Source: Candidatus Bathyarchaeota archaeon A05DMB-3 (GTDB taxonomy: Archaea; Thermoproteota; Bathyarchaeia; Bathyarchaeales; Bathycorpusculaceae). Taken from it: DNA of 64,000 nt. The notes beneath the pieces are model-generated. The model did no database searches. It was not told the DNA's origin and saw only the letters and a list, made by a program, of their open reading frames with translations. Position numbers and translations under genes: made by a program. Below are positions 1-64,000 of the stretch, one piece after another. Location: contig JABFQN010000007.1 in the NCBI GenBank assembly GCA_019685555.1, forward strand, positions 1 to 64,000. Direction: 5' to 3'. The number at the start of each line of letters is the position of its first letter. Positions within the stretch are counted from its first letter, which is position 1.

Positions 1-60
1 TTGAACCGGCGACCTCAGCCTCGTAAGGGCTGCGTCCTAACCAAGCTAGACGACCGGCCC
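1..60 (-). tRNA. tRNA-Val (UAC), 3' part outside window
   Basis: Read on the minus strand, the sequence starts with GGGCCGG (acceptor strand), continues with a D-arm, and has an anticodon stem CAGCC/GGCUG enclosing the loop CUUACGA. This places the anticodon UAC (valine) at positions 34-36. The variable region and the GCCGGUUCAA start of the T-arm follow before the window edge. The rest of the T-arm and the 3' acceptor strand are missing. No intron is visible in the anticodon loop. Confidence 0.93.
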
Positions 61-182
61 TTAACAGATAGAGATTAATTAGATGTTTATTTATATGAGA
101 GTTGCGAATTTTCCCTTGTGTAGTAAAGGGCAAAATATTAAACTGATCCTCAATAGTATTCATCAAATCTTAAGGTGATATC

Positions 183-1265
183 GTGAAAAGGATTGTTGCC
201 ACCGGGGCTGGCGGCCCAGCCGGCATAAACTTTATTATGTCTCTTCGCATAGCTCCTGAGAAGATTTTCATTGTTGGCACAGAAGCTAGCGAATACTTCA
301 TTTATCTGGCGCCAACCGACATAAAGTACATAGTTCCAAAAGCTGAAGAAGAAGGCTACATTGATAAGCTTAATGAAATTATCAGAAAAGAGAAAGTTGA
401 TTTTTTACATGCGCAAACAGATGTCGAAGTAGCTGTCATTTCAGAGAGCCGTGAAAAACTTGAGGCTAACGTTTTCTTGCCATCAAAAAAAACTGTAAAA
501 ACATGCCAAGATAAGCTTGAATCTGCGAAAATTTGGATAAAAAAGGATGTGCCCGTTGCCAGAACCATAGAACTGCACAGCGAAAAGGACATCGAAAAGG
601 CTTTCGAAGAGTTTGGAAATCCTATCTGGATTAGGGCTAGACACGGCGCAGGTGGAAGAGGAAGCACCCCAGCATACAACAAAAAAATGGCGCTTTCATG
701 GATTAACTATTGGAAGGCACGCGGTGTAAACTGGGAGTTTATAGCCCAAGAACATTTACCTGGAAGGAATATAGGCTTCCACAGTCTTTGGAAGGATGGG
801 GAACTTGTGGCTTCCATGGCTAGAGAACGTATAGAATACATATATCCACATCTCGCTCCTTCGGGAATAACTGGCACACCAGCAGTCCAGAAGACTATAC
901 ACGACGAAACTGTGAACAGAATTGCAACAGAGGCTGTTCTGGCGATAGACCCAAACTTTAACGGAATAGCATGTGTGGATCTTAAAAATAATAGAAATGG
1001 TGTTCCATGCGTTACTGAAATCAATGCTGCCAGAATGTTTACAACCTCCTTCTTCTTCTCCTGTGCAAGCAAAGTTTTCCTTAAAGACCATCACGCGAAC
1101 ATTCCATATCTCTATGTTAAGCTTGCCTTTAAAGAAACCATCCCAGAAATCCCCAAATACAACATTCTACCAGAAAATGTTTACTGGATACGCCACATAG
1201 ACGCTCCAGCAAAGCTAGTTAAAAATGGGGAAATTATCGGAGAAATGTACTGCTGGTGTGAGTGA
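183..1265 (+). CDS. ATP-grasp enzyme, carbamoyl-phosphate-synthase-like
   Basis: This 360-residue protein has an N-terminal Rossmann-like pre-ATP-grasp domain (MKRIVATGAGGPAGINF) and a central ATP-grasp fold. A glycine-rich loop (RARHGAGGRGS) and a late metal-binding segment (CVTEINAARMFTT) are visible. Such enzymes join a carboxylate to an amine through an acyl-phosphate. In a glycan cluster the likely job is attaching an amino acid or making an amide on a sugar precursor, which is inference. The start is GTG, with AAGGTGAT just upstream. The next gene overlaps the stop as TGATG, so the two are translationally coupled. The substrate cannot be read from sequence. Confidence 0.85.
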   Translation: MKRIVATGAGGPAGINFIMSLRIAPEKIFIVGTEASEYFIYLAPTDIKYIVPKAEEEGYIDKLNEIIRKEKVDFLHAQTDVEVAVISESREKLEANVFLPSKKTVKTCQDKLESAKIWIKKDVPVARTIELHSEKDIEKAFEEFGNPIWIRARHGAGGRGSTPAYNKKMALSWINYWKARGVNWEFIAQEHLPGRNIGFHSLWKDGELVASMARERIEYIYPHLAPSGITGTPAVQKTIHDETVNRIATEAVLAIDPNFNGIACVDLKNNRNGVPCVTEINAARMFTTSFFFSCASKVFLKDHHANIPYLYVKLAFKETIPEIPKYNILPENVYWIRHIDAPAKLVKNGEIIGEMYCWCE

Positions 1266-2260
1266 TGAGAATATGGTATGACGCTTGCACTGGAAAGCAT
1301 GTGCGATACGGTGTTGCCATAGCGAAAAGACTTAGAGAGATGGGACATGAAGTTATCCTGACAACCCGTGAACATCCAGACACCACACCTCTTGCAAATT
1401 TTCTCGGCGAAAAATTTATCATCATAGGAAAGTATAACCCAAAATCCCTACTCTCAAGGCTTAAGGAGGGACTTCGCCGTCAACTTTTGTTTTGTAAAGT
1501 TTTTGGAAAAGCCATTCCCGACATTGCTATTTGCCACGGTTCCGTGGACCAGATGCGGGTGGCTTTCGGCTTAGGAATTCCTACAATAACCACTGTGGAC
1601 ACTCCTTACGCTGAAGCTGTGCATAGACTTACTTTGCCCCTCGCCGACTATATTGTTGCTTCGAGGGCGATTCCTAAAGAAGAGTTGCAAGCCTATAATG
1701 TGAAAGGCGAAATAGTTCTTTTTGATGGTGTGGATGAGGTTGCATGGATTAGGGGCTTCCAGCCTTTGGTGAAGTATGATTTTGGAAGCCCGTTAATTGT
1801 TGTAAGGGAAATTGAAGAGAAGGCCGTCTACGCTAAAGAAAAGTTTTCTTCTGTTTCTCTGGCGAAAAGGCTGACAAAACTAGGTGAAGTTGTTTTTCTC
1901 CCTAGATATGGGCGGAAGGCCATTAAAGGTTTAATTGTTCCAGAAGGTTTTATTGATTCCGCAAGTTTAATGGCGCAAGCAGATCTATTCGTTGGAGTGG
2001 GTGGAACAATAACCCGTGAATCCGCCTTACAAGGAACACCAGCCATAGTGGTTGATGTTTTTTCAGGGCAATATGTGAATGATTACTTGAAGGAGAAGGG
2101 TTTTCCGGTGTTTAAAGCGGAGCCTTCCTCTGTTTTTAGGCTTGCCGAAAAGGTTTTAGGCAGTAAAAAGGATGTTAGTAGTTTGTTGGCTAAGCTTGAG
2201 AATCCTGTTGATGTAATCGCCAACGTTGTGGAAAAATTGGCACGGACTGGAAAAGGCTAA
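1265..2260 (+). CDS. DUF354 family protein, glycosyltransferase/epimerase-like
   Basis: This protein of about 331 residues begins MRIWYDACTGKHVRYG and has the GT-B-like layout of the archaeal DUF354 family, which is related to UDP-GlcNAc 2-epimerase and MurG-like folds. A C-terminal nucleotide-sugar-binding half is suggested by FVGVGGTITRESALQGTPAIV. The preferred start is the ATG overlapping the upstream stop; a GTG one codon earlier is possible. It is coupled to the ATP-grasp gene, so the two probably act in sequence on one glycan precursor. It ends tail to tail with the acyltransferase on the other strand, with a 4-bp overlap. No DUF354 reaction can be assigned with certainty. Confidence 0.8.
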   Translation: MRIWYDACTGKHVRYGVAIAKRLREMGHEVILTTREHPDTTPLANFLGEKFIIIGKYNPKSLLSRLKEGLRRQLLFCKVFGKAIPDIAICHGSVDQMRVAFGLGIPTITTVDTPYAEAVHRLTLPLADYIVASRAIPKEELQAYNVKGEIVLFDGVDEVAWIRGFQPLVKYDFGSPLIVVREIEEKAVYAKEKFSSVSLAKRLTKLGEVVFLPRYGRKAIKGLIVPEGFIDSASLMAQADLFVGVGGTITRESALQGTPAIVVDVFSGQYVNDYLKEKGFPVFKAEPSSVFRLAEKVLGSKKDVSSLLAKLENPVDVIANVVEKLARTGKG

Positions 2261-2778
2261 GTTTTAGCTTCTGGCTTTTTTGCTTTAATAAACTCCTTTC
2301 TTTTAGCTTCATATTCCTGTCTTGTCATCATGGGTTTGGCCGGTACCCCCTTAACCACATTGTTGGGTGGGGCATCCTTTGTTACAACGCTTCCAGCGGC
2401 TACGACTGAATTTTCATGGACTGTTACGTTTGGTAGTATTGTTACGCATCCGCCTATGATGACGTTGTCTTTTATTATTGATGGTGTTAGGCATCGGCTA
2501 TGGGGAAATTTATCGTTTAGTAAGCTGCTATTGGGGCCTATGAAGACGTTGTTGCCTATTCGGCATTCGTTTGATATTGTGACGTGGGCTTGTATTATGC
2601 AGTTTCTGCCTATGACAACTTTTTTGCCTATGTCGCAGAAGCTTCCTATACGGGTATTGTCGCCGATTTTTGTGTTGTCGCCTATAACTACATAATTCCA
2701 GATGACTACATCCTTGCCGAATTGGACGTTTTCACCTATTATTACACCTTTGCCCATTCTAGGAGATGACATAGACAT
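2257..2778 (-). CDS. Left-handed beta-helix acyltransferase
   Basis: This 173-residue protein is built from hexapeptide repeats (VIIGENVQFGKDVVIWNYVV and at least eight further turns), the signature of left-handed beta-helix acyltransferases. The end AAGSVVTKDAPPNNVVKGVPAKP is typical of the sugar O- or N-acetyltransferases of polysaccharide clusters (WbpD/WlbB-like). The family transfers an acetyl group from acetyl-CoA to an amino sugar and works as a trimer. It is transcribed away from the dehydrogenase-like gene. The sugar substrate is unknown. Confidence 0.85.
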   Translation of the reverse strand: MSMSSPRMGKGVIIGENVQFGKDVVIWNYVVIGDNTKIGDNTRIGSFCDIGKKVVIGRNCIIQAHVTISNECRIGNNVFIGPNSSLLNDKFPHSRCLTPSIIKDNVIIGGCVTILPNVTVHENSVVAAGSVVTKDAPPNNVVKGVPAKPMMTRQEYEAKRKEFIKAKKPEAKT

Positions 2779-2864
2779 GTTCTCCTTCCCTTAGTATGGC
2801 TGTGTGAAGCTTAAATAGTTTGACAGTTTTAGTTGTTTTAACTGGAATGAAGGCTGGTTTAAAA

Positions 2865-3728
2865 ATGGTTAAAGAGAAGGTTTTAGTTGCTGGTTTAGGG
2901 GAAGTGGGTCGCCCCCTCTTCGAGCTTTTGAAGGAATGTGGAAGGTTTGAGGTTTATGGTTATGATTTAGACGCGGATAAAATGCGGGAAATTGGGCAGT
3001 CTGCTGTCTTACCTGACAAGTTTGATGTTATGCATGTTTGTATTCCATGTCATGATAAGGAAGGGTTTGTGAAAAGCGTGGCTGGTTATGTGGAACGATA
3101 TAAGCCTAAGTTGGTAATCATTAACAGCACAGTTGCGCCTGGCACAACCGTGGACGTTCATAGGCGGATTAAAGGCGGGTGTCTTGTGGCACACTCGCCT
3201 GTGCGCGGTGTCCATAAAAGTTTAGAGCATATGAAATGGGAGTTGAAGCGTTGGACAAAATATGTTGGCGGTGCTGATGCAAAATCGGCGGAAGCAGCTG
3301 AAAAGCATTTTGAAGAGGCTGGTTTGAAAACCAAGGTTTTGAAGAGTTGTTTGGAGACTGAGTTGGCTAAGCTTTTCGAGACTACTTACCGGGCTTGGAT
3401 GATTGCATGTTTTCAGGAAATGCATAGGATTAGCAGACATTTTAGAGCAGACTTTGATGATGTGGTGGATTTTATTGAGGACACACACCGTGTTAGACTT
3501 GACAGACCAGTAATGTTTCCGGGAGTTATTGGCGGGCATTGTTTGATTCCTAATGCGGAGTTGCTTTTGAAGAGTTGTGATTCTAAGTTTTTGCGACTTA
3601 TTTTAGAATCTAATGAAAAGAGAAAGGAAGAAATTAAAGATGAGCGCGTTTATGAAGAAGTTAAGAGGGTTATGAAGCGGGTGGAAACTCTTCAAAGGCA
3701 TTTAAACAAAATTTTGGGATATGCATAA
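2865..3728 (+). CDS. UDP-sugar-dehydrogenase-like NAD-binding protein, lacks C-terminal domain
   Basis: The N-terminal Rossmann fold (VLVAGLGEVGRPLFELL), the middle NSTVAPGTT, ELAKLFETTYRA and the late motif IGGHCLIP match the NAD-binding and dimerisation domains of UDP-glucose/UDP-ManNAc dehydrogenases, including the catalytic cysteine in GGHC and the lysine in AKLFET. The usual family length is about 430 residues. This protein has about 287 and stops soon after GGHC, so the UDP-binding third domain is absent. I chose the ATG at 2865 because it directly precedes the Rossmann strand; upstream TTG (2820) and ATG (2847) starts are in frame. The next gene starts inside its 3' end (8-bp overlap). 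Confidence 0.75.
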   Translation: MVKEKVLVAGLGEVGRPLFELLKECGRFEVYGYDLDADKMREIGQSAVLPDKFDVMHVCIPCHDKEGFVKSVAGYVERYKPKLVIINSTVAPGTTVDVHRRIKGGCLVAHSPVRGVHKSLEHMKWELKRWTKYVGGADAKSAEAAEKHFEEAGLKTKVLKSCLETELAKLFETTYRAWMIACFQEMHRISRHFRADFDDVVDFIEDTHRVRLDRPVMFPGVIGGHCLIPNAELLLKSCDSKFLRLILESNEKRKEEIKDERVYEEVKRVMKRVETLQRHLNKILGYA

Positions 3729-4704
3729 TCAGCCATATGTAGTGTGCAACAATGTTAGAAACTGTGATGGTGATGTGGTTGTGCATTGGAGGATGTTAGC
3801 TCGGAGGGTGATTGGGCGTAAAGGCGTGTTCCTACTTAGAAATGTTGTGTCATCGTTGGCTTTCCACTGTAAGCTGATTCCTCAGGCGGATACTGTTGGG
3901 CGGGAGGATGGCATATCCGCGCTTACATGCACTTATAATGAGGAGGATTGGGTAGAAGCTTCCCTGCTGTCGATAAAAGATCTTGTCGATGAAATTTTGG
4001 TGTTAGATTCGTCAACGGATAGAACTCCAGAAATTGTGGAAAGTCTTCGTGAAAATCGAGGGCTTCCTGTGAAGCTGCACAAGATGCCGTTGGGGGATAT
4101 GGCCTATACGAGGAATCTTGGGCTTTCAATGGCTAGGTATAGGTGGATTTTGATATGGGATGCTGACTTCGTGTTGAAGGACGAGGCTCCAGCGATATTA
4201 AAGAAACTCTTGGGTGGCTTAGATGAGAGAAGATACTATCTCATATATTGGCCGCACATATGTCTCGACGGAGACTTGATGCACCAAGACCCTAGAAACG
4301 CTCTTCACGTTGAACATTGGCTTTTCACGTGGAGCCCCAAGCTGCATTACGCGAAAGTGGGCCTTTCCGACAGCCTCGTTGCTCCCGTAACCTATTATGG
4401 TGTTGTGTATGTTGAAAAACCTTTAAGTTTTCACTTGAGGACTGTGAGAAGTCCTGTTAGGCTGCTTTATAGGCATTATAGGTGGCTCATGCGCAGAGAA
4501 GGACTCGAAGGCAAGGTAAACATGGAGGATTATTTGAAAAAGAGGATGATAACAGACTTTGGAACCACGAACTTCACTCAAGCGGCAAAACTATACTTCC
4601 AAAAATACCTTTCAAGCCTATCCGAGTACCGTAAGGATGTCTATGGCGACTATCCTAAGGTGTTGAAGAATTACGTGAAAAGAACTTATGGTATAAACCT
4701 TTAA
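3721..4704 (+). CDS. Family 2 glycosyltransferase
   Basis: This 327-residue protein contains a GT-A fold catalytic domain from about residue 65 (ISALTCTYNEEDWVEASL), with a nucleotide-binding segment and the metal-binding acidic motif WDADFV. About 60 residues precede the domain, with no clear membrane segment. GT2 enzymes transfer a sugar from a nucleotide or dolichyl donor with inversion. The gene starts 8 bp inside the preceding dehydrogenase-like gene, so they form one transcription unit. The ATG at 3721 has only a weak ribosome-binding site, consistent with coupling. Donor and acceptor are unknown. Confidence 0.85.
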   Translation: MHNQPYVVCNNVRNCDGDVVVHWRMLARRVIGRKGVFLLRNVVSSLAFHCKLIPQADTVGREDGISALTCTYNEEDWVEASLLSIKDLVDEILVLDSSTDRTPEIVESLRENRGLPVKLHKMPLGDMAYTRNLGLSMARYRWILIWDADFVLKDEAPAILKKLLGGLDERRYYLIYWPHICLDGDLMHQDPRNALHVEHWLFTWSPKLHYAKVGLSDSLVAPVTYYGVVYVEKPLSFHLRTVRSPVRLLYRHYRWLMRREGLEGKVNMEDYLKKRMITDFGTTNFTQAAKLYFQKYLSSLSEYRKDVYGDYPKVLKNYVKRTYGINL

Positions 4705-4747
4705 TTTTTATCAAAAGTTATATAGTTAAAAGTTTACGTGTACTAAA

Positions 4748-5401
4748 ATGGTTGGAGTTGTCGGTTACACCAGATTCAAGAATTCGTCGTCGAGAACTCG
4801 GATCCAGCGAATGGCTGGTGCTATAAGAACAAATAACGACCAAAAAATAGAGTACTTTTCAAACGATTTTCTTAATGTTGCCTCCGTTACGTATCCTGAT
4901 ATTGGTTTTAGCGAGTTTGCCATTAATGAGGATGGGTCGACTAGCGTTCTCATTTACGGCAGGATTTTCGGGTTTAAGCACATGTTAGAGTTTCTTAAAA
5001 GTAATGGACACGTTTTCAAAGATGAGAACAGTTGTGCAGAGTTTATAGTGCATGCATATGAGGAGCGAGGTAATGAAGCCTTTCGCGATTTAAACGGCTC
5101 TTTTTGTCTAGTCATATCTGACGCCAAAGTTCCCAAAGTGCTTTTGGTGACAGATCGTTTCGGCACGAGACCCATATACTATGCTTTTATGGACGGTGAA
5201 ATTGTCTTTTCATCCCACTGTAGGGCTATTTTAGAGTATCCTTTTCCAAGGAAACTTAATTTTAAGACGCTTGTCAGTTTCCTATATTATGGAAAACTGG
5301 GCATTTTAGGCGATGAAACATGGTTTGAAGGAATAAACCTTGTGCCGTCTGCTTCTGTTTTGACGTTTACAGGGAAAGGCCTTACTTTAGAGAAGTACTG
5401 A
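4748..5401 (+). CDS. AsnB-like protein, N-terminal half (ends at in-frame TGA)
   Basis: This is the glutamine-amidotransferase-like domain of an asparagine synthetase homologue (217 codons). It starts MVGVVGYTRF, where catalytic family members have Cys at position 2; here it is Val, so glutamine hydrolysis is not expected. VLLVTDRFGTRPIYYA and VFSSHCRAILE are typical domain signatures. The frame ends at TGA (5399-5401) at the tyrosine-tryptophan position that usually follows this domain. The same frame then continues without a gap into the synthetase half. It is either a nonsense mutation (TGG to TGA), a sequencing error, or a gene translated as two pieces. Confidence 0.75.
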   Translation: MVGVVGYTRFKNSSSRTRIQRMAGAIRTNNDQKIEYFSNDFLNVASVTYPDIGFSEFAINEDGSTSVLIYGRIFGFKHMLEFLKSNGHVFKDENSCAEFIVHAYEERGNEAFRDLNGSFCLVISDAKVPKVLLVTDRFGTRPIYYAFMDGEIVFSSHCRAILEYPFPRKLNFKTLVSFLYYGKLGILGDETWFEGINLVPSASVLTFTGKGLTLEKY

Positions 5402-5440
5402 GACCTTGTTTATTCTTCTCGGCAAGCGGATGAAGCTGAA

Positions 5441-6580
5441 TTGGTACAAGCTCTTGTTAAAGCTTTTAGAAAGGCTGTGAACCTCAGAGTTGACGGTTTA
5501 GATGGAGTTTCTGTGATGCTCAGCGGAGGTTTAGACTCAAGGTGTGTGCTTGGCGCTATAGAGAAAACCAACAAAGTTACAGCCGTAACTTTTGGTATTA
5601 AGGGTTGTGATGACATAGCCGTAGCCAGAAAAGTTACTGATAGGCTGAGTGTTAAGCATCTGATAATTAATTATGACCCTGACGAAATAGTTGATTATTC
5701 TTTTGATGTTGTTTCTTTGACGGATGGACAGGGCACGGTTGGCGTTAGTTATATTCCATATGTCGCTAAGAAAATGAGGGAAAATGAGATTAAATATTAT
5801 TTACAAGGTTATATGCTTGATTTACTTTTAGGGGGAAGCTACCTATCAAAAGAATTTTTCGAATCTCAAAATCCAGCCAGTTTTCTTGCTGCCATGGAGC
5901 AAAAATTCGCTCTATTCCGACCGTCAGAACTGAGAAAACTTTTAAGCAAGAAATTTCATGAATACATACCTTTGGTTCGAAAGGAGTTTATTAAATTAGC
6001 TATGGAAGCGAAAGGAGACAACCTGCCTAATAAAGCTGATTATTTCGCGATAGACACAAGGGTGCGGCGTTGCACTCTTATGGGTTCCATTCTTCTTAGA
6101 GAATTTGTTGAAGAACTGCTTCCAACAATAGATAATGAGATTATTGAAATTATACGCCGCATCCCTCCTGAACTACGGTTTAATTATCGTATATACAGAA
6201 AGTTTTTGTTTGCTTTAAACCTTGAACTGGCGAAAGTGCCCTATCAAAAAACAATGTTGCTTCCGATAGTGCCAACACAATTATGGCATCCATCAACACT
6301 GGCTATCGGTGCAATAAAGAGACTTTCAAGAGACGCGCTTAGGTATAAACACTCTTATTTTGAATTTAATGAAATCTTGCGTCGTCATTCTAAATGGATT
6401 AAATTGCTCAAAAAAACTTTGATAGACAAAAACGCGTTAATTTATAAGTTAGGCTACTTAAACAGAAATTACGTTGTCAAAATTATAAACGAACATTTCA
6501 AACAAGGGAAAAACAGCGGAGAAAAAATTGCCTCTCTGATCACCCTGGAACTGCTTCTCCGAGCTTTCTTTGCAAAGTGA
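5441..6580 (+). CDS. AsnB-like protein, C-terminal synthetase half
   Basis: This piece continues in the same frame after the TGA at 5399-5401; open frame runs from 5402, and TTG at 5441 is the first plausible start. It carries the PP-loop ATP-pyrophosphatase motif VMLSGGLDSRCVLGAI and a later LQGYMLDLLLGGSY that corresponds to the GxGxDExxGGY region of AsnB, in altered form. The family activates a carboxylate as an acyl-adenylate and amidates it. Members of glycan clusters often modify uronic acids or amino-acid substituents rather than making asparagine. The combined length would be 610 residues. Whether this half is made alone is unknown. Confidence 0.75.
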   Translation: MVQALVKAFRKAVNLRVDGLDGVSVMLSGGLDSRCVLGAIEKTNKVTAVTFGIKGCDDIAVARKVTDRLSVKHLIINYDPDEIVDYSFDVVSLTDGQGTVGVSYIPYVAKKMRENEIKYYLQGYMLDLLLGGSYLSKEFFESQNPASFLAAMEQKFALFRPSELRKLLSKKFHEYIPLVRKEFIKLAMEAKGDNLPNKADYFAIDTRVRRCTLMGSILLREFVEELLPTIDNEIIEIIRRIPPELRFNYRIYRKFLFALNLELAKVPYQKTMLLPIVPTQLWHPSTLAIGAIKRLSRDALRYKHSYFEFNEILRRHSKWIKLLKKTLIDKNALIYKLGYLNRNYVVKIINEHFKQGKNSGEKIASLITLELLLRAFFAK

Positions 6581-6586
6581 TTATGA

Positions 6587-7078
6587 CTATGTAAAAACAA
6601 TTTCATATTCTCTTGGTAATCCAAAGAATCTATTAATTCTCATTTTAACTTTCTTGGTCCGTATATACCATTTATGGTCAGAATACCTTTCTCTCCACCG
6701 ACGTATCTCACGTGTCTGATGACAAACTTTTCGGAATCTGAGGGTGCACATGAAGAGGAAAAGAGTAGCCACTTCGATTAGATAAGAGTAAAAATGCCAC
6801 ACAGGAACACGTATGATTACAACTTTTGAAACTCTTCTCAGTTCCTTCAAGGCTAATTTTGGATTTGCACAGTGTTCTAAAACATGAAAACATTTAGTTA
6901 AATGGAAGCACTTGTCTTTAAAAGGCAAAAAGTGCACATCTGCAATAAGATTGGCAGAGGTAAACGTATTGTAACGCCAAGAATATCTGCTCAGGTCTAT
7001 ACGAATATTCCCCCATTTATCAACCCCACAGCCTGCATTCAGTGTTAAGTGGCCCTCTGTCATTTTCTTGCGCCCCAC
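6587..7078 (-). CDS. Class I SAM-dependent methyltransferase, short
   Basis: This 163-residue protein has motif I LTLNAGCGVDKWGNIRIDLS, an acidic strand IADVHFLPFKDKCF and the FHVLEH segment common to methyltransferase type 11 domains. The C-terminal half is basic and shorter than usual. It lies on the opposite strand, 6 bp from the end of the AsnB-like gene. The listed start is GTG; an ATG five codons later is equally good. In this setting it probably methylates a sugar or a glycan end, which is inference. Confidence 0.72.
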   Translation of the reverse strand: MGRKKMTEGHLTLNAGCGVDKWGNIRIDLSRYSWRYNTFTSANLIADVHFLPFKDKCFHLTKCFHVLEHCANPKLALKELRRVSKVVIIRVPVWHFYSYLIEVATLFLFMCTLRFRKVCHQTREIRRWRERYSDHKWYIRTKKVKMRINRFFGLPREYEIVFT

Positions 7079-7217
7079 TTATGATCATTTCTTGGAGTAT
7101 ATCGATTATTTTATGCGTCTGCTTTTAAGGTTAAATTTGTTGACGGTAATATTTCCGTTTGATAAACTAACTTCTTGCCCGCCTTTATTATCATTAAATC
7201 ACTTTCCAACTACGCCT

Positions 7218-8240
7218 TTAACTCATTCGAAATAGGCTAATAATTTCTTTAATGAGTTTCTTTTCTCTCGCTTTTAAAGAAAAATACCTTTTGATCCTTT
7301 CTCTTGCCGCTTTTCCTTTTCCACTACCCCAATTCAACGCTTCCCCCAACGCCTTTACGGTGGCATTTACATCACCATAAGGAACATAAAAACCTACATC
7401 TCCGATAGCACTCGGTATTCCACAGTATTTAGTTCCAACAGGTATACATTCGCATAACATTGCTTCGCACAAGGCGTTTGGTAGTCCTTCATAACGAGAT
7501 AATTGGCAATAAACTTTTGCTCTTTGATAGAAACGTAGAAGACCATTTTCAGATAAGAATCCGGCAAATTCAACATTAGAAGTGGCTATCGATTTTAGAT
7601 AATTTATAGAATTATCTAAATGTTTTCCTATTAGAACAAATTTTACATCAGGAATATGTTTGGCAACTTTAACAAAAATCTCGAAACCCTTCCGCTTTAA
7701 ATTCGACCAGTTAACAGCGCCAACAGTTATAACTAAATTTTCTTTACCACAAACCCCCGGCTTCCATTCATTCTCATCATAACCAGTCGGTACAACCTTG
7801 ATTTTATCCGCAATTTTCAATTTAGTGTTTCTCAAAACATCCACCTTTAAAGACTCATCAACAACCAAGACAAGGTTAACATGCGCGTAAACAAATTTAG
7901 CCAATACCCTACGCCAGCGGTTAGTGAAAATACCATAGTTAATTTCCGGAATGTATGCTGCGTCATAGCCGCCTACAACCACCGTCGATTTTTTTCTTAA
8001 AAGTTTGGAGAATAGTACTGCGAAAAAGGCGTTTGTGCCAGCAAACCACGTGTAAACCAAGTCACACACGAGCAATCCCCAAAACAGTTTAAGAATATTC
8101 AAAGGATTTCTAAAAGTTGATATCCTCAAGTCTTTAACGTCAAAATGCCTCTTAAGAATCTCCAAATCACAGCGAACAAAACTAGACAACTGATAATAAA
8201 CAAACAAAATCCTAATCTTCGCCCTCCCACATGGACACAT
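7218..8240 (-). CDS. Family 4 glycosyltransferase
   Basis: This 340-residue GT-B protein shows an N-terminal acceptor domain, VVPTGYDENEW at the domain junction, and the C-terminal donor-binding segment KVYCQLSRYEGLPNALCEAM with the E-x7-E-like glutamates of GT4 enzymes. GT4 members are retaining glycosyltransferases using nucleotide sugars at the cytoplasmic face of the membrane. It is transcribed divergently from wecB. The 139 bp between its stop and the methyltransferase start hold nothing I recognise. Confidence 0.85.
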   Translation of the reverse strand: MCPCGRAKIRILFVYYQLSSFVRCDLEILKRHFDVKDLRISTFRNPLNILKLFWGLLVCDLVYTWFAGTNAFFAVLFSKLLRKKSTVVVGGYDAAYIPEINYGIFTNRWRRVLAKFVYAHVNLVLVVDESLKVDVLRNTKLKIADKIKVVPTGYDENEWKPGVCGKENLVITVGAVNWSNLKRKGFEIFVKVAKHIPDVKFVLIGKHLDNSINYLKSIATSNVEFAGFLSENGLLRFYQRAKVYCQLSRYEGLPNALCEAMLCECIPVGTKYCGIPSAIGDVGFYVPYGDVNATVKALGEALNWGSGKGKAARERIKRYFSLKAREKKLIKEIISLFRMS

Positions 8241-8326
8241 AGCCTTTACCAGCCAAAAGTAAAAGGCATATTCAATAAATAACTGTTATTTAAGACAAAC
8301 ATCAATTAAATGCTGGTGAAACCCCT

Positions 8327-9436
8327 TTGAAAGTCACCCTCATCCTAGGCGCCCGCCCCCAAATCATCAAATCCGCACCCTTCATCCACTTAGCCAGCAA
8401 AGACAAACAAATCAGCTTAAGCATAATCCACACTGGGCAGCATTACGATTATGAAATGACAAAAATCTTCTTCAAAGAGCTAAACCTTCCAGAACCAGCA
8501 GCAAACCTAAATGTTGGAAGCGGAACCCACGCCCAACAAACAGCAAAAATAATGCTCCGCCTAGAAAAACTACTGCAAAAACAAAAACCAGACATGGTTA
8601 TAGTGCCAGGCGACACAAACTCAACACTCGCTGGTGCCCTAACAGCTGTAAAACTTCACATACCAGTAGCCCACATAGAAGCCGGCGCAAGAAGCTACGA
8701 CATGCACATGCCAGAAGAAATAAACCGACGACTAACAGACCACTGCTCAACACTACTATTCACGCCCACGGAAAACTGCACACAAAACCTCCTAAAAGAA
8801 GGCATAGACAAAACGAAAATTCACCAAACAGGCGACACCATGTATGACGTGCTCCTCCAACAACTGCCAAAAGCAGAAAAAACCCAAATCCTAGAACAGT
8901 TAGGCTTAACCCCAAAAACCTACGCCCTGCTAACAACCCACAGACCGGAAAACGTGGATAACCCAGAAAACCTAAAAAACATAACAGAAGCCATTTTAAG
9001 ACTTAACCAATTAACCATAATCTTTCCAGCGCACCCAAGAACACAAAAACAACTCCAAAAAACAAAACTCTACAAAAAACTTGAAAAACAAGACCACATT
9101 AAAATCATTAAACCAATAGGCTACCATGAAACAGTAAAACTGATAAAAAACGCAGCACTTATCCTAACAGACTCGGGCGGAATGCAGAAAGAGGCCTTCT
9201 GGCTGAAAACACCCTGCGTAACCTTGCGTGAAAAAACAGAATGGCCAGAAACAGTAAAACTAGGAGCAAACCATCTTGTTGGGGTAAACAAACAAAAAAT
9301 AATCGAGACGACCGGCGAAATCTTAGAAAAAGGGGATAAGATAACGGAAAAGCTCAAGAACACGCCGAACCCGTTCGGAGATGGAGAAGCCTCCCGAAAA
9401 ATATTAGGGGTAATAAAATCCTTCCCAAAGGAATAA
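8327..9436 (+). CDS. wecB: UDP-N-acetylglucosamine 2-epimerase (non-hydrolysing)
   Basis: This 369-residue protein has the family landmarks LILGARPQIIKSAPF, HTGQHYDYEM, VPGDTNSTLAGAL, HIEAGARSYDMHMPEEINRR and LTDSGGMQKEAFWLKTPC. The enzyme interconverts UDP-GlcNAc and UDP-ManNAc, feeding surface glycan synthesis. The start is TTG, preceded by CTGGTGAA. A WecC-type partner would be expected; the only candidate here is the shortened dehydrogenase-like gene at 2865. The gene's A-rich third codon positions contrast with its neighbours and could reflect a separate origin. Confidence 0.93.
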   Translation: MKVTLILGARPQIIKSAPFIHLASKDKQISLSIIHTGQHYDYEMTKIFFKELNLPEPAANLNVGSGTHAQQTAKIMLRLEKLLQKQKPDMVIVPGDTNSTLAGALTAVKLHIPVAHIEAGARSYDMHMPEEINRRLTDHCSTLLFTPTENCTQNLLKEGIDKTKIHQTGDTMYDVLLQQLPKAEKTQILEQLGLTPKTYALLTTHRPENVDNPENLKNITEAILRLNQLTIIFPAHPRTQKQLQKTKLYKKLEKQDHIKIIKPIGYHETVKLIKNAALILTDSGGMQKEAFWLKTPCVTLREKTEWPETVKLGANHLVGVNKQKIIETTGEILEKGDKITEKLKNTPNPFGDGEASRKILGVIKSFPKE

Positions 9437-9463
9437 GGCATTAACCTAAGCCTTAAGGAAAGT

Positions 9464-10555
9464 ATGAAGATGGCGAAGGGAAACATAATATTCGTTTCAA
9501 CAAAGGAGAAGGAATTGTCCGCAATCGGCGTAAGAATGAAATACTTTAAAAAAGCCCTCGAAGCCAACGGATACACAGTGACAAATTTCAAAATAAACCT
9601 GAAAGGACTCAGAAAATACTTGAACTACTTTTTTAGATCCACCCCAAAAGACCTAGTTGAAGCTTCTAAAAACGCGGATTTGGTAATGACCACAACGCCA
9701 ACCTTGCTAAACGCCATATTAAGCCATAAAGTTGCCAGAAAAAATGGACTGCCTCTCATTGTTGATGTTAGGGATGTTTGGGAAGAATATGCCAAAATCG
9801 CCCATCCTCTCATGTATTATCTAGGGCCTATCAAAAAAATAGTCGCTGAATATTATGAAGCATTACGGTATGCCTCTAAAATCTCTGTTGTCACAGAACC
9901 CATAAAAAAGTATTATGAAAAAATCTTAGGCGAAGAAAAAGTTGTCGTCATCACGAATGGCACCGATGTTGACGTAATTAAATGTGAGGGGAAGAAAAGC
10001 GACAGGGACATTGACCTAGTTTATTTGGCGGATTTAGACCACCCATACCATAACGTAGAGTTTCTGCTGGACGCGCTGAAGTACAACAGCCTAAAGCTAA
10101 TTCTTATCGGCGGCGGCAAATACCTAACAACAATGAAAGAATACGCCCAATCTCTTGAAATAACCGACCGAGTATCCTTTGCAGGATGGGCTTCTTACGA
10201 GAACTTGGCTGCTTATCTATGCAGAGTGAAAGTTGGAGTCGTAGGTCGCCCCTTTACCAGCAACATAGGATACTTATATGCTATACCCGTTAAGACCTAC
10301 GATTATTTAGCAGCAGGGCTTCCAGTGGCAGGATATGGTCCAAAAGGTTCTGCTCTTGAAGAGTTCATAAATAAAAATGCCATAGGGGTGTATATTTCTC
10401 AACCAGATCCTAAAGCATTATCGAATAGGCTAGTAGAACTTGTTGCGAAGCATGAGAAATATATGGAAAACGCGAGATCGCTAGCCATGCAATTTGACAG
10501 GAAAAAACTTGCTCAAAAAATGGTGAAAATAGTTAATGATGTTTTATCCAACTAG
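9464..10555 (+). CDS. Family 4 glycosyltransferase
   Basis: This 363-residue GT-B enzyme contains LIVDVRDVWEEYAK in the acceptor domain, VVITNGTDVDVIK at the domain boundary and YAIPVKTYDYLAAGLPVAGY in the donor domain, all usual in GT4 wbuB-like enzymes. It lies 27 bp behind wecB on the same strand and likely uses a sugar made by that pathway. A second in-frame ATG two codons on is possible. It ends tail to tail with the Alg14-Alg13-like gene, overlapping by 4 bp. Confidence 0.86.
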   Translation: MKMAKGNIIFVSTKEKELSAIGVRMKYFKKALEANGYTVTNFKINLKGLRKYLNYFFRSTPKDLVEASKNADLVMTTTPTLLNAILSHKVARKNGLPLIVDVRDVWEEYAKIAHPLMYYLGPIKKIVAEYYEALRYASKISVVTEPIKKYYEKILGEEKVVVITNGTDVDVIKCEGKKSDRDIDLVYLADLDHPYHNVEFLLDALKYNSLKLILIGGGKYLTTMKEYAQSLEITDRVSFAGWASYENLAAYLCRVKVGVVGRPFTSNIGYLYAIPVKTYDYLAAGLPVAGYGPKGSALEEFINKNAIGVYISQPDPKALSNRLVELVAKHEKYMENARSLAMQFDRKKLAQKMVKIVNDVLSN

Positions 10556-11514
10556 CTAAGTTTTAATATTAATTCAGCGAGGTTTGATGATCCGTCTGGA
10601 AGTTTCGGGTACTCCCTTTTCCTTGCCTCTTCAATGGCGTTTAAAATGTTTTCCAGCGTGATTTCAGAAACCATCACAGCATTTATTTTTCTTGCATAAT
10701 GTTCCGCGTCTTCAACTCCTGCAGTGCGGGTCCATTCTGGATTGGGAACAACAACTGTTGGTTTTCTGTAGACTAATGCCTCTAAAATTGTTGCGCCAAA
10801 GTGTGTGACTACCACGTCGGCACCAGCTATAAGTTCATAAAATCTTGCGGAATGTTCTAGAATTTTCCATTCGGGATGCTGCCTTCTGTATGGTTCTGGG
10901 TTAACAGTGCCTGTTTGTAGAACCACATTTTCCAGTTTGCTTTCAGCGATTACGTCGAAGAGCCGCTTATGTCCTAGTGTGCCGCCTGTTACAAGTATGT
11001 AGCCTCCATTCCATGGTTTAACTTCGGGTTTTGGAATTAAGGGACCAACAACTATGCCTTTTTTCAGAAGCTTTTTCTGTTCTTCCCAATGTAATGCTGT
11101 TATGGTTGAAAAGGGCTGTAGCAAAAGTGCGGTTTTTGAGGCTTTTGTGAATCGAACCGAGCTTTCTATGTTCACTATTGGTATGCCTTTTACCCAAGCG
11201 AATAAGCTTGGGGGTATGCAGAAGTTGCTGCCTGTGCTTACGACGACGTCGAATTCTGTGGGAACTTTTTTGAAGGCTTCGATGAACGCCTTCACAAGTT
11301 TTGGTATAAACTCGCTGGTTGGCGTTTTAGCTTCCCTTGGTTTTAAAAGGAAATCAACGGTGCCAAACTTGCTGAGCCTTTCATAGCTTAGCTTGTCTCC
11401 TTCTGGAACGAGAATGTGCAGGTTAGCCCTTCCATAAAGTCTCTGGGCTAGGGCATAACCGTATGCGGTGTGACCGCCTCCACCCGCCAGAATCAGCACG
11501 TTTTTAGTTGCCAA
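10552..11514 (-). CDS. Alg14-Alg13-type fused glycosyltransferase (GT28/MurG-like)
   Basis: This 320-residue protein starts NVLILAGGGGHTAYG, like the membrane-anchoring Alg14 half, and has VVVSTGSNFCIPPSLFAW in the first domain. The second half carries YILVTGGTLGHKRLFD, VVTHFGATILEALVYRKPTV and NPEWTRTAG, like the catalytic Alg13 half. In eukaryotes the two form the UDP-GlcNAc transferase for the second step of lipid-linked oligosaccharide synthesis. Here both domains are in one chain, so a related second-sugar transfer is likely. It is divergent from the flippase gene. Confidence 0.78.
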   Translation of the reverse strand: MATKNVLILAGGGGHTAYGYALAQRLYGRANLHILVPEGDKLSYERLSKFGTVDFLLKPREAKTPTSEFIPKLVKAFIEAFKKVPTEFDVVVSTGSNFCIPPSLFAWVKGIPIVNIESSVRFTKASKTALLLQPFSTITALHWEEQKKLLKKGIVVGPLIPKPEVKPWNGGYILVTGGTLGHKRLFDVIAESKLENVVLQTGTVNPEPYRRQHPEWKILEHSARFYELIAGADVVVTHFGATILEALVYRKPTVVVPNPEWTRTAGVEDAEHYARKINAVMVSEITLENILNAIEEARKREYPKLPDGSSNLAELILKLS

Positions 11515-11624
11515 TTAAGCTCATCTCTTTCAGCGCTTTTCTCTGCAGATACTAGTCAACAGCAAGTATTTTAAAAAGGTTAAGCGTCTTAGACTCTAAA
11601 AATGAGATAATTTGGTGTCAATGC

Positions 11625-13118
11625 TTGACAAAAAACACGATAAGGCTTCAGTATTCGGGTTTTGTTATTTTCGCTGCTAAAATGTTCAGTGTAGCCACAG
11701 GATTAGCTTTCCAGTATATGATAGCTCGTTCTACAACGAAAGTTGAGTACGGTGTATGGTTTAACATAAACGATGTATTGGTCTACTTTACGTTGCTTGC
11801 AGGGGTTCTTCCATTCTGGGCTATGCGTTTTGCGGCAAGAGGCGAAAAAGGCGCCACGAAAACCGGAGTGTTGGCGAATTTAATGATATCCATAGCCGCT
11901 GTTCTTGTTTATTTGCCGTTTATTCCGCTGATGGCTGAGATGCTTGGCGTTCAGGAGTATAAACACCTCTACATGCTTGTTTCATTGCAAATAGTTGAGG
12001 TTTATTTGCTCAACATCTTTGAGGCATGTTTAAGGGCTAAAAAGCCACAAGCACTGGGTTATGGGGCGCTGGTTGCGGAGACACTTAAAGTGATTTTAGG
12101 TTATGTGCTTATAATCCGTTTGCAGAAAAGTTTAGAAGGAGCAATAATTAGCATAATTGTCGCTATAACTGCGCAAATAATCTACTATACCGTGTTGCTT
12201 GGTGACGAGTTTAGGCAGAGTGTCAGATGGGCATATTTGAAAGAGTGGCTTAAGGGTTCTGTTGCAAACATTTACAACGCGTTGGGAAATCAGATAGCTT
12301 CCTTTATTTTCATTATGCTATTTACTTATGGCGGGGAGGCTGCTCGAGGAAATTATGGTGCTGCCTTCCAGATAGCAAACATAGTCTCATACTCGTCCTT
12401 TTTAGCTTTTGCCTTGTACCCAAAACTTCTGGCAGAAAAAAACCACCAAGATATTGCAACTTCGCTTAAAACAGTTTTGATGTTCGCGGTTCCCATGACG
12501 GTTGGGGTGCTGGCTATACCAGAACTCTATCTTGCAATTCTCAAAGACGAGTATATTATTGCGTGGCCGGTGTTGGTTGTTTTGGCTGTTGATGCTTTTG
12601 TTGCGACGGTGTCTACGATTTTCGTTTTTGTGCTTTATGGATTTGAAAGGGTTGATGAGAAGTCGAAAATATCTTTTAAAGAGTTGGCCAAAAGCAAGCT
12701 TTTTTTGGTTTTTTCTTTACCATATGTTCACTCGGCGATAACTATACCCTTAACTTTTTATGTGTTAACAACCTACTCGCTGGATTCTGTTCAGTCTGCG
12801 CTTTCCGTAGCCATTATAAATTCGACAGTGCGGTTTGCTGTATTTCTTTTCCTTTATGTTGTAATTCGCAAAATGGTTAAAATAATGGTTCCATGGGGGA
12901 ACATTATGAGGTACGTTTTTGCTTCGGTTATTATGGGTTTTGCCCTTTACGGTTTACGTGGAGTGTTGCATCCAACTAGGGTTTATCAAATTTTGGGCTT
13001 GACGGCGATTGGGGGACTGCTCTATCTTGCTTTGCTCATGATGATGGATGAGGATGCCAGAATGTTGGCAAAGTCGATTTTGCAAGAAGTGAAAAACTTT
13101 AGGTTAAGAGGGGTATAG
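11625..13118 (+). CDS. Oligosaccharide flippase / polysaccharide biosynthesis membrane protein (Wzx-like)
   Basis: This 497-residue protein is almost entirely hydrophobic, with about 12-14 predicted membrane segments. Its N-terminus, FVIFAAKMFSVATGLAFQYM, is followed by RSTTKVEYGVWFNINDVLVY, the usual opening of MATE/MVF-like polysaccharide exporters. The family flips lipid-linked oligosaccharides to the outer face of the membrane. It is the only flippase in the glycan island, so it likely exports the product of the flanking glycosyltransferases. The start is TTG; ATG at 11621 is out of frame. Confidence 0.85.
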   Translation: MTKNTIRLQYSGFVIFAAKMFSVATGLAFQYMIARSTTKVEYGVWFNINDVLVYFTLLAGVLPFWAMRFAARGEKGATKTGVLANLMISIAAVLVYLPFIPLMAEMLGVQEYKHLYMLVSLQIVEVYLLNIFEACLRAKKPQALGYGALVAETLKVILGYVLIIRLQKSLEGAIISIIVAITAQIIYYTVLLGDEFRQSVRWAYLKEWLKGSVANIYNALGNQIASFIFIMLFTYGGEAARGNYGAAFQIANIVSYSSFLAFALYPKLLAEKNHQDIATSLKTVLMFAVPMTVGVLAIPELYLAILKDEYIIAWPVLVVLAVDAFVATVSTIFVFVLYGFERVDEKSKISFKELAKSKLFLVFSLPYVHSAITIPLTFYVLTTYSLDSVQSALSVAIINSTVRFAVFLFLYVVIRKMVKIMVPWGNIMRYVFASVIMGFALYGLRGVLHPTRVYQILGLTAIGGLLYLALLMMMDEDARMLAKSILQEVKNFRLRGV

Positions 13119-13119
13119 C

Positions 13120-13992
13120 TTAAGCATCATTGTTCCAAAGTTCAGTGAAGAGGATTTTTAGGGCTTTTATGAAGGCGTCATAGTTTGTCCATAAGGCTGC
13201 CACCTTCTTCTTACCGTTTTCCTTCCTTATTAACAAGAGCAACTGCTCGTTATCCGCCATTATAAAGGTGGGCAGTTCATCCGAGTTTAACCGCGAATAC
13301 TTTGTTTTTTTCAGCTTGATTTTTTCTATGAAAAAACATGTCTTTGGAGAGTAGTTTGTTAGAAGTTGTACAGTTACGCCCTTTTTTGAGGTTTTTTCCA
13401 GCCTGTCCAAAAATCCTGAATGGTAGAAGTTTGCGATGTCGTTTTCTGAAATGAAGACAAGGATTTCCTTTTCAGCCTTGCCAAGTATTTCGTCTGCCTT
13501 TAAACTTATTTGCTCTTCCCCCTCCAGTATTTGGAAAACTTCTTTTCTTTCTAGTTCAACTTCTGGTTTTGGCAGTGAAAGCCAAATGTTAACTAAGTTT
13601 TGCCTTTTCTTTTCAAGAAGGTTTAGCTTCATTCTCTTTGTTTCTATAAGTATGTCTAATGCTTTCTCGAAGGGTGTTGCTATAAACTTTAAGGGTTTTT
13701 CAAAGACTGAGGATATGAGTCCCCTCTTTTCTAGGTCTCGCAAAATTCTGTAGGTTTCTGTTCTGTGGAGAGACAAAGCCTCAGAAATTTCGCTTGCCTT
13801 GTGCTCGCCAGTTCTGGCTAGGTAAACGTAAACTTTCACTTCGTTCTTTGACAATCCAAGCCCGCGAAGCGCCTTTTCAATTGTTTCCATTGACTTAGCT
13901 GGACCTTTGTCTGTTTTTACAAAACGCCATAGTCCGCTATTTTCGTCGTAGAGTTTTACTATGCTTTCAGGTTTTTCAACGGATAACTCCAT
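13120..13992 (-). CDS. TrmB-family transcriptional regulator
   Basis: This 290-residue protein has a winged-helix domain at about residues 36-105 (GLSKNEVKVYVYLARTGEHK, then ISEALSLHRTETYRILRDLE), the TrmB N-terminal signature. A coiled-coil linker and a C-terminal PLD-like effector domain follow (ILVFISENDIANFYHSGFLD). TrmB proteins control sugar-uptake and glycan genes. It ends 2 bp from the flippase stop and starts opposite the 160-residue membrane protein, so it could control either the island or its divergent neighbour. The ligand is unknown. Confidence 0.85.
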   Translation of the reverse strand: MELSVEKPESIVKLYDENSGLWRFVKTDKGPAKSMETIEKALRGLGLSKNEVKVYVYLARTGEHKASEISEALSLHRTETYRILRDLEKRGLISSVFEKPLKFIATPFEKALDILIETKRMKLNLLEKKRQNLVNIWLSLPKPEVELERKEVFQILEGEEQISLKADEILGKAEKEILVFISENDIANFYHSGFLDRLEKTSKKGVTVQLLTNYSPKTCFFIEKIKLKKTKYSRLNSDELPTFIMADNEQLLLLIRKENGKKKVAALWTNYDAFIKALKILFTELWNNDA

Positions 13993-14161
13993 TTAAACCC
14001 CTTATAGAGCCTACTCCTGTTCCAATTCGGAGACAGAAATCGATTCGGCTATCGCTATATTTTATACTTCTGAATTCAAAATATGGATTAGAAATACAGT
14101 TTAAACTCGCCAAAGCTTATAGCCAAAATGTAAAAATAGAGAAGGCTTGTAGGAACCTACT

Positions 14162-14186
14162 AGAGAGGGGGAGGGGAGGAGGAAAA
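14162..14186 (+). promoter_or_regulatory. Polypurine ribosome-binding leader
   Basis: Twenty-five bases in a row are purines, including GGGGGAGGGGAGGAGG, ending at the ATG of the following membrane protein. This contains several overlapping Shine-Dalgarno matches. It is far stronger than the leaders of neighbouring genes, many of which start at TTG without a clear site. Confidence 0.55.
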
Positions 14187-14668
14187 TGGAAGAAGAATTA
14201 GGCGCATTTTTCCGTCTAAAGTGCTTTGTTTTTCCAAAAAATAATCACTGGTTTAAGAGAATCCTTCTGGTTTTCGCCTTCATTTTTTTCGATTATCTCG
14301 CAACAATGGCTTTTTGTCGTTTTCCATGGGAAGAGGCTAATGTTTATGCAAGGTTTTTTATGGAGAGTTTCGGCGTCCAAGCTGGGTTAACATTATTTGT
14401 TTTTGTGGCTAACCTTCCAATTTATGTAACCTTAAGTCTGGATTCTCACCTTGTTAGGTTTCCAGCCAAAATGGCTGCAATTGTGGAATCTTTAACTGAT
14501 TTTGTTTTCGCTTGGTTTATTGCTGGCTTACACTTCAGCGGAGGGACAAGTTGGTTCTGGTCTGCATCAGATGTTGTGAGGCATGTTTTAGGCGCTTTTC
14601 TCTATCTTATTATAGCCTTTATTTTTGTAAAACCTCATAGGCCGTGCTATGGCGAAAAAGGAGCCTAG
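14186..14668 (+). CDS. Small membrane protein, four predicted segments
   Basis: This 160-residue protein has about four hydrophobic segments, the first at residues 25-43. FFDYLATMAF followed by EEANVYARFFME loosely recalls the D-x2-T and E-A-N-P pattern of DUF5658-type membrane proteins, but I cannot confirm membership. The start is fixed by the polypurine ribosome-binding site at 14162-14186. It lies between the divergent TrmB regulator and two uncharacterised genes on the same strand. No function is proposed. Confidence 0.65.
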   Translation: MEEELGAFFRLKCFVFPKNNHWFKRILLVFAFIFFDYLATMAFCRFPWEEANVYARFFMESFGVQAGLTLFVFVANLPIYVTLSLDSHLVRFPAKMAAIVESLTDFVFAWFIAGLHFSGGTSWFWSASDVVRHVLGAFLYLIIAFIFVKPHRPCYGEKGA

Positions 14669-14759
14669 TGTGTAACAAGTCGCCACATACTAACTCTATT
14701 ATTTTATTCGGACGCCTTTGTTAGTTAGCTGTGTTACTAGCTAATGTTGGTGATTCGTG

Positions 14760-15425
14760 ATGGAAAATAAAGACGCAAAAACAAGTGAGGGTGCAATTTC
14801 TCCTGAATCAGCGGAAAAGCACGAAGAAGAGGCTGTGGAAGAGGCATACTTTTTCCACCCTTTACAGTTTTCTGAAGACAGCGAAGAAGTTTTAGAGGCA
14901 GAGGAAATAGAAAAGCATAAAGTTGAGTTTGAACAGAAACTTCAAGAACTTTTAAAGAGCATAAGCGAGGAAACTCTGCAGTTAAGCGAGTTTTTGATGG
15001 AAGAAGACAAACTCATTAAAGAACTTTGCCTTTCTCTAAAACAGGTTTTGAAAAAACTTAACGTCTCATTTTACATCCCGCCGCGGGAAATGCCGATAAA
15101 GGCGAAAGTGAAAAAAGTCATTTTAAACGAGGAATGCCATCTGATTCTTGTCTACGAAAAGGGTGAAGTTCACTCCACATTTTTGGCTGAATATCCGCCG
15201 GAGATTGTTATGGCTACTCTTTTGGTTATAGTGCCTGAACTGGCTAAAGCCATAATGCTTTACAGAAAAAAGATAAGTGCGAGGGTAAGCTTTTTTGGAA
15301 GGATAAAAAAAGAGTTGAGAAACGTTGTAAAGGCTATAGTTAGAAGCACAGTTGTCGTGGAAGAGGAAAAAGAATCTATGGATGTGGTTAAGGATACGTT
15401 GAACAATGAGGGTCAAGGAAGATAG
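14760..15425 (+). CDS. Uncharacterised protein with acidic N-terminus
   Basis: I do not recognise this 221-residue protein. Residues 1-60 are very acidic and low in complexity, residues 60-110 look helical, possibly coiled coil, and a beta-rich part follows (KAKVKKVILNEECHLILVYE). One hydrophobic stretch, IVMATLLVIVPELAKAIMLY, precedes a basic tail. The ATG at 14760 has GGTGAT five bases upstream; GTG at 14757 is the alternative. It sits 17 bp before the next unknown gene, and both face the VWA-MoxR operon. Confidence 0.6.
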   Translation: MENKDAKTSEGAISPESAEKHEEEAVEEAYFFHPLQFSEDSEEVLEAEEIEKHKVEFEQKLQELLKSISEETLQLSEFLMEEDKLIKELCLSLKQVLKKLNVSFYIPPREMPIKAKVKKVILNEECHLILVYEKGEVHSTFLAEYPPEIVMATLLVIVPELAKAIMLYRKKISARVSFFGRIKKELRNVVKAIVRSTVVVEEEKESMDVVKDTLNNEGQGR

Positions 15426-15442
15426 GGTTGTTGGTGTAGAGA

Positions 15443-15976
15443 TTGGACGGACCCTTAACAGAAATCCGAACTTTCTATTCGCTTAAAGAGATTCGGGAGA
15501 TGGTTGAAGCAGAAATAAACCAACACAAAGTGTTGTTGGACGATTATAGCCAATGGTTGGGAACCCTTTTAAGGAACCCTGAATCCGCTAAGAATCCGGA
15601 GTGGGCTAAAAGGGCTTCAGAATTGCAGAAAATTTTAAGGTCTGGCGGAAGAAAAGGCGGTAAAAAGGAGGAAAAGCCTGGCTTTTCAACCGATTGGGTT
15701 GAATTTAAGGATTTGTTGCTCTGTGCTGACGAGTTTGGAGAGGTGGAAATAATTTTTGAAGCTGTTGAAGAATTGAAAAATAAAGTTGATAAACTCGAGA
15801 AGGTTAAAAGCTCCTTGACAGAGTTAGAACGTTACGGTTTTGGTAAAAACGTGGTTTACGTCGCATACATCCATGATGGTGTTCCAGAAAAAATAGCTGT
15901 TAAGCCAAAAAAGGAGTTAGAAGGCGAAGAAAAGTTCAAGTTTATAGCGGATTTCTCGGTCATAAGGCAAATTTAA
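15443..15976 (+). CDS. Uncharacterised soluble protein
   Basis: I do not recognise this 177-residue protein. It has a helical N-terminus (SLKEIREMVEAEINQHK), a basic linker (GGRKGGKKEEK), a second helical region rich in Lys and Glu, and a beta-rich C-terminus (NVVYVAYIHDGVPEKIAV). No signal peptide or membrane segment is visible. The start is TTG at 15443, because a stop in frame lies just upstream. It directly follows the 221-residue unknown gene and converges with the VWA protein gene, ending 26 bp from it. Confidence 0.55.
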   Translation: MDGPLTEIRTFYSLKEIREMVEAEINQHKVLLDDYSQWLGTLLRNPESAKNPEWAKRASELQKILRSGGRKGGKKEEKPGFSTDWVEFKDLLLCADEFGEVEIIFEAVEELKNKVDKLEKVKSSLTELERYGFGKNVVYVAYIHDGVPEKIAVKPKKELEGEEKFKFIADFSVIRQI

Positions 15977-16001
15977 CATTTTACATGCAATGTGTTTTTG
16001 C

Positions 16002-17693
16002 TTAACTTGCACTGTACTCTATAAAGGCTTTGGTGAACTTCTTAATTAAGTCGTATGAGTTTTCGACAACACAGCTTGTTCTAATAAAGTTTTTGACTGC
16101 TCTGCTGTTTACGCCTATACCTATTATGCCTATGCCCATCCGTTCAACCTTCTTAATGTTCTCCCTCAATTTTTCCTCTGCGTCTTCATAGCCTGCTGGG
16201 AAGAAATCTGAGACAACGACCAGCACTCTGGCTTCTTCTAGGCGGTTTAAAAGGGCTTGCGCTGCAAGGAGGATGGCGTCCGGAAGGTACGTAAATCCTC
16301 CATGGGTTAATCCTCCTATCCTCGCTCTTACCCGCGCATCATATTTTTCCGTGAAGTCTTTTATTATGTAGAATTTGTTGTTGAAGGCGTACATCCCCCA
16401 AGAGTTTTGGTTAAGAATCAGCATTTTAGCAACTTCTGCTAAGCATAGGGCTATGCCTCGAACTTCGCCTTTAAACATGTTTAAGCTGTGGCTGGCGTCA
16501 ATGAGTATGGACCACGCGTCCTCCCTCGTCTGCAACTCTTCACGTACAAATATGTCTGTCCGCTGGCTTTTACTTGCGATAACTTGTATAGCCTCTTGTA
16601 AATCAATAAATCCGCTTTCTTGTTTGAAATCCTCACCGCTGATATTCTTTAAAAGCCTCAACTGATGGAGTATCCGTCTAATAGGGCTGCCTAAAACCTC
16701 TTTTCGCCTATGGAATTCAGCATAATCCTCTGCTGGGAATTCGAAGTCTTCAAACTGTGTGTTTTTCCCTCTTTCCGCATACTCCTTTAAAATTTTAAGT
16801 TGGGAATTCTCACGTTCCAACCATCCTGTTAAAGCCCTTTGCGCATTGCTTTCCTCTAAAGTTTGCAATGCGTTTTTCAGTTTTTTTTCGTCATTAAATT
16901 CTGGCTCAACTTTTTTCAGCGTTTCCGTTAAAAGCCTTTGAATTTCTTCCTCTTTTGGTATTTGCTCTTCGTAAAACAAGTCGTTTGTCCCGTGGCTTTC
17001 CGTATATAAAAGGGATGGAACCTCAAAGGTTTGACCGTAAATTGACAAGGCATCGTATATTTTGTTGGCATAATCTATTTTTTCGTCTGCTGTTGGTTTT
17101 TCTCCAATTTTTTGCAGCATTGAAGTTATTGCTTCAACATCTATTAGAATCTCATCTTTTAATGCTCCTTTAACTTTTCCCAAATTATGTTTGAGAAGGG
17201 TTAAAGCCATTATTTGTGAGGCTTCATTCGGGAGTTCTTCAGCATTTTTCATTCGTAGATATGAAATTACATTTGCGTAGGTTGTTTCTGGAAGCATCCA
17301 ACTGAAAGACTGTTTTAGGTTTTTGTTTATTATGGCGTCTTCGATTAGGCTTACTGTAAAGGTGGATAGGTTAAGCTGTTTTCCCTTAGCCCATTTTGAG
17401 TATACTGAAAAGTCTGACAGAAGTGCATGCAAGCTTAGGTGGCAGACCGACGCCTTAAACAAATACCATATAATCTTTTTATTGGTTGGGTTTTGAAGAT
17501 TGAATTTTAACCCTTGGAAGGCGACGTAATTGTTCTTTAGCCTTTTAGGCTTGATTAGGTGCAAAACAAATCCTTTCTCATCCCTTCCTAAATATGGATA
17601 CCTTAAATCTTCATGGAGGAGAATTTTAATTTCGCTATAGGTTTTCTTTGTAACTTGAAGGGTTGTTGACCAGGCAAAATCAAAAAAATTCAA
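16002..17693 (-). CDS. VWA-domain protein, partner of the MoxR ATPase
   Basis: In this 563-residue protein roughly the last 180 residues form a von Willebrand factor A domain. It has a MIDAS-like D-x-S-x-S (LIDASHSL), a threonine in GGFTYLPDAI and an aspartate in VVVSDFFPAG. The first 380 residues are largely helical, as in CoxE/NorD/CbbO-type partners of MoxR ATPases. These pairs act as chaperones that insert metals into, or remodel, enzymes. It is the last gene of the operon, 27 bp after moxR. Its clients are unknown; the Fe-S genes upstream are the obvious lead. Confidence 0.82.
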   Translation of the reverse strand: MNFFDFAWSTTLQVTKKTYSEIKILLHEDLRYPYLGRDEKGFVLHLIKPKRLKNNYVAFQGLKFNLQNPTNKKIIWYLFKASVCHLSLHALLSDFSVYSKWAKGKQLNLSTFTVSLIEDAIINKNLKQSFSWMLPETTYANVISYLRMKNAEELPNEASQIMALTLLKHNLGKVKGALKDEILIDVEAITSMLQKIGEKPTADEKIDYANKIYDALSIYGQTFEVPSLLYTESHGTNDLFYEEQIPKEEEIQRLLTETLKKVEPEFNDEKKLKNALQTLEESNAQRALTGWLERENSQLKILKEYAERGKNTQFEDFEFPAEDYAEFHRRKEVLGSPIRRILHQLRLLKNISGEDFKQESGFIDLQEAIQVIASKSQRTDIFVREELQTREDAWSILIDASHSLNMFKGEVRGIALCLAEVAKMLILNQNSWGMYAFNNKFYIIKDFTEKYDARVRARIGGLTHGGFTYLPDAILLAAQALLNRLEEARVLVVVSDFFPAGYEDAEEKLRENIKKVERMGIGIIGIGVNSRAVKNFIRTSCVVENSYDLIKKFTKAFIEYSAS

Positions 17694-17720
17694 GGTTTAA
17701 CCCATTTTCATATTTAGAAC

Positions 17721-18887
17721 TTAGCTGAAGACAGACTCAACTATGCGTTTCACTGCCGCCTGAATTTCCACGTCATCGCTTGTGGTTCCAACAATTGTTT
17801 CAACTGCTGCTTCGATAGGTGAGCATCCATCAACTATCAGTGTTGCCCAGTTTATTAGGTCTCCTGGAGAAGGTCCATAGGGCAGGTCTCCGTTCTTATA
17901 CTGTCTCCGGAGTTCGGCGCCTACTTGGACTATTTTTTCTGCTGTTTTTGCGTCGACACCGCTTCTTTTTACAATCAATTCCACTTCTTCTGAGGCTATT
18001 TTATCTCCTATGCTTAAGTAGTCGAAGTTTATCCAGACTGACATGCGTCTTCTGAGGGCTGCGTTTAGGGGTTTTGTTCCAACGAACTCTGCGGAAAATG
18101 GGTTCATAGATATTATTAGGTATCCGTAAGGGTGTCTTTGCACTATTTCGTTGTCCTTTTCCGTTAAGACTATGTGCCCCCTTGTGTCTAGAACTGGGTT
18201 AAGCCTTGAAGCTATGTCCTGTTTCATCATGTTTGCCTCGTCCAAATAGAGGATGCCGCCGTTTCTGCACCACATCACTATCTGCCCGTCAACCCAGTTC
18301 TCTTTCCCAAGGCCTATGTATCTCCCGAACAAGTCGTAGGCGGATGTCTGCAGTCCACAGTTTATCTCCCATATGGGCAGCCCGCAAAGCTCAGCAATCA
18401 AATACACTATGTGGGTTTTTCCCGTTCCGCTTGGGCCAACCAACGCGCATTGTTTAAAGTAGTAGAGGGCGCGCACTATCCTTTCAACATAGTTGAAGCC
18501 TCTATCCACATATTCTGGGGTGTTTCTGGGAATGAGGGAACGCACCGATTCTGGAAAAACATATCCTGGATGGAGGTCGTATTTTTCTATACGGTATTTT
18601 TTCCTCAGCTCAGTGTTTGTGTAGGTGTCTGTTGCAGCTGTTTTTGTTATGGAAACCGATATCCTTGTGGTCTTAATTTCGGTTTTTGTCTGTTCTTCTG
18701 TAACGTATGAAGCCTTACCGAGTTTTCTTTTTCCGCCTTGGTGTCCGAAACCGACAGTGACTATTGGTTTTTCTTCCATTTTTTGTTTGTTCTGCGACAA
18801 TGGCGTTCCCTTCTTTTCATTAGTTTTATTGTTTGCAAATGATTTAAATATTACTTCTTGCGATTCAATACGATTAATTAAACCCAC
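17721..18887 (-). CDS. MoxR-family AAA+ ATPase (CbbQ/NorQ-like)
   Basis: In this 388-residue protein the Walker A motif GPSGTGKT is at about residues 151-158, Walker B LYLDEA at 213-218, sensor 1 in LIISMNPF and an arginine-finger region in LNAALRRRM. About 130 residues precede the AAA+ core, including a low-complexity Thr/Lys-rich part, which is longer than usual for MoxR. GTG at 18887 follows the upstream stop directly; ATG at 18779 is an alternative that removes part of the extension. With the VWA protein it forms a typical MoxR-VWA pair placed at the end of an Fe-S assembly operon. Confidence 0.85.
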   Translation of the reverse strand: MGLINRIESQEVIFKSFANNKTNEKKGTPLSQNKQKMEEKPIVTVGFGHQGGKRKLGKASYVTEEQTKTEIKTTRISVSITKTAATDTYTNTELRKKYRIEKYDLHPGYVFPESVRSLIPRNTPEYVDRGFNYVERIVRALYYFKQCALVGPSGTGKTHIVYLIAELCGLPIWEINCGLQTSAYDLFGRYIGLGKENWVDGQIVMWCRNGGILYLDEANMMKQDIASRLNPVLDTRGHIVLTEKDNEIVQRHPYGYLIISMNPFSAEFVGTKPLNAALRRRMSVWINFDYLSIGDKIASEEVELIVKRSGVDAKTAEKIVQVGAELRRQYKNGDLPYGPSPGDLINWATLIVDGCSPIEAAVETIVGTTSDDVEIQAAVKRIVESVFS

Positions 18888-18889
18888 AA

Positions 18890-19168
18890 CTATAACAGAA
18901 GGTCGCTTAAAACCTTGTACAGTTCATTTTTGTCTTTTATTTTTTTGAAGATGACTTTTCCTGTTGCGTATAGGCGGAAGGAAAAATTGCCGTAAGTTAG
19001 GTCGAAGATTATTTTTGCGACTGTTTTTTCCACTTTAGCCTTTTTCAGTATTTTTGCCATTGCTTCGTCTTTTTTGTCGTATTTGAAGTGGACTATGAAG
19101 TCTTTTTCTGCGCCGCAGGCTTCTTCTATTCTGGCTATGTATTCTTGTACGATTGTTTCTGCATTCAT
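18890..19168 (-). CDS. Small uncharacterised protein of the Fe-S operon
   Basis: This 92-residue protein starts MNAETIVQEYIARIEEACG and has one alpha-beta domain with no cysteine pair or membrane segment. The open frame extends upstream into sufS, but the ATG at 19168 overlaps the sufS stop as ATGA, the usual coupled arrangement, so I took that start. It lies between sufS and moxR with almost no spacing. It may be an adaptor between the two modules, which is only a guess from position. Confidence 0.6.
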   Translation of the reverse strand: MNAETIVQEYIARIEEACGAEKDFIVHFKYDKKDEAMAKILKKAKVEKTVAKIIFDLTYGNFSFRLYATGKVIFKKIKDKNELYKVLSDLLL

Positions 19169-20403
19169 AATGATTGTTCTATCTCCTTTAGGGCTTCGAT
19201 GAAGCTGTCTATTTCCTCTTTTGTGTTGTAGATGTAGAAGCTTGCCCTTGCTGATGATGAAAGCTTGAACTTTTGGTGGAGAGGTTGGGCGCAATGGAAG
19301 CCGCTTCTTATCATTATGCCGTAGCTGTCAAGCAGCAAGGCTACATCGTGGGAGTTGAATCCTTCAATGTTGAATGGTATTATGCCACATTTTATCGTTG
19401 AATCTTGGGGGCCGTAAACTGTTGTTTTTTCGCATTCTTTTAGGCGTTTCATGGCGTATTCGGTTAAGGTGCATTCATGAGCTTTCACGTTTTCCATTCC
19501 CAATGTCTTCAAATATTTTACAGCAGCCATTAATCCAACGCCGCCGCAGATGTTTGGGGTTCCAGCCTCAAACTTCCATGGCAAGTCGTTCCAAGAAATT
19601 GTGCATTTACGCGTTTTTGGGTTGAAGGAGACTTCCCTAATCATTTCGCCTCCTCCGTGGAAGGGCTCCATCTTTTCAAGGATTTCCCGTTTTCCGTAGA
19701 GGACTCCTATCCCCGTGGGTCCAAGCATTTTGTGTCCGGAAAAAGCTAGGAAGTCGCAGTCTAGGTCTTTGACTTTTACGGGGATGTGGGGTATGGATTG
19801 GGCTCCGTCCACAAGCATTAGGGCGCCGTTTTCGTGTGCAATTTTTGCAAGGAGTTTTACATCGTTTATAACGCCTGTAACATTTGAGACGTGGGTTACG
19901 CAAACGATTTTCACTTTTGGAGAAAGAGCCTCTTTAAAGGCTTCATGGTTTATGGTGCCATCGTTGTTCACGTCTAGGTATTTGACTTTGAAGCCTTTTA
20001 TTTTTGAGAGGATTTCCCATGGGACTATGTTGCTGTGGTGCTCCATTAGGGTGACTAGAACTTCGTCTCCTTGTTTTAGGCTTTTAAGTCCCCATGAGTA
20101 GGCAACCAGGTTTATGGCTTCTGTTGTGCCTCTGACGAAAACAACTTCTTCCATGCTTCGGGCGCCTATGAACTTAGCTACTTCTCCGTGGGCTTCTTCG
20201 TAAAGCTCTGTTGCCTCAAGAGACAGCGTATGCACCGCCCGATGCACGTTTGCATTGTGCTGTTCATAGTATTCTTTTATGGCATCGATGACTTGTCTTG
20301 GCTTTTGGGAGGTTGCCGCGTTGTCAAAATAGATTAGCGGGTGATTGTTTATTTTCCGTTTCAGTATTGGGAAGTCTTCTCTAACCTTGTAAGGGTCAAA
20401 CAT
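19165..20403 (-). CDS. sufS: Cysteine desulfurase, SufS type
   Basis: This 412-residue PLP enzyme has IYFDNAATSQKPRQVIDAI, MLVDGAQSIPHIPV, the PLP lysine in LAFSGHKMLGPTGIGVLYGK and the catalytic cysteine in IRSGFHCAQPLHQKF, a class II (SufS) arrangement. It removes sulfur from cysteine and passes it as persulfide to a scaffold. It overlaps the iscU-like gene by 1 bp and the next small gene by 4 bp. A second, class I desulfurase sits two genes upstream in the same operon. Confidence 0.93.
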   Translation of the reverse strand: MFDPYKVREDFPILKRKINNHPLIYFDNAATSQKPRQVIDAIKEYYEQHNANVHRAVHTLSLEATELYEEAHGEVAKFIGARSMEEVVFVRGTTEAINLVAYSWGLKSLKQGDEVLVTLMEHHSNIVPWEILSKIKGFKVKYLDVNNDGTINHEAFKEALSPKVKIVCVTHVSNVTGVINDVKLLAKIAHENGALMLVDGAQSIPHIPVKVKDLDCDFLAFSGHKMLGPTGIGVLYGKREILEKMEPFHGGGEMIREVSFNPKTRKCTISWNDLPWKFEAGTPNICGGVGLMAAVKYLKTLGMENVKAHECTLTEYAMKRLKECEKTTVYGPQDSTIKCGIIPFNIEGFNSHDVALLLDSYGIMIRSGFHCAQPLHQKFKLSSSARASFYIYNTKEEIDSFIEALKEIEQSL

Positions 20404-20909
20404 TAGGTGCCCTCTTCCGCCATCTTCATCTTTTTTGATAGAATTCTAGCCAGTTCTTCCTCTTCAAGAGCTTGTTTCTCTTCAAAGGTTAGTTCTTTTG
20501 GCAGCCATTCTGGCGGGATTTGCTTTTTGTTTTTGTAGTAAGCGCGGATGGCGCGTCTTAGGGCTCCTACGGCCAGGATGCCACAGTGAAATTTGACGGC
20601 GGGCAGTCCGCCAACTTCTTCAGCGACACTTTTCCACGTGATTTTCCAAGCGTCTTCAAGCTTCATTCCCTTAACCTTTTCAGTTACAATGCTGGATGTG
20701 GCTATGTTGGCGGCGCATCCGTAACTTTCGAAGGACGCCTTCTCAATGATGTCATGCTCATTAATTTTCAGGTAGAAGGTTATCATGTCTCCGCACTGGG
20801 GGTTTCCAGCTACGGCTGAAACTGTGGCGTCTTCCATTTTTCCAAGGTTTTTCGGGTTTCTGAAAAGTTCGAGGATTTTTTGACTGTAGGGTAATGGCAC
20901 ACGCGACAT
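20403..20909 (-). CDS. iscU: Fe-S cluster scaffold, IscU/NifU N-terminal type
   Basis: This 168-residue protein has the three conserved cysteine sites of the U-type scaffold: AGNPQCGDMITFYLKI, SYGCAANIATSS and VKFHCGILAVGA. The family assembles [2Fe-2S] and [4Fe-4S] clusters from iron and desulfurase-derived sulfur. A charged helical extension of about 45 residues follows the scaffold domain. It is flanked in one operon by a NifS-type (upstream) and a SufS-type (downstream) desulfurase, with 1-bp contacts on both sides. Confidence 0.9.
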   Translation of the reverse strand: MSRVPLPYSQKILELFRNPKNLGKMEDATVSAVAGNPQCGDMITFYLKINEHDIIEKASFESYGCAANIATSSIVTEKVKGMKLEDAWKITWKSVAEEVGGLPAVKFHCGILAVGALRRAIRAYYKNKKQIPPEWLPKELTFEEKQALEEEELARILSKKMKMAEEGT

Positions 20910-20910
20910 T

Positions 20911-22143
20911 TTATTCCACCACCGTTGCGCCTGTTATCCCCCTTAACCTTTCAACAGCTTTAGGCAGCACTTCCAAAACATAGTCTATGTCATCTTCTGT
21001 ATGATAGCGAGTAACCTTCATAAGAATACTGCCATGGGCTTCTTCAAACCTTCTGCCAATTGCCACAAGCACGTGGCTTGGCTGCAAAAGCCTTCTTGTG
21101 CACGCGCTTCCACTGGAAACATAAACGCCGTTAAGGCTTAATTCTATGGTTAAGGCTTCACCTTCACATCGCAAGAAGCTTATGTTAACGTTGTCAGGCG
21201 CCCTCCTTTCGCCTTTAGGCCCATTAAGCCGCACATCCACTATGCTTGCTGTTATCTCCCCAATAAGTTTATCCCGCAGTCTCCGCATATGCGCCCCATT
21301 CTCTTCAAATTTTTGGAAGGCTAGCTCAGAAGCCCTTGCAAAACCAACAATTAAAGGCGTGTTTTCAACTCCGGGCCAAAGCTTTTGTGTTCCAATTTGG
21401 CCTTCTAAAATTCGCTCTATGTTTACGCCTTCTTTCACGTAGAGGGCGCCTATTCCACGGGGGCCTAGAATTTTGTAGCTGCTTATGGTTGCTAAATCCA
21501 CGTCTAGTTCCCGCACATTGAAGGGGATTTTTCCATAGGCGTCGGAGGCGTCTGTGTGGAAAATCGTTTTTGGGTTTTTGTCCTTAACTATTTCCATGGC
21601 TTCTTTAATGGGTTGTATTGTTCCTATTTCATGGTTTACGGTTGAGAAGCTTGCCAGAACCGTTTCCGAATCAACAGCTTCTTTTAGTTTTTCAAGGTTT
21701 ACGAAGCCTTCGCTGTTGACTGGCACCTTCACTATGGAAAAACCATATTTGGTTAGCATTTCCGCCACGTGCACAACGCTTAAGGGTTCAATTTCAGAAA
21801 TCACAATTTTCCTGCCTTTACCCCGCATCTGCAGCGTGGTTCCCAAAAGGGCAAGGTTGTTGGCTTCTGTTTCTCCCGGAGTGAAATTGACCTCTTCAAG
21901 GTTTTTGCAACTTAAGAAACTGGCTATTTTTTGGGCGGACTCCATTATTGCTTCGAAGGCTTCCCAGCCAGGCTTGTGGGTGAGGGTTGGGTTGCCATAG
22001 GCGCGTTGGTTAAAGTATGGAAGCATAGCCTCCAAAACTTCTCTGGGGACAAAACTTGAGTTTTCAATGTCCAAGTAAACTTCACGCCTTAATCCTTCAT
22101 GGGCTTTGAGTAGCTCCCTAACGTTTTCCACCATAAACTTCAA
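20911..22143 (-). CDS. Cysteine desulfurase, NifS/IscS type
   Basis: This 410-residue class I desulfurase-like enzyme has VYLDIENSSFVPREVLEAM, FTPGETEANNLALLG, TIFHTDASDAYGKIPF, the PLP lysine in ISSYKILGPRGIGALY and the mobile-loop cysteine in YVSSGSACTRRLLQPSH. The usual SSHK motif reads SSYK here. The family supplies persulfide sulfur to IscU and tRNA thiolation. It is the first gene of the six-gene operon running to the VWA protein. Divergent hel308 starts 286 bp away. Confidence 0.9.
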   Translation of the reverse strand: MKFMVENVRELLKAHEGLRREVYLDIENSSFVPREVLEAMLPYFNQRAYGNPTLTHKPGWEAFEAIMESAQKIASFLSCKNLEEVNFTPGETEANNLALLGTTLQMRGKGRKIVISEIEPLSVVHVAEMLTKYGFSIVKVPVNSEGFVNLEKLKEAVDSETVLASFSTVNHEIGTIQPIKEAMEIVKDKNPKTIFHTDASDAYGKIPFNVRELDVDLATISSYKILGPRGIGALYVKEGVNIERILEGQIGTQKLWPGVENTPLIVGFARASELAFQKFEENGAHMRRLRDKLIGEITASIVDVRLNGPKGERRAPDNVNISFLRCEGEALTIELSLNGVYVSSGSACTRRLLQPSHVLVAIGRRFEEAHGSILMKVTRYHTEDDIDYVLEVLPKAVERLRGITGATVVE

Positions 22144-22429
22144 GTCCTATGCTTTAACAATAATAGGTTTTAGCTTATAGAAAAGGCATTTGCTGGAAAT
22201 CCGCTTTTCCGCCATATTTGCAATTAATTTCCAGCGACAAATGCGCTACTTCTCTATAGTTTTGGTTGTGGAAAAAGCCAATAGGCTCCTCCCCCTCTAG
22301 ATTTTCCAGTTTAAAGTGATATCAATTTTGCAAAGTTTAATAAAAACCAAAAACTCGACGCTCCGCGTAACGTTTTAAACTAGTGTTGCTCTTTATTGTT
22401 CAGTAAGGAGCATAAACAGGCGTATCTAA

Positions 22430-24661
22430 GTGAAGACTACTGATTTGCTGATTCCAGAGTCTGTTAAGGAAGTTCTTATTAAAAGCGGAATTGTGGAGCT
22501 TTATCCGCCACAAGAAGAAGCCATAAAAGCTGGGGCTTTGGATGGGCGTAATCTTGTTTTGGCTAGTCCAACGGCTTCTGGTAAGACTTTGATTGCTGAG
22601 CTTTGCGCCCTTAAGCATATCCTTGAAAAAGACGGAAAAGTCCTCTATTTGACGCCTTTAAGGGCTTTAGCCAGCGAGAAATATGAGGAGTTTAAGAAGT
22701 ATTCAGCCATAACCAAAAGCGACGGGAAACGAATCAGTGTTGGAATATCTACAGGCGACTATGACAGTTCAGATCCGTGGCTGGAACGCTACGACATTAT
22801 CGTGGCGACAAACGAGAAGGTGGATTCGCTTCTGAGGCATAAAGCCAAATGGATGGACGACATCTCGCTGGTAGTTGCCGACGAAGTGCACCTGCTAAAC
22901 GAGATGGAGCGGGGACCAACCCTAGAAGTTGTTTTAGCCCGGCTCATGCAAACAAACCCAGATATCCAAGTTTTAGCCCTAAGCGCCACAATAAACAATG
23001 TTGAAGAAATTGCAAGCTGGCTTAAAGCTGGCTTCGTCACCACTGAGTGGCGTCCAATAACCCTAAAAGAAGGAACTCTCCTCAACAATGAAATTCAATT
23101 CAAAGACGGTGATGCCAGAAAAATAGAGAGAGAAGCCAAAAACCCCGCCATAAACCTTGCTTTGAACACTGTCAAATCTGGCGGTCAAGCGTTAATTTTT
23201 GCGTCTACAAGGAAAAACTCGGTTACCCTTGCAAAGAAAACTGCGCCTAAAATTGGCGAAGTTTTATCTAAGCCTATGAAAAGGGCTTTGGAACGCGAAG
23301 CTGAAAGAATTCTGACGACTGGTGAAAAAACAAGAATAAGCGAACTGCTTGCAGAACTTGTCAAATGTGGAGTAGCCTTCCACCATGCCGGTTTAGGCGG
23401 CGGGCACAGAAAAATAATTGAAGACGCTTTCCGTGGAGGAAAAATAAAGGTTTTAACCGCCACGCCTACACTGGCTTTCGGCGTGAACCTTCCAGCAAGA
23501 ACCGTGATAATCCACGATTATAGACGATACGAACCTGGATATGGGTACTATCCCATCAGCGTGCTGGAATACAAGCAAATGTGTGGGCGTGCCGGAAGAC
23601 CAAAATACGACAAAATCGGCGAAGCCGTTCTCGTCGCAAGAACAGCCGACGAAGCCGACTATCTCATGGAAAGCTATGTGCTCGCCAAACCTGAACGGAT
23701 ATGGTCTAGGCTTGCCGTAGAACGGATTTTGCGCTCTCATGTTTTGGCTACCGTGGCAGCTGACTATGCTCATACAGAGGCTGGCATTTACGATTTTTTC
23801 GGCAGAACTTTTTACGCCTACCAATATGATGTTGCAGCTATAAAAAACATGATTGCAAAGATTCTGCGTTTCCTTTACGAAGAGGAAATGATTGACGTAA
23901 GCGGCGCTAACATTTACGCCACAAAATTTGGAAAACGGGTAAGCGAGCTCTACATAGACCCAGTTTCAGCCGTTGTAATCCGCAATGCACTGAGACAAAA
24001 ACCCGCCCACCTAACCGACTTCAGCCTCCTCCACATGATAGCCCACACCCCAGACATGCGTCCAATGCTTAGACCATACTCAAGTGAACTGGACAAAGTG
24101 GCGGTTTTCATGGAAGAACGCATAGACGAGTTTATGACGCCGGTGCCCAGCGAATGGGAAGACCGCATAGGCTATGAACAGTTTCTAGGCGAAGTGAAAA
24201 CAGCCATGGTTTTGAAGGCTTGGATTGAAGAAACCAGCGAAGACGAAATAATAGAAAAATTTCATGTGCAGCCCGGCGACCTTTACCGAACAATTGAAAA
24301 CGCCAAGTGGCTGCTTTACACGTCGCATGAACTGGCAGTGTTATTCGGCAACAAAGAAATCCAGCCCCTAACCCTTGAGCTTATGGAAAGAGTAGACAAA
24401 GGCGTGAAAAAAGAGCTTCTACCCCTCGTAAAACTTGAAGGCGTTGGCAGAATCCGCGGACGCATACTATACAACGCTGGATACACTACAATAGACGACT
24501 TGAAACATGCACAGCTCGAAGACTTGATGAAACTGCCCCTAATAGGCCCTAAAATAGCAAAGAAAATCAAAGAGCAGATAGGCGGCTTTGTCAAGAAGGA
24601 AACATGGGAAAAAATCGAAAAAGAAGAAGAATGGAAACAAAAGGCGTTAACTGAATATTGA
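22430..24661 (+). CDS. hel308: Hel308-type Ski2-like DNA helicase
   Basis: This 743-residue SF2 helicase has a Q-like motif YPPQEEAIKAG, Walker A SPTASGKT, DEVH (VVADEVHLL), motif III LSATINN, motif VI QMCGRAGRPKY, a winged-helix/ratchet region, and a C-terminal helix-hairpin-helix (LEGVGRIRGRILYNAG ... LPLIGPKIAKKI). Hel308 unwinds lagging-strand forks and aids replication restart. The length fits the family (about 700-750). The start is GTG at 22430. A TATA-like TTTTAAAC at about 22373 fits transcription start shortly before it. Confidence 0.93.
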   Translation: MKTTDLLIPESVKEVLIKSGIVELYPPQEEAIKAGALDGRNLVLASPTASGKTLIAELCALKHILEKDGKVLYLTPLRALASEKYEEFKKYSAITKSDGKRISVGISTGDYDSSDPWLERYDIIVATNEKVDSLLRHKAKWMDDISLVVADEVHLLNEMERGPTLEVVLARLMQTNPDIQVLALSATINNVEEIASWLKAGFVTTEWRPITLKEGTLLNNEIQFKDGDARKIEREAKNPAINLALNTVKSGGQALIFASTRKNSVTLAKKTAPKIGEVLSKPMKRALEREAERILTTGEKTRISELLAELVKCGVAFHHAGLGGGHRKIIEDAFRGGKIKVLTATPTLAFGVNLPARTVIIHDYRRYEPGYGYYPISVLEYKQMCGRAGRPKYDKIGEAVLVARTADEADYLMESYVLAKPERIWSRLAVERILRSHVLATVAADYAHTEAGIYDFFGRTFYAYQYDVAAIKNMIAKILRFLYEEEMIDVSGANIYATKFGKRVSELYIDPVSAVVIRNALRQKPAHLTDFSLLHMIAHTPDMRPMLRPYSSELDKVAVFMEERIDEFMTPVPSEWEDRIGYEQFLGEVKTAMVLKAWIEETSEDEIIEKFHVQPGDLYRTIENAKWLLYTSHELAVLFGNKEIQPLTLELMERVDKGVKKELLPLVKLEGVGRIRGRILYNAGYTTIDDLKHAQLEDLMKLPLIGPKIAKKIKEQIGGFVKKETWEKIEKEEEWKQKALTEY

Positions 24662-24813
24662 CAAGTTTCGATTAGTAAGACAAGAATGGATTTTTGACAT
24701 ATACTTCGATTGGGCGTTACCAGTGGGAAAATACGAAAGTGACGCTATAAAAATCAAAATGTTGACCCTCTTATTGAGTTTTGCTAAAAATCTTATATTT
24801 TTGATTGCTGCAC

Positions 24814-25482
24814 ATGAAAATGGGTTCCATGGAGAACATTGAAAAGCCTCTTATTGAGACTTTTGGTTTCTACCCACTGGTTATTATACCACTTTCATTT
24901 TATTTCTTTCTATTTTTAGTGGCAATTTATATCCAGAATTTCGGCGGCATTATATTCTTTGGATTATTTTCATTTTTGTTCCTTGTTGGTAGTATAGCCA
25001 AAATTAAAATCTTAAGGGATGGAGTTGTTATAGAAAGACCAGTATTTGGTAAATCTTACTGGAGTTTTTCTGAAGTTAAGCTCAGAGCGAGGGGTAGAAT
25101 CCTAGATTATGGCGGCATGTTCGGCGGTTCGATTATCCCACTAAAATGGAGGCAATGTGCGCAAACAATCACTAGCCTAAAAGCCAGGATTACCCCCGTA
25201 AAAGAAAAACCGATAAGCAGAGCCCTTCCACTTCTTTACATTTTCTTTGCTCCCACAGTAATGTTTATAGCTACCATTATTTCCAGACACTTCCACCTCC
25301 TTATCCCTCCCCTCGTCTGGGCGCTAGCATGGGCGACATGCATAACATTTTCATTTATAGCTCACATCAACTCGTCGCCTGTTCCAATTAAAATAGGAAG
25401 GTTTAACAAAAAGCAATCATCCATCATCGTAGGATTCATAATTGGAGTAATTATGTTCTTTTCGATACTTGCTATAATGTAG
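24814..25482 (+). CDS. Membrane protein with PH-like middle domain
   Basis: This protein of about 222 residues has two hydrophobic segments near the N-terminus, a soluble middle (KILRDGVVIERPVFGKSYWS) that resembles the beta-sheet part of bacterial PH-like domains, and three more hydrophobic segments. I do not recognise the family. The start is uncertain: TTG at 24805 and ATGs at 24814, 24820 and 24829 are all in frame. It stands alone between hel308 and convergent purB. The 143 bp upstream hold no gene. Confidence 0.55.
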   Translation: MKMGSMENIEKPLIETFGFYPLVIIPLSFYFFLFLVAIYIQNFGGIIFFGLFSFLFLVGSIAKIKILRDGVVIERPVFGKSYWSFSEVKLRARGRILDYGGMFGGSIIPLKWRQCAQTITSLKARITPVKEKPISRALPLLYIFFAPTVMFIATIISRHFHLLIPPLVWALAWATCITFSFIAHINSSPVPIKIGRFNKKQSSIIVGFIIGVIMFFSILAIM

Positions 25483-25586
25483 TGAAATTATTAATGTCCA
25501 GAGAGGCTATAATCATAGCCTCTAATCCGCCTTGGGAAACAGTTAAAGTATTTATGAAGTGTGAATCTGTTGGCTGCTCCATAAAA

Positions 25587-26957
25587 TTAATCAGAAAGTC
25601 CTCTGTTTTTGCGTTCTTGCCATGTCTTTTCCATCATGAGCTTAACTTGCTCTATTGCTGTTCCAAGATAATTCCTCGGATTTAAAGCTTCGTCGATTTC
25701 TTTTTCGCTTAGCTTTTTGCTTATAACCTTGTCCTCTAACAGCACTTCTTTGAAGGGATGCTTTTCGATATCGCTTTTTATTGTTAGTTTCCTTAGGAGT
25801 TCGTGGGCTTCTTGTCGGCTTACACCTTTCTTTGTTAAGGCTATCATTACGGCTTCTGACATGGCTCGTCCCTGTGTTAATTCTATGTTTTGGCGCATGC
25901 GCTCTTCGTTAACATATAAGCCAGCTACGATGGTGGTCATTAAAAATAGTATGTAATCTGTTAAAATGCATGCTTCTGGAATTATGAAACGCTCAGCAGA
26001 GGATTGTGTTAAATCGCGTTCATGCCAAGTCACCATATTCTCCAAGGCTGGAATTGTGAGGCTTCTAACCATGCGGGCTAGTCCGCATACGCGTTCGCAT
26101 GTTTCCGGGTTCCGCTTATGAGGCATCGTTGAACTGCCAACTTGTTTTTCTGCTTCAAAAGGTTCAGCAAGTTCCCCTATCTCCGGCCTCTGCAGTTCAC
26201 GGATTTCTGTGGCGAAATTTTCTACACTTGTGGCGATTAACGCCAAAAGGCATATTAACTCAGCGTGGCTGTCCCTCTGCACAATCTGCGTAGAAATGTC
26301 TGCTGGCTTCAAACCCAGTTTCTGCATGACCAATTCTTGAATTTTCATGGCGTGTTCGCCTAAACCCGCCTGTGTTCCCACTGCGCCGCTCATTTTACCA
26401 ACCAGTATGCGTTCTCTGCATTGCCTAAGCCTCTCGATATGCCTTGAGATTTCCCGCATCCAAACGGCGAACTTAAAGCCTAACGTTATGGGCAAAGCGT
26501 GCTGTCCATGGGTTCTGCCCATCATAATTGTTTCCTTATACTGCAGAGCCTTCTCCATTAGGATTTTCTCAAAATCATTCAGTCGCCTTTCAATTATTTC
26601 TAGGGCTTCTTTGAGCTGTAGGGCGTTTGCCGTGTCCACAATGTCATAGCTTGTGGCGCCAAGATGCACATAGGCTCCGCTGGGACCGCTGGCTTCCGCC
26701 AAGGCTCTTACAAGCGCCATAACATCATGCTTAATCTCCCGCTCAATCTCCTTTATTCTTTCAAGTTTAACATTTTTAAGCGACGCAGCCACCATAATTT
26801 TTTCAGCGTCTTCCCGCGGTATGTTGCCCACCTCAGCATGCGCCCAGGCTAACGCTGCTTCTACATCCAACATTTTTTGAACACGGTTTTCCTCTTCGAA
26901 GATTTTACGCATTTCCGACGTGCCGTAACGTCCAGTGTCTATGGGAAGTATGGGCAA
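25587..26957 (-). CDS. purB: Adenylosuccinate lyase
   Basis: This is a 456-residue fumarase/aspartase-superfamily enzyme with LGATSYDIVDTANAL, GRTHGQHALPITLGFK and the signature loop VGSSTMPHKRNPETCE. It cleaves adenylosuccinate and SAICAR in purine synthesis. The open frame extends 89 codons further upstream, but family members begin close to PI(H/D)PIDxRYG. The TTG at 26957 (MPILPIDTGRYG) has GAGGGAG about ten bases upstream, so the longer frame is shadow coding opposite the divergent asnB-like gene. Confidence 0.93.
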   Translation of the reverse strand: MPILPIDTGRYGTSEMRKIFEEENRVQKMLDVEAALAWAHAEVGNIPREDAEKIMVAASLKNVKLERIKEIEREIKHDVMALVRALAEASGPSGAYVHLGATSYDIVDTANALQLKEALEIIERRLNDFEKILMEKALQYKETIMMGRTHGQHALPITLGFKFAVWMREISRHIERLRQCRERILVGKMSGAVGTQAGLGEHAMKIQELVMQKLGLKPADISTQIVQRDSHAELICLLALIATSVENFATEIRELQRPEIGELAEPFEAEKQVGSSTMPHKRNPETCERVCGLARMVRSLTIPALENMVTWHERDLTQSSAERFIIPEACILTDYILFLMTTIVAGLYVNEERMRQNIELTQGRAMSEAVMIALTKKGVSRQEAHELLRKLTIKSDIEKHPFKEVLLEDKVISKKLSEKEIDEALNPRNYLGTAIEQVKLMMEKTWQERKNRGLSD

Positions 26958-27049
26958 ACGTCTTCTCCCTCGAAAAGAAATAGTGGGATTGAGGATTAAT
27001 GTTTTACCACAGAAGGCTTTAAACTGTTGTTGGAAAAGGGCGCTGAAAC

Positions 27050-28504
27050 ATGCGGGCGATAGTCGCCGTTTATGACCGAAAAGAAAAACGTGCAGCACAG
27101 AAGACGGTTGAAATGTTAAAGGCGTTAAGGCACAGGGGCGCTGATGCTTTCGGAGCTGCAACCCCAAAAAGCATAGACCTAAAAGCTGAACCAGAACAAC
27201 TGCAAATGCGCGACGCTGAATCAAAAACGGCTGTAGGACAAGTCTTCCTTCAAGTTTTACCGTTGGATAAGCCGCAACCCATTAAACTTGAAAACATCGC
27301 CTCAGTTTTTGATGGAAGAATCTACCAGTCTCCTAAGCTTTATTCTACAGAAGCCACTGTTAATATGCTGGCTGCAGGCGGTGAATCCGGCGCCGAAGCA
27401 TTAATTGGTGAGTCTGATGGAAGCTTTGCTTGCGCTGTGGCTGAAGCTGAAAGGCTTATTGTCGGCAGAGACGCATTAGGTTTATACCCTCTCTATTATG
27501 GCGGGAAAGACTGCGTCTTCGCCTTCGCATCAGAGTGCAAAGCACTGTGGAAAATTGGCGTAAAAGAAGCAAAATCCTTTCCACCAGGACACGTAATGGT
27601 CGTAGACGGAAAGAACTTAACGATAAAGCCGGTTAAGGTTTTGAAAAAACGTGTTGTCAGACCAAGCCCCCTATCCATGGAAGAGGCTGTTGAAAAGCTT
27701 CAAGGGCTTCTGGAGCGGTCGGTTAGGGAAAAGACTGCGGGTTTAGATAGGGTTGCTGTGGCTTTTTCCGGCGGTTTAGACAGCAGCCTAACGGCTTTTC
27801 TAGCTAAAGAAGCTGGAGCAGAAGTACACTTAATCCATGTAAGCCTCGAAAATCAGCTGGAATCGGTGCAAGCTGAAGAAGCTGCCTCTTTGCTTGGGCT
27901 TCCTTTTCACAAATACCTCTACAGCGAAAAAGCTGTGGAACATGCGCTCCCACAAGTGTTGTGGGCTGTTGAAAGCCCAGACCCCATTAAAACAAGCATA
28001 GGAATACCGCTTTATTGGACCGCTGAAAGGGCTGCTGAACTGGGTTTTAGGGTCTTGTTGGTGGGGCAAGGGGCAGACGAGCTTTTTGGCGGTTATAAGC
28101 GTTACTTAACTCTTTATTCGCGTTATGGCGGAGCTTTTGTTGAAAAGGCAATGGCAAATGATGTTTTGAGGATGTATGAAAACAATTTTGAAAGAGACTT
28201 TAAACTCTGCAGTTTCCACAATGTGGAACTTCGCTTGCCCTTCGCCGCTTATCCGCTTGTCGAATTTGCCTTAAACCTACCATTAAAATTGAAAATCAAT
28301 TCAAAAAGCGACATGCTTAGGAAGATTGTGCTGAGAAAAACCGCCGAAAAACTTGGACTGCCACCAAAAATAGTCAACAAACCTAAAAAGGCGATACAAT
28401 ATGCCACTGGAGTGGACAAAGCGCTTAAAAAGCTGGCTAAAAGGGAAAAACTGCCATTAAAGCAGTATTTGCAGAAAACTTTCCAAAAGTTGGCAAAATT
28501 CTAA
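27050..28504 (+). CDS. Asparagine-synthetase-like amidotransferase lacking Cys2
   Basis: In this 484-residue protein the N-terminal domain keeps the glutaminase outline (LIVGRDALGLYPLYYGG, FAFASECKALW), but the protein begins MRAIVAVYD, without the Cys2 nucleophile. The synthetase domain is intact: PP-loop AFSGGLDSSLTAFLA and GQGADELFGGYKRYL. The likely reaction is ATP-dependent amidation of aspartate or another carboxylate using free ammonia or an external donor, which is inference from the missing Cys. The gene is divergent from purB, 92 bp apart. Its C-terminus is basic and lysine-rich. Confidence 0.85.
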   Translation: MRAIVAVYDRKEKRAAQKTVEMLKALRHRGADAFGAATPKSIDLKAEPEQLQMRDAESKTAVGQVFLQVLPLDKPQPIKLENIASVFDGRIYQSPKLYSTEATVNMLAAGGESGAEALIGESDGSFACAVAEAERLIVGRDALGLYPLYYGGKDCVFAFASECKALWKIGVKEAKSFPPGHVMVVDGKNLTIKPVKVLKKRVVRPSPLSMEEAVEKLQGLLERSVREKTAGLDRVAVAFSGGLDSSLTAFLAKEAGAEVHLIHVSLENQLESVQAEEAASLLGLPFHKYLYSEKAVEHALPQVLWAVESPDPIKTSIGIPLYWTAERAAELGFRVLLVGQGADELFGGYKRYLTLYSRYGGAFVEKAMANDVLRMYENNFERDFKLCSFHNVELRLPFAAYPLVEFALNLPLKLKINSKSDMLRKIVLRKTAEKLGLPPKIVNKPKKAIQYATGVDKALKKLAKREKLPLKQYLQKTFQKLAKF

Positions 28505-28532
28505 TAGAATAAGAGGGGAGATGGTGGAAGAA

Positions 28533-28715
28533 TTATTCTATTACTTGGATGGCGCCTTCTGGGCATTGCGCCTCGCATGCTCTGCAAACGAGGCATTCTT
28601 CAACTTTCACCGGAACTGATTTTCCATCCTTTATTTCATAGACGCCCACTGGGCATGTGTCGACACATGTGCCGCATCCAGTGCACTTGTGGTTGTCAAC
28701 CACTATTTTCACCAT
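28533..28715 (-). CDS. 2[4Fe-4S] ferredoxin
   Basis: This 60-residue protein has two cluster motifs, CTGCGTCVDTCP and CLVCRACEAQCP, each C-x2-C-x2-C-x3-C-P. Such ferredoxins carry low-potential electrons for oxidoreductases. An AGGAGG-like site (rc of cctcctt) lies just upstream of the ATG. The gene stands alone, downstream of the convergent AsnB-like gene and after the ribophorin-like gene on the same strand. It could be the electron carrier for the oxidoreductase operon at 55005-61676, but nothing links them directly. Confidence 0.93.
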   Translation of the reverse strand: MVKIVVDNHKCTGCGTCVDTCPVGVYEIKDGKSVPVKVEECLVCRACEAQCPEGAIQVIE

Positions 28716-28782
28716 ATCCTTTTCCTCCTTTCAGCTAGATTTCATTCAAGTTTAAGGAGTAAAATAAAAGTCTTTAGGTTTG

Positions 28783-30516
28783 CTAGCGGATTTCCTCACG
28801 TAGTCTTATGAGGATTCCGTTGACGGTTGTTTCAGCTTTTTCCCTTCTACGCTCGTAGTCGGCTAGGAGCCTTCGATACGCTTCAAGGGTTAACTCTCCC
28901 CTTCTGTGCCGCATCTCTATACTTCTGATGTTTGCCTCAACTTCGTTGATTTCCGTCTCAGCAACCTCCAGCTGGCGCATTAAATCTGCATATTTTCCTC
29001 CAGCAGACCGCAGCTTCAGCTTCAAATCATCCAAGTTTCTGTTAAGCGTACCAAGGCGTGTTTCCAAAGTTTTCCTCTGCACTTTATACCTTCGCCTCGG
29101 AATCCTTCCTTTACGCACTGCAGTTTCAAGGGATTTCATCTCTGTGACTGTTTTCCTCTTCTCTTCATAAGACTCCACAAAAGACCTTATCATCTCCGGA
29201 CTTAATTTCACCGCCACAACAGTTGGCACCGCAACGGGTACTGCGGGCGCCTTAGGTCTCCTCCAGATGGCGATGACTGCGCATCCAAACGTGGCTAAAG
29301 CCCAAGCCCACAATGTGGGACGGAAAGAAAGCCAAAGCAAATTATATCTATATGCAACTTTCATGGTTAAGCTGTCTAGGAAAAACACTCCATGTTTATT
29401 TGCGGTGATTTTTTCTTGGAAAACATCCCTTATAGTGCCATAAGTCATGTCTGCTGAAGAGTTTTCGAAGCTTAGGTTTGTTATTTTGGCGCCTTCTGGA
29501 AGCGTGAATGTTACCCACGCCTCTTCGATGTAATAGTTAACATACGGGAACAGTTTTAGGCTGAGTTCCGCGTTGTCGGTTTCGCTTTTTTGGATATAGT
29601 TTTTAGGCAAAGTATATTCAACGATAAATCTTGTTGACTTTCCAATTTCCACTGGCAATGTCAAGCTTATCTCGTAGCGATTTGTTTCTGCATCAGCTAA
29701 AGTGGTGGTTCCACCCTTTCTTCCAAACTCGTCTTTAACAGCCAAATTAGACGCGTTGGGCAGAAGAAACACCCCAACAGAAGTGATTTGTTTGGGCGAC
29801 TGGTTCTTTATGTAATAGCTGTCTGAAACCGCGATTTCTCCCATGCCGCCTATGACAACTTCCCGCTTAAACTCCTCCACCGTAAAAAGCTGTATGCCCT
29901 CAGTGGTTAATAGGAAGGTTACATTTGACGGTTGATAGGTTAACCGCGGCAACTCCTCGTTTGTTAAATAGTTAAATGCGGCAATGGTGCCAGAAACGTA
30001 TTTCGCGTCTGAGGGCAAAATGACTGAAGCATTGCAAGAAGAAGCATTCACTATAAGGCTTGGAAAGGCTGGAAAATCCAAGGTGTAAAGACTCGTGTTT
30101 TGCGCATCTTGCCTAAGGAGACTGTTTGAAAGCACAAAACCAACGGTGAAAATTCCGTCTTCAGGTTTTGGAGTGAGACTTACATTAACACCGAAAAAGC
30201 CAACATAATTTTCCAACGGCACATCAACAGCAACATTATATTTTTGGGCTGGATTAGACGGGTTGTAGGCTACACAGCGGAGAACATGAGAACCATACTG
30301 ATATGGAAAACCCATGAGAAAGCTGTCGGGCACTATTCCACTTATCTTAAATGTATCATTTATGAAAATGTAGCCATTATACAAGACTTCCACTCTATGG
30401 TTAACCCAGTCAACAGCATATGCCTCTGCCCTAACATCCAAAACATATACCACATTCAAAGCAAAAATTAAAACTACAGCTGCCAAGACGGTAAACGCCA
30501 CAGCTTTCTTTTCCAA
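28783..30516 (-). CDS. Ribophorin I (OST1)-like membrane glycoprotein
   Basis: This 577-residue type I membrane protein has a signal or anchor segment at residues 7-26, an extracytoplasmic domain to about 398, one membrane span at about 400-418 and a helical coiled-coil tail to 577. The ectodomain follows ribophorin I in order: GEIAVSDSYYI, VGVFLLPNAS, KDEFGRKGGTTTL, FIVEYTLPKNY and VTFTLPEGAKI. The tail also aligns in order (KTLETRLGTL, RRGELTLEAYRRL, TTVNGILIRL). In eukaryotes this is a subunit of oligosaccharyltransferase. Several N-x-S/T sites occur in the ectodomain. TTG start; GGAGGAG lies upstream. The homology is by eye and needs a profile search. Confidence 0.68.
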   Translation of the reverse strand: MEKKAVAFTVLAAVVLIFALNVVYVLDVRAEAYAVDWVNHRVEVLYNGYIFINDTFKISGIVPDSFLMGFPYQYGSHVLRCVAYNPSNPAQKYNVAVDVPLENYVGFFGVNVSLTPKPEDGIFTVGFVLSNSLLRQDAQNTSLYTLDFPAFPSLIVNASSCNASVILPSDAKYVSGTIAAFNYLTNEELPRLTYQPSNVTFLLTTEGIQLFTVEEFKREVVIGGMGEIAVSDSYYIKNQSPKQITSVGVFLLPNASNLAVKDEFGRKGGTTTLADAETNRYEISLTLPVEIGKSTRFIVEYTLPKNYIQKSETDNAELSLKLFPYVNYYIEEAWVTFTLPEGAKITNLSFENSSADMTYGTIRDVFQEKITANKHGVFFLDSLTMKVAYRYNLLWLSFRPTLWAWALATFGCAVIAIWRRPKAPAVPVAVPTVVAVKLSPEMIRSFVESYEEKRKTVTEMKSLETAVRKGRIPRRRYKVQRKTLETRLGTLNRNLDDLKLKLRSAGGKYADLMRQLEVAETEINEVEANIRSIEMRHRRGELTLEAYRRLLADYERRREKAETTVNGILIRLREEIR

Positions 30517-30582
30517 ACGTTCTCCTCCAGCTCAACCTTTGAAATCTGGCTTTCTAATATTCGAAGACTCATTTATTTACTT

Positions 30583-30900
30583 TTAGAATAATAGTCGCTT
30601 TTCAGCAATCTCTTTCGGCAAGGAAACCAAAACAGATGCTCTCTCAAGTTTGTAGAGGAATACGCTTCTCCTATGCCCTTTTACATCTTTTTGAGTTTCC
30701 CTTCGCACCGATGTAACGTTGTACTGTCCCAGAAACATGTACCTTCCAGGCGGTTTCTTTTCAAAAACAAATATTGGATAATGCCCTTCCATTTGCAGTT
30801 TTAAAGCGAGGTTGCCCCTCCGCATCTCCTGATTTCCAAAGCGTCCCTCCCCAGTATACAAGAGGCATTCGCCTTCCATTCTATCATTGTAAGCTTCCAC
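30583..30900 (-). CDS. Solo SRA-like (ScoMcrA-type) domain protein
   Basis: This 105-residue protein is almost entirely one domain: LLYTGEGRFGNQEMRRGNLA, IFVFEKKPPGRYMFLGQYNV and HRRSVFLYKLERA. This pattern resembles the SRA-like domain that reads modified DNA in McrA-type restriction enzymes. No nuclease (HNH or PD-D/ExK) domain is attached. Its upstream frame and neighbours (ribophorin-like gene, radical SAM gene) show no partner nuclease or methylase. GTG at 30900 is used; ATG at 30879 is the alternative. It may be a remnant of a restriction gene or a stand-alone reader. Confidence 0.55.
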   Translation of the reverse strand: MEAYNDRMEGECLLYTGEGRFGNQEMRRGNLALKLQMEGHYPIFVFEKKPPGRYMFLGQYNVTSVRRETQKDVKGHRRSVFLYKLERASVLVSLPKEIAEKRLLF

Positions 30901-31072
30901 TGTACCTTATTCCTCGGCGGACGCAAACATTAAAATCTTTGAAATTTCACGGTTGCTGAGAACGGCGCCAAACTTTAAGAGCATGATGCATCCATAAAAT
31001 GTGCAATAAGCAACCATTTAAAATTCATGTCGTGTAATAATCATGACGTGTGTTTAAAAGGGAAGTTAAACA

Positions 31073-31843
31073 TTGCCATACGACCCTGTTAAAAGGCACA
31101 TCGCCATAGAAAAACTGGTTACTCGCATAGGTTCGGAAGGCCAAGAGAAGAAATATTACCGTATTAGACCTGCAAGATGGTATGGCGGAATAATAACTGC
31201 AGACTGTGTTGGATGCGGTTTGCTCTGTCGTTTCTGCTGGGTTTCAGACACTGTTATGAGGCGCCCCGCTGATGTGGGCGATTTTTTCACTTCAAAAAAA
31301 GTTGCTGAAGGTTTAACTTCTCTTGCTAAAAAGTGCAAACTTGATTTACTCAGGGTCAGCGGCGGAGAACCAACCATTGGAAAACAGCATCTGCTGGCGC
31401 TTCTAGAAAACCTTCAGGGTACGGGATACCGCTTTATCCTCGAAACCAACGGCATACCCCTAGCCTATGATGAAGGCTACACTGAAAGCCTCGCCAAGTA
31501 CAATTTTGTTCACGTGAGGGTTTCATTGAAAGGCTGCAACGAAAAAGAGTTTGCACTGCTAACAGGAGCAAAACCCGAAGGATTCAAGCTGCAGCTTAAA
31601 GCCCTACAAAAACTGGTGGATGCGAAGGTAAGCTGCCACCCCGCGGTTATGGCTTCCTTCTCGACGAAGAAAAGCTTGCAGTCTCTTTTGCAGAGGATTA
31701 GGCAAATCAGCCCAAAATTGGCTGATGAAGTTGAAATCGAAGAATTAATATTGTATCCTCATGTTGTTCGAAGACTACGCAGCTATAAACTAAAATATTA
31801 CATGGGATATGCTCCAGAAAGGGTGCCACCGGAGCAGGTTTAA
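31073..31843 (+). CDS. Radical SAM protein of unknown substrate
   Basis: This 256-residue protein has the radical SAM cluster motif CGLLCRFC (C-x3-C-x2-C), followed by LLRVSGGEPTIGKQHL and a TIM-barrel-like remainder (FILETNGIPLAYDEGY, VHVRVSLKGCNEKEF). No C-terminal SPASM or second cluster motif is visible. The start is TTG at 31073. It converges with the DUF2095-like gene, ending 2 bp from it. The protein resembles archaeal radical SAM proteins that are usually left unassigned, so I give no reaction. Confidence 0.85.
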   Translation: MPYDPVKRHIAIEKLVTRIGSEGQEKKYYRIRPARWYGGIITADCVGCGLLCRFCWVSDTVMRRPADVGDFFTSKKVAEGLTSLAKKCKLDLLRVSGGEPTIGKQHLLALLENLQGTGYRFILETNGIPLAYDEGYTESLAKYNFVHVRVSLKGCNEKEFALLTGAKPEGFKLQLKALQKLVDAKVSCHPAVMASFSTKKSLQSLLQRIRQISPKLADEVEIEELILYPHVVRRLRSYKLKYYMGYAPERVPPEQV

Positions 31844-31845
31844 CG

Positions 31846-32271
31846 CTATTTTAGGAGTCCTCCACGCTTTAAATAGTAGTTTTCCTCTTTCTTTGGGCCG
31901 AAGCTTCTAACGCCCTTCTCTTTAAGTTGTTTTCTCAATTTTTCCGCGTATTCTTTGCTTATTTCGCCTCTCTTTTCCATGTAGGCTATTATTTCCTCAG
32001 CTTGCTCTTGTGTGTCGCAGCGGCGTAGAAAATCAATCACGTCTGGGTCGTAGTGGACAAAATGCCTTGCCGCGGCTCTTTCACCGCAATTGCTGTCTGT
32101 TCGTACAGAGTTTACTGCAACCTTGTTTTCGCCAAGCTCCATTTCCTTAGCTAGGTTTGGAAACAATTTTTTGAATGTTTCTTTGTCGAACTCCACATGG
32201 GTACCTTCAGCATGTTTTCTGTTTCCTTTTATTGTAAATCGCATATTTAAATTTCTGGCAAACCAGAACAT
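31846..32271 (-). CDS. DUF2095-like archaeal protein
   Basis: This is a small charged protein of about 141 residues with a conserved-looking core HYDPDVIDFLRRCDTQEQAE, followed by YAEKLRKQLKEKGVRSFGPK. I recall these features from the archaeal DUF2095 family, with moderate certainty. The start is unclear: TTG 32286, ATG 32271 and ATG 32244 are in frame. ATG 32271 lies 1 bp after the nucleotidyltransferase stop and suits operon reading. The function is unknown. Confidence 0.6.
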   Translation of the reverse strand: MFWFARNLNMRFTIKGNRKHAEGTHVEFDKETFKKLFPNLAKEMELGENKVAVNSVRTDSNCGERAAARHFVHYDPDVIDFLRRCDTQEQAEEIIAYMEKRGEISKEYAEKLRKQLKEKGVRSFGPKKEENYYLKRGGLLK

Positions 32272-32272
32272 T

Positions 32273-32899
32273 TCAGAAGGGAACAAACCTCTGCGTGGGA
32301 TTTTTTAAAAGCACTTCCTCCAGTTCTCGAAGGTTAAGCCCAGAAATTATGTCTCTGTATATTTCACATCGCTCTTTAGCGCCATATTCTGCCATGCTTC
32401 GAACCGTTATTTCGGCTCTTTCTTTAATGGGTGACTCCAAGAGTATGCGGAAGGATTTTTCCATTCTTCCCTCCTTTGTTATAGTAACCCATCCCTTCTC
32501 CATTATCTTGAGTTTTTCCCGCTTCAACAGTTTTAGAATGTCTTTCGGGTCGTTGTGGTAGAGGGTTATGTCTATGTCGCTGTCGCGATAAATTGTGCCG
32601 CGCCAAACGCTTCCAACTAAAATTGGGTTATATTTTTCAAGGATTTTCATCAGTTTTAAGGCTTCCAGCCTCATCTGGATTAGGCGTTTCTGTCGGGCGG
32701 AGCCTTCGTTTTCTTCGGCTATTTTATCTAGTTCCATCGCTACTTCAAGGTTTGTTGGCAAAAAGTGGACGCCTAAAGTTTCCGCAGCCCTCAATTTCGC
32801 CTGCTTATACTCTTTTTCAACTCCTGAATAGAGGAGGGTGGCGGCTTCCCTTGCAACTTTCCTTCTAATTTGCGCAGAGCTTGAAAAGCCCAAAGTCAC
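32273..32899 (-). CDS. Small nucleotidyltransferase (Pol beta superfamily)
   Basis: This 208-residue protein has a helical N-terminal third and then ILVGSVWRGTIYRDSDIDIT, the G-S-x(n)-D-x-D active-site pattern of Pol beta-type nucleotidyltransferases. It is similar to the start of archaeal CCA-adding enzymes but far shorter. It lacks the tRNA-binding domains, so it is not a full CCA enzyme. GTG start at 32899. It sits between a glycosyltransferase gene (9 bp upstream) and the DUF2095-like gene in one minus-strand run. The substrate is unknown. Confidence 0.75.
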   Translation of the reverse strand: MTLGFSSSAQIRRKVAREAATLLYSGVEKEYKQAKLRAAETLGVHFLPTNLEVAMELDKIAEENEGSARQKRLIQMRLEALKLMKILEKYNPILVGSVWRGTIYRDSDIDITLYHNDPKDILKLLKREKLKIMEKGWVTITKEGRMEKSFRILLESPIKERAEITVRSMAEYGAKERCEIYRDIISGLNLRELEEVLLKNPTQRFVPF

Positions 32900-32907
32900 C
32901 CAGTCTT

Positions 32908-34158
32908 TTAATGTTTTATTACACGCTCATATAATTCAATGGTTTTTTCAGCTATCTTGTCCCATGTGAACTCGCTTAAAATTCGACGTCTCCCATTTTT
33001 ACCAAGCCAATTTTTCCTTTCCGGATTTTCCAAAGCGCTGACGACTCCCCATGCAATGTCTGCTGGATTGCTTGGGTTAATATGAAAGCCGCATTGTTCC
33101 TCGCCGCATGGAATAACTATTTCCCGCATTCCGCTTACTCCTGCTGCACCGACAACCACTGGGCGCTCCATGCTCATGGCTTCTAAGGCAACTATCCCGA
33201 AGGGTTCATATAGGCTTGGAAAAACCGCCACATCGCACGCTGCGTAATGGAGGATGCGCTCCTCTTCTGATATAAATTCAAAGTTGAATTTCACAGAGTC
33301 TTGAAGCTTCATCATCCTAACCAAGTTAACCAAATAATCCTGCAAATCGCCTAAGCCGACTATTACAAGTTTTGCGTTGGGGATTTTCTGCAGCACGTGG
33401 GGCATTGCCATTATGAGTTTGTCAATGCCTTTAACGCCGACAAGCCTTCCAATGAAGAGAATCATGGAGTTTTCAGGTTTTATGCCGTAGGCTTCTCTAA
33501 CCCGCATTATCTGGTCTTGGCTCACTGTTTCCGGATTATACTTTTGAGGGTCAACCCCATTGTAGCATACTTCTATTTTGTCTTTTGGAAAACCAAGTTT
33601 TATGAGCTCGTCTTTCATGGCGTGGGAAACTGTAATGACAAGGTCTGCGGCTTGGGCTCCTCGGAGTTCAATGTTGCTAACAACTTCTGAACCGTTTCCG
33701 AGGGTTCTACCCTTCTCTGTAGAATGAACGTGGAAAACCAAGGGCAAGCCTGTCTCCTTTTTGATGGTTATTCCAGCGATAACCGAAAGCCAGTCATGAG
33801 CCACTATGATATCATACTTGAAGTTTTCCTTCCCAATAAGCTCGTTGACAAGTTTTGAAGCACTCAAATAATTGTAAACAAGGATTTTCGAGAAAAGCTG
33901 GATTCCCCTACCCCATTTTTTAACGTCTTCAGCCACCACGTCTGGAAGCGAATCAGAAATGTCGATGTGGAGGGGGCGGTGGATTTCTATGCCTCGCCAG
34001 ATTTCCCTTGTGGGTAGGCTTCCCTCGTCATCGTTCATGGTGAAAACTGTAACATCATGGTCTAACAGGACGAATTTTCGCGTGATTTCCGCTGCGTAGG
34101 TTCCTAAACCACCAACGATTTTCGGTGGATACTCGTAGACAAGCACAGCCATCTTCAT
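32908..34158 (-). CDS. Glycogen-synthase-like family 4/5 glycosyltransferase
   Basis: This 416-residue GT-B enzyme begins MAVLVYEYPPKIVGGLGTY, the starch/glycogen synthase-type opening with the K-x-G-G-L pattern. It also has HDWLSVIAGI, ILFIGRLVGVKGIDKLI and a donor site VAVFPSLYEPFGIVALEAMS. It may extend an alpha-glucan or add a hexose to a surface glycan. It leads the minus-strand run with the nucleotidyltransferase and DUF2095-like genes. It is separate from the glycan island at the left end. Confidence 0.85.
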   Translation of the reverse strand: MKMAVLVYEYPPKIVGGLGTYAAEITRKFVLLDHDVTVFTMNDDEGSLPTREIWRGIEIHRPLHIDISDSLPDVVAEDVKKWGRGIQLFSKILVYNYLSASKLVNELIGKENFKYDIIVAHDWLSVIAGITIKKETGLPLVFHVHSTEKGRTLGNGSEVVSNIELRGAQAADLVITVSHAMKDELIKLGFPKDKIEVCYNGVDPQKYNPETVSQDQIMRVREAYGIKPENSMILFIGRLVGVKGIDKLIMAMPHVLQKIPNAKLVIVGLGDLQDYLVNLVRMMKLQDSVKFNFEFISEEERILHYAACDVAVFPSLYEPFGIVALEAMSMERPVVVGAAGVSGMREIVIPCGEEQCGFHINPSNPADIAWGVVSALENPERKNWLGKNGRRRILSEFTWDKIAEKTIELYERVIKH

Positions 34159-34278
34159 GACAGTTTCCCTTTTCCACAGATTTGTAGGCTTAATGTAGCA
34201 TAAGGGTTCCTATTTACATTTTCGGATTAGAAAAGGTAAAGTTAAATTAGTTTTGTTGTCTATGAAATGCTTACCTTG

Positions 34279-34289
34279 CGTTTAAAGGT
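34279..34289 (+). promoter_or_regulatory. TATA-like promoter element for eS17
   Basis: GCGTTTAAAGG lies about 40-48 bp before the chosen start of eS17. This would place transcription start near 34308 by the usual archaeal spacing of about 25 bp. The call rests on a short AT-rich match only. Confidence 0.4.
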
Positions 34290-34326
34290 CGTCCGCCAAC
34301 AATGAAGTTTGCTGGGTGACGGAATC

Positions 34327-34551
34327 TTGGGAAAAGTTCGGACAGAACACGTTAAGCGGGTAGCAAAAGAGCTTATTAGACGTTTCCCCAACAAGTTCTC
34401 CCGCAATTTTGAAGAAAACAAACTTGCTGTGGCTATGTTGGTGCAAGGAGCATCAACTAGAGTGCGCAACCAAATTGCCGGCTACATAACCCACGTTTAC
34501 ACTGGTGTGAAATCCCTAAATTCTGGCGAAGGCTCCAAAGAAGGCGAGTAA
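34327..34551 (+). CDS. rps17e: 30S ribosomal protein eS17 (S17e)
   Basis: This is a 74-residue protein, MGKVRTEHVKRVAKELIRRF, continuing with NKFSRNFEENK and VRNQIAGYITH, the eS17 signature. The open frame extends six codons upstream, but family members begin M-G-(K/R)-V-R. The TTG at 34327 has GGGTGA about ten bases upstream. The protein is part of the small ribosomal subunit and occurs in archaea and eukaryotes. The 168 bp before it hold only a promoter-like element. Confidence 0.93.
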   Translation: MGKVRTEHVKRVAKELIRRFPNKFSRNFEENKLAVAMLVQGASTRVRNQIAGYITHVYTGVKSLNSGEGSKEGE

Positions 34552-34597
34552 CTTTATTAGAGTCTTCCATATTTTAAAAGGCGAAGAGGATTAAGCC

Positions 34598-34972
34598 ATG
34601 ATAGACCATTACAGACGGGGTTGGGCTTTACGATATCTGCGGGAGGCAAAAGCAGAGCTAGAGGCGGCTAGAAAAATGCCTTACATGGCTCCAAGCCTAA
34701 TTTTGGAGGCGATAAGAAAAGCGAGAAACGCCATATACTACAGCCTAGGGGAACCAGCCTTCATAGAAAACGTTGTAAGGGAAGCCATGGAAAAACCTCA
34801 AATAGAAAACGACCCAGTCTTAAAATGCCTTATTGAAATTGAGGGAGTAATGCAACAGTTGGCGCAGTTGGAAGAGGTGAACGAGGAAAAAGCCATCCAG
34901 CAAGCAAACAGCCTAATACAAATAGCCTCAGAAATTGTTGAAACATTGACAGGAGAAAAAGTGGAAAATTAA
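34598..34972 (+). CDS. Small all-helical conserved protein, HEPN-like
   Basis: This 124-residue protein is wholly helical: GWALRYLREAKAELEAARKM, then LILEAIRKARNAIYYSLGEP, then a long acidic helix pair. The first two helices resemble HEPN-type domains, but the R-x4-6-H RNase motif is absent, so no nuclease role is implied. It follows eS17 by 46 bp on the same strand. The function is unknown; it could be an oligomerisation or scaffold protein. Confidence 0.6.
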   Translation: MIDHYRRGWALRYLREAKAELEAARKMPYMAPSLILEAIRKARNAIYYSLGEPAFIENVVREAMEKPQIENDPVLKCLIEIEGVMQQLAQLEEVNEEKAIQQANSLIQIASEIVETLTGEKVEN

Positions 34973-34985
34973 AAGGGGTCGGCGC

Positions 34986-36158
34986 TTAAAGGTTTTTAAG
35001 AGCTTGGCTTATTCTGTTTAAAGCCTTATTGATGTTTTCAACAGAGTTTGCGAAGGATATGCGCAAGTATCCCTCACCATATTTTCCAAAGGATGTCCCC
35101 GGCAGAACAGCCACACCAGCTTCGTTGAGAAGATAATCTGAAAGCTCTTTGGACTTCATCCCTGTGCCAGTTATGTTGGGGAAAACGTAGAAGGCGCCAA
35201 TTGGCTTTTTGCATGTTATTCCCTTAATCTTGTTTAAGCCTGAAACTATGGTTTCTCTGCGTTTTCTAAATTCTGCGACCATTCTGTCTACAGCGTCTTG
35301 AGGGCCTTTTAGGGCTTCAACCCCTGCCATTTGGATAAAGGAGCATGTGCAAGAGTTAGAGTTAACCATTAGTTGTGCAATTTTCTGGGCTAGGTCTTTT
35401 CGCATAACGCCGTAGCCGAGCCTCCATCCCGTCATGGCGTAGGTTTTCGAAAACCCATCCAACAAAATCGTTTTTTCCTTCATTCCCGGAAGCGAGGCAA
35501 TGCTCTGGTGTTCTCCTTCATAAATTATTCTGCTGTAAATCTCGTCTGAAAGCACTATAACATCGTCTCTGTTGGCGATGCAGTCGGCTATGACTTTCAA
35601 ATCCTCCCTTGTCAAAACTCCGCCTGTGGGGTTTTCAGGTGAATTCAAAATAATCATTTTGGTTTTCTTGGTTATCTTCCTCTTCACGTATTCATGGTCC
35701 AGTCTGAAATCGTTCTCTTCTTTAAGGGGTATGGGAACAGGTTTGGCTCCGATAAAGTTTATCATGGACTCGTAAATTGGGAATCCCGGATTTGGATATA
35801 AAACTTCTTCGCCGTGGTTTACACATGCGAGTATGGCGAAGAACATTATGGGCTTTGCACCCGGCGTAACAACAACCTCTTCGGGGTCTGCTGGAATTTT
35901 CCTAGTTTTGGAAATGTATTCTGCTATGGTTTCTCGCAGTTCGGGAATTCCAGCCGCAGGAACATAGTGGGTGTAGCCGGAGTAAAGGGCTTTCACTGCA
36001 GCCTCCTTAATGTTTTTAGGTGTGTCAAAGTCTGGTTCCCCTATTTCCAAGTGCACAATGTCTTTTCCTTGCCTTTCAAGGGCTTTCGCCTTTGCAAGCA
36101 CTTCAAAAGCGGTCTCTGTTCCGAGAACAGCCATTCTATCTGCAAATATGGATGGCAT
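34986..36158 (-). CDS. Class I pyridoxal-phosphate aminotransferase
   Basis: This 390-residue fold-type I aminotransferase has HLEIGEPDFDTPKNIKEA, NSPENPTGGVLT, VLSDEIYSRIIYEGEH and the PLP lysine in LDGFSKTYAMTGWRLGYG. It is an AspC/AlaA-like enzyme; its amino-donor specificity cannot be read reliably. With the glyoxylate/hydroxypyruvate reductase and glycerate kinase genes beside it, a role in a serine, hydroxypyruvate and glycerate route is possible. It has a TATA-like element (rc tagttaaata) at 36201-36210. Confidence 0.9.
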   Translation of the reverse strand: MPSIFADRMAVLGTETAFEVLAKAKALERQGKDIVHLEIGEPDFDTPKNIKEAAVKALYSGYTHYVPAAGIPELRETIAEYISKTRKIPADPEEVVVTPGAKPIMFFAILACVNHGEEVLYPNPGFPIYESMINFIGAKPVPIPLKEENDFRLDHEYVKRKITKKTKMIILNSPENPTGGVLTREDLKVIADCIANRDDVIVLSDEIYSRIIYEGEHQSIASLPGMKEKTILLDGFSKTYAMTGWRLGYGVMRKDLAQKIAQLMVNSNSCTCSFIQMAGVEALKGPQDAVDRMVAEFRKRRETIVSGLNKIKGITCKKPIGAFYVFPNITGTGMKSKELSDYLLNEAGVAVLPGTSFGKYGEGYLRISFANSVENINKALNRISQALKNL

Positions 36159-36200
36159 AAAACCACCGTTCTTAGGGATTGAAGAGGTTAGGCTATGGAG

Positions 36201-36210
36201 TATTTAACTA
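36201..36210 (-). promoter_or_regulatory. TATA-like promoter element for the aminotransferase
   Basis: On the minus strand TAGTTAAATA lies about 45 bp before the ATG at 36158, suiting transcription start near 36177. This is a short match and the only candidate in the 81-bp gap. Confidence 0.4.
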
Positions 36211-36239
36211 TTACACTTCGTTTGGTTGGGTAATTATGT

Positions 36240-37247
36240 TTAAAAGAGCCTAGATAACGGACGCACTTTGAGAACGTCGGGGTTTACGAGGTTCGGCGGC
36301 TGCTTCCCTTCGAAGAAGGCGACAAGGTTTTCCGCAACCATCTCAGCCATTCTTGAACGGGTTTCATGGCTTGCACTTGATATGTGGGGAGCGACAACAA
36401 CGTTGTCAAGCCTAAGCAGAGGATTATCCATTGGCGTTGGCTCTTGTTCGAAAACGTCTAAGGCTGCACCGGCAATCCATCCCTCTTTCAATGCTTTGTA
36501 GAGGGCTTTTTCATCCACAACTGGTCCTCTGGAATTGTTGATTAGGTATGCTGTCTTCTTCATTAACCTAAGCTTTTCCTCGTTCACGAGGTGGTATGTT
36601 TCCTTTATTAATGGAACGTGGATGCTTACAAAGTCGGATTCTTTGAAAAGCGTATCTAAATCAACTCGTTTGGCATCGAGTTCTTTTTCTATTTCAGGAG
36701 GCATGGGCACAACGTCGTAGTAGAGGATTTTCATGTTGAAGCCTTTGGCTCTTCTTGCAACCGCTGTTCCTATTCTGCCAGCGCCTACGATTCCTAATGT
36801 GGCGTCGTAAACGTCTCTGCCCAAAAGCATGCTGGGATGCCAACTAACCTTCCACTGTCCAGTGCGCACATACCTATCTGCTTCAACCACCCGCCTTGCA
36901 ACAGCCATCAACAAAGCCCAAGCAAAATCCGCTGTGGTTTCGGTTAAAACGCCTGGAGTGTTTGTCACGTATATGCCTCTTTTCGTAGCCTCGCCCACGT
37001 CTATATTGTCAAATCCCACAGCCATCTGGGCTACAATTTTCAGTTTTGGCGCAGCGTCAAAAACTTCAGCATCTATTTTGTCAGATAAAAGCGTGACTAA
37101 AGCGTCTACGTCTCTAGCCTTCTCTATTATTGTTTCCTTCGGAGGCGGACCATATTCCGGCCAAACTTCCGCTTCAAAACGCTCCCTTATTATTTTCATG
37201 CCTCTTTCTGGAAGCTCACGGGTTACGTAAACTTTTGGTTTTGCCAT
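36240..37247 (-). CDS. gyaR: Glyoxylate/hydroxypyruvate reductase (D-2-hydroxyacid dehydrogenase)
   Basis: This 335-residue protein has the NAD(P)-binding [18 protein letters not shown] and the catalytic Arg, Glu and His in [21 protein letters not shown] and [13 protein letters not shown]. It reduces glyoxylate or hydroxypyruvate to glycolate or glycerate. The open frame continues 65 codons upstream, but family members begin [13 protein letters not shown] and GGTGA precedes the ATG at 37247, so the extension is rejected. It is divergent from glycerate 2-kinase across 94 bp, which supports a shared hydroxypyruvate to glycerate to 2-phosphoglycerate route. Confidence 0.92.
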
Positions 37248-37341
37248 CCAGTTCACCAAGTATCGGTTGCAAAACACTTTATTAACGCTCAACTTATTAC
37301 ATTTACTATTCCATTCCATGCAATCTAATGATGGGAAGTAA

Positions 37342-38718
37342 ATGGGGATTATTAAGAATAGGGAACAGCTTATCCAGAACGGTGAAACCAAATTAGATAG
37401 AAGGGCTAGAGAATTAGCCCTAAAAAGCTTGGAAGCTGCCATAAAAACCGTGGATCCAAAACTGATTATTAAGTCGAAAGTTTTGCTTGAAGGCTCCTCG
37501 TTGCGTGTCGGCGGCTACATTTTTGACCTTAAAAAGTTCGAAAACATATACGTTGTTGGAGGTGGGAAGGCAAGCGGCTCAATGGCTGAAGCCCTAGAAG
37601 CATTGTTGGGCAAAAAAATAACGGATGGGTTTATCAATGTGCCGAGAGGCAGCAAACACCAAACAAGTATAATTAGGCTTAACGAAGCAAGCCATCCAGT
37701 GCCAGACGAGTCCGGAGTTGAAGGAGCCAAACGTATGCTGGAAATGGCGGAAAAAGCAGGAGAAAACGACTTGTTAATATGCTTAATTTCTGGCGGCGGT
37801 TCCAGCCTTATGCCGCTGCCAAGAGATGGAATTACAATAGCCGACAAGAAGAAAATCACTGAAGACCTTCTCAAATGCGGCGCCACAATAAATGAGATAA
37901 ACACTGTTCGGAAGCATATTTCAGGGTTTAAAGGCGGCTGGCTTGCAAAAAAGGCTTATCCCGCCACAGTTTTAAACCTTATTCTATCAGATGTTTTAGG
38001 CGACCCGTTAGACTTTATTGCTTCTGGACCAACCGTGCCGGATTCAACAACCTTCAGCAACGCCGTAAAAGTTCTAAAAAAATATGACTTATGGGATAAA
38101 GCGCCCAAATCAATCAAAAAAGTTTTGCTAAACGGCGAAAAAGGGCTTATTTCAGAAACCCCGAAAGCCAATGACGAGACTTTCAAAAAGGTTTTCAACA
38201 TTGTTATTGGAAACAATAGGACTGCAAGCACCGCCACGTGTGAAACCCTAAAAGCGGAAGGGCTGAACGCTGTTTTTTTAACTTCGCTTCTTGAAGGGGA
38301 GGCCAAACATGTTGGAACAGTGTTGGCGTCGTTGGCGCGGGAAATAGTTGCTTCTGGAAACCCTGTTCAAAAACCAGCGGGCATAGTGGTTGGCGGAGAA
38401 ACAACTGTAACCGTTACTGGAAAGGGTAAAGGTGGAAGAAACCAGGAGATAGCCCTAGCAGCAGCGTTAAAAATCAGTGGTTTAGAAGGCGTTGTCATCG
38501 CCTCTTTAAGCACTGACGGTGTGGATGGACCCACAGACGCTGCTGGAGCACTGGCTGATGGAAAAACAATAGCAAAAGCTGAAGCTGCTGGACTTAAAGC
38601 TGAAGAATTTTTGGCGGATAACAACTCCTACAGCTTCTTTTCAAAGCTTGGCGATTTAATATTCACTGGTCCAACAGGCACAAATGTTAACGACGTCTCC
38701 ATAATCATAGTTCTATGA
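37342..38718 (+). CDS. gck: Glycerate 2-kinase (MOFRL family)
   Basis: This 458-residue protein has [50 protein letters not shown] and the C-terminal MOFRL region with [22 protein letters not shown] and [15 protein letters not shown]. It phosphorylates D-glycerate to 2-phosphoglycerate, which enters lower glycolysis. ATG 37342 has GATGGGAAGT upstream. The gene's last bases overlap the open frame of the MoaD-like gene. Confidence 0.93.
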
Positions 38719-38732
38719 TGCTGGTGAGCTTG

Positions 38733-39023
38733 ATGGAAATAAGCGTGGCTGTAAGATTTGTCGGCAGCCTTCGCAACTTGGCTGGAAAAAGCAAAATCAC
38801 CCTAAAATTTGAAAAGAACACGGCGCTGAGAGAGGTTGTAAAGAGGATAATTGAAAAATTTCCCGAAATGGGAAAAGCCATAATTGACCCAGAGCTTGGC
38901 GACCCAAGACCTAACACCCTCATAATTGTGAACGGGAAAGAAATCAGCGTCTTAAACGGTTTAGAAACTCTGTTAAAAAACGGGGATGAAGTGGTTTTTG
39001 TCCCAGTTTCCCATGGTGGATAG
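38733..39023 (+). CDS. MoaD/ThiS-like ubiquitin-fold protein
   Basis: This 96-residue beta-grasp protein contains ISVAVRFVGSLRNLAGKSKI and ends FVPVSHGG, with the free di-glycine C-terminus that is adenylated and thiocarboxylated in MoaD, ThiS and SAMP proteins. I start it at ATG 38733, which has GGTGAG seven bases upstream; ATGs at 38715 and 38718 are in frame and overlap the kinase stop. No E1-like MoeB or molybdopterin gene is nearby. Sulfur carrier or protein modifier are both possible. Confidence 0.8.
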   Translation: MEISVAVRFVGSLRNLAGKSKITLKFEKNTALREVVKRIIEKFPEMGKAIIDPELGDPRPNTLIIVNGKEISVLNGLETLLKNGDEVVFVPVSHGG

Positions 39024-39058
39024 GTTGCGCGCACAAGGCATATGAAGATGGAAACATC

Positions 39059-39853
39059 ATGTTAAATCCAATATTAACTTTAACCACCGACTTCGGATTG
39101 GTGGACCCTTATGTGGCTGAAATGAAAGCCGTTATTCTAAAGATAAATCCAAACGCCAGAATAGTTGACATAAGTCATCAAATAGAAAAGTTCAACATAA
39201 GAATGGGCGCATATGTCCTTGCTGCTGCAGCGCCCTACTTTCCAAAAGGCACAGTGCATGTGGCGGTTATAGACCCCGGCGTTGGAACAAAACGCAAACC
39301 CATAATGATAGAGGCGAAAAACAGCTTTTTCATAGGTCCAGACAACGGCGTATTAGCTTTGGCGGCGAAAAACCAAGGCATAAAGCATGTTTACGAAATA
39401 GCAAACCCTAAGTTTATGCTTCCAAGAATATCTGCCACTTTTCATGGAAGAGATATCTTCGCACCAGCCGCCGCTTTCCTATCTAAAGGAATCCGCCCCT
39501 CAGAGTTTGGACCAGAAATTCGCAACATTGTTGTGCCAAAATTTGCGAAAACTGTCAGAAAAGGCGCTGCGTTCATGGGCGAGATAATCCATGTGGACGG
39601 TTTTGGAAACATAATAACAAACTTCACAGAAAAACATCTAAAGGCTTTAAACGTTAAAGCGACTGTCCGCATAAAAATTAAAAACATGGAGTTAACGCTG
39701 AGGCTTTGTAAGGCTTATGCAGAGGTTGAAGCCCAAAAACCCCTAGCCATAATAGGAAGCCATGATTTTCTGGAAATATCAATAAACATGGGAAACGCTG
39801 CAGAAACATTTAATGTGAAGGTTGGAGATGAGGTTAAACTTTATCGCTTTTAG
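39059..39853 (+). CDS. SAM hydroxide adenosyltransferase (DUF62, chlorinase/fluorinase-like)
   Basis: This 264-residue protein has TLTTDFGLVDPYVAEMKAVI, VDISHQIEKFNIRMGAYVL, AVIDPGVGTKRKP, FFIGPDNGVLALA and HGRDIFAPAAAFLS, the DUF62 layout. Family members in archaea convert SAM plus water to adenosine and methionine; true halogenases are rare. The Asp-Arg-His set expected for water activation is compatible with the visible DPGVGTKR and HGRD segments. It ends inside the 3' end of convergent nadM, overlapping by 20 bp. Confidence 0.9.
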   Translation: MLNPILTLTTDFGLVDPYVAEMKAVILKINPNARIVDISHQIEKFNIRMGAYVLAAAAPYFPKGTVHVAVIDPGVGTKRKPIMIEAKNSFFIGPDNGVLALAAKNQGIKHVYEIANPKFMLPRISATFHGRDIFAPAAAFLSKGIRPSEFGPEIRNIVVPKFAKTVRKGAAFMGEIIHVDGFGNIITNFTEKHLKALNVKATVRIKIKNMELTLRLCKAYAEVEAQKPLAIIGSHDFLEISINMGNAAETFNVKVGDEVKLYRF

Positions 39854-40358
39854 TAAGGTCTTTAAGCCTTTCAACACCGCCTATCTCTTTTATGAATTTC
39901 GCCACACTTTTGGGAACAAGCTCCTCCCAGTTTCCGTCTTTTAGCATCCTTTCCCTTATTTCAGTTGCAGAATATTCTTTACGCTTATAAAAGCGGATAG
40001 CCTTAACCTCGTAGCCAGCCTCTATGAAAAGCCTCCGCGTTAAAGGCTCATTGGAATAGACTATGTCAAAGCGTGGAGTGTAACCCTCAACTGCGGAAAC
40101 CCAAACCATGTGGATGTGAACATCTGGCACCGGCACAATCCATATTCGCCCCAAATCTATCTCTGCCTCTTCTAATGCTTTTCGAATCATCACAAGCCTT
40201 TCGCCTGTTGTGAAGGGGTTGCCGATGCGGTGGCTGTATTGGGCACTGCCGACGGCGATTATAAGCTCGTCAACTTCTTTTAAAATCTCTTTCACCACGT
40301 TAAGGTGTCCCCTATGGAAAGGCTGAAACCTTCCAACAAAAAGCCCGCGCTTAACCAT
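39834..40358 (-). CDS. nadM: Nicotinamide-nucleotide adenylyltransferase, archaeal type
   Basis: This 174-residue protein has GLFVGRFQPFHRGHLNVVKE with the nucleotidyltransferase H-x-G-H variant (FHRGH), then IAVGSAQYSHRIGNPFTTGE and YSATEIRERML. It makes NAD from NMN and ATP. The length matches archaeal NadM. nadC lies 3.3 kb away on the other strand, so NAD synthesis genes are near but not joined. The 3' end overlaps the DUF62 gene by 20 bp. Confidence 0.94.
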   Translation of the reverse strand: MVKRGLFVGRFQPFHRGHLNVVKEILKEVDELIIAVGSAQYSHRIGNPFTTGERLVMIRKALEEAEIDLGRIWIVPVPDVHIHMVWVSAVEGYTPRFDIVYSNEPLTRRLFIEAGYEVKAIRFYKRKEYSATEIRERMLKDGNWEELVPKSVAKFIKEIGGVERLKDLTKSDKV

Positions 40359-40422
40359 GTAACCATCTCTTTTTGAAGTTTAAACATCAAGCTTTTATTA
40401 TTTGCGTTAAAAACAATGGCAT

Positions 40423-41004
40423 TTAATGCTTTTCCAACACAAATTCAACTGGAAAAATCTGCATCTTTCTTCCGTTTACAATAATCTCTTGTTCCTTTGC
40501 ATAGCCTCTTTTTTCCCGCTTTAGAATTTCAAGCTTAACCCGTAAGCCTCCGCCATACCCGCCTAAAGAAAAGTTTGAGGCTACTATTCTGTGGCATGGA
40601 ACAATCAGCGGGAAAGGGTTTGACGCCATAACTTGTCCCACAGCCCTAGGGCTTCCGCCTACCGCCTTTGCAACGGAACCATAAGAAGCCACATAGCCAA
40701 CTGGAATCAAGGCAACAGCTTCAAGAACCTTTCGTGCATATTTTGATAAGTGTTCCATGGCAAGCGAAAAATTTTGGATATATCCGCCACCATTGTAGAT
40801 ATTTGCCAGCGAAACGATAACCTGTTCGGCAAAACTGTTCCCCTTTATGGAATGCTGAAAAGGAATGTTAAAGGGGATGCTTTCCAACAAACTCTGCAAA
40901 ACTTGAGTTTGGCTAAACGCAAACGCCGTGGCGAAAACCTTTTCAACTTCACATGCAACACCAAACCAGACCTCGTCAACGTTTTTAGCATAAAGCGTAA
41001 GCAT
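40423..41004 (-). CDS. ogt: Methylated-DNA--protein-cysteine methyltransferase
   Basis: This 193-residue protein has the active-site motif IVPCHRIVASN, preceded by the helix-turn-helix part GYVASYGSVAKAVGGSPRAV and followed by LGGYGGGLRVKLEIL. It removes O6-alkyl groups from guanine in one irreversible transfer to cysteine. The N-terminal domain is present and diverged. It is divergent from the proteasome gene and has its own short upstream region. Confidence 0.94.
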   Translation of the reverse strand: MLTLYAKNVDEVWFGVACEVEKVFATAFAFSQTQVLQSLLESIPFNIPFQHSIKGNSFAEQVIVSLANIYNGGGYIQNFSLAMEHLSKYARKVLEAVALIPVGYVASYGSVAKAVGGSPRAVGQVMASNPFPLIVPCHRIVASNFSLGGYGGGLRVKLEILKREKRGYAKEQEIIVNGRKMQIFPVEFVLEKH

Positions 41005-41050
41005 TTTGTCGCCCCTTTAGAAGCGTTATAGAATCAGCAACTATTTAGCC

Positions 41051-41058
41051 TTATAGAA
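41051..41058 (+). promoter_or_regulatory. TATA-like promoter element for the proteasome gene
   Basis: TTATAGAA sits about 60-68 bp before the preferred GTG at 41119. Standard spacing gives transcription start near 41080, leaving a leader that includes AGGTGA. This favours the later start over GTG 41086. Confidence 0.4.
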
Positions 41059-41118
41059 TAAAAGAGACATTAAGTTTAATAGGTTGTGCTGGTATATCAC
41101 GGGAAAGGTGAAAACAGC

Positions 41119-41739
41119 GTGGAAAAGGAAGGGCAAATGCCCCAGTATTTATGGATTCCAGGCGCAACAACAATTGGCATAGTATGCAGAGACGGTGTCA
41201 TCCTAGCTTCTGAGAAACGGGTTTCCTACGGGTATTTGGTTGTCAGCAGAGGCGGCAAAAAAGTGTTTAAGATAACCGACCATATCGGTGCAGCGTGCGC
41301 TGGACTTGTTTCAGACATGCAGATTCTCATTAGGGAAGTGGAGGCTTACGCTAATTTGTATGGCATGGATGTTGGCAGACCAATATCCGTTAGGTCAGCT
41401 GCCAAACTCGTGTCGAATCTGCTTTTCGCCAATAGGCTTGCACCCTTAATAACACAAACCATTGTAGGCGGCATGGACGATGAGGGCGCATCCCTCTATG
41501 TGCTAGACGTTTTAGGCTCCGTAATACCAGACAAATATGCTGTTGTTGGTTCTGGAACAGAAATCGCCATGGGAGTGCTTGAAGAAAGCTACAGGGAAGG
41601 CTTAAGCATGGAAGATGGAAAAGAACTAGTGGTCAGAGCCATAAAATCCGCCATAAGCCGAGACATCATGAGCGGCGACGGCATCGACTTCCTACTTATA
41701 ACGAAAGACGGCACCAGAGAGGAATCTATAAAATTCTAA
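41119..41739 (+). CDS. psmB: Proteasome beta-type subunit, probably non-catalytic
   Basis: This 206-residue Ntn-fold protein contains IPGATTIGIVCRDGVILASE and later VGSGTEIAMGVLEESY and SGDGIDFLLIT. With Glu17 (SEKR) and Lys33 (GGKKVFKI) placed as in catalytic archaeal beta subunits, position 1 is alanine (GATTIG against G/TTTVG). A usable catalytic Thr1 is therefore absent. TACK archaea such as Sulfolobus pair such a subunit with an active one, which is not in this window. GTG 41119 has AGGTGA eight bases upstream; GTG 41086 is an alternative. Confidence 0.85.
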   Translation: MEKEGQMPQYLWIPGATTIGIVCRDGVILASEKRVSYGYLVVSRGGKKVFKITDHIGAACAGLVSDMQILIREVEAYANLYGMDVGRPISVRSAAKLVSNLLFANRLAPLITQTIVGGMDDEGASLYVLDVLGSVIPDKYAVVGSGTEIAMGVLEESYREGLSMEDGKELVVRAIKSAISRDIMSGDGIDFLLITKDGTREESIKF

Positions 41740-41769
41740 AACGCGTCTATTAAACGGGGACAAAACCCC

Positions 41770-42396
41770 TTGTCCTTCGATTTAACCTTAAGCGAAGGAG
41801 AACTTCTCGTTAAGCTAGCCCGCACTGCAGCGGAAGAATACCTTAAAAATAGAAAGCGTATTCGTGTTCCAGAAGGGCTTTCACAAAAGCTTATGCAACC
41901 CTGCGGAGTCTTCGTAACAATAAACAGTGTTGAAGGCGGAGAAAAAGAACTGCGGGGATGCATTGGATTGCCTTATCCAACAACTCCACTGGCAGAGGCG
42001 GTTATAGAGTCTGCCATAAGCTCAGCAACCCAAGACCCAAGATTTTATCCGCTCACCTTAAGCGAACTAGACCGCGTAGTCTTTGAAGTGAGTGTGCTTA
42101 CTCCTCCGCAACTGGTAGAAGTGGAAAAACCCAGCGAATACCCTTCCAAAATCAAAGTTGGTGTTGACGGACTAATCATAGAAAGAGGTTTCTATAAGGG
42201 ATTACTGCTTCCCCAAGTGCCAGTGGAGTGGAACTGGGACGAGGAAGAGTTTCTATGCCAATGCTGTGTAAAGGCTGGTTTACCCCCAGACTGCTGGCTT
42301 ATGAAAGACACAAAACTCTACAAGTTTCAAGCCATAATCTTTGAAGAAGAAAAACCAAAAGGCGAAGTTAGACGGAAAACCCTCAGCGAAAAATAG
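41770..42396 (+). CDS. AMMECR1-domain protein
   Basis: This 208-residue protein has the conserved ELRGCIGLPYPTTPLAEAVI, SATQDPRFYPLTLSELDRV and QVPVEWNWDEEEFLCQCCVK. AMMECR1 is conserved in archaea and eukaryotes, often near MEMO and radical SAM genes, and its biochemical role is not settled. TTG start at 41770, 30 bp after the proteasome gene, so both may share a transcript. Confidence 0.92.
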   Translation: MSFDLTLSEGELLVKLARTAAEEYLKNRKRIRVPEGLSQKLMQPCGVFVTINSVEGGEKELRGCIGLPYPTTPLAEAVIESAISSATQDPRFYPLTLSELDRVVFEVSVLTPPQLVEVEKPSEYPSKIKVGVDGLIIERGFYKGLLLPQVPVEWNWDEEEFLCQCCVKAGLPPDCWLMKDTKLYKFQAIIFEEEKPKGEVRRKTLSEK

Positions 42397-42409
42397 GCTC
42401 ATTTAACAA

Positions 42410-43555
42410 TTATTTTAGTTTCGCGATTTCTTCGATGATTTCCACCGCTTTTTCTACGCCCTTAAACTTGTTAGAATACTGGTTTAACCGTTGCACATTA
42501 CTTTTGTAGAAGTCTTTTCTCTCCTCCACTTCCCGAATGGCTTGCCTTAACTGCTCCTTATTTCTTACAATTATCGAACAGCCTAAATCCTGCATTTTTT
42601 TAGCGTTTGCCAACTGTTCTGGTTGTGTTGGAATGCATATGCTTGGTTTTGCATGCTTTATGGTCTCAAAACATGTGGTATGTCCTCCACTGAAGATTAC
42701 CAGTTTAGCCTTTGCCATGTATTCATGTCTTTCCTGCTGCGAAAGCCAACCGTAGATAATGCAGTTTCCAACTTTTTTCACATTTTTCTCGCCATGCTCC
42801 CCTAGGCTTACTATGCTTTTGGTTTTAAGTTTGCTTAAAACTGGAATCACTATTTGTTTCAGCTTAGCCCTTGTTCCTAGAGGACCGCTTATGGACGCGA
42901 AAATGTGGTTTTCCGAAGTCTTCACGGGTGTAATGTCGATGAAGGCGCCGACAAATTCAACCTTATCCCTAACGCCGACATCATCTATGTTGCCTAAATT
43001 ATATTCGCAGATGGAGTAGGGCGGAGGATTATCTGGAACAATTATTTTTGAACATTTTCTCACATAACGCTCCGTAAACCTTTCGCCTGGAATAAGCAGC
43101 GGAGAGAAACGGTAGCTTGGTCGAATAACATTTGTTACGTACACTGATGGAAATTTCCATCTGTGGGCTAAGCGCAGTGCGTGTAAATCTCCATCTGAAA
43201 CAATTAGGTTTGGCTTAATTTTTAGAATGTTCCTTCTTAAGTCGTAGTAGCGGTGCACCGTTTCTAATCCGCTCGGAGATTTAATTTCAAGTCTTCCCTC
43301 TTCTTGGTTAAAGTGTGGAAGGGGGAAGAGAATGTTCAAAAGTGAAGCTGAAACACTTATTCCCCAAGCGTTTTCATACCAAGCCACAGGCGTGCAGTGG
43401 TAAACATTTTCAAATTCCTTTTTCAAAAGTTTGTAGGCGTTTCCTCCAGAGAAAAAGAACAGCTGGTTTCCCCTCTCTTTAAGCATATTCCCTAAAACCA
43501 TCAGTCTCGATACGTGTCCCAAACCCAGTTCTGTGCAGCTTAGCATTAATCGCAT
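42410..43555 (-). CDS. MurG-like GT28/GT1 glycosyltransferase
   Basis: This 381-residue GT-B protein opens MRLMLSCTELGLGHVSRLMV, has SDGDLHALRLAHRWKFP mid-protein, and a donor-binding half with KAKLVIFSGGHTTCFETIKH and IPTQPEQLANAKKMQD. The SGGH-x4-E and Q-x-A-N pattern is typical of MJ1255-like archaeal glycosyltransferases that use UDP-sugars. It stands alone, convergent with AMMECR1 and divergent from nadC. Its acceptor is unknown; a lipid is likely. Confidence 0.82.
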   Translation of the reverse strand: MRLMLSCTELGLGHVSRLMVLGNMLKERGNQLFFFSGGNAYKLLKKEFENVYHCTPVAWYENAWGISVSASLLNILFPLPHFNQEEGRLEIKSPSGLETVHRYYDLRRNILKIKPNLIVSDGDLHALRLAHRWKFPSVYVTNVIRPSYRFSPLLIPGERFTERYVRKCSKIIVPDNPPPYSICEYNLGNIDDVGVRDKVEFVGAFIDITPVKTSENHIFASISGPLGTRAKLKQIVIPVLSKLKTKSIVSLGEHGEKNVKKVGNCIIYGWLSQQERHEYMAKAKLVIFSGGHTTCFETIKHAKPSICIPTQPEQLANAKKMQDLGCSIIVRNKEQLRQAIREVEERKDFYKSNVQRLNQYSNKFKGVEKAVEIIEEIAKLK

Positions 43556-43602
43556 AATTCAAGAGAACGCTTCTGGCATTTATTTCAGTTGTCCTTACAA
43601 AA

Positions 43603-43614
43603 CTATTAAATAAG
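43603..43614 (+). promoter_or_regulatory. TATA-like promoter element for nadC
   Basis: CTATTAAATAAG lies about 31-42 bp before the ATG of nadC. GGTGGAGTGAT follows as the ribosome-binding site close to the start codon. The arrangement fits a single-gene transcript with a short leader. Confidence 0.45.
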
Positions 43615-43644
43615 AAGCCTTATTGATGGTGGAGTGATAGGCAT

Positions 43645-44511
43645 ATGTTCCTGCCGAAGAAGATTTTGGAAGAAAAGCTTAGGCGAATCTTAGCCGAAGA
43701 CTTGGGACAAGGCGACGTGACAACAGCCCTCATAGTTCCAGAAGGCTGCATTGCAGAAGCCGAAATGGTGGCAAAAGAAGCTGGCGTGATCGCTGGAATA
43801 GAAGAAGCCTCAGTGCTTGTCGGAAGTCTAGGCTTAAATTTTGAGGCTTACGTTAAGGATGGAAACGCAATAAAGCCGAAACAGGTTTTGATGAGGGTTT
43901 CAGGAGATGCCAGAATCATATTGTCTGCTGAACGGACAATTCTAAACATTGTTTCAAGAATGAGCGGCATAGCCACAGCCACAAGAAAGCTTGTCGAGAA
44001 AATCCGAAAAGCCAAATACAAAACAAAAGTTGCGTGCACAAGGAAAACTGCGCCTGGACTGCTTTATTTCGATAAAAAGGCTGTTCTCATAGGCGGAGGA
44101 GACCCTCACAGACTTCATTTAGACGATATGATTCTGATAAAGGATAACCACATTGCTATAGCTGGAAGCGTTAAAAAAGCCGTTAAAAACGCTAAGGAGA
44201 AAGCCTCCTTTAGCAAGAAAATAGAGGTTGAAGTGGCTAAAATTGGCGACGTTTTAGAGGCGGCTAAAGCTGGAGCAGACATAATCATGTTGGACAACTT
44301 TTCGCCTAAACAAGTGGAAGAAGCTGTTAAAATTTTGAAAAACGCTGGATATTATGAAAAAGTATTGTTAGAAGCCAGTGGCGGAATAACAGCCGACAAC
44401 ATTCTTGATTTTGCCTCGAAGGGAATAGACATAATCAGTTTAGGCGAAATAACCCACAGCGTAAAAGCCCTAAACATAAGCTTAGAAATCAAAAACACAG
44501 AAAGGGCTTAG
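43645..44511 (+). CDS. nadC: Nicotinate-nucleotide pyrophosphorylase (carboxylating)
   Basis: This 288-residue protein has EDLGQGDVTTALIVP, TILNIVSRMSGIATATRKLV, ACTRKTAPGLLYFDKKAV, GGGDPHRLHLDDMILIKDNH, VEVAKIGDVLEAAKAGADI and LEASGGITADNILDFA. It converts quinolinate and PRPP to nicotinate mononucleotide. nadA and nadB are not in the window. The 3' end overlaps the convergent SpoIIM-like gene by 4 bp. Confidence 0.95.
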   Translation: MFLPKKILEEKLRRILAEDLGQGDVTTALIVPEGCIAEAEMVAKEAGVIAGIEEASVLVGSLGLNFEAYVKDGNAIKPKQVLMRVSGDARIILSAERTILNIVSRMSGIATATRKLVEKIRKAKYKTKVACTRKTAPGLLYFDKKAVLIGGGDPHRLHLDDMILIKDNHIAIAGSVKKAVKNAKEKASFSKKIEVEVAKIGDVLEAAKAGADIIMLDNFSPKQVEEAVKILKNAGYYEKVLLEASGGITADNILDFASKGIDIISLGEITHSVKALNISLEIKNTERA

Positions 44512-45080
44512 GTGAAAGCGTGAATTATCGCCATTTCAATGGCTGCAGCTACCAGAAGCGTAATGGCGCATATAGAGATTATGATGCACGTGTTCACAAG
44601 CTCCCTTTTCCAATTACGCTTTATTATACGCCAGCTTAGCCAAGCGCTCTGAGCAAAGGCTGCAGAATATGCCAAAAACTCAAGCCATGTAAACGGAAAA
44701 ACGAATAAAAGCAGAAAAGTTAAGGTTGGATTTATGCCTTCAGCGATGCTTTCTGCTGCAATTACAACGCCAGTGCCGTATAACACATAAAATCCGAAAA
44801 GGGGACCTATAAACGGTATAAAGAATGAAAGGCATAAAACGAAATTGTTGCCGAAGATTAATGTTGTGCCGCGGAACATATCAGCGGATGAAACATAATC
44901 TTGCATCTGCTTAAGCTCCTCGTTGATTTCTGTTGCCTCCGAAGTGGTTAGGGGAGTTAGGACGCCTGCAATGGTTACAGCTATTGAAATGAGGAAAAAC
45001 ATTAGAACTGTGAGTATACGTCTTATTTTTGACGGAAACTTTGTCCAAATGTTTAAAGCCAAAATACGCCCTCTATCCAT
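44508..45080 (-). CDS. SpoIIM/DUF95 membrane protein
   Basis: This 190-residue protein has about four to five hydrophobic segments and NNFVLCLSFFIPFIGPLFGF followed by EGINPTLTFLLLFVFPFTWLE. This is the pattern of DUF95, to which SpoIIM belongs, with the conserved late P-x2-W-L/I-E. In archaea the role is unknown, probably membrane remodelling or transport. It lies 3 bp after the DUF4152-like gene and is likely cotranscribed with it. Confidence 0.8.
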   Translation of the reverse strand: MDRGRILALNIWTKFPSKIRRILTVLMFFLISIAVTIAGVLTPLTTSEATEINEELKQMQDYVSSADMFRGTTLIFGNNFVLCLSFFIPFIGPLFGFYVLYGTGVVIAAESIAEGINPTLTFLLLFVFPFTWLEFLAYSAAFAQSAWLSWRIIKRNWKRELVNTCIIISICAITLLVAAAIEMAIIHAFT

Positions 45081-45083
45081 GTT

Positions 45084-45785
45084 TTATGCTTTTCTGGTTA
45101 TCTTTAGTGCTCTGAAGCCTCTTGCGCATGGGTTTAGTGTTTCCGTAATATTAACTTTTTTTAAAATTCCGCTGATATCTGCTGCATAGCCTAAAACGTC
45201 ATGTTCCGCCGCCATCAAAGAGTAAACGTAAACCTTGTCTTCAAGGATTTTTGGCTGGCATTTTGAGGGCAGCCCAAGCATTAATGGCTCATTTTTTTCT
45301 AGAGCTTTTTCAGAAGCGTATAATATTGCGTGAGCTCCAGCTGTTAGCTCCGCAACCCTCACGGGAACACTTTCCTTTCCTATTGCTAAAACTTCCACTC
45401 CATATCTTTGTGAGATTTCGCCAGCAATTTTCCTTAACCTTGGAAGAATTTTTATAAGGTTGCTTCTCGCTTTGCTGGAGATTTTCATGTTTGAAAACTG
45501 TATTGGAGAAAGCTGTTCCAATGGAACCGCGCCTAAAGACATGTCAAGGTGAACGACGTCTGCTTTTGCCTTCGCAAGCAGTTCTTTGCAGAGTTCCACT
45601 TCAAACACTATAACTTCATGGCTGTTCACAGCGTCCGCAAAAATAGGCTTGGCTAAACATTTGCTTGGCTCTCTGTAAGGCGGCTTAACCAAGACAGAGG
45701 CTGTAGCCACAATCATTGTGGGTTCAAACTTTTCGTTTAAAATGGCTGATGAAGAATCAGCAGCAATTATCTTCAAAGATTCCAC
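45084..45785 (-). CDS. DUF4152-like archaeal protein
   Basis: This 233-residue soluble protein contains IIAADSSSAILNEKFEPTMI, VLVKPPYREPSKCLAKPIF and VVHLDMSLGAVPLEQLS, which I associate with DUF4152. The family is archaeal, and I recall an RNase H-like fold for a Pyrococcus member, with limited certainty. Acidic residues near the N-terminus (AADSS) and in HLDMS would suit such a fold. It is the first gene of a pair with the SpoIIM-like gene. Confidence 0.7.
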   Translation of the reverse strand: MESLKIIAADSSSAILNEKFEPTMIVATASVLVKPPYREPSKCLAKPIFADAVNSHEVIVFEVELCKELLAKAKADVVHLDMSLGAVPLEQLSPIQFSNMKISSKARSNLIKILPRLRKIAGEISQRYGVEVLAIGKESVPVRVAELTAGAHAILYASEKALEKNEPLMLGLPSKCQPKILEDKVYVYSLMAAEHDVLGYAADISGILKKVNITETLNPCARGFRALKITRKA

Positions 45786-45824
45786 CTCTCTTTACTAGGC
45801 TTTAAGAGAATTTAGCTCTACCGC

Positions 45825-46451
45825 TTATTCAGCAAATAATGCGTTAACTTTTAGGTGCACTCCTAAAACAAACATTTCAGAACTTTTCGCTCTACTCGCC
45901 TTAGGCTTTATAACCTTCACGTCTTTAAAGTGCTGTTTAACCTTGCTTGTAAAGTTTTCTAACATGTCTCCTTGAAAGACCTTTACAAAGAGGTTCCCCC
46001 GTGGCTTGAGAATTTCTAGGGCTATTTGCAAGGCTTTTTGGGCAAGGTCTATTTGGCGGGCGTGATCCAACTCCCATATTCCAGAAATGTTCGGCGAAGC
46101 GTCTGAAATCACCACGTCAGCTTTTCTGGGAATTATCTCCAATATTTGCCTAATTGTTTCCACTTCTGTTATGTCGCCTATGATTGTTCTAACGTTCCGC
46201 TCTGGGAAGGGTTCAATGGGTTTTAAGTCAACTCCCAAAACAAAGCCTTCAGCTCCAACGATTCTTCTTGCAGCTTGAGTCCAGCCGCCCGGTGCTGCGC
46301 CCAAGTCTACAACAACATCGCCTTCTTTGATGAAATGGTATCTTTCTACAGCTTGAAAGAGTTTGTAGGCTGCCCTTGAACGGTACTTCTCCTCTTTCGC
46401 CTTTCTATAATAATAGTCTCTTTTGCGTTCTTGAATCCAAGCTTTGGGCAA
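45825..46451 (-). CDS. rlmE: 23S rRNA 2'-O-methyltransferase, RlmE/FtsJ type
   Basis: This 208-residue protein has SRAAYKLFQAVERYHFIKEG, motif I VVDLGAAPGGWTQAA, VISDASPNISGIWELDHARQ and FVKVFQGDMLE, placing the K-D-K-E catalytic residues of RrmJ/FtsJ enzymes. It methylates a 2'-OH in rRNA; related Trm7-type enzymes act on tRNA, so the exact RNA is not certain. It follows the RPC34-like gene by 2 bp on the same strand. Confidence 0.92.
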   Translation of the reverse strand: MPKAWIQERKRDYYYRKAKEEKYRSRAAYKLFQAVERYHFIKEGDVVVDLGAAPGGWTQAARRIVGAEGFVLGVDLKPIEPFPERNVRTIIGDITEVETIRQILEIIPRKADVVISDASPNISGIWELDHARQIDLAQKALQIALEILKPRGNLFVKVFQGDMLENFTSKVKQHFKDVKVIKPKASRAKSSEMFVLGVHLKVNALFAE

Positions 46452-46453
46452 AA

Positions 46454-46831
46454 CTAGCTGTCACCTAATATTTTAAAGTCAGTTTCGGCTATGTGGAAAA
46501 GCCACTCTGTTAGTTTTTCGCAGTTTTGCGGGGTTACGGCGCCTGAGGGGCTGCATCTTTGGCTGTCGGGGCACATCATGCATGGGCAGTCAACTATGGA
46601 GTCTATGGACGCTGGAAGCCTTTTCGGGTAAAGCCTATAAGTCCATCTGCCGTTGCGGAGCTCCCTTTCTCTTCGTATTAACCCTTTGTCTTCAAGTTTT
46701 AGGGCTATGCGGGAACCTTCTCTGCTGCTTGCTCCGAGTTTCCTCCATAGTTCAGACTGGAGTAGCCCCTCATTACCAGAGTTCATTATTATTTGCAGCG
46801 CCTTTTGCTCTAAATCGTTAGGTTTTGGCAT
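46454..46831 (-). CDS. RPC34/RPC39-like RNA polymerase III-type subunit (winged helix plus Fe-S motif)
   Basis: This 125-residue protein has a winged-helix domain at about residues 8-66 (LLQSELWRKLGASSREGSRI), and then a cysteine set C82, C84, C87, C93, C104 ending NCEKLTEWLF. The spacing C-x2-C-x5-C-x10-C followed by a conserved EWL matches, as I recall it, the [4Fe-4S] motif of eukaryotic RPC39/RPC34. Archaeal homologues have been described in Crenarchaeota and Thaumarchaeota. It probably binds polymerase or initiation complexes. It is operonic with rlmE and divergent from Kae1. Confidence 0.75.
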   Translation of the reverse strand: MPKPNDLEQKALQIIMNSGNEGLLQSELWRKLGASSREGSRIALKLEDKGLIRRERELRNGRWTYRLYPKRLPASIDSIVDCPCMMCPDSQRCSPSGAVTPQNCEKLTEWLFHIAETDFKILGDS

Positions 46832-46924
46832 TTCTCCTTCCAGTCTTCCACGCTAATATATAGGTGTTCTCAAATAAAATATGTCTATCCAAAGATAAAA
46901 TAATTTAGGTTAAAGGCGGCTGAA

Positions 46925-47947
46925 ATGACACGGAGAAAACCCATGGAAGGCTGCTGCCTAGGCATTGAAAGCACAGCAGACGATTTCAGCGTTGGAATAG
47001 CAACCTTCAATGGAGAGATACTGGCGAACATTATAAGTGCTTACATGCCTCCTGAAGGGGGAATCCACCCTAGAGAAGCCGCAAGGCATCACGCAGAAAA
47101 CGCCAGCAAAGTCCTCGAAGAAGCCTTCAAAAAAGCTGGAATAAAACCTAAAGACTTGTCTGTTATAGCGTTTTCCCAGGGTCCCGGGCTTGGTCCTTGC
47201 CTTAGAACGGGTGCCACAGTGGCGAGAGCCTTAGCCTCCTATTTGGGTGTTCAGTTGGTGGGGGTAAACCATTGTGTTGCCCACATTGAAATAGGAAAGC
47301 TGAAAAACGATGCAGAAGACCCAGTTACGCTTTATGTTTCAGGCGGAAACACGATGGTGGCAGCGTTTGACGCTGGACGTTACAGAGTTTTCGGCGAAAC
47401 ATTGGACATTGCCCTCGGAAACTGTTTGGATGTTTTTGCAAGGGAGGCTGGACTGAGACAGAAACCCGGCGAACCTTTTGGAGCCATTGTTGAAAAGCTC
47501 GCTCGAAATGGGAGGCGGCTTATCCCGCTGCCTTACACCGTTAAGGGCATGGACATGTCCTTCAGCGGTTTATTAACAGCCTCCATAAACATGTTGAAAA
47601 AGGGAGACCTTAAACTTGAAGACTTATGTTACAGCCTTCAAGAAACCGCCTTCTCCATGGTGGTTGAGGTTACTGAGAGAGCCTTAGCCCACACAGAGAA
47701 AAAGGAAGTGCTTCTAACAGGCGGGGTTGCTGCCAACAGAAGGCTTCAAGAGATGGTTCGCTCCATAGCTGAGGAGCATGATGCAAGATTCTGCACTGTG
47801 CCAAAGGAGTTTGCGGTTGACAATGGGGCTATGATTGCATGGGCAGGCGTTCTAGCGTTCACTCATGGTGTTACAACGCCTATCGATGAAAGTTTCGTTA
47901 AGTTGAGGTGGCGGCTTGAAGAGGTTGAAGTTCCATGGGTGAAATAA
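46925..47947 (+). CDS. kae1: KEOPS subunit Kae1, tRNA threonylcarbamoyladenosine synthesis
   Basis: This 340-residue ASKHA protein has CLGIESTADDFSVGIATF, HPREAARHHAENASKVLEEA (metal-binding histidines), GPGLGPCLRTGATVARALA, YVSGGNTMV and LTGGVAANRRLQEM. It transfers the threonylcarbamoyl group to A37 of ANN-decoding tRNAs within KEOPS. The ATG of bud32 lies inside its last codons (13-bp overlap). In many archaea the two are fused; here they are separate. Pcc1 is 5 kb downstream; Cgi121 is not in the window. Confidence 0.95.
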   Translation: MTRRKPMEGCCLGIESTADDFSVGIATFNGEILANIISAYMPPEGGIHPREAARHHAENASKVLEEAFKKAGIKPKDLSVIAFSQGPGLGPCLRTGATVARALASYLGVQLVGVNHCVAHIEIGKLKNDAEDPVTLYVSGGNTMVAAFDAGRYRVFGETLDIALGNCLDVFAREAGLRQKPGEPFGAIVEKLARNGRRLIPLPYTVKGMDMSFSGLLTASINMLKKGDLKLEDLCYSLQETAFSMVVEVTERALAHTEKKEVLLTGGVAANRRLQEMVRSIAEEHDARFCTVPKEFAVDNGAMIAWAGVLAFTHGVTTPIDESFVKLRWRLEEVEVPWVK

Positions 47948-48594
47948 GTCCGCCGTTGCTGATGAAAAAGGGAGCAGAAGCCTGCCTATACTTGGCGGAA
48001 TGGCATGGCAGAAAAGTTGTAATGAAGAAGCGTTTACCAAAGGGTTATAGGCTTTCAGAAATGGACGAGCAAATCAGAAGCTACAGAACCATCCACGAGC
48101 CACAGCTGATACATGAAGCGAAAAGGGCTGGAGTGCCAACGCCGACAATTTTTTTGGTTGACGTGAAGAATTCCACAATTATAATGGAGTTTATTGAAGG
48201 TAAACAGTTAAAGCGATTGCTGAACGAGGTTTCCGAAAAGGATAGACTGCACTTATGCCGACAAGTTGGCGAGTTAATCGGCAAACTCCACAAACATGGA
48301 ATAGTTCACGGCGACCTAACAACCTCAAACATGATTCAAAGCTCCGACGGAAAAATCTTCTTCGTAGACTTTGGACTTGGCGAAAAGACAAAGGAGCTTG
48401 AAGCCCTAGGCGTAGATTTACACTTAATGAAGAGGGCACTGCAGAGCACCCACTTCAAATTTGCAGAAGAATGTTTCCAAAACGTTATTGAGGGATACTC
48501 AAGCGTTTTAGATGCTGGAACGGTGAAAAATGTTTTAGATAAAATAAGAGAAATAGAGAGGAGAGGTCGGTATATAGCTGAAAGGAGAAGCTAA
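47935..48594 (+). CDS. bud32: KEOPS subunit Bud32, atypical small kinase/ATPase
   Basis: This 219-residue protein kinase-like protein has LMKKGAEACLYLAEWHGRKV, VVMKKRLPKGYR, catalytic loop HGIVHGDLTTSNMI and FFVDFGLGEKT. It activates Kae1 in KEOPS. It overlaps kae1 by 13 bp, showing tight coupling. The usual eukaryotic-kinase activation loop is absent, as in all Bud32 proteins. Confidence 0.95.
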   Translation: MGEISPPLLMKKGAEACLYLAEWHGRKVVMKKRLPKGYRLSEMDEQIRSYRTIHEPQLIHEAKRAGVPTPTIFLVDVKNSTIIMEFIEGKQLKRLLNEVSEKDRLHLCRQVGELIGKLHKHGIVHGDLTTSNMIQSSDGKIFFVDFGLGEKTKELEALGVDLHLMKRALQSTHFKFAEECFQNVIEGYSSVLDAGTVKNVLDKIREIERRGRYIAERRS

Positions 48595-48596
48595 AT

Positions 48597-49007
48597 GTGA
48601 TAAAGACTGTTTGGTGTATAACCTTCTACGTTTCAAACTTGGAAAAAGCGGCAAAATTCTACGGGGAAACCCTTGGTTTGGAAAAGAAATATGAGTATTC
48701 CAGCTATGTGGGTTTTGAATGCGGCGGGGTTGAAATAGGATTAATCCCGAAACTTAGGGAAGGCGAGCATGTTCCGCCAAATTCGCCTTCGGTAGAGTTT
48801 CTAGTCGACGATGTGGAAAAGTTTTACAGCGAATTGAAGAGAAAAAACGTTAAGTTTGTTAAAGAGTTACACGATGAGCCTTGGGGCGGAAGACAAGCCA
48901 CCTTCACAGACCCCGACGGCAACATTCTAGAAATTGTACAAATCGACTGGGAAAAATACTTTAATGTGTCCGCAAAAGGAGCACAAAGAAAACGTGAGCA
49001 CAAATGA
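48597..49007 (+). CDS. Glyoxalase/VOC-family protein
   Basis: This 136-residue protein has the VOC pattern WCITFYVSNLEKAAKFYGET, then GFECGGVEIGLI and ATFTDPDGNILEIVQ. Metal ligands of the family (His, Glu) are only partly recognisable: the late glutamate is present in ILEIVQ. The substrate is unknown; the superfamily covers lyases, dioxygenases and resistance proteins. GTG 48597 starts 2 bp after the bud32 stop, and its stop overlaps the RdgB start as ATGA. Confidence 0.85.
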   Translation: MIKTVWCITFYVSNLEKAAKFYGETLGLEKKYEYSSYVGFECGGVEIGLIPKLREGEHVPPNSPSVEFLVDDVEKFYSELKRKNVKFVKELHDEPWGGRQATFTDPDGNILEIVQIDWEKYFNVSAKGAQRKREHK

Positions 49008-49591
49008 GTTCCAAATTAAAAGGCAAAGTCATATTCTTCGCCACAAACAACATCAACAAGTTCAATGAAGCCCGCAGGGTTTTAAGCCGCTACAAAATAG
49101 CCGTAGGCATGTTAAGAGTAAAAACGCTGGAAATTCAAAGCGAAAGCCTAGAAGAAATTGCAAAAAACAGCGCCATCCACGCTTTCCAACAGTGCCACCT
49201 TCCAATAATCGTTGAAGACGCTGGCCTATTCGTAGAAGCCTTGAAAGGTTTTCCTGGACCATACGCGTCATATGTTTACAAAACCATAGGAAACGAGGGT
49301 CTTTTGAAGCTTATGAAGGAAGCCACTAACAGAAGAGCACGCTTTCAATCCATGGTTGTCTACTTCTCTGAAGAACTAGAATCTCCCATATGTTTTAAGG
49401 GCGAAGTTTTAGGAGAGATAACCGAAACTGTTAGGGAAGGGTGTTCTGGTTTTGGGTTTGACCCCGTTTTCAAGCCTCTGAAAAGCGAAAAAACTTTTGC
49501 TGAAATGGACATTGATGAAAAAAATCTGTACTCGCATAGAGCAAAAGCCTTTCATAAGTTTGCAAGGTGGTATAAAAGCTTAAAAATCTAG
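49004..49591 (+). CDS. rdgB: XTP/dITP diphosphatase (RdgB/Ham1)
   Basis: This 195-residue protein has IFFATNNINKFNEARRVLSR, IVEDAGLFVEALKGFPGPYA, GCSGFGFDPVFKP and SHRAKAFHKFARW. It hydrolyses non-canonical purine nucleoside triphosphates to protect DNA and RNA. It is coupled to the VOC gene by a 4-bp overlap and belongs to the KEOPS-led transcript. Confidence 0.94.
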   Translation: MSSKLKGKVIFFATNNINKFNEARRVLSRYKIAVGMLRVKTLEIQSESLEEIAKNSAIHAFQQCHLPIIVEDAGLFVEALKGFPGPYASYVYKTIGNEGLLKLMKEATNRRARFQSMVVYFSEELESPICFKGEVLGEITETVREGCSGFGFDPVFKPLKSEKTFAEMDIDEKNLYSHRAKAFHKFARWYKSLKI

Positions 49592-49623
49592 ATGCCAACT
49601 GAAAATCTTGTGGAGGTTTTTCA

Positions 49624-50163
49624 TTGAGTGAAACATCCGCAAACATTCCAAAAGAGGTTATAATCGCTCCAAACGAGAGGGTTCTTATGGTTCTGGAGAG
49701 GCATTATGTTTCATATGTCACGATAGCAACCATAGGTCTCATAATAATATGGTTTATCACAGCTGGCTTGAGTCTAGCAGCGCCGCTGGAATATGGATGG
49801 GTTGTGTTTCCGATACAAGTGTTCGTATTTTTGTTTCTTCCTGTTCTGGTTTATGGGTTAGGCTACGTTTATGTTAAGGGACACCGCTACGTAATAACAA
49901 ACGAACGGATAATAATGTTCAGAAAATTCATCGGAATCCTTATGAGAACAGTAACCCATGACAAAATCACAGATATAATTGTTAACCAAGGTCCCATCGG
50001 TAGGCTTGTTAACTATGGTAGGGTTTCTCCCATTACAGCTGGTATGATTATGCCTATGGGAGCTGCAATATTCTCAATTTCAGGTGTTAAAAACCCCTAT
50101 GAGGTTAGGGATGCCATTGCAAAGCTTGTGAAAGAATTCAAGCCAAAAGGTGCCGAAGGCTGA
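49624..50163 (+). CDS. Membrane protein with bacterial PH-type domain, copy 1
   Basis: This 179-residue protein has two hydrophobic segments (about residues 30-75), followed by a bPH2-like domain: YVKGHRYVITNERIIMFRKF, then DKITDIIVNQGPIGRLVNYG. The role is unknown; such proteins sit in the membrane with a cytoplasmic PH-like fold. TTG start at 49624 with GGAGGT nearby. The next gene is a paralogue, overlapping by one base, so this is a tandem duplication. Confidence 0.82.
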   Translation: MSETSANIPKEVIIAPNERVLMVLERHYVSYVTIATIGLIIIWFITAGLSLAAPLEYGWVVFPIQVFVFLFLPVLVYGLGYVYVKGHRYVITNERIIMFRKFIGILMRTVTHDKITDIIVNQGPIGRLVNYGRVSPITAGMIMPMGAAIFSISGVKNPYEVRDAIAKLVKEFKPKGAEG

Positions 50164-50738
50164 TGGAAGCCCCGGAGCTTACCCGAAGATATGTATCGCT
50201 TCTTCAAGACGAAAAGGTTTTGATGACGTTGCAGAGACGTTACCCATCTATATTTTCCTCCATTTTATCAACCACGGGAGCAATGTTTCTTGTGTATTGG
50301 TGGTCGGTTGTTCGCTACATTACTCAATACTCTGGTTTTCTAATGGAATCGCTTTTAACCTTCCTTTATGCAGTTGTAATTGTTATTGCATGCATCTTCA
50401 TACTGATGGCACTAGTCGGATACTTTTATGTTAAGGGGCACCTCTATATCTTGACCAACCGACGCATCATTCTCTTTAGAAAGTTTATTACAGTTTCTGT
50501 TAGAGAGCTTACATATAACGAAATAACCGATATAATCATGAACCAAGGTCCCATCGCCAGATGTTTGAATTATGGTTCCATAACACCGTTAAGCCCGGGA
50601 GTTAGAGGCCTTTACACTCTTCCATACCCCTATTTTAGAAGGCCATCTTATGCAAGGGTTGAGTTAAAGGATGTCAGCGACCCACTTAGGATTATGAACG
50701 AGTTGTTTAAGCTAGCCCGTATCCATAGTTTATGCTGA
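50163..50738 (+). CDS. Membrane protein with bacterial PH-type domain, copy 2
   Basis: This 191-residue paralogue of the preceding protein has two hydrophobic segments, then YFYVKGHLYILTNRRIILFR and EITDIIMNQGPIARCLNYGS, which match the first copy nearly residue for residue. The N- and C-termini differ, with a proline- and tyrosine-rich insertion (LYTLPYPYFRRPSY) after the PH-like sheet. The start overlaps the previous stop (TGATGG). The two may form a heteromer. Confidence 0.82.
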   Translation: MEAPELTRRYVSLLQDEKVLMTLQRRYPSIFSSILSTTGAMFLVYWWSVVRYITQYSGFLMESLLTFLYAVVIVIACIFILMALVGYFYVKGHLYILTNRRIILFRKFITVSVRELTYNEITDIIMNQGPIARCLNYGSITPLSPGVRGLYTLPYPYFRRPSYARVELKDVSDPLRIMNELFKLARIHSLC

Positions 50739-50750
50739 AACTTTAAATAT
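50737..50750 (+). promoter_or_regulatory. BRE/TATA-like promoter for uS15
   Basis: GAAACTTTAAATAT reads as a purine-rich BRE followed by a TATA box, about 41-54 bp before the uS15 ATG. It overlaps the stop of the second PH-type gene. It gives a start of transcription near 50775 and a short leader with AGGGAT. Confidence 0.5.
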
Positions 50751-50790
50751 CCGTCTATCCTCGCTCTTATAGAATCTGAAAGGGATAAAA

Positions 50791-51231
50791 ATGCCAAAAC
50801 AGGAAAAGGGGAAATCCCACTCAACAAGACCAGTGAGCAAACGCCCTCCAAACTGGTGTAAATATCAGCCAGAAGAGGTGGAGGCGCTGGTTATTAAATT
50901 GGCTAGGGAGGGGCATCCTCCAAGCCGCATAGGCACTATTCTAAGGGACCAGTACGCTATCCCGCTTGTTAAGCCTTTAACTGGGAAAACCATAACGCAA
51001 ATTCTCCGAGAGGCTGATCTTGCGCCTTCAATACCTGAAGATCTTGGAAATTTGCTTAGGGAGGCGGCGCGGCTTTCAACTCATTTTGAGAAGCATAGGA
51101 GGGACTTGCATAATAAGCGGGCTTTACAGCTTGTTGAAGCAAAAATTCACAAACTTGCAAGATATTATAAGCGTGAAGGGGTTCTGCCCCCCAACTGGAA
51201 GTATGAGCCAAAAATAGCCTCCATAACCTAA
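50791..51231 (+). CDS. rps15: 30S ribosomal protein uS15 (S15p/S13e)
   Basis: This 146-residue protein has the archaeal/eukaryotic form of S15: KRPPNWCKYQPEEVEALVIK, LAREGHPPSRIGTILRDQYA and KIHKLARYYKREGVLPPNWK. It binds the central domain of 16S rRNA. It leads a run with the RecJ/GAN, Pcc1, SerRS and eS1 genes, an order I associate with TACK-type archaea. Confidence 0.96.
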   Translation: MPKQEKGKSHSTRPVSKRPPNWCKYQPEEVEALVIKLAREGHPPSRIGTILRDQYAIPLVKPLTGKTITQILREADLAPSIPEDLGNLLREAARLSTHFEKHRRDLHNKRALQLVEAKIHKLARYYKREGVLPPNWKYEPKIASIT

Positions 51232-51298
51232 ACTTTATGTTTTACCGTTTTAAATCCTTAAAAGCTGAACTGTTTTAAGTGAAATTCTACAATCTATC

Positions 51299-52759
51299 GT
51301 GATGGTAATGGCATTAGACGAAAAACAAACTGCAAACTTCTTCGAGGGCGTTTCTAAAGCTGCCGAGACAGTTTTGGAGGCGGTTAGAGAAGATAGCCTA
51401 ATCCATGTTTTTTCGCATTTGGATGCCGATGGTATCGCCGCCGCTGGAATTATCGGCAAAGCCTTGTATAGGCTTGATGCAAGGTTCCGCATTAGAATAA
51501 CCCAGTGGGTGGACGAGAAGTTTTTGGCTGAAACCCTTGAGGAAAAGCCTCAAATGGTGATTTTCATAGACTTGGGAAGCGACTACGCAAACTTGCTAAA
51601 ACAGAAAGCTTCAGAAATGGAAATTGTTGTTTTAGACCATCATCAACTGGGCGGCGAACCAGCCAAAGGTTTTCTATGCGTTAACCCACATATTTACGGC
51701 ATTGACGGAGCACGGGACATCAGCAGTTCAGGCGTTGCCTATTTTTTGGCTAAAGCAATTGACAAAGTAAACATAGATTTGGCGCCCATCGCTGTGGTTG
51801 GTGCACTCGGAGACCTCCAAGATAAGTATGACCAGCGGATGCTTGGCGGCTTAAACGAGAAAATAGTTGAAGACGCGGAAACGCAAGGGTTGCTAACCGT
51901 TGAAAAAGACTTGATATTCTTTGGAAGGGAAACCCGTCCAATCCACAAAACATTGGCATCCACAACAAACCCTTTCATTCCCGGAATAAGCGGTGAAGAA
52001 GACAAAAGCCTAGCCTTCTTGGTCAGCCTTGACATAAAACCAAAGCATGGCGACAAGTGGAGGGCTTTAAGGGATTTAACAGAAGAAGAGAAAAAAAGGC
52101 TTTGTTCAGCTCTTGCAGAATATCTGCTTTCGAAAGGACTGCGCTATGAGATTTCTAATCTTATAGGGCATGCGTATACGCTGAACCTTGAAGAGCCTTG
52201 GACACCGCTGAGGGATGGCAGAGAATTCGCCGTTCTGCTTAATGCAACTGGGCGCATGGATAAGCCAAGTGTAGGCGTGGCGGTTTGCATGGGCGATAGA
52301 GGCTCAGCCCTTGAAGAAGCCAACAAAATTCTTGAAGATTATAGGCGAACCATTAATAAGTATCTCGGCTGGATTATGGAGAAATCTGAAAGAATTAGGG
52401 AGATGGAAAACATTTACGTTGTTTACGGTGAAGACTTCGTAGACGACAAGGTGATAGGGGCAATCTCTTCCATTCTTTCGACATCTCTTCCAAACCCGGA
52501 AAAGCCCCTCATTGCATATGCTGATGTGAAAGAGGAAGGTCTTGTTAAAGTGTCTGCCAGAACCATAGATGCTGTAACCTACAAGGGTGTCAATCTAGGA
52601 GAAATCATGCAAATAGCAGCTGAAAAATGTCTTGGGAAAGGCGGAGGACACAACATAGCAGCCGGAGCACAAATTCCAACCGAAAACATGGAGACTTTCA
52701 TAAAACTTGTTAATGAGCTTGTTGGAAAACAACTGGCAGGCGAAAAAATTGGAAGTTGA
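51299..52759 (+). CDS. Archaeal RecJ-like DHH/DHHA1 nuclease (GAN type)
   Basis: This 486-residue protein has IHVFSHLDADGIAAAGIIGK, MVIFIDLGSDYANLLK, IVVLDHHQLGGEP (the DHH motif) and the DHHA1 end GKGGGHNIAAGAQIPTENME. Archaeal members are 5'-3' single-strand exonucleases that bind GINS and Cdc45-like complexes at the replication fork. GTG 51299 or ATG 51302 start. The downstream Pcc1 gene starts inside its 3' end. Confidence 0.9.
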   Translation: MMVMALDEKQTANFFEGVSKAAETVLEAVREDSLIHVFSHLDADGIAAAGIIGKALYRLDARFRIRITQWVDEKFLAETLEEKPQMVIFIDLGSDYANLLKQKASEMEIVVLDHHQLGGEPAKGFLCVNPHIYGIDGARDISSSGVAYFLAKAIDKVNIDLAPIAVVGALGDLQDKYDQRMLGGLNEKIVEDAETQGLLTVEKDLIFFGRETRPIHKTLASTTNPFIPGISGEEDKSLAFLVSLDIKPKHGDKWRALRDLTEEEKKRLCSALAEYLLSKGLRYEISNLIGHAYTLNLEEPWTPLRDGREFAVLLNATGRMDKPSVGVAVCMGDRGSALEEANKILEDYRRTINKYLGWIMEKSERIREMENIYVVYGEDFVDDKVIGAISSILSTSLPNPEKPLIAYADVKEEGLVKVSARTIDAVTYKGVNLGEIMQIAAEKCLGKGGGHNIAAGAQIPTENMETFIKLVNELVGKQLAGEKIGS

Positions 52760-52997
52760 AATCACAATATTCTACAATGACGCTAGAAGTGCGAAAGCCG
52801 TTGCAGAGGCAGTTTCACCAGACAACTTTAAGGCGCCATCTGGCTTATACGTCAAAACTGAAAAGAAAAACAACAGTGTTTGGACGTACATAAAATGTAA
52901 TAGGGGGCTTCAAACCTTCATCGCCACAATCGATGACCTTCTTTTTTCCATTTCAACTGCAGAGAAAACTCTAAAAGCTGCACGGAAAATTGAATAA
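52749..52997 (+). CDS. pcc1: KEOPS subunit Pcc1
   Basis: This protein of about 82 residues begins MEVEITIFYNDARSAKAVAE and ends with a helix that includes DDLLFSISTAEKTLKAARKI, the Pcc1 dimerisation fold. Pcc1 bridges Kae1 and forms the KEOPS dimer. The open frame extends back to 52707, but the TTG at 52749 gives the normal family length and overlaps the RecJ-like stop by 11 bp. Kae1 and Bud32 lie upstream at 46925-48594. Confidence 0.85.
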   Translation: MEVEITIFYNDARSAKAVAEAVSPDNFKAPSGLYVKTEKKNNSVWTYIKCNRGLQTFIATIDDLLFSISTAEKTLKAARKIE

Positions 52998-53047
52998 GAA
53001 CATGCTCTTTTCTATAAAGCTGGAGCATTAATGGCTCGTTGATGAAA

Positions 53048-54337
53048 ATGTTGGATATAAGGCTCATTAGGGAAAATCCCAAGATGGTTAGGGAGAATCT
53101 GAAAAGGAGAGGCGACCCTGAAAACCTGAAAATGCTGGATGAACTGATTGAATGTGATAGGTTTTGGCGGCAACACTTGACAAGGCTTAATGATTTGCGC
53201 CGTGAAAGAAACCGCATAACAACCGAAATTGCAGCGGCAAAAAAGAGGGGCGAAGATATTGCAGCTATCCTTTCAAAGGCTAAAGCAGTTGACGAGGAAA
53301 TTACAGCGATGGAAAAGCGGGTTGCCGAATACGAGGAGAAAGTGCGATATTACCTTATGATGCTTCCAAACCTCTTGCATGAGTCGGTTCCAATAGGTAA
53401 AGACGAGTTTGACAATGTTACAGTGAGGACTTGGGGGGAAATTCCAAAATTCAGTTTTCCACCTAAAGACCACATAGATTTGGGTTTAAGCCTAGACATA
53501 ATGGACATTGAAAGGGCTGGAAAAATTGCAGGTGCCAGATTCTATTATCTGAAACGGGAAGGCGTCCTCTTGGATATGGCTTTGATGAACTTCGCTTTAG
53601 AAGAGATGGTTAAGAAGGGCTATACGCCTATGGAACCGCCATTCCTTATGAGGCGCAAACCCTACGAAGGCGTCATAGCCCTCAGCGACTTCGAAAACGA
53701 CTTATACAAAATTGAGGGTGAAGACTTATACTTGATTGCCACTTCGGAGCATCCAATGGCAGCCATGTATATGGACGAAGTTTTAAGGGCTGATGATTTG
53801 CCGATAAGACTTGTTGGGGTAAGCGCAAACTTTAGGAAAGAAGCAGGAGCCCACGGCAAAGACACTCGCGGGATTTTCCGCACTCACCAATTCAATAAAG
53901 TTGAACAGTTCGTGTTCTGCAAACCCGAAGATTCTTGGAAGATTCATGAAGAGCTTATAAGAAACGCAGAAGAGCTTGTGCAAAAGCTCGGCTTACCCTA
54001 TCGCGTTGTAAACGTTTGCACCGGCGATATTGGAAAAGTTGCCGCCAAAAAATACGACATCGAGGCTTGGATGCCTGCTCAAAACGCGTATAGGGAAATA
54101 ATCTCATGCAGCAACTGCACAGATTATCAAGCAAGGAGGCTTAACGTTCGCTACCGAGAAAAGGAAGGCGAGCCGCCGAAGGGTTTTGTGCATACTTTAA
54201 ACTCAACAGCCTTAGCCACTGGCAGAACAATTGTGGCTATATTGGAGAACTACCAGCAAGAAGACGGTTCAGTGATAATCCCGGAGGTTTTAAGAAAATA
54301 CATGGGCGGCATGAAGAAAATTGAACTGAAAAGGTAA
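53048..54337 (+). CDS. serS: Seryl-tRNA synthetase
   Basis: This protein of about 429 residues has an N-terminal tRNA-binding coiled coil (residues about 1-105) and a class II core: ARFYYLKREGVLLDMALMNF, ATSEHPMAAMY, FRKEAGAHGKDTRGIFRTHQ and LNSTALATGRTIVAILENYQ. It is the common type, not the rare methanogenic one. ATGs at 53042 and 53048 and a TTG at 53039 are possible; family members begin MLD, so I chose 53048. It sits in the ribosomal/KEOPS run. Confidence 0.94.
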   Translation: MLDIRLIRENPKMVRENLKRRGDPENLKMLDELIECDRFWRQHLTRLNDLRRERNRITTEIAAAKKRGEDIAAILSKAKAVDEEITAMEKRVAEYEEKVRYYLMMLPNLLHESVPIGKDEFDNVTVRTWGEIPKFSFPPKDHIDLGLSLDIMDIERAGKIAGARFYYLKREGVLLDMALMNFALEEMVKKGYTPMEPPFLMRRKPYEGVIALSDFENDLYKIEGEDLYLIATSEHPMAAMYMDEVLRADDLPIRLVGVSANFRKEAGAHGKDTRGIFRTHQFNKVEQFVFCKPEDSWKIHEELIRNAEELVQKLGLPYRVVNVCTGDIGKVAAKKYDIEAWMPAQNAYREIISCSNCTDYQARRLNVRYREKEGEPPKGFVHTLNSTALATGRTIVAILENYQQEDGSVIIPEVLRKYMGGMKKIELKR

Positions 54338-54390
54338 AGCTTAATACCCTTTAATGAGACTCTTTTTCGCTGTTAAAACGGAGGGTGCAA

Positions 54391-55008
54391 GTGTCTACAA
54401 AAAAGGTTCGGGATAAGTGGCGTAGCAAAGCATGGTATACGGTAGTTGCTCCGCCATATTTTGGAAACGTAGAGCTTGGAGCAATTCCAGCAGACGAACA
54501 AGAAAAGCTTGTTGGGAGGGTTGTTGAGGCAACACTTTATGAGATTACTGGAGATTTCGCCCATCAATACTTGAAAATCTACTTCCAAATCACAAGTGTG
54601 GAAGGGAAAACGGCGCGCACCATGTTTAAGGGACATGAATATTCAAGAGACTACTTGAGAAGTCTTGTGCGGAGGAGAACCACAAAGGTTGACGGCATAT
54701 TCAACGTTACAACAAAAGATGGGTATAGGCTTCGGGTCGCTGTTTGCGCCTTTACCCTTTCAAGAATTAAGACTTCACAGGAGCAAGCCATACGCAAGAT
54801 TATGACAAAAATAGTTGAGGAGAAAAGCAAAGCCTTAACAATGGACCAATTTGTCCAAGAGATGGTTCTTGGAAAAATCGCTTCAGACATTTACAACGAG
54901 GCGAAAAAAATAGTTCCACTACGCCATGTAGGCATTAGAAAATCAAAACTTTTAACGCAAGCGGCTCAACTGCAAGCCCCACTGCAAACCGTGGAGCAGC
55001 AAGGTTAG
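54391..55008 (+). CDS. rps3ae: 30S ribosomal protein eS1 (S3Ae)
   Basis: This 205-residue protein has KVRDKWRSKAWYTVVAPPYF, LYEITGDFAHQYLKIYFQI and VRRRTTKVDGIFNVTTKDGY. It is the archaeal/eukaryotic small-subunit protein near the mRNA exit. GTG 54391 has GGAGGGTG five bases upstream; GTG 54385 lies inside that site and is less likely. Its stop overlaps the end of the convergent korC-like gene by 4 bp. Confidence 0.94.
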   Translation: MSTKKVRDKWRSKAWYTVVAPPYFGNVELGAIPADEQEKLVGRVVEATLYEITGDFAHQYLKIYFQITSVEGKTARTMFKGHEYSRDYLRSLVRRRTTKVDGIFNVTTKDGYRLRVAVCAFTLSRIKTSQEQAIRKIMTKIVEEKSKALTMDQFVQEMVLGKIASDIYNEAKKIVPLRHVGIRKSKLLTQAAQLQAPLQTVEQQG

Positions 55009-55550
55009 CTTTCAGCAATTTTTCCGCCGTACTCATAGCCTCTTTCGAAGGCTGCTGAGTTCAATTTTTCGGTTCCTTTAGGCACATTGGCTTTAATCGC
55101 CTCTTTAAGGGCTTTCTTATCCACTATTTTTGTTATCGCTGTAAACGCGCCTAACATGACGACGTTTGCAACAATTCTTCTTCCAAGCTCCTCTGCCATT
55201 TTCGTGGCTGGCACTCGGAAAACTTTCACTTTTTCAAGTTTTTTCTCGTTTGGAATCATGTCTGGGTCGAGGATTATTATCCCGCCTTTTTTCACGTTTT
55301 CTGCGTATTCGTTGTAGGCGTGTTGGGACATCACCACTAAAACGTCTGGTTCGGTGACTTTTGGAAAATCTATTTCGTCATCAGAGATTACCACTTCAGA
55401 CTTGCATGCTCCGCCTCTTGATTCCGGTCCATAAGACTGGGTTTGCACGGCATGTTTTCCGCTGTAAATGCATGCCGCCATTGCCGTCATAATTCCCGAT
55501 TTGATTATTCCCTGTCCGCCGAAACCTGCAAATCTTATTTCCACACGCAT
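55005..55550 (-). CDS. korC: 2-oxoacid:ferredoxin oxidoreductase, gamma subunit
   Basis: This 181-residue protein has FAGFGGQGIIKSGIMTAMAA, SYGPESRGGACKSEVVIS and LDPDMIP, the gamma-subunit pattern. In the heterotetramer it forms part of the catalytic core and CoA handling. It is last in the operon, after the beta, alpha and delta subunit genes, with 11 bp before it. The substrate is best guessed as 2-oxoglutarate from the alpha subunit. Confidence 0.92.
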   Translation of the reverse strand: MRVEIRFAGFGGQGIIKSGIMTAMAACIYSGKHAVQTQSYGPESRGGACKSEVVISDDEIDFPKVTEPDVLVVMSQHAYNEYAENVKKGGIIILDPDMIPNEKKLEKVKVFRVPATKMAEELGRRIVANVVMLGAFTAITKIVDKKALKEAIKANVPKGTEKLNSAAFERGYEYGGKIAES

Positions 55551-55561
55551 TATTTTCGCCT

Positions 55562-56404
55562 CTAATCTTCTGATTCTTTCAAGATTTGAGCCATTTTGTC
55601 GTGAAGCAGTTTCTCATAAGTCGGCTTTTCCACATCCACAAACTCTCCGACAACTATCCTTTCTGGGGTTATTTCCGCCTTCGCCGGGTCTGAAAAGTTC
55701 TCTATTACAGAAGCCTTTCTAAACCATTCCATCATTTCAAGTCCCGTTCGCATCTTGTTGCGGCGTCCGAAGATTTCCGGACAAGGCGATACAACCTCTA
55801 TGAAAGAGAATCCTTCTCGTTGCAGAAGCTTTTTGATGGATATTGCTAGCATACGCACGTGAAGCGTTGTCCACCTAGCCACATAAGTGGCGCCAGAAGC
55901 CGCTGCCAAATGAACTAGGTTAAAGGGGTGCTCTATATTCCCATATGGAGTTGTCGTCGTTAAGGCTTCTAATGGCGTTGTTGGTCCAACTTGGCCGCCT
56001 GTCATTCCATAGTTGAAGTTGTTGGCGCAAATCACCTTTATCCCAATGTTTCTTCTCGCCGCGTGGATGAAGTGGTTTCCTCCTATGGCAAAGAGGTCGC
56101 CGTCACCGCTTATAACAACCACTTCCAGTTCTGGTTTTGCAAGTTTCACTCCCGTCGCGAAGGCTATTGGTCGACCGTGCGTCGTGTGGAATGAATCCAC
56201 GTTCGTGTATCCAGCCGCTCTTCCTATACAGCCTATTCCAGAAACCACCACAAGCTTGTTCAAATCCATTTGCATCTCGTCCAGCGCATGCACAAAAGCG
56301 TTTAGAATTATGCCGTTGCCGCAGCCGGAACACCATATGTGTGGCATCATGGCGGCTCTCAAATACTTTGCAAATGGATGTTCAAATGCCTCTGTCTCCG
56401 TCAT
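55562..56404 (-). CDS. korB: 2-oxoacid:ferredoxin oxidoreductase, beta (TPP) subunit
   Basis: This 280-residue protein has MPHIWCSGCGNGIILNAFVH, the TPP-binding VVVISGDGDLFAIGGNHFIH and ICANNFNYGMTGGQVGPTTP. Cysteines in CSGCGNG bind a [4Fe-4S] cluster. It decarboxylates the 2-oxoacid and passes electrons to clusters and ferredoxin. The ATG overlaps the alpha-subunit stop by 4 bp. Confidence 0.94.
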   Translation of the reverse strand: MTETEAFEHPFAKYLRAAMMPHIWCSGCGNGIILNAFVHALDEMQMDLNKLVVVSGIGCIGRAAGYTNVDSFHTTHGRPIAFATGVKLAKPELEVVVISGDGDLFAIGGNHFIHAARRNIGIKVICANNFNYGMTGGQVGPTTPLEALTTTTPYGNIEHPFNLVHLAAASGATYVARWTTLHVRMLAISIKKLLQREGFSFIEVVSPCPEIFGRRNKMRTGLEMMEWFRKASVIENFSDPAKAEITPERIVVGEFVDVEKPTYEKLLHDKMAQILKESED

Positions 56405-57555
56405 TTGCTGTGCCTCCTTAAAGCTTCAAAGATTTCCATAGGCGTGGGGGGTTCTTCTCCCAATTTTGATAGGTGAAAAACAGATGTTTCCTTTGCAGTT
56501 CTTTCAACTTCCCGCACCATTTGCCCACAGTTCATCTCTGGCACGATTATGGCTTTTGCCCCTTCAGCGGCTTTGGCTATGTGCTTTTCTGGAAAGGGCC
56601 AGAGAGTAACCAAACGGAGAAGCCCGGCTTTTATGCCGTTTTCCCTTGCTTTTCGCACTGCGCTGAGGGCTGCCCTTGCCACTATTCCATAGGCGACAAC
56701 CAAGATTTCGGCATCTTCCACCATTGTCTCTTCAAAGCGGACTATTTTGTCGGCGTTTTTCCTTATCTTATCGCAGAGCCTCTGCACAAGCTTTGTTTGA
56801 GCTTCTGAGCTTTGGGTCTGTGGGTATCCATGTTCGTCATGGGTCAAGCCGGTGGCGTGGAAGCGATAGCCCTCGCCGAAACAAGCCATAGGCGGAACCA
56901 AATCGTCTTCAGGCATAAACGGCAAATACTGTTCTGGCGGAGTGTTTGGCCTTTTCCGGTTCACTATTTTAATCTCTTCAGCTGGAGGTATGACCAGTTT
57001 CTCCCACATGTGGGCTACAACCTCATCAGCCATAACCATTGTTGGAACCCGATAGGTTTCAGCCAAGTTGAAAGCCTCTATGGTTAAGTCGAACATTTCT
57101 TGGACGGATGACGGCGCTAAAGCTATAATTTCATAGTCGCCGTGGGAGCCCCATTTAGCCTGCATAACGTCTTGCTGTCCTGGAAGCGTAGGCTGCCCAG
57201 TGCTTGGTCCTCCCCGCATCACATCAACAATAACGCATGGGGCTTCAGTCATGGCAGCCAGCCCTATGTTTTCCTGCATTAGGCTGAATCCCGGTCCAGA
57301 AGTTGCAGTCATCGCTTTCAAACCAGCGTAAGAGGCGCCTATAACGGCTGCTATGGAGGCGATTTCATCTTCCATTTGAACGTAAACTCCACCTATTTTC
57401 GGCATTCTGGCGGCTATGTGTTCCGCTATTTCTGTTGCTGGAGTTATGGGGTATCCAGCGAAGAATCGGCATCCAGCTGCTATGGCGCCTTCTGCACATG
57501 CAATGTCGCCGCTCATGAAGTGCACGCCTGTTAAGACAGTTTTTTCCTTAGCCAT
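56401..57555 (-). CDS. korA: 2-oxoacid:ferredoxin oxidoreductase, alpha subunit
   Basis: This 384-residue protein has CRFFAGYPITPATEIAEHIA, VYVQMEDEIASIAAVIGASY, ATSGPGFSLMQENIGLA and VDVMRGGPSTGQPTLPGQQD. The R-G-G-P-S-T-G-x-P-T stretch is usual in KorA (2-oxoglutarate) enzymes, but other branched-chain or aromatic 2-oxoacids cannot be excluded. It directly follows the delta-subunit gene and overlaps korB. Confidence 0.93.
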   Translation of the reverse strand: MAKEKTVLTGVHFMSGDIACAEGAIAAGCRFFAGYPITPATEIAEHIAARMPKIGGVYVQMEDEIASIAAVIGASYAGLKAMTATSGPGFSLMQENIGLAAMTEAPCVIVDVMRGGPSTGQPTLPGQQDVMQAKWGSHGDYEIIALAPSSVQEMFDLTIEAFNLAETYRVPTMVMADEVVAHMWEKLVIPPAEEIKIVNRKRPNTPPEQYLPFMPEDDLVPPMACFGEGYRFHATGLTHDEHGYPQTQSSEAQTKLVQRLCDKIRKNADKIVRFEETMVEDAEILVVAYGIVARAALSAVRKARENGIKAGLLRLVTLWPFPEKHIAKAAEGAKAIIVPEMNCGQMVREVERTAKETSVFHLSKLGEEPPTPMEIFEALRRHSK

Positions 57556-57834
57556 TTAACATCCATCCTTACATTGTTTTTCTTTAACAAAAATTGCAAA
57601 GTCTGGGCATACGGCTGTGCAGAAACTGCAGATTATGCATTCTTTCTCGTCAACAACTCTTGGGGGGTGAACTCCTCTGGCGTTAATTTCGTCAGATTCT
57701 TCTAAAACTTTTTTGGGGCAGTATTGTATGCAGAAACCGCATCCCTTACACTGGTCTTTTATTATGTGGATTTCCGCTTTTGGCCTAACAGCCTTTTCAG
57801 CATCAAGGGGGGTTCTCCAATGTCTCTCTGGCAT
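57556..57834 (-). CDS. korD: 2-oxoacid:ferredoxin oxidoreductase, delta (ferredoxin) subunit
   Basis: This 92-residue protein has two 4Fe-4S motifs, CKGCGFCIQYCP and CIICSFCTAVCP, with an extra cysteine-containing tail (KQCKDGC). It passes electrons between the TPP subunit and external acceptors. It begins directly after the HdrA-MvhD stop with no gap, so the oxidoreductase and the Hdr proteins share one message. Confidence 0.94.
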   Translation of the reverse strand: MPERHWRTPLDAEKAVRPKAEIHIIKDQCKGCGFCIQYCPKKVLEESDEINARGVHPPRVVDEKECIICSFCTAVCPDFAIFVKEKQCKDGC

Positions 57835-60249
57835 TTAAGCGCCTCCAGCTTTTGCGAAAACCCTTTTTGCAAGCTCAATCTCTTCCATTGTAACCTTTTC
57901 GATTAGTTTTTGCATTTCACGAATTTTTGAAGCAAACCTCTCTCCTTCAGCGGCTGTAACCCATAACAGCTGAAGTCTTTCCTTATCTAGCCCATTCTGT
58001 TCCATTTTTCTCCAGAGGCGTTCTACGCGTTTTTGTGTTTGATAGTTGGCGTTTATGTAGTGGCAGTCTCCAGGGTGACATCCCGCCACAAGCACGGCTG
58101 CAGCGCCTCTTGCGAATGCTCTTTCAACAAATTTTGGAGCCACGCGTCCAGAACACATGGTTCTTATTATCCTCACGTTTGGGGGATACTGCATTCTGCT
58201 AACTCCAGCGAAGTCGGCGCCGGCGTAGGCGCACCAGTTACAGCAAAAGGCGACAATTTTCTTTTCTGCATCGTGCTCTGTTACAGCGTCTATTTGCGCC
58301 ATAATCTGCTCGTCTGTGAAGTGACTTTGTGTTAAAGCGTCAGATGGGCATTCGGCGGCGCATGTTCCACATCCACCGCATGCAGCTTCAACAATTTCAA
58401 CGCGTTTAAGTTCCTTGTTTAGGGTTATCGCGTTGTAGGGACAAACCTTTGTACAGAGTCCGCAAGCCTTACACTTTTCCACATCCAAAACTGGCGTGAT
58501 TGCTTCAACTGTAACTTTACCCTTCGCCATCAATATGCCTGCCCTGGCAGCAGCTGCACTTGCTTGGGTTACGCTGTCCTTTATGTCCTTAGGGGCTTCA
58601 GCGCATCCAGCGAAAAATATTCCGCCAGTTGCTGCATCCACTGGTCTTAGTTTTGGATGGGCTTCCATGAAAAACCCGTCTTGTGTTCTTGAAAGGGTTA
58701 AAAGTCGCTGGATTATTTCGCTGTCTTTTCGCGGTTCTAACCCTACGGAGAGAATTACCAAGTCGAAGTTCAGTTTGTAAGGCTCCTTTAGCAGAGTGTT
58801 TTCGCCTATCAGCCAAAGGTTGCGGGTTTTCGGGTCTTCGATTATTTCTGCGGGAAGCCCGCGGATGAATATGGCTCTCTCGTTTTTGGCTCTCTTGTAA
58901 AGGTCTTCAAAGCCTTTCCCATAAGCGCGGATATCCACATAAAACACGTAAATTTCAGTTTCAGGCCAGTGCTCCTTTATGAGCAAACTATCCTTTATGG
59001 TGTTCATGCAACAAACATTGCTGCAATAGGTTCTCCCACTTTTATTGGAACGGGAGCCGACGCATTGAATAAAAGCCACTCTTTTCGGGATTTTCATGTC
59101 GCTGGGTCTAATTAATCGTCCACCAGAAGGACCGCCGGCGTTGATTAGTCTTTCAAATTCCAATGATGTAATTACGTTTAAGTATTTGCCGTAACCGTAG
59201 TTTGGAAGCGTTGAGGGGTCAAAAACATCAGTCCCTGTTGCCACTATTATTGTGCCTACTTCCAGTTCTACGGTTTCTGGTTTCATTGTGAAGTCTATGG
59301 CTTGTCTTTCGCATGCTTTAATGCATTTGTCGCACACCATGATTTCGTCTTTGTTGAGGCATAGGTTCATGTCGATTATGTAGGTGGATGGGACTGCCTG
59401 TGCAAAGGGTGTGTAAATGGCGTGTCTTAGGGCTAAACCCGCGTCAAACTCGTTTGGCGCTGTTATGGGGCAAACTTTTGAGCAGTCGCCGCATGCGGTG
59501 CAGTCTTCCTTGACATAGCGGGGTTTCTTTAAAACTTTAACATGGAAGTTTCCAATGTAGCCTTTAACATCGATAACTTCGCTGTTGGCTAGCAATTCAA
59601 TGTTTGGGTGATGTCCAACATCAGACATTTTAGGTGCAAGGATGCATATGGAACAGTCCATTGTTGGAAAGGTTTTGTCTATTCGCGCCATCATTCCGCC
59701 GATGCTGGGCTGCTTCTCCACCAAATACACTTTATAACCAGTGTCTGCAAGGTCTAATGCTACTTGGATTCCAGCGACGCCGCCGCCAATAACCAGTGCT
59801 TTTCGGATTATTGGCACTTCAATTTCTTCTGCTGGCGCAAGCAAGGCAGCCTTTGCCACAGCCATCTTCACAAGGTCTTTAGCCTTTTCTGTCGCTGCTT
59901 CCCTATCATGGAGGTGAACCCAACTGCACTGCTCCCGTATGTTAGCCATTTCAAAAAGATACTTGTTTAACCCTGCCTCTTCACAAACCTTTCGAAATGT
60001 TGGTTCATGAAGCCGCGGAGTGCAGGAAGCTACAACCACACGGTTAAGCCTATTTTCCCTAATGTCTTTTTTTATGAGTTCCTGCCCCTGGTCTGAGCAT
60101 GTGTAACGATAATCCTTAGCCAAAACAACGTTTGGAAGAGATGCTGCAAACTTTGCAACCTCTTCGCAGTCAACGGAGCCGGCGATGTTTAAGCCGCAGT
60201 GGCAAACATAAACTCCAATGCGGATTTCTTGTTTCGCCATCTCCATCAC
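57835..60249 (-). CDS. hdrA: HdrA-MvhD fusion flavoprotein (heterodisulfide reductase subunit A-like)
   Basis: This 804-residue protein has the HdrA N-terminal domain (IGVYVCHCGLNIAG; VVASCTPRLHEPTF), FAD-binding ALVIGGGVAGIQVALDLADT, the HdrA cysteine block CVGSRSNKSGRTYCSNVCCM, and ferredoxin motifs CTACGDCSKVCP, CKACGLCTKVCP and CGGCGTCAAECP. From about residue 660 an MvhD domain follows (FCCNWCAYAGADFAG; VAGCHPGDCHYINANY). HdrA flavin is the electron-bifurcation site in methanogens. Starts at GTG 60249, ATG 60246 or ATG 60240 are possible; the last has GGGTGATGG upstream. No hydrogenase or HdrB is encoded nearby. Confidence 0.92.
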   Translation of the reverse strand: MMEMAKQEIRIGVYVCHCGLNIAGSVDCEEVAKFAASLPNVVLAKDYRYTCSDQGQELIKKDIRENRLNRVVVASCTPRLHEPTFRKVCEEAGLNKYLFEMANIREQCSWVHLHDREAATEKAKDLVKMAVAKAALLAPAEEIEVPIIRKALVIGGGVAGIQVALDLADTGYKVYLVEKQPSIGGMMARIDKTFPTMDCSICILAPKMSDVGHHPNIELLANSEVIDVKGYIGNFHVKVLKKPRYVKEDCTACGDCSKVCPITAPNEFDAGLALRHAIYTPFAQAVPSTYIIDMNLCLNKDEIMVCDKCIKACERQAIDFTMKPETVELEVGTIIVATGTDVFDPSTLPNYGYGKYLNVITSLEFERLINAGGPSGGRLIRPSDMKIPKRVAFIQCVGSRSNKSGRTYCSNVCCMNTIKDSLLIKEHWPETEIYVFYVDIRAYGKGFEDLYKRAKNERAIFIRGLPAEIIEDPKTRNLWLIGENTLLKEPYKLNFDLVILSVGLEPRKDSEIIQRLLTLSRTQDGFFMEAHPKLRPVDAATGGIFFAGCAEAPKDIKDSVTQASAAAARAGILMAKGKVTVEAITPVLDVEKCKACGLCTKVCPYNAITLNKELKRVEIVEAACGGCGTCAAECPSDALTQSHFTDEQIMAQIDAVTEHDAEKKIVAFCCNWCAYAGADFAGVSRMQYPPNVRIIRTMCSGRVAPKFVERAFARGAAAVLVAGCHPGDCHYINANYQTQKRVERLWRKMEQNGLDKERLQLLWVTAAEGERFASKIREMQKLIEKVTMEEIELAKRVFAKAGGA

Positions 60250-61676
60250 CCAAGAAGCCTCAAGTAATATTCAATAGAGGCGGCGGCTATTTTTCCAGCC
60301 CTTATAGCCTCAATTATTGTGGCTGGTCCTGTTACGGCGTCTCCTCCGGCAAAAACCCCTTTTAAGGTTGTTTCCATGGTTAGGGGGTTAACCCATATGG
60401 TGCCGTCCTCGGTTAATTCTATTTCCTTGGGCAGAAACTGTAAGTCTGGGGCTTCGCCTATTGCAAAAATCACCATGTCCGCCTCTTTAACAAATTCAGA
60501 CCCCTCTATCGGAATGGGTTTTCTCCTTCCAGTTGCGTCGAACTCGCCCAACTGTATGCGCACAAATTCGACAGCTGCAACCTTCCCATCCTTTCCCGAA
60601 ATCCTCTTAGGCGAAACCAAAAACTCAACTTTCACTCCCTCGTCTTCTGCCTCTTTGACCTCCCATGGGTTTGCGGGCATCTCATCAATAGAACGCCTAT
60701 ATAATATGCTAACTTCGTTTGCTCCAAGCCTTAGGGCGATTCGTGCAGAGTCAACTGCAACGTTTCCACCGCCGATAACAACAACTTTTTTGCCTTCCAC
60801 ATTTGGTTTTTCGCCAGAATTAACCATCCGTAAAAAGTCTAAGGCGTGGAAAACGCCGTCAAGTTTTGTGCCTTGAATTTTCAGTTCCCGCCCTTTATGA
60901 GCACCCACACCAATAAAAATGGCTTTATACCCCTCATCCCATAAACTGTTAAAATCAAAGTCTCTTCCAACAGCAATTCCCGTTTTTATCTTCACGCCTA
61001 AGGTTTCCAAGGCTTTGATGTCCTTGTCCAAAAATTCTCTTGGAAGGCGATATGAAGGCAGACATTTCCTCAACATTCCACCAGGTTCTGGAAGCGCTTC
61101 AAAAACCGTAACTTCGCAGCCTTTCAAGGCTAACTCATGAGCAACTGTAAGCCCAGCTGGGCCAGAACCTATGACGGCAACTTTTCCCTTAATGAATTCC
61201 ATTTTTTCCTTTTTTTCGCTTAAAAATTCCATTCGCAACTGTTCCGTCTCGTTCAAAACCGTATTCAAATCTAACCCGGCGCGTTCCGGATGAAAACATG
61301 TAAGGATGGCTACTAGGGGGAGAGGGGATGCCTTAACAAATTTTTTAACCGCATTTTTAAACGGTTGCGTGTATCCATGCTTGACTGCGAACCTTCTGGC
61401 GTGAAGGAAAATTTCCGGCAATTTTAGGGCTTGGGGGCAACGCCTATAACAGCGGTAGCACCAAGCGCAGAGCCAAAGTTCATCAGAAGTCAAAGCCCTT
61501 TCAGTGTCTATGAAAAGCTTTTCCAGAAGGTTTCTTGGATTATATTCCCTTTCTAGTAGTTCAGCCATGGGACAGCTTGCGGTGCATATGCCGCATTCGA
61601 AGCAAAACTTGAGCTTCTCCGCGTCAACGCATTCTGCGAGGGCTTCTTTATATGTTATGGCTTTTACAGTGTTCAA
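60246..61676 (-). CDS. HdrC-like domain fused to GltD-like NADPH flavoprotein
   Basis: In this 476-residue protein residues 25-36 (CFECGICTASCP) and 70-81 (CAWCYRCYRRCP) are two C-x2-C-x2-C-x3-C-P clusters arranged as in HdrC. From about residue 163 a glutamate-synthase small-subunit-like module follows: FAD site AVIGSGPAGLTVAHELA, VVVIGGGNVAVDSARIALRL with ILYRRSIDEMPA (NADP-binding), and GVFAGGDAVTGPATIIEAI. It probably passes electrons between NADP(H) and the HdrA-MvhD protein. It is first in the operon; the promoter lies in the 146-bp divergent gap. Confidence 0.88.
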   Translation of the reverse strand: MNTVKAITYKEALAECVDAEKLKFCFECGICTASCPMAELLEREYNPRNLLEKLFIDTERALTSDELWLCAWCYRCYRRCPQALKLPEIFLHARRFAVKHGYTQPFKNAVKKFVKASPLPLVAILTCFHPERAGLDLNTVLNETEQLRMEFLSEKKEKMEFIKGKVAVIGSGPAGLTVAHELALKGCEVTVFEALPEPGGMLRKCLPSYRLPREFLDKDIKALETLGVKIKTGIAVGRDFDFNSLWDEGYKAIFIGVGAHKGRELKIQGTKLDGVFHALDFLRMVNSGEKPNVEGKKVVVIGGGNVAVDSARIALRLGANEVSILYRRSIDEMPANPWEVKEAEDEGVKVEFLVSPKRISGKDGKVAAVEFVRIQLGEFDATGRRKPIPIEGSEFVKEADMVIFAIGEAPDLQFLPKEIELTEDGTIWVNPLTMETTLKGVFAGGDAVTGPATIIEAIRAGKIAAASIEYYLRLLG

Positions 61677-61714
61677 GTTATTGTCCAGCCATTCATATTA
61701 TTGGGAACACCTCA

Positions 61715-61723
61715 AGATATAAG
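61715..61723 (-). promoter_or_regulatory. TATA-like promoter of the HdrC-GltD/HdrA/Kor operon
   Basis: CTTATATCT on the minus strand lies about 39-47 bp before the first start codon of the seven-gene operon. It predicts transcription start near 61690 and a short leader. A perfect dyad abuts it upstream. Confidence 0.5.
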
Positions 61724-61739
61724 CTTTACAAATGTAAAG
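61724..61739. promoter_or_regulatory. Perfect 16-bp dyad, candidate operator
   Basis: CTTTACA-AA-TGTAAAG is a perfect inverted repeat with 7-bp arms and a 2-bp centre. It is too tight for an RNA hairpin, so it suits a dimeric DNA-binding protein. It lies directly upstream of the TATA-like element of the oxidoreductase operon, over the BRE position, and about 85-100 bp before the divergent gene at 61823. It could be a repressor or activator site for either direction. Confidence 0.5.
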
Positions 61740-61780
61740 GTTTTTAGCGTGAGCCCCCCCATCCTTTTCCAAACGTATTT

Positions 61781-61788
61781 CTTTTATA
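61781..61788 (+). promoter_or_regulatory. TATA-like promoter of the 61823 operon
   Basis: CTTTTATA lies 35-42 bp before the start codon of the dehydrogenase-like gene, predicting transcription start near 61813. This supports separate divergent promoters around the dyad. Confidence 0.45.
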
Positions 61789-61822
61789 CACCGAACAACC
61801 ACACTAAACCATAAGCGCAGGG

Positions 61823-62860
61823 ATGCAAATGAAAGAAGTTAAAGCGGTTTTGTATGGGGTTGGCGCCGTCGGCAGCTTAATAGCCAAATCTCTACTAGAA
61901 AAGGAAGGCTTGAAAATAGTCGGCGCAGTTGACGTGGCAAAAGATAAAGTTGGCAAGGATTTAGGTGAAGTTTTAGGCTTGAAGGGAAAACTTGGCATAA
62001 CAATTTCCAATGATGTTGACAAGCTTTTTTCAGCCACAAAAGCGGACATAGCCATCCATGCAACATCCTCCTACCTAAGAGACACCTACCATCAAATAGC
62101 CTCCCTGATAAAACATGGCGTAAACGTGATATCCACATGCGAAGAGCTTTCATACCCATACCATTCAGAGCCTAAACTTGCAAAAGAACTGGACGCGCTG
62201 GCAAAAAAACACGATGTAACAGTTTTAGGCACTGGAATAAACCCCGGCTTTTTGATGGACACCCTTGTGATAACGTTGACTGCGGTTTGCCAAAAGATAG
62301 AAAAAATTGAGGCAGTCCGAGTTATGAACGCTGCCACAAGACGGTTGCCCTTCCAGAAGAAGATAGGCGCTGGACTAACCGTGGAAGAGTTTAAACAAAA
62401 AATCGAAAGTGGACAGATTAGTGGGCATGTGGGGCTTGAACAGTCAATAGCCATGACAGCAGATGCCCTAGCATGGAAACTGGAAAAAATAAGGGCTGAA
62501 CCCGTCGAGCCTGTAATAGCTAAAGAACCCGTGGAAAGCGAAGCCATAAAAGTTGAGGCTGGGAAGGTGGCGGGCTTAAGGCAAATAGCAAGAGGGTTCA
62601 TGAACAAAAAGGAAGTCATAGTTTTAGACTTTCAAGCCTATATCGGGGCAAAAGAAGAATACGACGCCATAACAATCACGGGTGTTCCAACAATCAGGCA
62701 GAAAATTCAGCCATGTGTTCACGGAGACATGGGCACAGTGGCAATGGTGGTTAACTCTATCCCAAAAGTGCTTAATGCACCAGCGGGTTTGCTAACTATG
62801 AAGGATTTGCCAGTTCCTTCAGCTGTAACCGAACACATGCGAAAATACATTTCATCCTAA
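61823..62860 (+). CDS. 2,4-diaminopentanoate-dehydrogenase-like NAD(P) oxidoreductase
   Basis: This 345-residue protein has an N-terminal Rossmann fold (AVLYGVGAVGSLIAKSLLEK), ADIAIHATSSYLRDTYHQIA, NVISTCEELSYPYHSEP and VTVLGTGINPGFLMDTLVIT, the layout of diaminopentanoate dehydrogenase and the related dihydrodipicolinate-reductase-like group. In ornithine fermentation the enzyme oxidatively deaminates 2,4-diaminopentanoate. The other ornithine-fermentation genes are not seen here, so the substrate is open. ATG 61829 has AGGGATG upstream and may be the true start. PxpA follows by 19 bp. Confidence 0.8.
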   Translation: MQMKEVKAVLYGVGAVGSLIAKSLLEKEGLKIVGAVDVAKDKVGKDLGEVLGLKGKLGITISNDVDKLFSATKADIAIHATSSYLRDTYHQIASLIKHGVNVISTCEELSYPYHSEPKLAKELDALAKKHDVTVLGTGINPGFLMDTLVITLTAVCQKIEKIEAVRVMNAATRRLPFQKKIGAGLTVEEFKQKIESGQISGHVGLEQSIAMTADALAWKLEKIRAEPVEPVIAKEPVESEAIKVEAGKVAGLRQIARGFMNKKEVIVLDFQAYIGAKEEYDAITITGVPTIRQKIQPCVHGDMGTVAMVVNSIPKVLNAPAGLLTMKDLPVPSAVTEHMRKYISS

Positions 62861-62879
62861 ACGCGGAGGCAGTTAGACC

Positions 62880-63653
62880 TTGAAGCTTCAAGTAGATATA
62901 AACTGTGATTTGGGTGAAAGCTACGGAGCCTTCGAAGTTGGAAACGACGAAAAAATAATGCCTTACATAACATCCGCCAACATTGCATGCGGTTTTCACG
63001 CTGGAGACCCCATAACAATAGCCCAAACAATAGCCCTTGCAAAAAAACATAGAGTTGCTGTGGGCGCCCATCCAGGATATCCAGACCTCTTGGGGTTCGG
63101 AAGAAGAGAAATGCAGCTAACCCGTGAAGAGGCAAAAAACTACATTATTTATCAAGTTAGCGCCCTTCAAGGCTTTGCAAAAATCTACGGCGTTTGCCTC
63201 CAACACGTTAAACCCCACGGTGCCATGTATAACATGGCAATGAAAGACAAGGAGCTTTCCAAGGCTATAGCTGAAGCCGTTAAAGAACTAGACCATGATT
63301 TAATAATTTTTGCTCCGCCAAAGTCTGTAATGGCTAAAATTGCCGCTGAAAATGGACTGCGAGTGGCTTACGAATTTTTCGCCGACAGAGCCTACAACCC
63401 AGATGGAAGCCTAGTATCAAGGAAACATGCATGCTCAATAATCGAAGAACCGAAAAAAGTTGTGGAAAGGGCTGTTCAAGCAGTTAAGGAAGGAACTGTG
63501 GAAGCCTTTAACGGCGAGGTTTTGGAACTCGGCAAGGTGCACACTATCTGTGTTCACGGCGACACCCCAACAGCCGTGGAGCTTGCTGAAGCCTTAAAGA
63601 AGGGACTAGCTAAAGTGCACATTGAAGTTAAGCCAGTAAGCCAATTCATCTAA
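62880..63653 (+). CDS. pxpA: 5-oxoprolinase subunit A (LamB/YcsF family)
   Basis: This 257-residue protein has VDINCDLGESYGAFEVGNDE, SANIACGFHAGDPITIAQTI, VGAHPGYPDLLGFGRREMQL and HVKPHGAMYNMAM, the LamB/YcsF signature. With PxpB and PxpC it hydrolyses 5-oxoproline to glutamate using ATP. TTG start at 62880 with GCGGAGG upstream. pxpB follows by 14 bp. Confidence 0.95.
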   Translation: MKLQVDINCDLGESYGAFEVGNDEKIMPYITSANIACGFHAGDPITIAQTIALAKKHRVAVGAHPGYPDLLGFGRREMQLTREEAKNYIIYQVSALQGFAKIYGVCLQHVKPHGAMYNMAMKDKELSKAIAEAVKELDHDLIIFAPPKSVMAKIAAENGLRVAYEFFADRAYNPDGSLVSRKHACSIIEEPKKVVERAVQAVKEGTVEAFNGEVLELGKVHTICVHGDTPTAVELAEALKKGLAKVHIEVKPVSQFI

Positions 63654-63667
63654 TTTTAGGATTCGCC

Positions 63668-64000
63668 ATGAAAACCAATGTTTACATGTTTACGCGTTAC
63701 TTGCCCTTCGGCGACAGCGCCCTAATAGTTGAGTTTGGCGACACAATCAATGCAGCTATTAACCGCAAAGTCATCGCCTTAAGCGAAACCATTAAAAAAG
63801 CAAGCATAAAGGGAGTTGAGGAGCTTGTTCCAACCTATAGGTCGCTGCTCATCCGCTACAATCCCGCGGAGACAACCTACCAACAATTGATATCTTCCAT
63901 TGAAAAAATTGAAAAAGCATTAGAAGAAGCACTGTTAGAAGCTAAAAAAGGAAGAATCGTAATTCCCGTTGTTTATGGCGGCGTCTATGGACCAGACTTG
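63668..64000 (+). CDS. pxpB: 5-oxoprolinase subunit B, 5' part
   Basis: The open frame from ATG 63668 runs to the window end in phase (111 codons). It reads MKTNVYMFTRYLPFGDSALI, then VEFGDTINAAINRKVIAL and GVEELVPTYRSLLIRYNPAE, the KipI/PxpB N-terminal domain. The last bases begin the conserved VIPVVYGG region. The rest of the gene, and probably pxpC, lies beyond the window. It is in one operon with pxpA. Confidence 0.9.
   Translation, partial: MKTNVYMFTRYLPFGDSALIVEFGDTINAAINRKVIALSETIKKASIKGVEELVPTYRSLLIRYNPAETTYQQLISSIEKIEKALEEALLEAKKGRIVIPVVYGGVYGPDL

Follow-up and report, generated by a model that had tools for sequence, protein, structure and literature searches.

In human cells, ribophorin I assists the attachment of sugar chains to proteins that are just leaving the ribosome, and together with its partners it is usually presented as a eukaryotic invention with Asgard forerunners. 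The window analyzed here, a stretch of 64,000 nucleotides from Candidatus Bathyarchaeota archaeon A05DMB-3, contains an open reading frame (ORF) that the first-pass annotation had called a full-length ribophorin I (OST1)-like protein. The locus raises the question of whether a genuine OST1 exists in this class of archaea and, if so, which oligosaccharyltransferase (OST) it would serve. The gene and the parts of its product are as follows.

28783..30516, minus strand: OST1/ribophorin I homologue, 577 residues, TTG start (Pfam, class profile against human RPN1, Foldseek)
30433..30516, minus strand: N-terminal hydrophobic helix, residues 1 to 28 (boundary approximate), a probable signal sequence (helix 2 to 23 in the model; hydrophobic segment in full-length relatives)
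29908..30420, minus strand: predicted extracellular beta-sandwich 1, residues 33 to 203, carrying sequons (model; profile alignment to human RPN1)
29347..29886, minus strand: predicted extracellular beta-sandwich 2, residues 211 to 390, with the strongest Ribophorin_I score (Pfam, profile, model)
29260..29337, minus strand: predicted single transmembrane helix, residues 394 to 419 (model, alignment of relatives)
28789..29199, minus strand: predicted cytoplasmic four-helix bundle, residues 440 to 576, homologous to the tails of human RPN1 and of Asgard MK-D1 OST1 (8WHN)

The start of the gene is nearly fixed, because the stop-to-stop frame spans just 582 residues against the 577 of the ORF. In the Pfam search that had been proposed as a check, Ribophorin_I was the sole Pfam-A match over cut-off for the 577-residue protein (37.1 bits for a cut-off of 25; E value of 2.6e-9). 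A single-sequence search of PDB chains with the same protein returned the Asgard OST1 tail 8WHN (E value of 2.6e-7) and human RPN1 (3.5e-4). When a class profile was used instead (alignment A1, 26 sequences from Bathyarchaeia), human RPN1 was matched with an E value of 1.8e-32, positions 17 to 572 of the 580 in the profile aligning with 12 to 604 of the 607 in RPN1, and matches were also obtained for yeast Ost1 (1.6e-19) and the 8WHN tail (3.8e-17). The motifs listed by the first-pass annotation are all found in the protein, and one of them, RRGELTLEAY in the tail, has the counterparts VAGKLKKDTY in human RPN1 and KRGKLPSKAAY in 8WHN. With significant Pfam and profile matches and an RPN1-like predicted fold, the proposed identity as ribophorin I/OST1 is upheld, and sequence comparison shows homology to OST1/RPN1 over the full length, including both sandwiches, the membrane helix, and the tail. 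NCBIfam has no model naming the OST1 protein, a gap that will probably cause automated annotation to overlook it.

The AlphaFold model of the protein (mean pLDDT of 87.7) agrees with the architecture first read from the letters, i.e., a signal, an ectodomain, one membrane span, and a helical tail, and its best structural matches are OST1/RPN1 chains, as expected of an RPN1-like fold. In a Foldseek search against solved structures, the top eight matches were all such chains, with E values from 1.4e-27 to 9.4e-21. The TM-score was 0.52 over the full length and 0.67 when normalized to human chain 6s7t_E (446 columns), with a high full-length rmsd and an unsettled placement of the domains. A conserved LW..FRPTLW segment precedes the transmembrane helix, which begins inside it. 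Human RPN1 (OST-A/OST-B; PDB 6S7O and 8B6L) likewise combines two beta-sandwiches, one membrane helix, and a cytoplasmic helical bundle, whereas its sequence is only about 16% identical and it resides in the endoplasmic reticulum (ER) rather than in an archaeal cell membrane. Among the 26 relatives, the ectodomains contain 207 N-X-S/T sequons compared to 90 ± 9 after shuffling, a count inflated by shared ancestry, and the tails contain 5 compared to 10 ± 3 in shuffled sequences. This excess in the ectodomain and scarcity in the tail fit an ectodomain that lies outside the cell and is itself glycosylated, with the tail inside.

Of 51 OST1 loci from outside the class, almost all share this architecture, including a tail some 130 to 165 residues long. 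Family f30 of the same phylum departs from it at five loci (L149, L155, L156, L160, and L161), where 21 to 41 residues follow the membrane helix and the rest of the protein is kept; the cytoplasmic bundle is absent and the end is a short basic or proline-rich stretch, a condition shared with yeast Ost1. Other variants affect the opposite end of the protein. Short forms of about 410 to 465 residues (L002, L003, L005, L006, L008, and L012) do not have the first sandwich and retain the second one, the membrane helix, and the tail, while at L024 and L028 a region that has a DTDDDGLFN-type motif and matches nothing in Pfam takes the place of the first sandwich; in L028 this region is apparently repeated.

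Within the class, no other soluble part of OST1 is as conserved as the tail, which has a mean pairwise identity of 34% compared to 23 to 24% for the sandwiches. Its net charge is positive in 24 of the 26 aligned sequences, and twelve of its columns are lysine or arginine in at least 80% of rows. Conserved basic residues of the tail include K453, R474, R487, R493, R538, and R557. According to PMC11417166, the human and Asgard OST1 tails bind ribosomes in pull-downs, and by analogy the bathyarchaeal tail probably docks ribosomes too. It could instead be that the protein is an OST subunit without a ribosome-binding tail, that glycosylation is post-translational, and that the bundle serves assembly or some other cytoplasmic partner. 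Yeast Ost1 (6EZN and 6C26), which resembles the bathyarchaeal protein in its ectodomain and membrane helix (structural E value of about 1e-22), indeed does without such a bundle, as does f30, and ribosome binding has been demonstrated just for the Asgard and human tails. Against this reading, to which we give well under an even chance while taking it seriously, the long tail is kept in nearly all other lineages sampled, is better conserved than any other soluble part, and has the twelve basic columns.

The catalytic AglB/STT3, which the first-pass annotation had not seen within the window, is present elsewhere in the source genome (G000:C2, ORF 38869-41130, plus strand, 753 residues; Pfam STT3, 1.6e-46), with a WWDYG motif and a nearby double sequon, DNATVNGT. 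About 3.8 kb upstream of it and divergent, also outside the window, lies a gene for a 164-residue membrane protein (G000:C2:34615-35109; L115:4616-5110, minus strand). Its family matches just the membrane half of OST3/OST6, and a ten-row profile of it reached human OSTC/DC2 with an E value of 2.4e-9, versus 0.86 for MAGT1. By these sequence comparisons, the companion gene encodes an OST3/6-type membrane subunit nearer to OSTC than to MAGT1/TUSC3; like human OSTC/DC2, to which its similarity is distant, it is membrane-only and without thioredoxin. AglB was found in 223 of 251 class genomes and the OSTC-like gene in 234 of 251 (119 of the 120 good ones). In 62 of 93 hand-tabulated genomes the two lie within 10 kb of each other (median gap, 4.0 kb), and in family f19 the OSTC-like gene is the divergent neighbor of AglB. 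The presence of this subunit near AglB suggests that these archaea normally have a small OST of several subunits rather than AglB by itself. The next gene downstream of AglB, in the same orientation, encodes a PF00953 Alg7/AglH-like sugar-phosphate transferase (G000:C2:41144-42016; L115:11145-12017). Matches to the thioredoxin half of OST3_OST6 (model positions 2 to 107) were discarded because E. coli and other controls give them as well, which marks them as generic thioredoxins, and three of the longest thioredoxin ORFs, considered as OST3 candidates, looked by eye like fusions of a CoA-binding-like domain and thioredoxin.

The surroundings of OST1 itself are of a different kind.

31846..32286, minus strand: DUF2095 protein, upstream of OST1 (Pfam; accompanies OST1 at most loci from named Bathyarchaeia)
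27050..28504, plus strand: asparagine-synthase-like protein, convergent to OST1 (conserved neighbor)
10552..11514, minus strand: Alg14-Alg13-type glycosyltransferase fusion (Pfam Alg14 and Glyco_tran_28_C)

The gene order around OST1 (DUF2095, asparagine-synthase-like, purB) is widely kept in named Bathyarchaeia; none of these conserved neighbors is a glycosylation gene, and AglB does not adjoin OST1. The purB-like ORF (25587-27224, minus strand) and the asparagine-synthase-like ORF share 175 bases, and the true start of the former is probably internal. A SAD/SRA-domain protein of 105 residues (30583-30900, minus strand) lies directly upstream of OST1 and also occurs at L070 and L071. A GT4-type glycosyltransferase (32908-34158, minus strand) is kept near OST1 and is 81 to 91% identical between bathyarchaeal genomes whose OST1 proteins are just 43 to 60% identical. 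Farther away, the Alg14-Alg13-type fusion already noted in the window is borne out by its two Pfam matches and is possibly a glycan-assembly enzyme with no direct link to OST1; the putative flippase beside it (11625-13118, 497 residues) had no Pfam match.

Taken as a whole, the protein is probably an archaeal OST1 orthologue that serves the AglB (STT3) OST of the bathyarchaeal cell membrane as an accessory subunit, within an AglB-OST1-OSTC-like model; its homology, co-occurrence, and topology are demonstrated or strongly supported by sequence comparison and the predicted structure. The absence of genomic linkage to AglB, the unrelated neighbors, and the missing or replaced first ectodomain of some relatives would also suit an OST1 homologue that functions independently of AglB, for instance in surface or S-layer anchoring. 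We consider this unlikely, given that OST1 is mostly single-copy in a class throughout nearly all of which AglB, too, occurs, matches an OST subunit along its full length, tail included, and is accompanied by a second OST-type subunit that is linked to AglB.

A search with A1 detected OST1 in 201 of 251 Bathyarchaeia genomes, mostly as one copy, and in 107 of the 120 good ones, so that the conservation in related genomes that the first-pass annotation had proposed to check is evident; a chance match is ruled out by this class-wide retention. Pfam's own Ribophorin_I model under-reports the family, as it detects OST1 in 92 of the 251 class genomes compared to 201 with A1. At the level of the phylum, a match was obtained in 199 of 398 genomes. 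A scan of named genomes with an eight-row alignment as the query found relatives that were all from Bathyarchaeota/Bathyarchaeia (41 of 41), including complete-chromosome records such as CP070759, and genome G202 and Bathyarchaeota archaeon BA2 have identical OST1 proteins. The A1 search left 13 of the 120 good genomes, several of them with AglB, with no detectable OST1, so that in some genera the subunit may not be needed or may have diverged strongly. Good genomes of genus g6 and part of g4 (e.g., G099, G133, G078, and G122) have AglB and the OSTC-like gene, with OST1 undetected, and such genera are natural cases for asking what OST1 contributes.

In a tree of OST1 sequences, the class falls on one side of a branch with an SH-aLRT support of 92, and its families group as expected. 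Since eukaryotes were represented by the aligned stretches of human and yeast only, with no Asgard sequence and with long branches flagged, this tree tests the monophyly of the class and not the placement of eukaryotes. The class branch and the kept gene order indicate that OST1 was vertically inherited rather than recently transferred. The customary description of ribophorin I as a eukaryotic and Asgard protein would invite an explanation by recent transfer from either group or by contamination; this is very improbable in view of that branch (from a tree without Asgard sequences), the expected family grouping, the gene order shared across named Bathyarchaeia, and the presence of OST1 in complete chromosomes. 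Finally, a chance or convergent likeness, in which a beta-sandwich surface protein carries a coiled-coil tail, has a practically negligible probability and is refuted by the end-to-end profile match, with four domains matched in order at 1.8e-32, and by the Foldseek ranking, where OST1/RPN1 chains lead all others by more than ten orders of magnitude, despite the weak similarity of the tail to SMC, CdvA, and other such coiled-coil models and sandwich matches to M1 peptidases at about 1e-6 (the ninth Foldseek match, E value of 8e-7).

Counted against the accessory-subunit reading are the unrelated neighbors of OST1, its distance from AglB, the good genomes that have AglB with OST1 undetected, and the lack of an Ost5/TMEM258 match over cut-off when further subunits were sought in 61 genomes. 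Ost5/TMEM258, which belongs to the Ost1 subcomplex in yeast, had no match over cut-off there, in a family so tiny that controls match at the same level; the sub-cut-off matches were rejected as no better than those in bacterial controls. DAD1, OST48, and RPN2 (subcomplex III) had no match at 1e-3 in the 61 genomes, and no positive control matched either, so that their absence is not proven; the apparent difference from human RPN1, whose subcomplex III partners go undetected on the archaeal side, is to be read with the same limit. TRAP-alpha had no match over cut-off in these genomes, two weak matches being partial and below cut-off. Prometheoarchaeum syntrophicum MK-D1, whose OST1 (8WHN; PMC11417166) resembles the bathyarchaeal one in its four-helix tail by direct sequence match, differs in belonging to another phylum and in having TRAP subunits, which gave no match over cut-off in Bathyarchaeia.

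Because homologous tails bind ribosomes and because DC2 mediates the contact of OST-A with the Sec61 translocon in humans (PMC7226087), the simplest model is an AglB-OST1-OSTC-like complex located at SecY. The membrane helix of OST1 would anchor it in the complex with AglB and the OSTC-like protein, its ectodomain outside the cell may handle the nascent or just-glycosylated chain, and its basic cytoplasmic bundle would contact the ribosome. The OSTC-like subunit may in turn contact SecY, by analogy with human DC2, and glycosylation would take place as proteins emerge, much as with human OST-A. That Bathyarchaeia run such a three-part co-translational OST, made of AglB and counterparts of the two subunits that connect human OST-A with the ribosome (through the RPN1 tail) and with the Sec channel (through OSTC/DC2), is a tentative proposal to which we give a little less than an even chance.

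A 2016 survey saw no promising prokaryotic candidates (PMC4973528), and a 2023 Nature paper mentions that Ost1 and Ost3 have been reported from Asgard archaea (PMC10307638). In PMC11417166 (J Biol Chem 2024), OST1 and OST3/6 are assigned to TACK archaea as well as to eukaryotes and Asgard archaea. Literature mentioning Bathyarchaeia together with ribophorin, as available in part, gave no detailed account of a bathyarchaeal OST1, and the supplementary tables of PMC11417166 may list Bathyarchaeia. The novelty claimed by the first-pass annotation thus holds for a detailed bathyarchaeal account and not for the occurrence of OST1 outside Asgard archaea, already stated in that paper. OST1 as a kind was known in TACK; added here are its near-universality in Bathyarchaeia, its conserved tail, and an OSTC-like partner near AglB.

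A full-length OST1 with a tail of the ribosome-binding type in almost all Bathyarchaeia, and widely in their phylum, moves the origin of this subunit deeper, and part of the "eukaryotic" OST machine appears to have an older and broader presence in archaea than the usual accounts give it. If the three-part co-translational OST is real, ribosome-coupled N-glycosylation would go back to before TACK archaea diverged from Asgard archaea and eukaryotes, and neither the ER nor the Asgard lineage would have invented it. OST1, the OSTC-like gene, and AglB provide concrete genes with which archaeal co-translational glycosylation can be tested.
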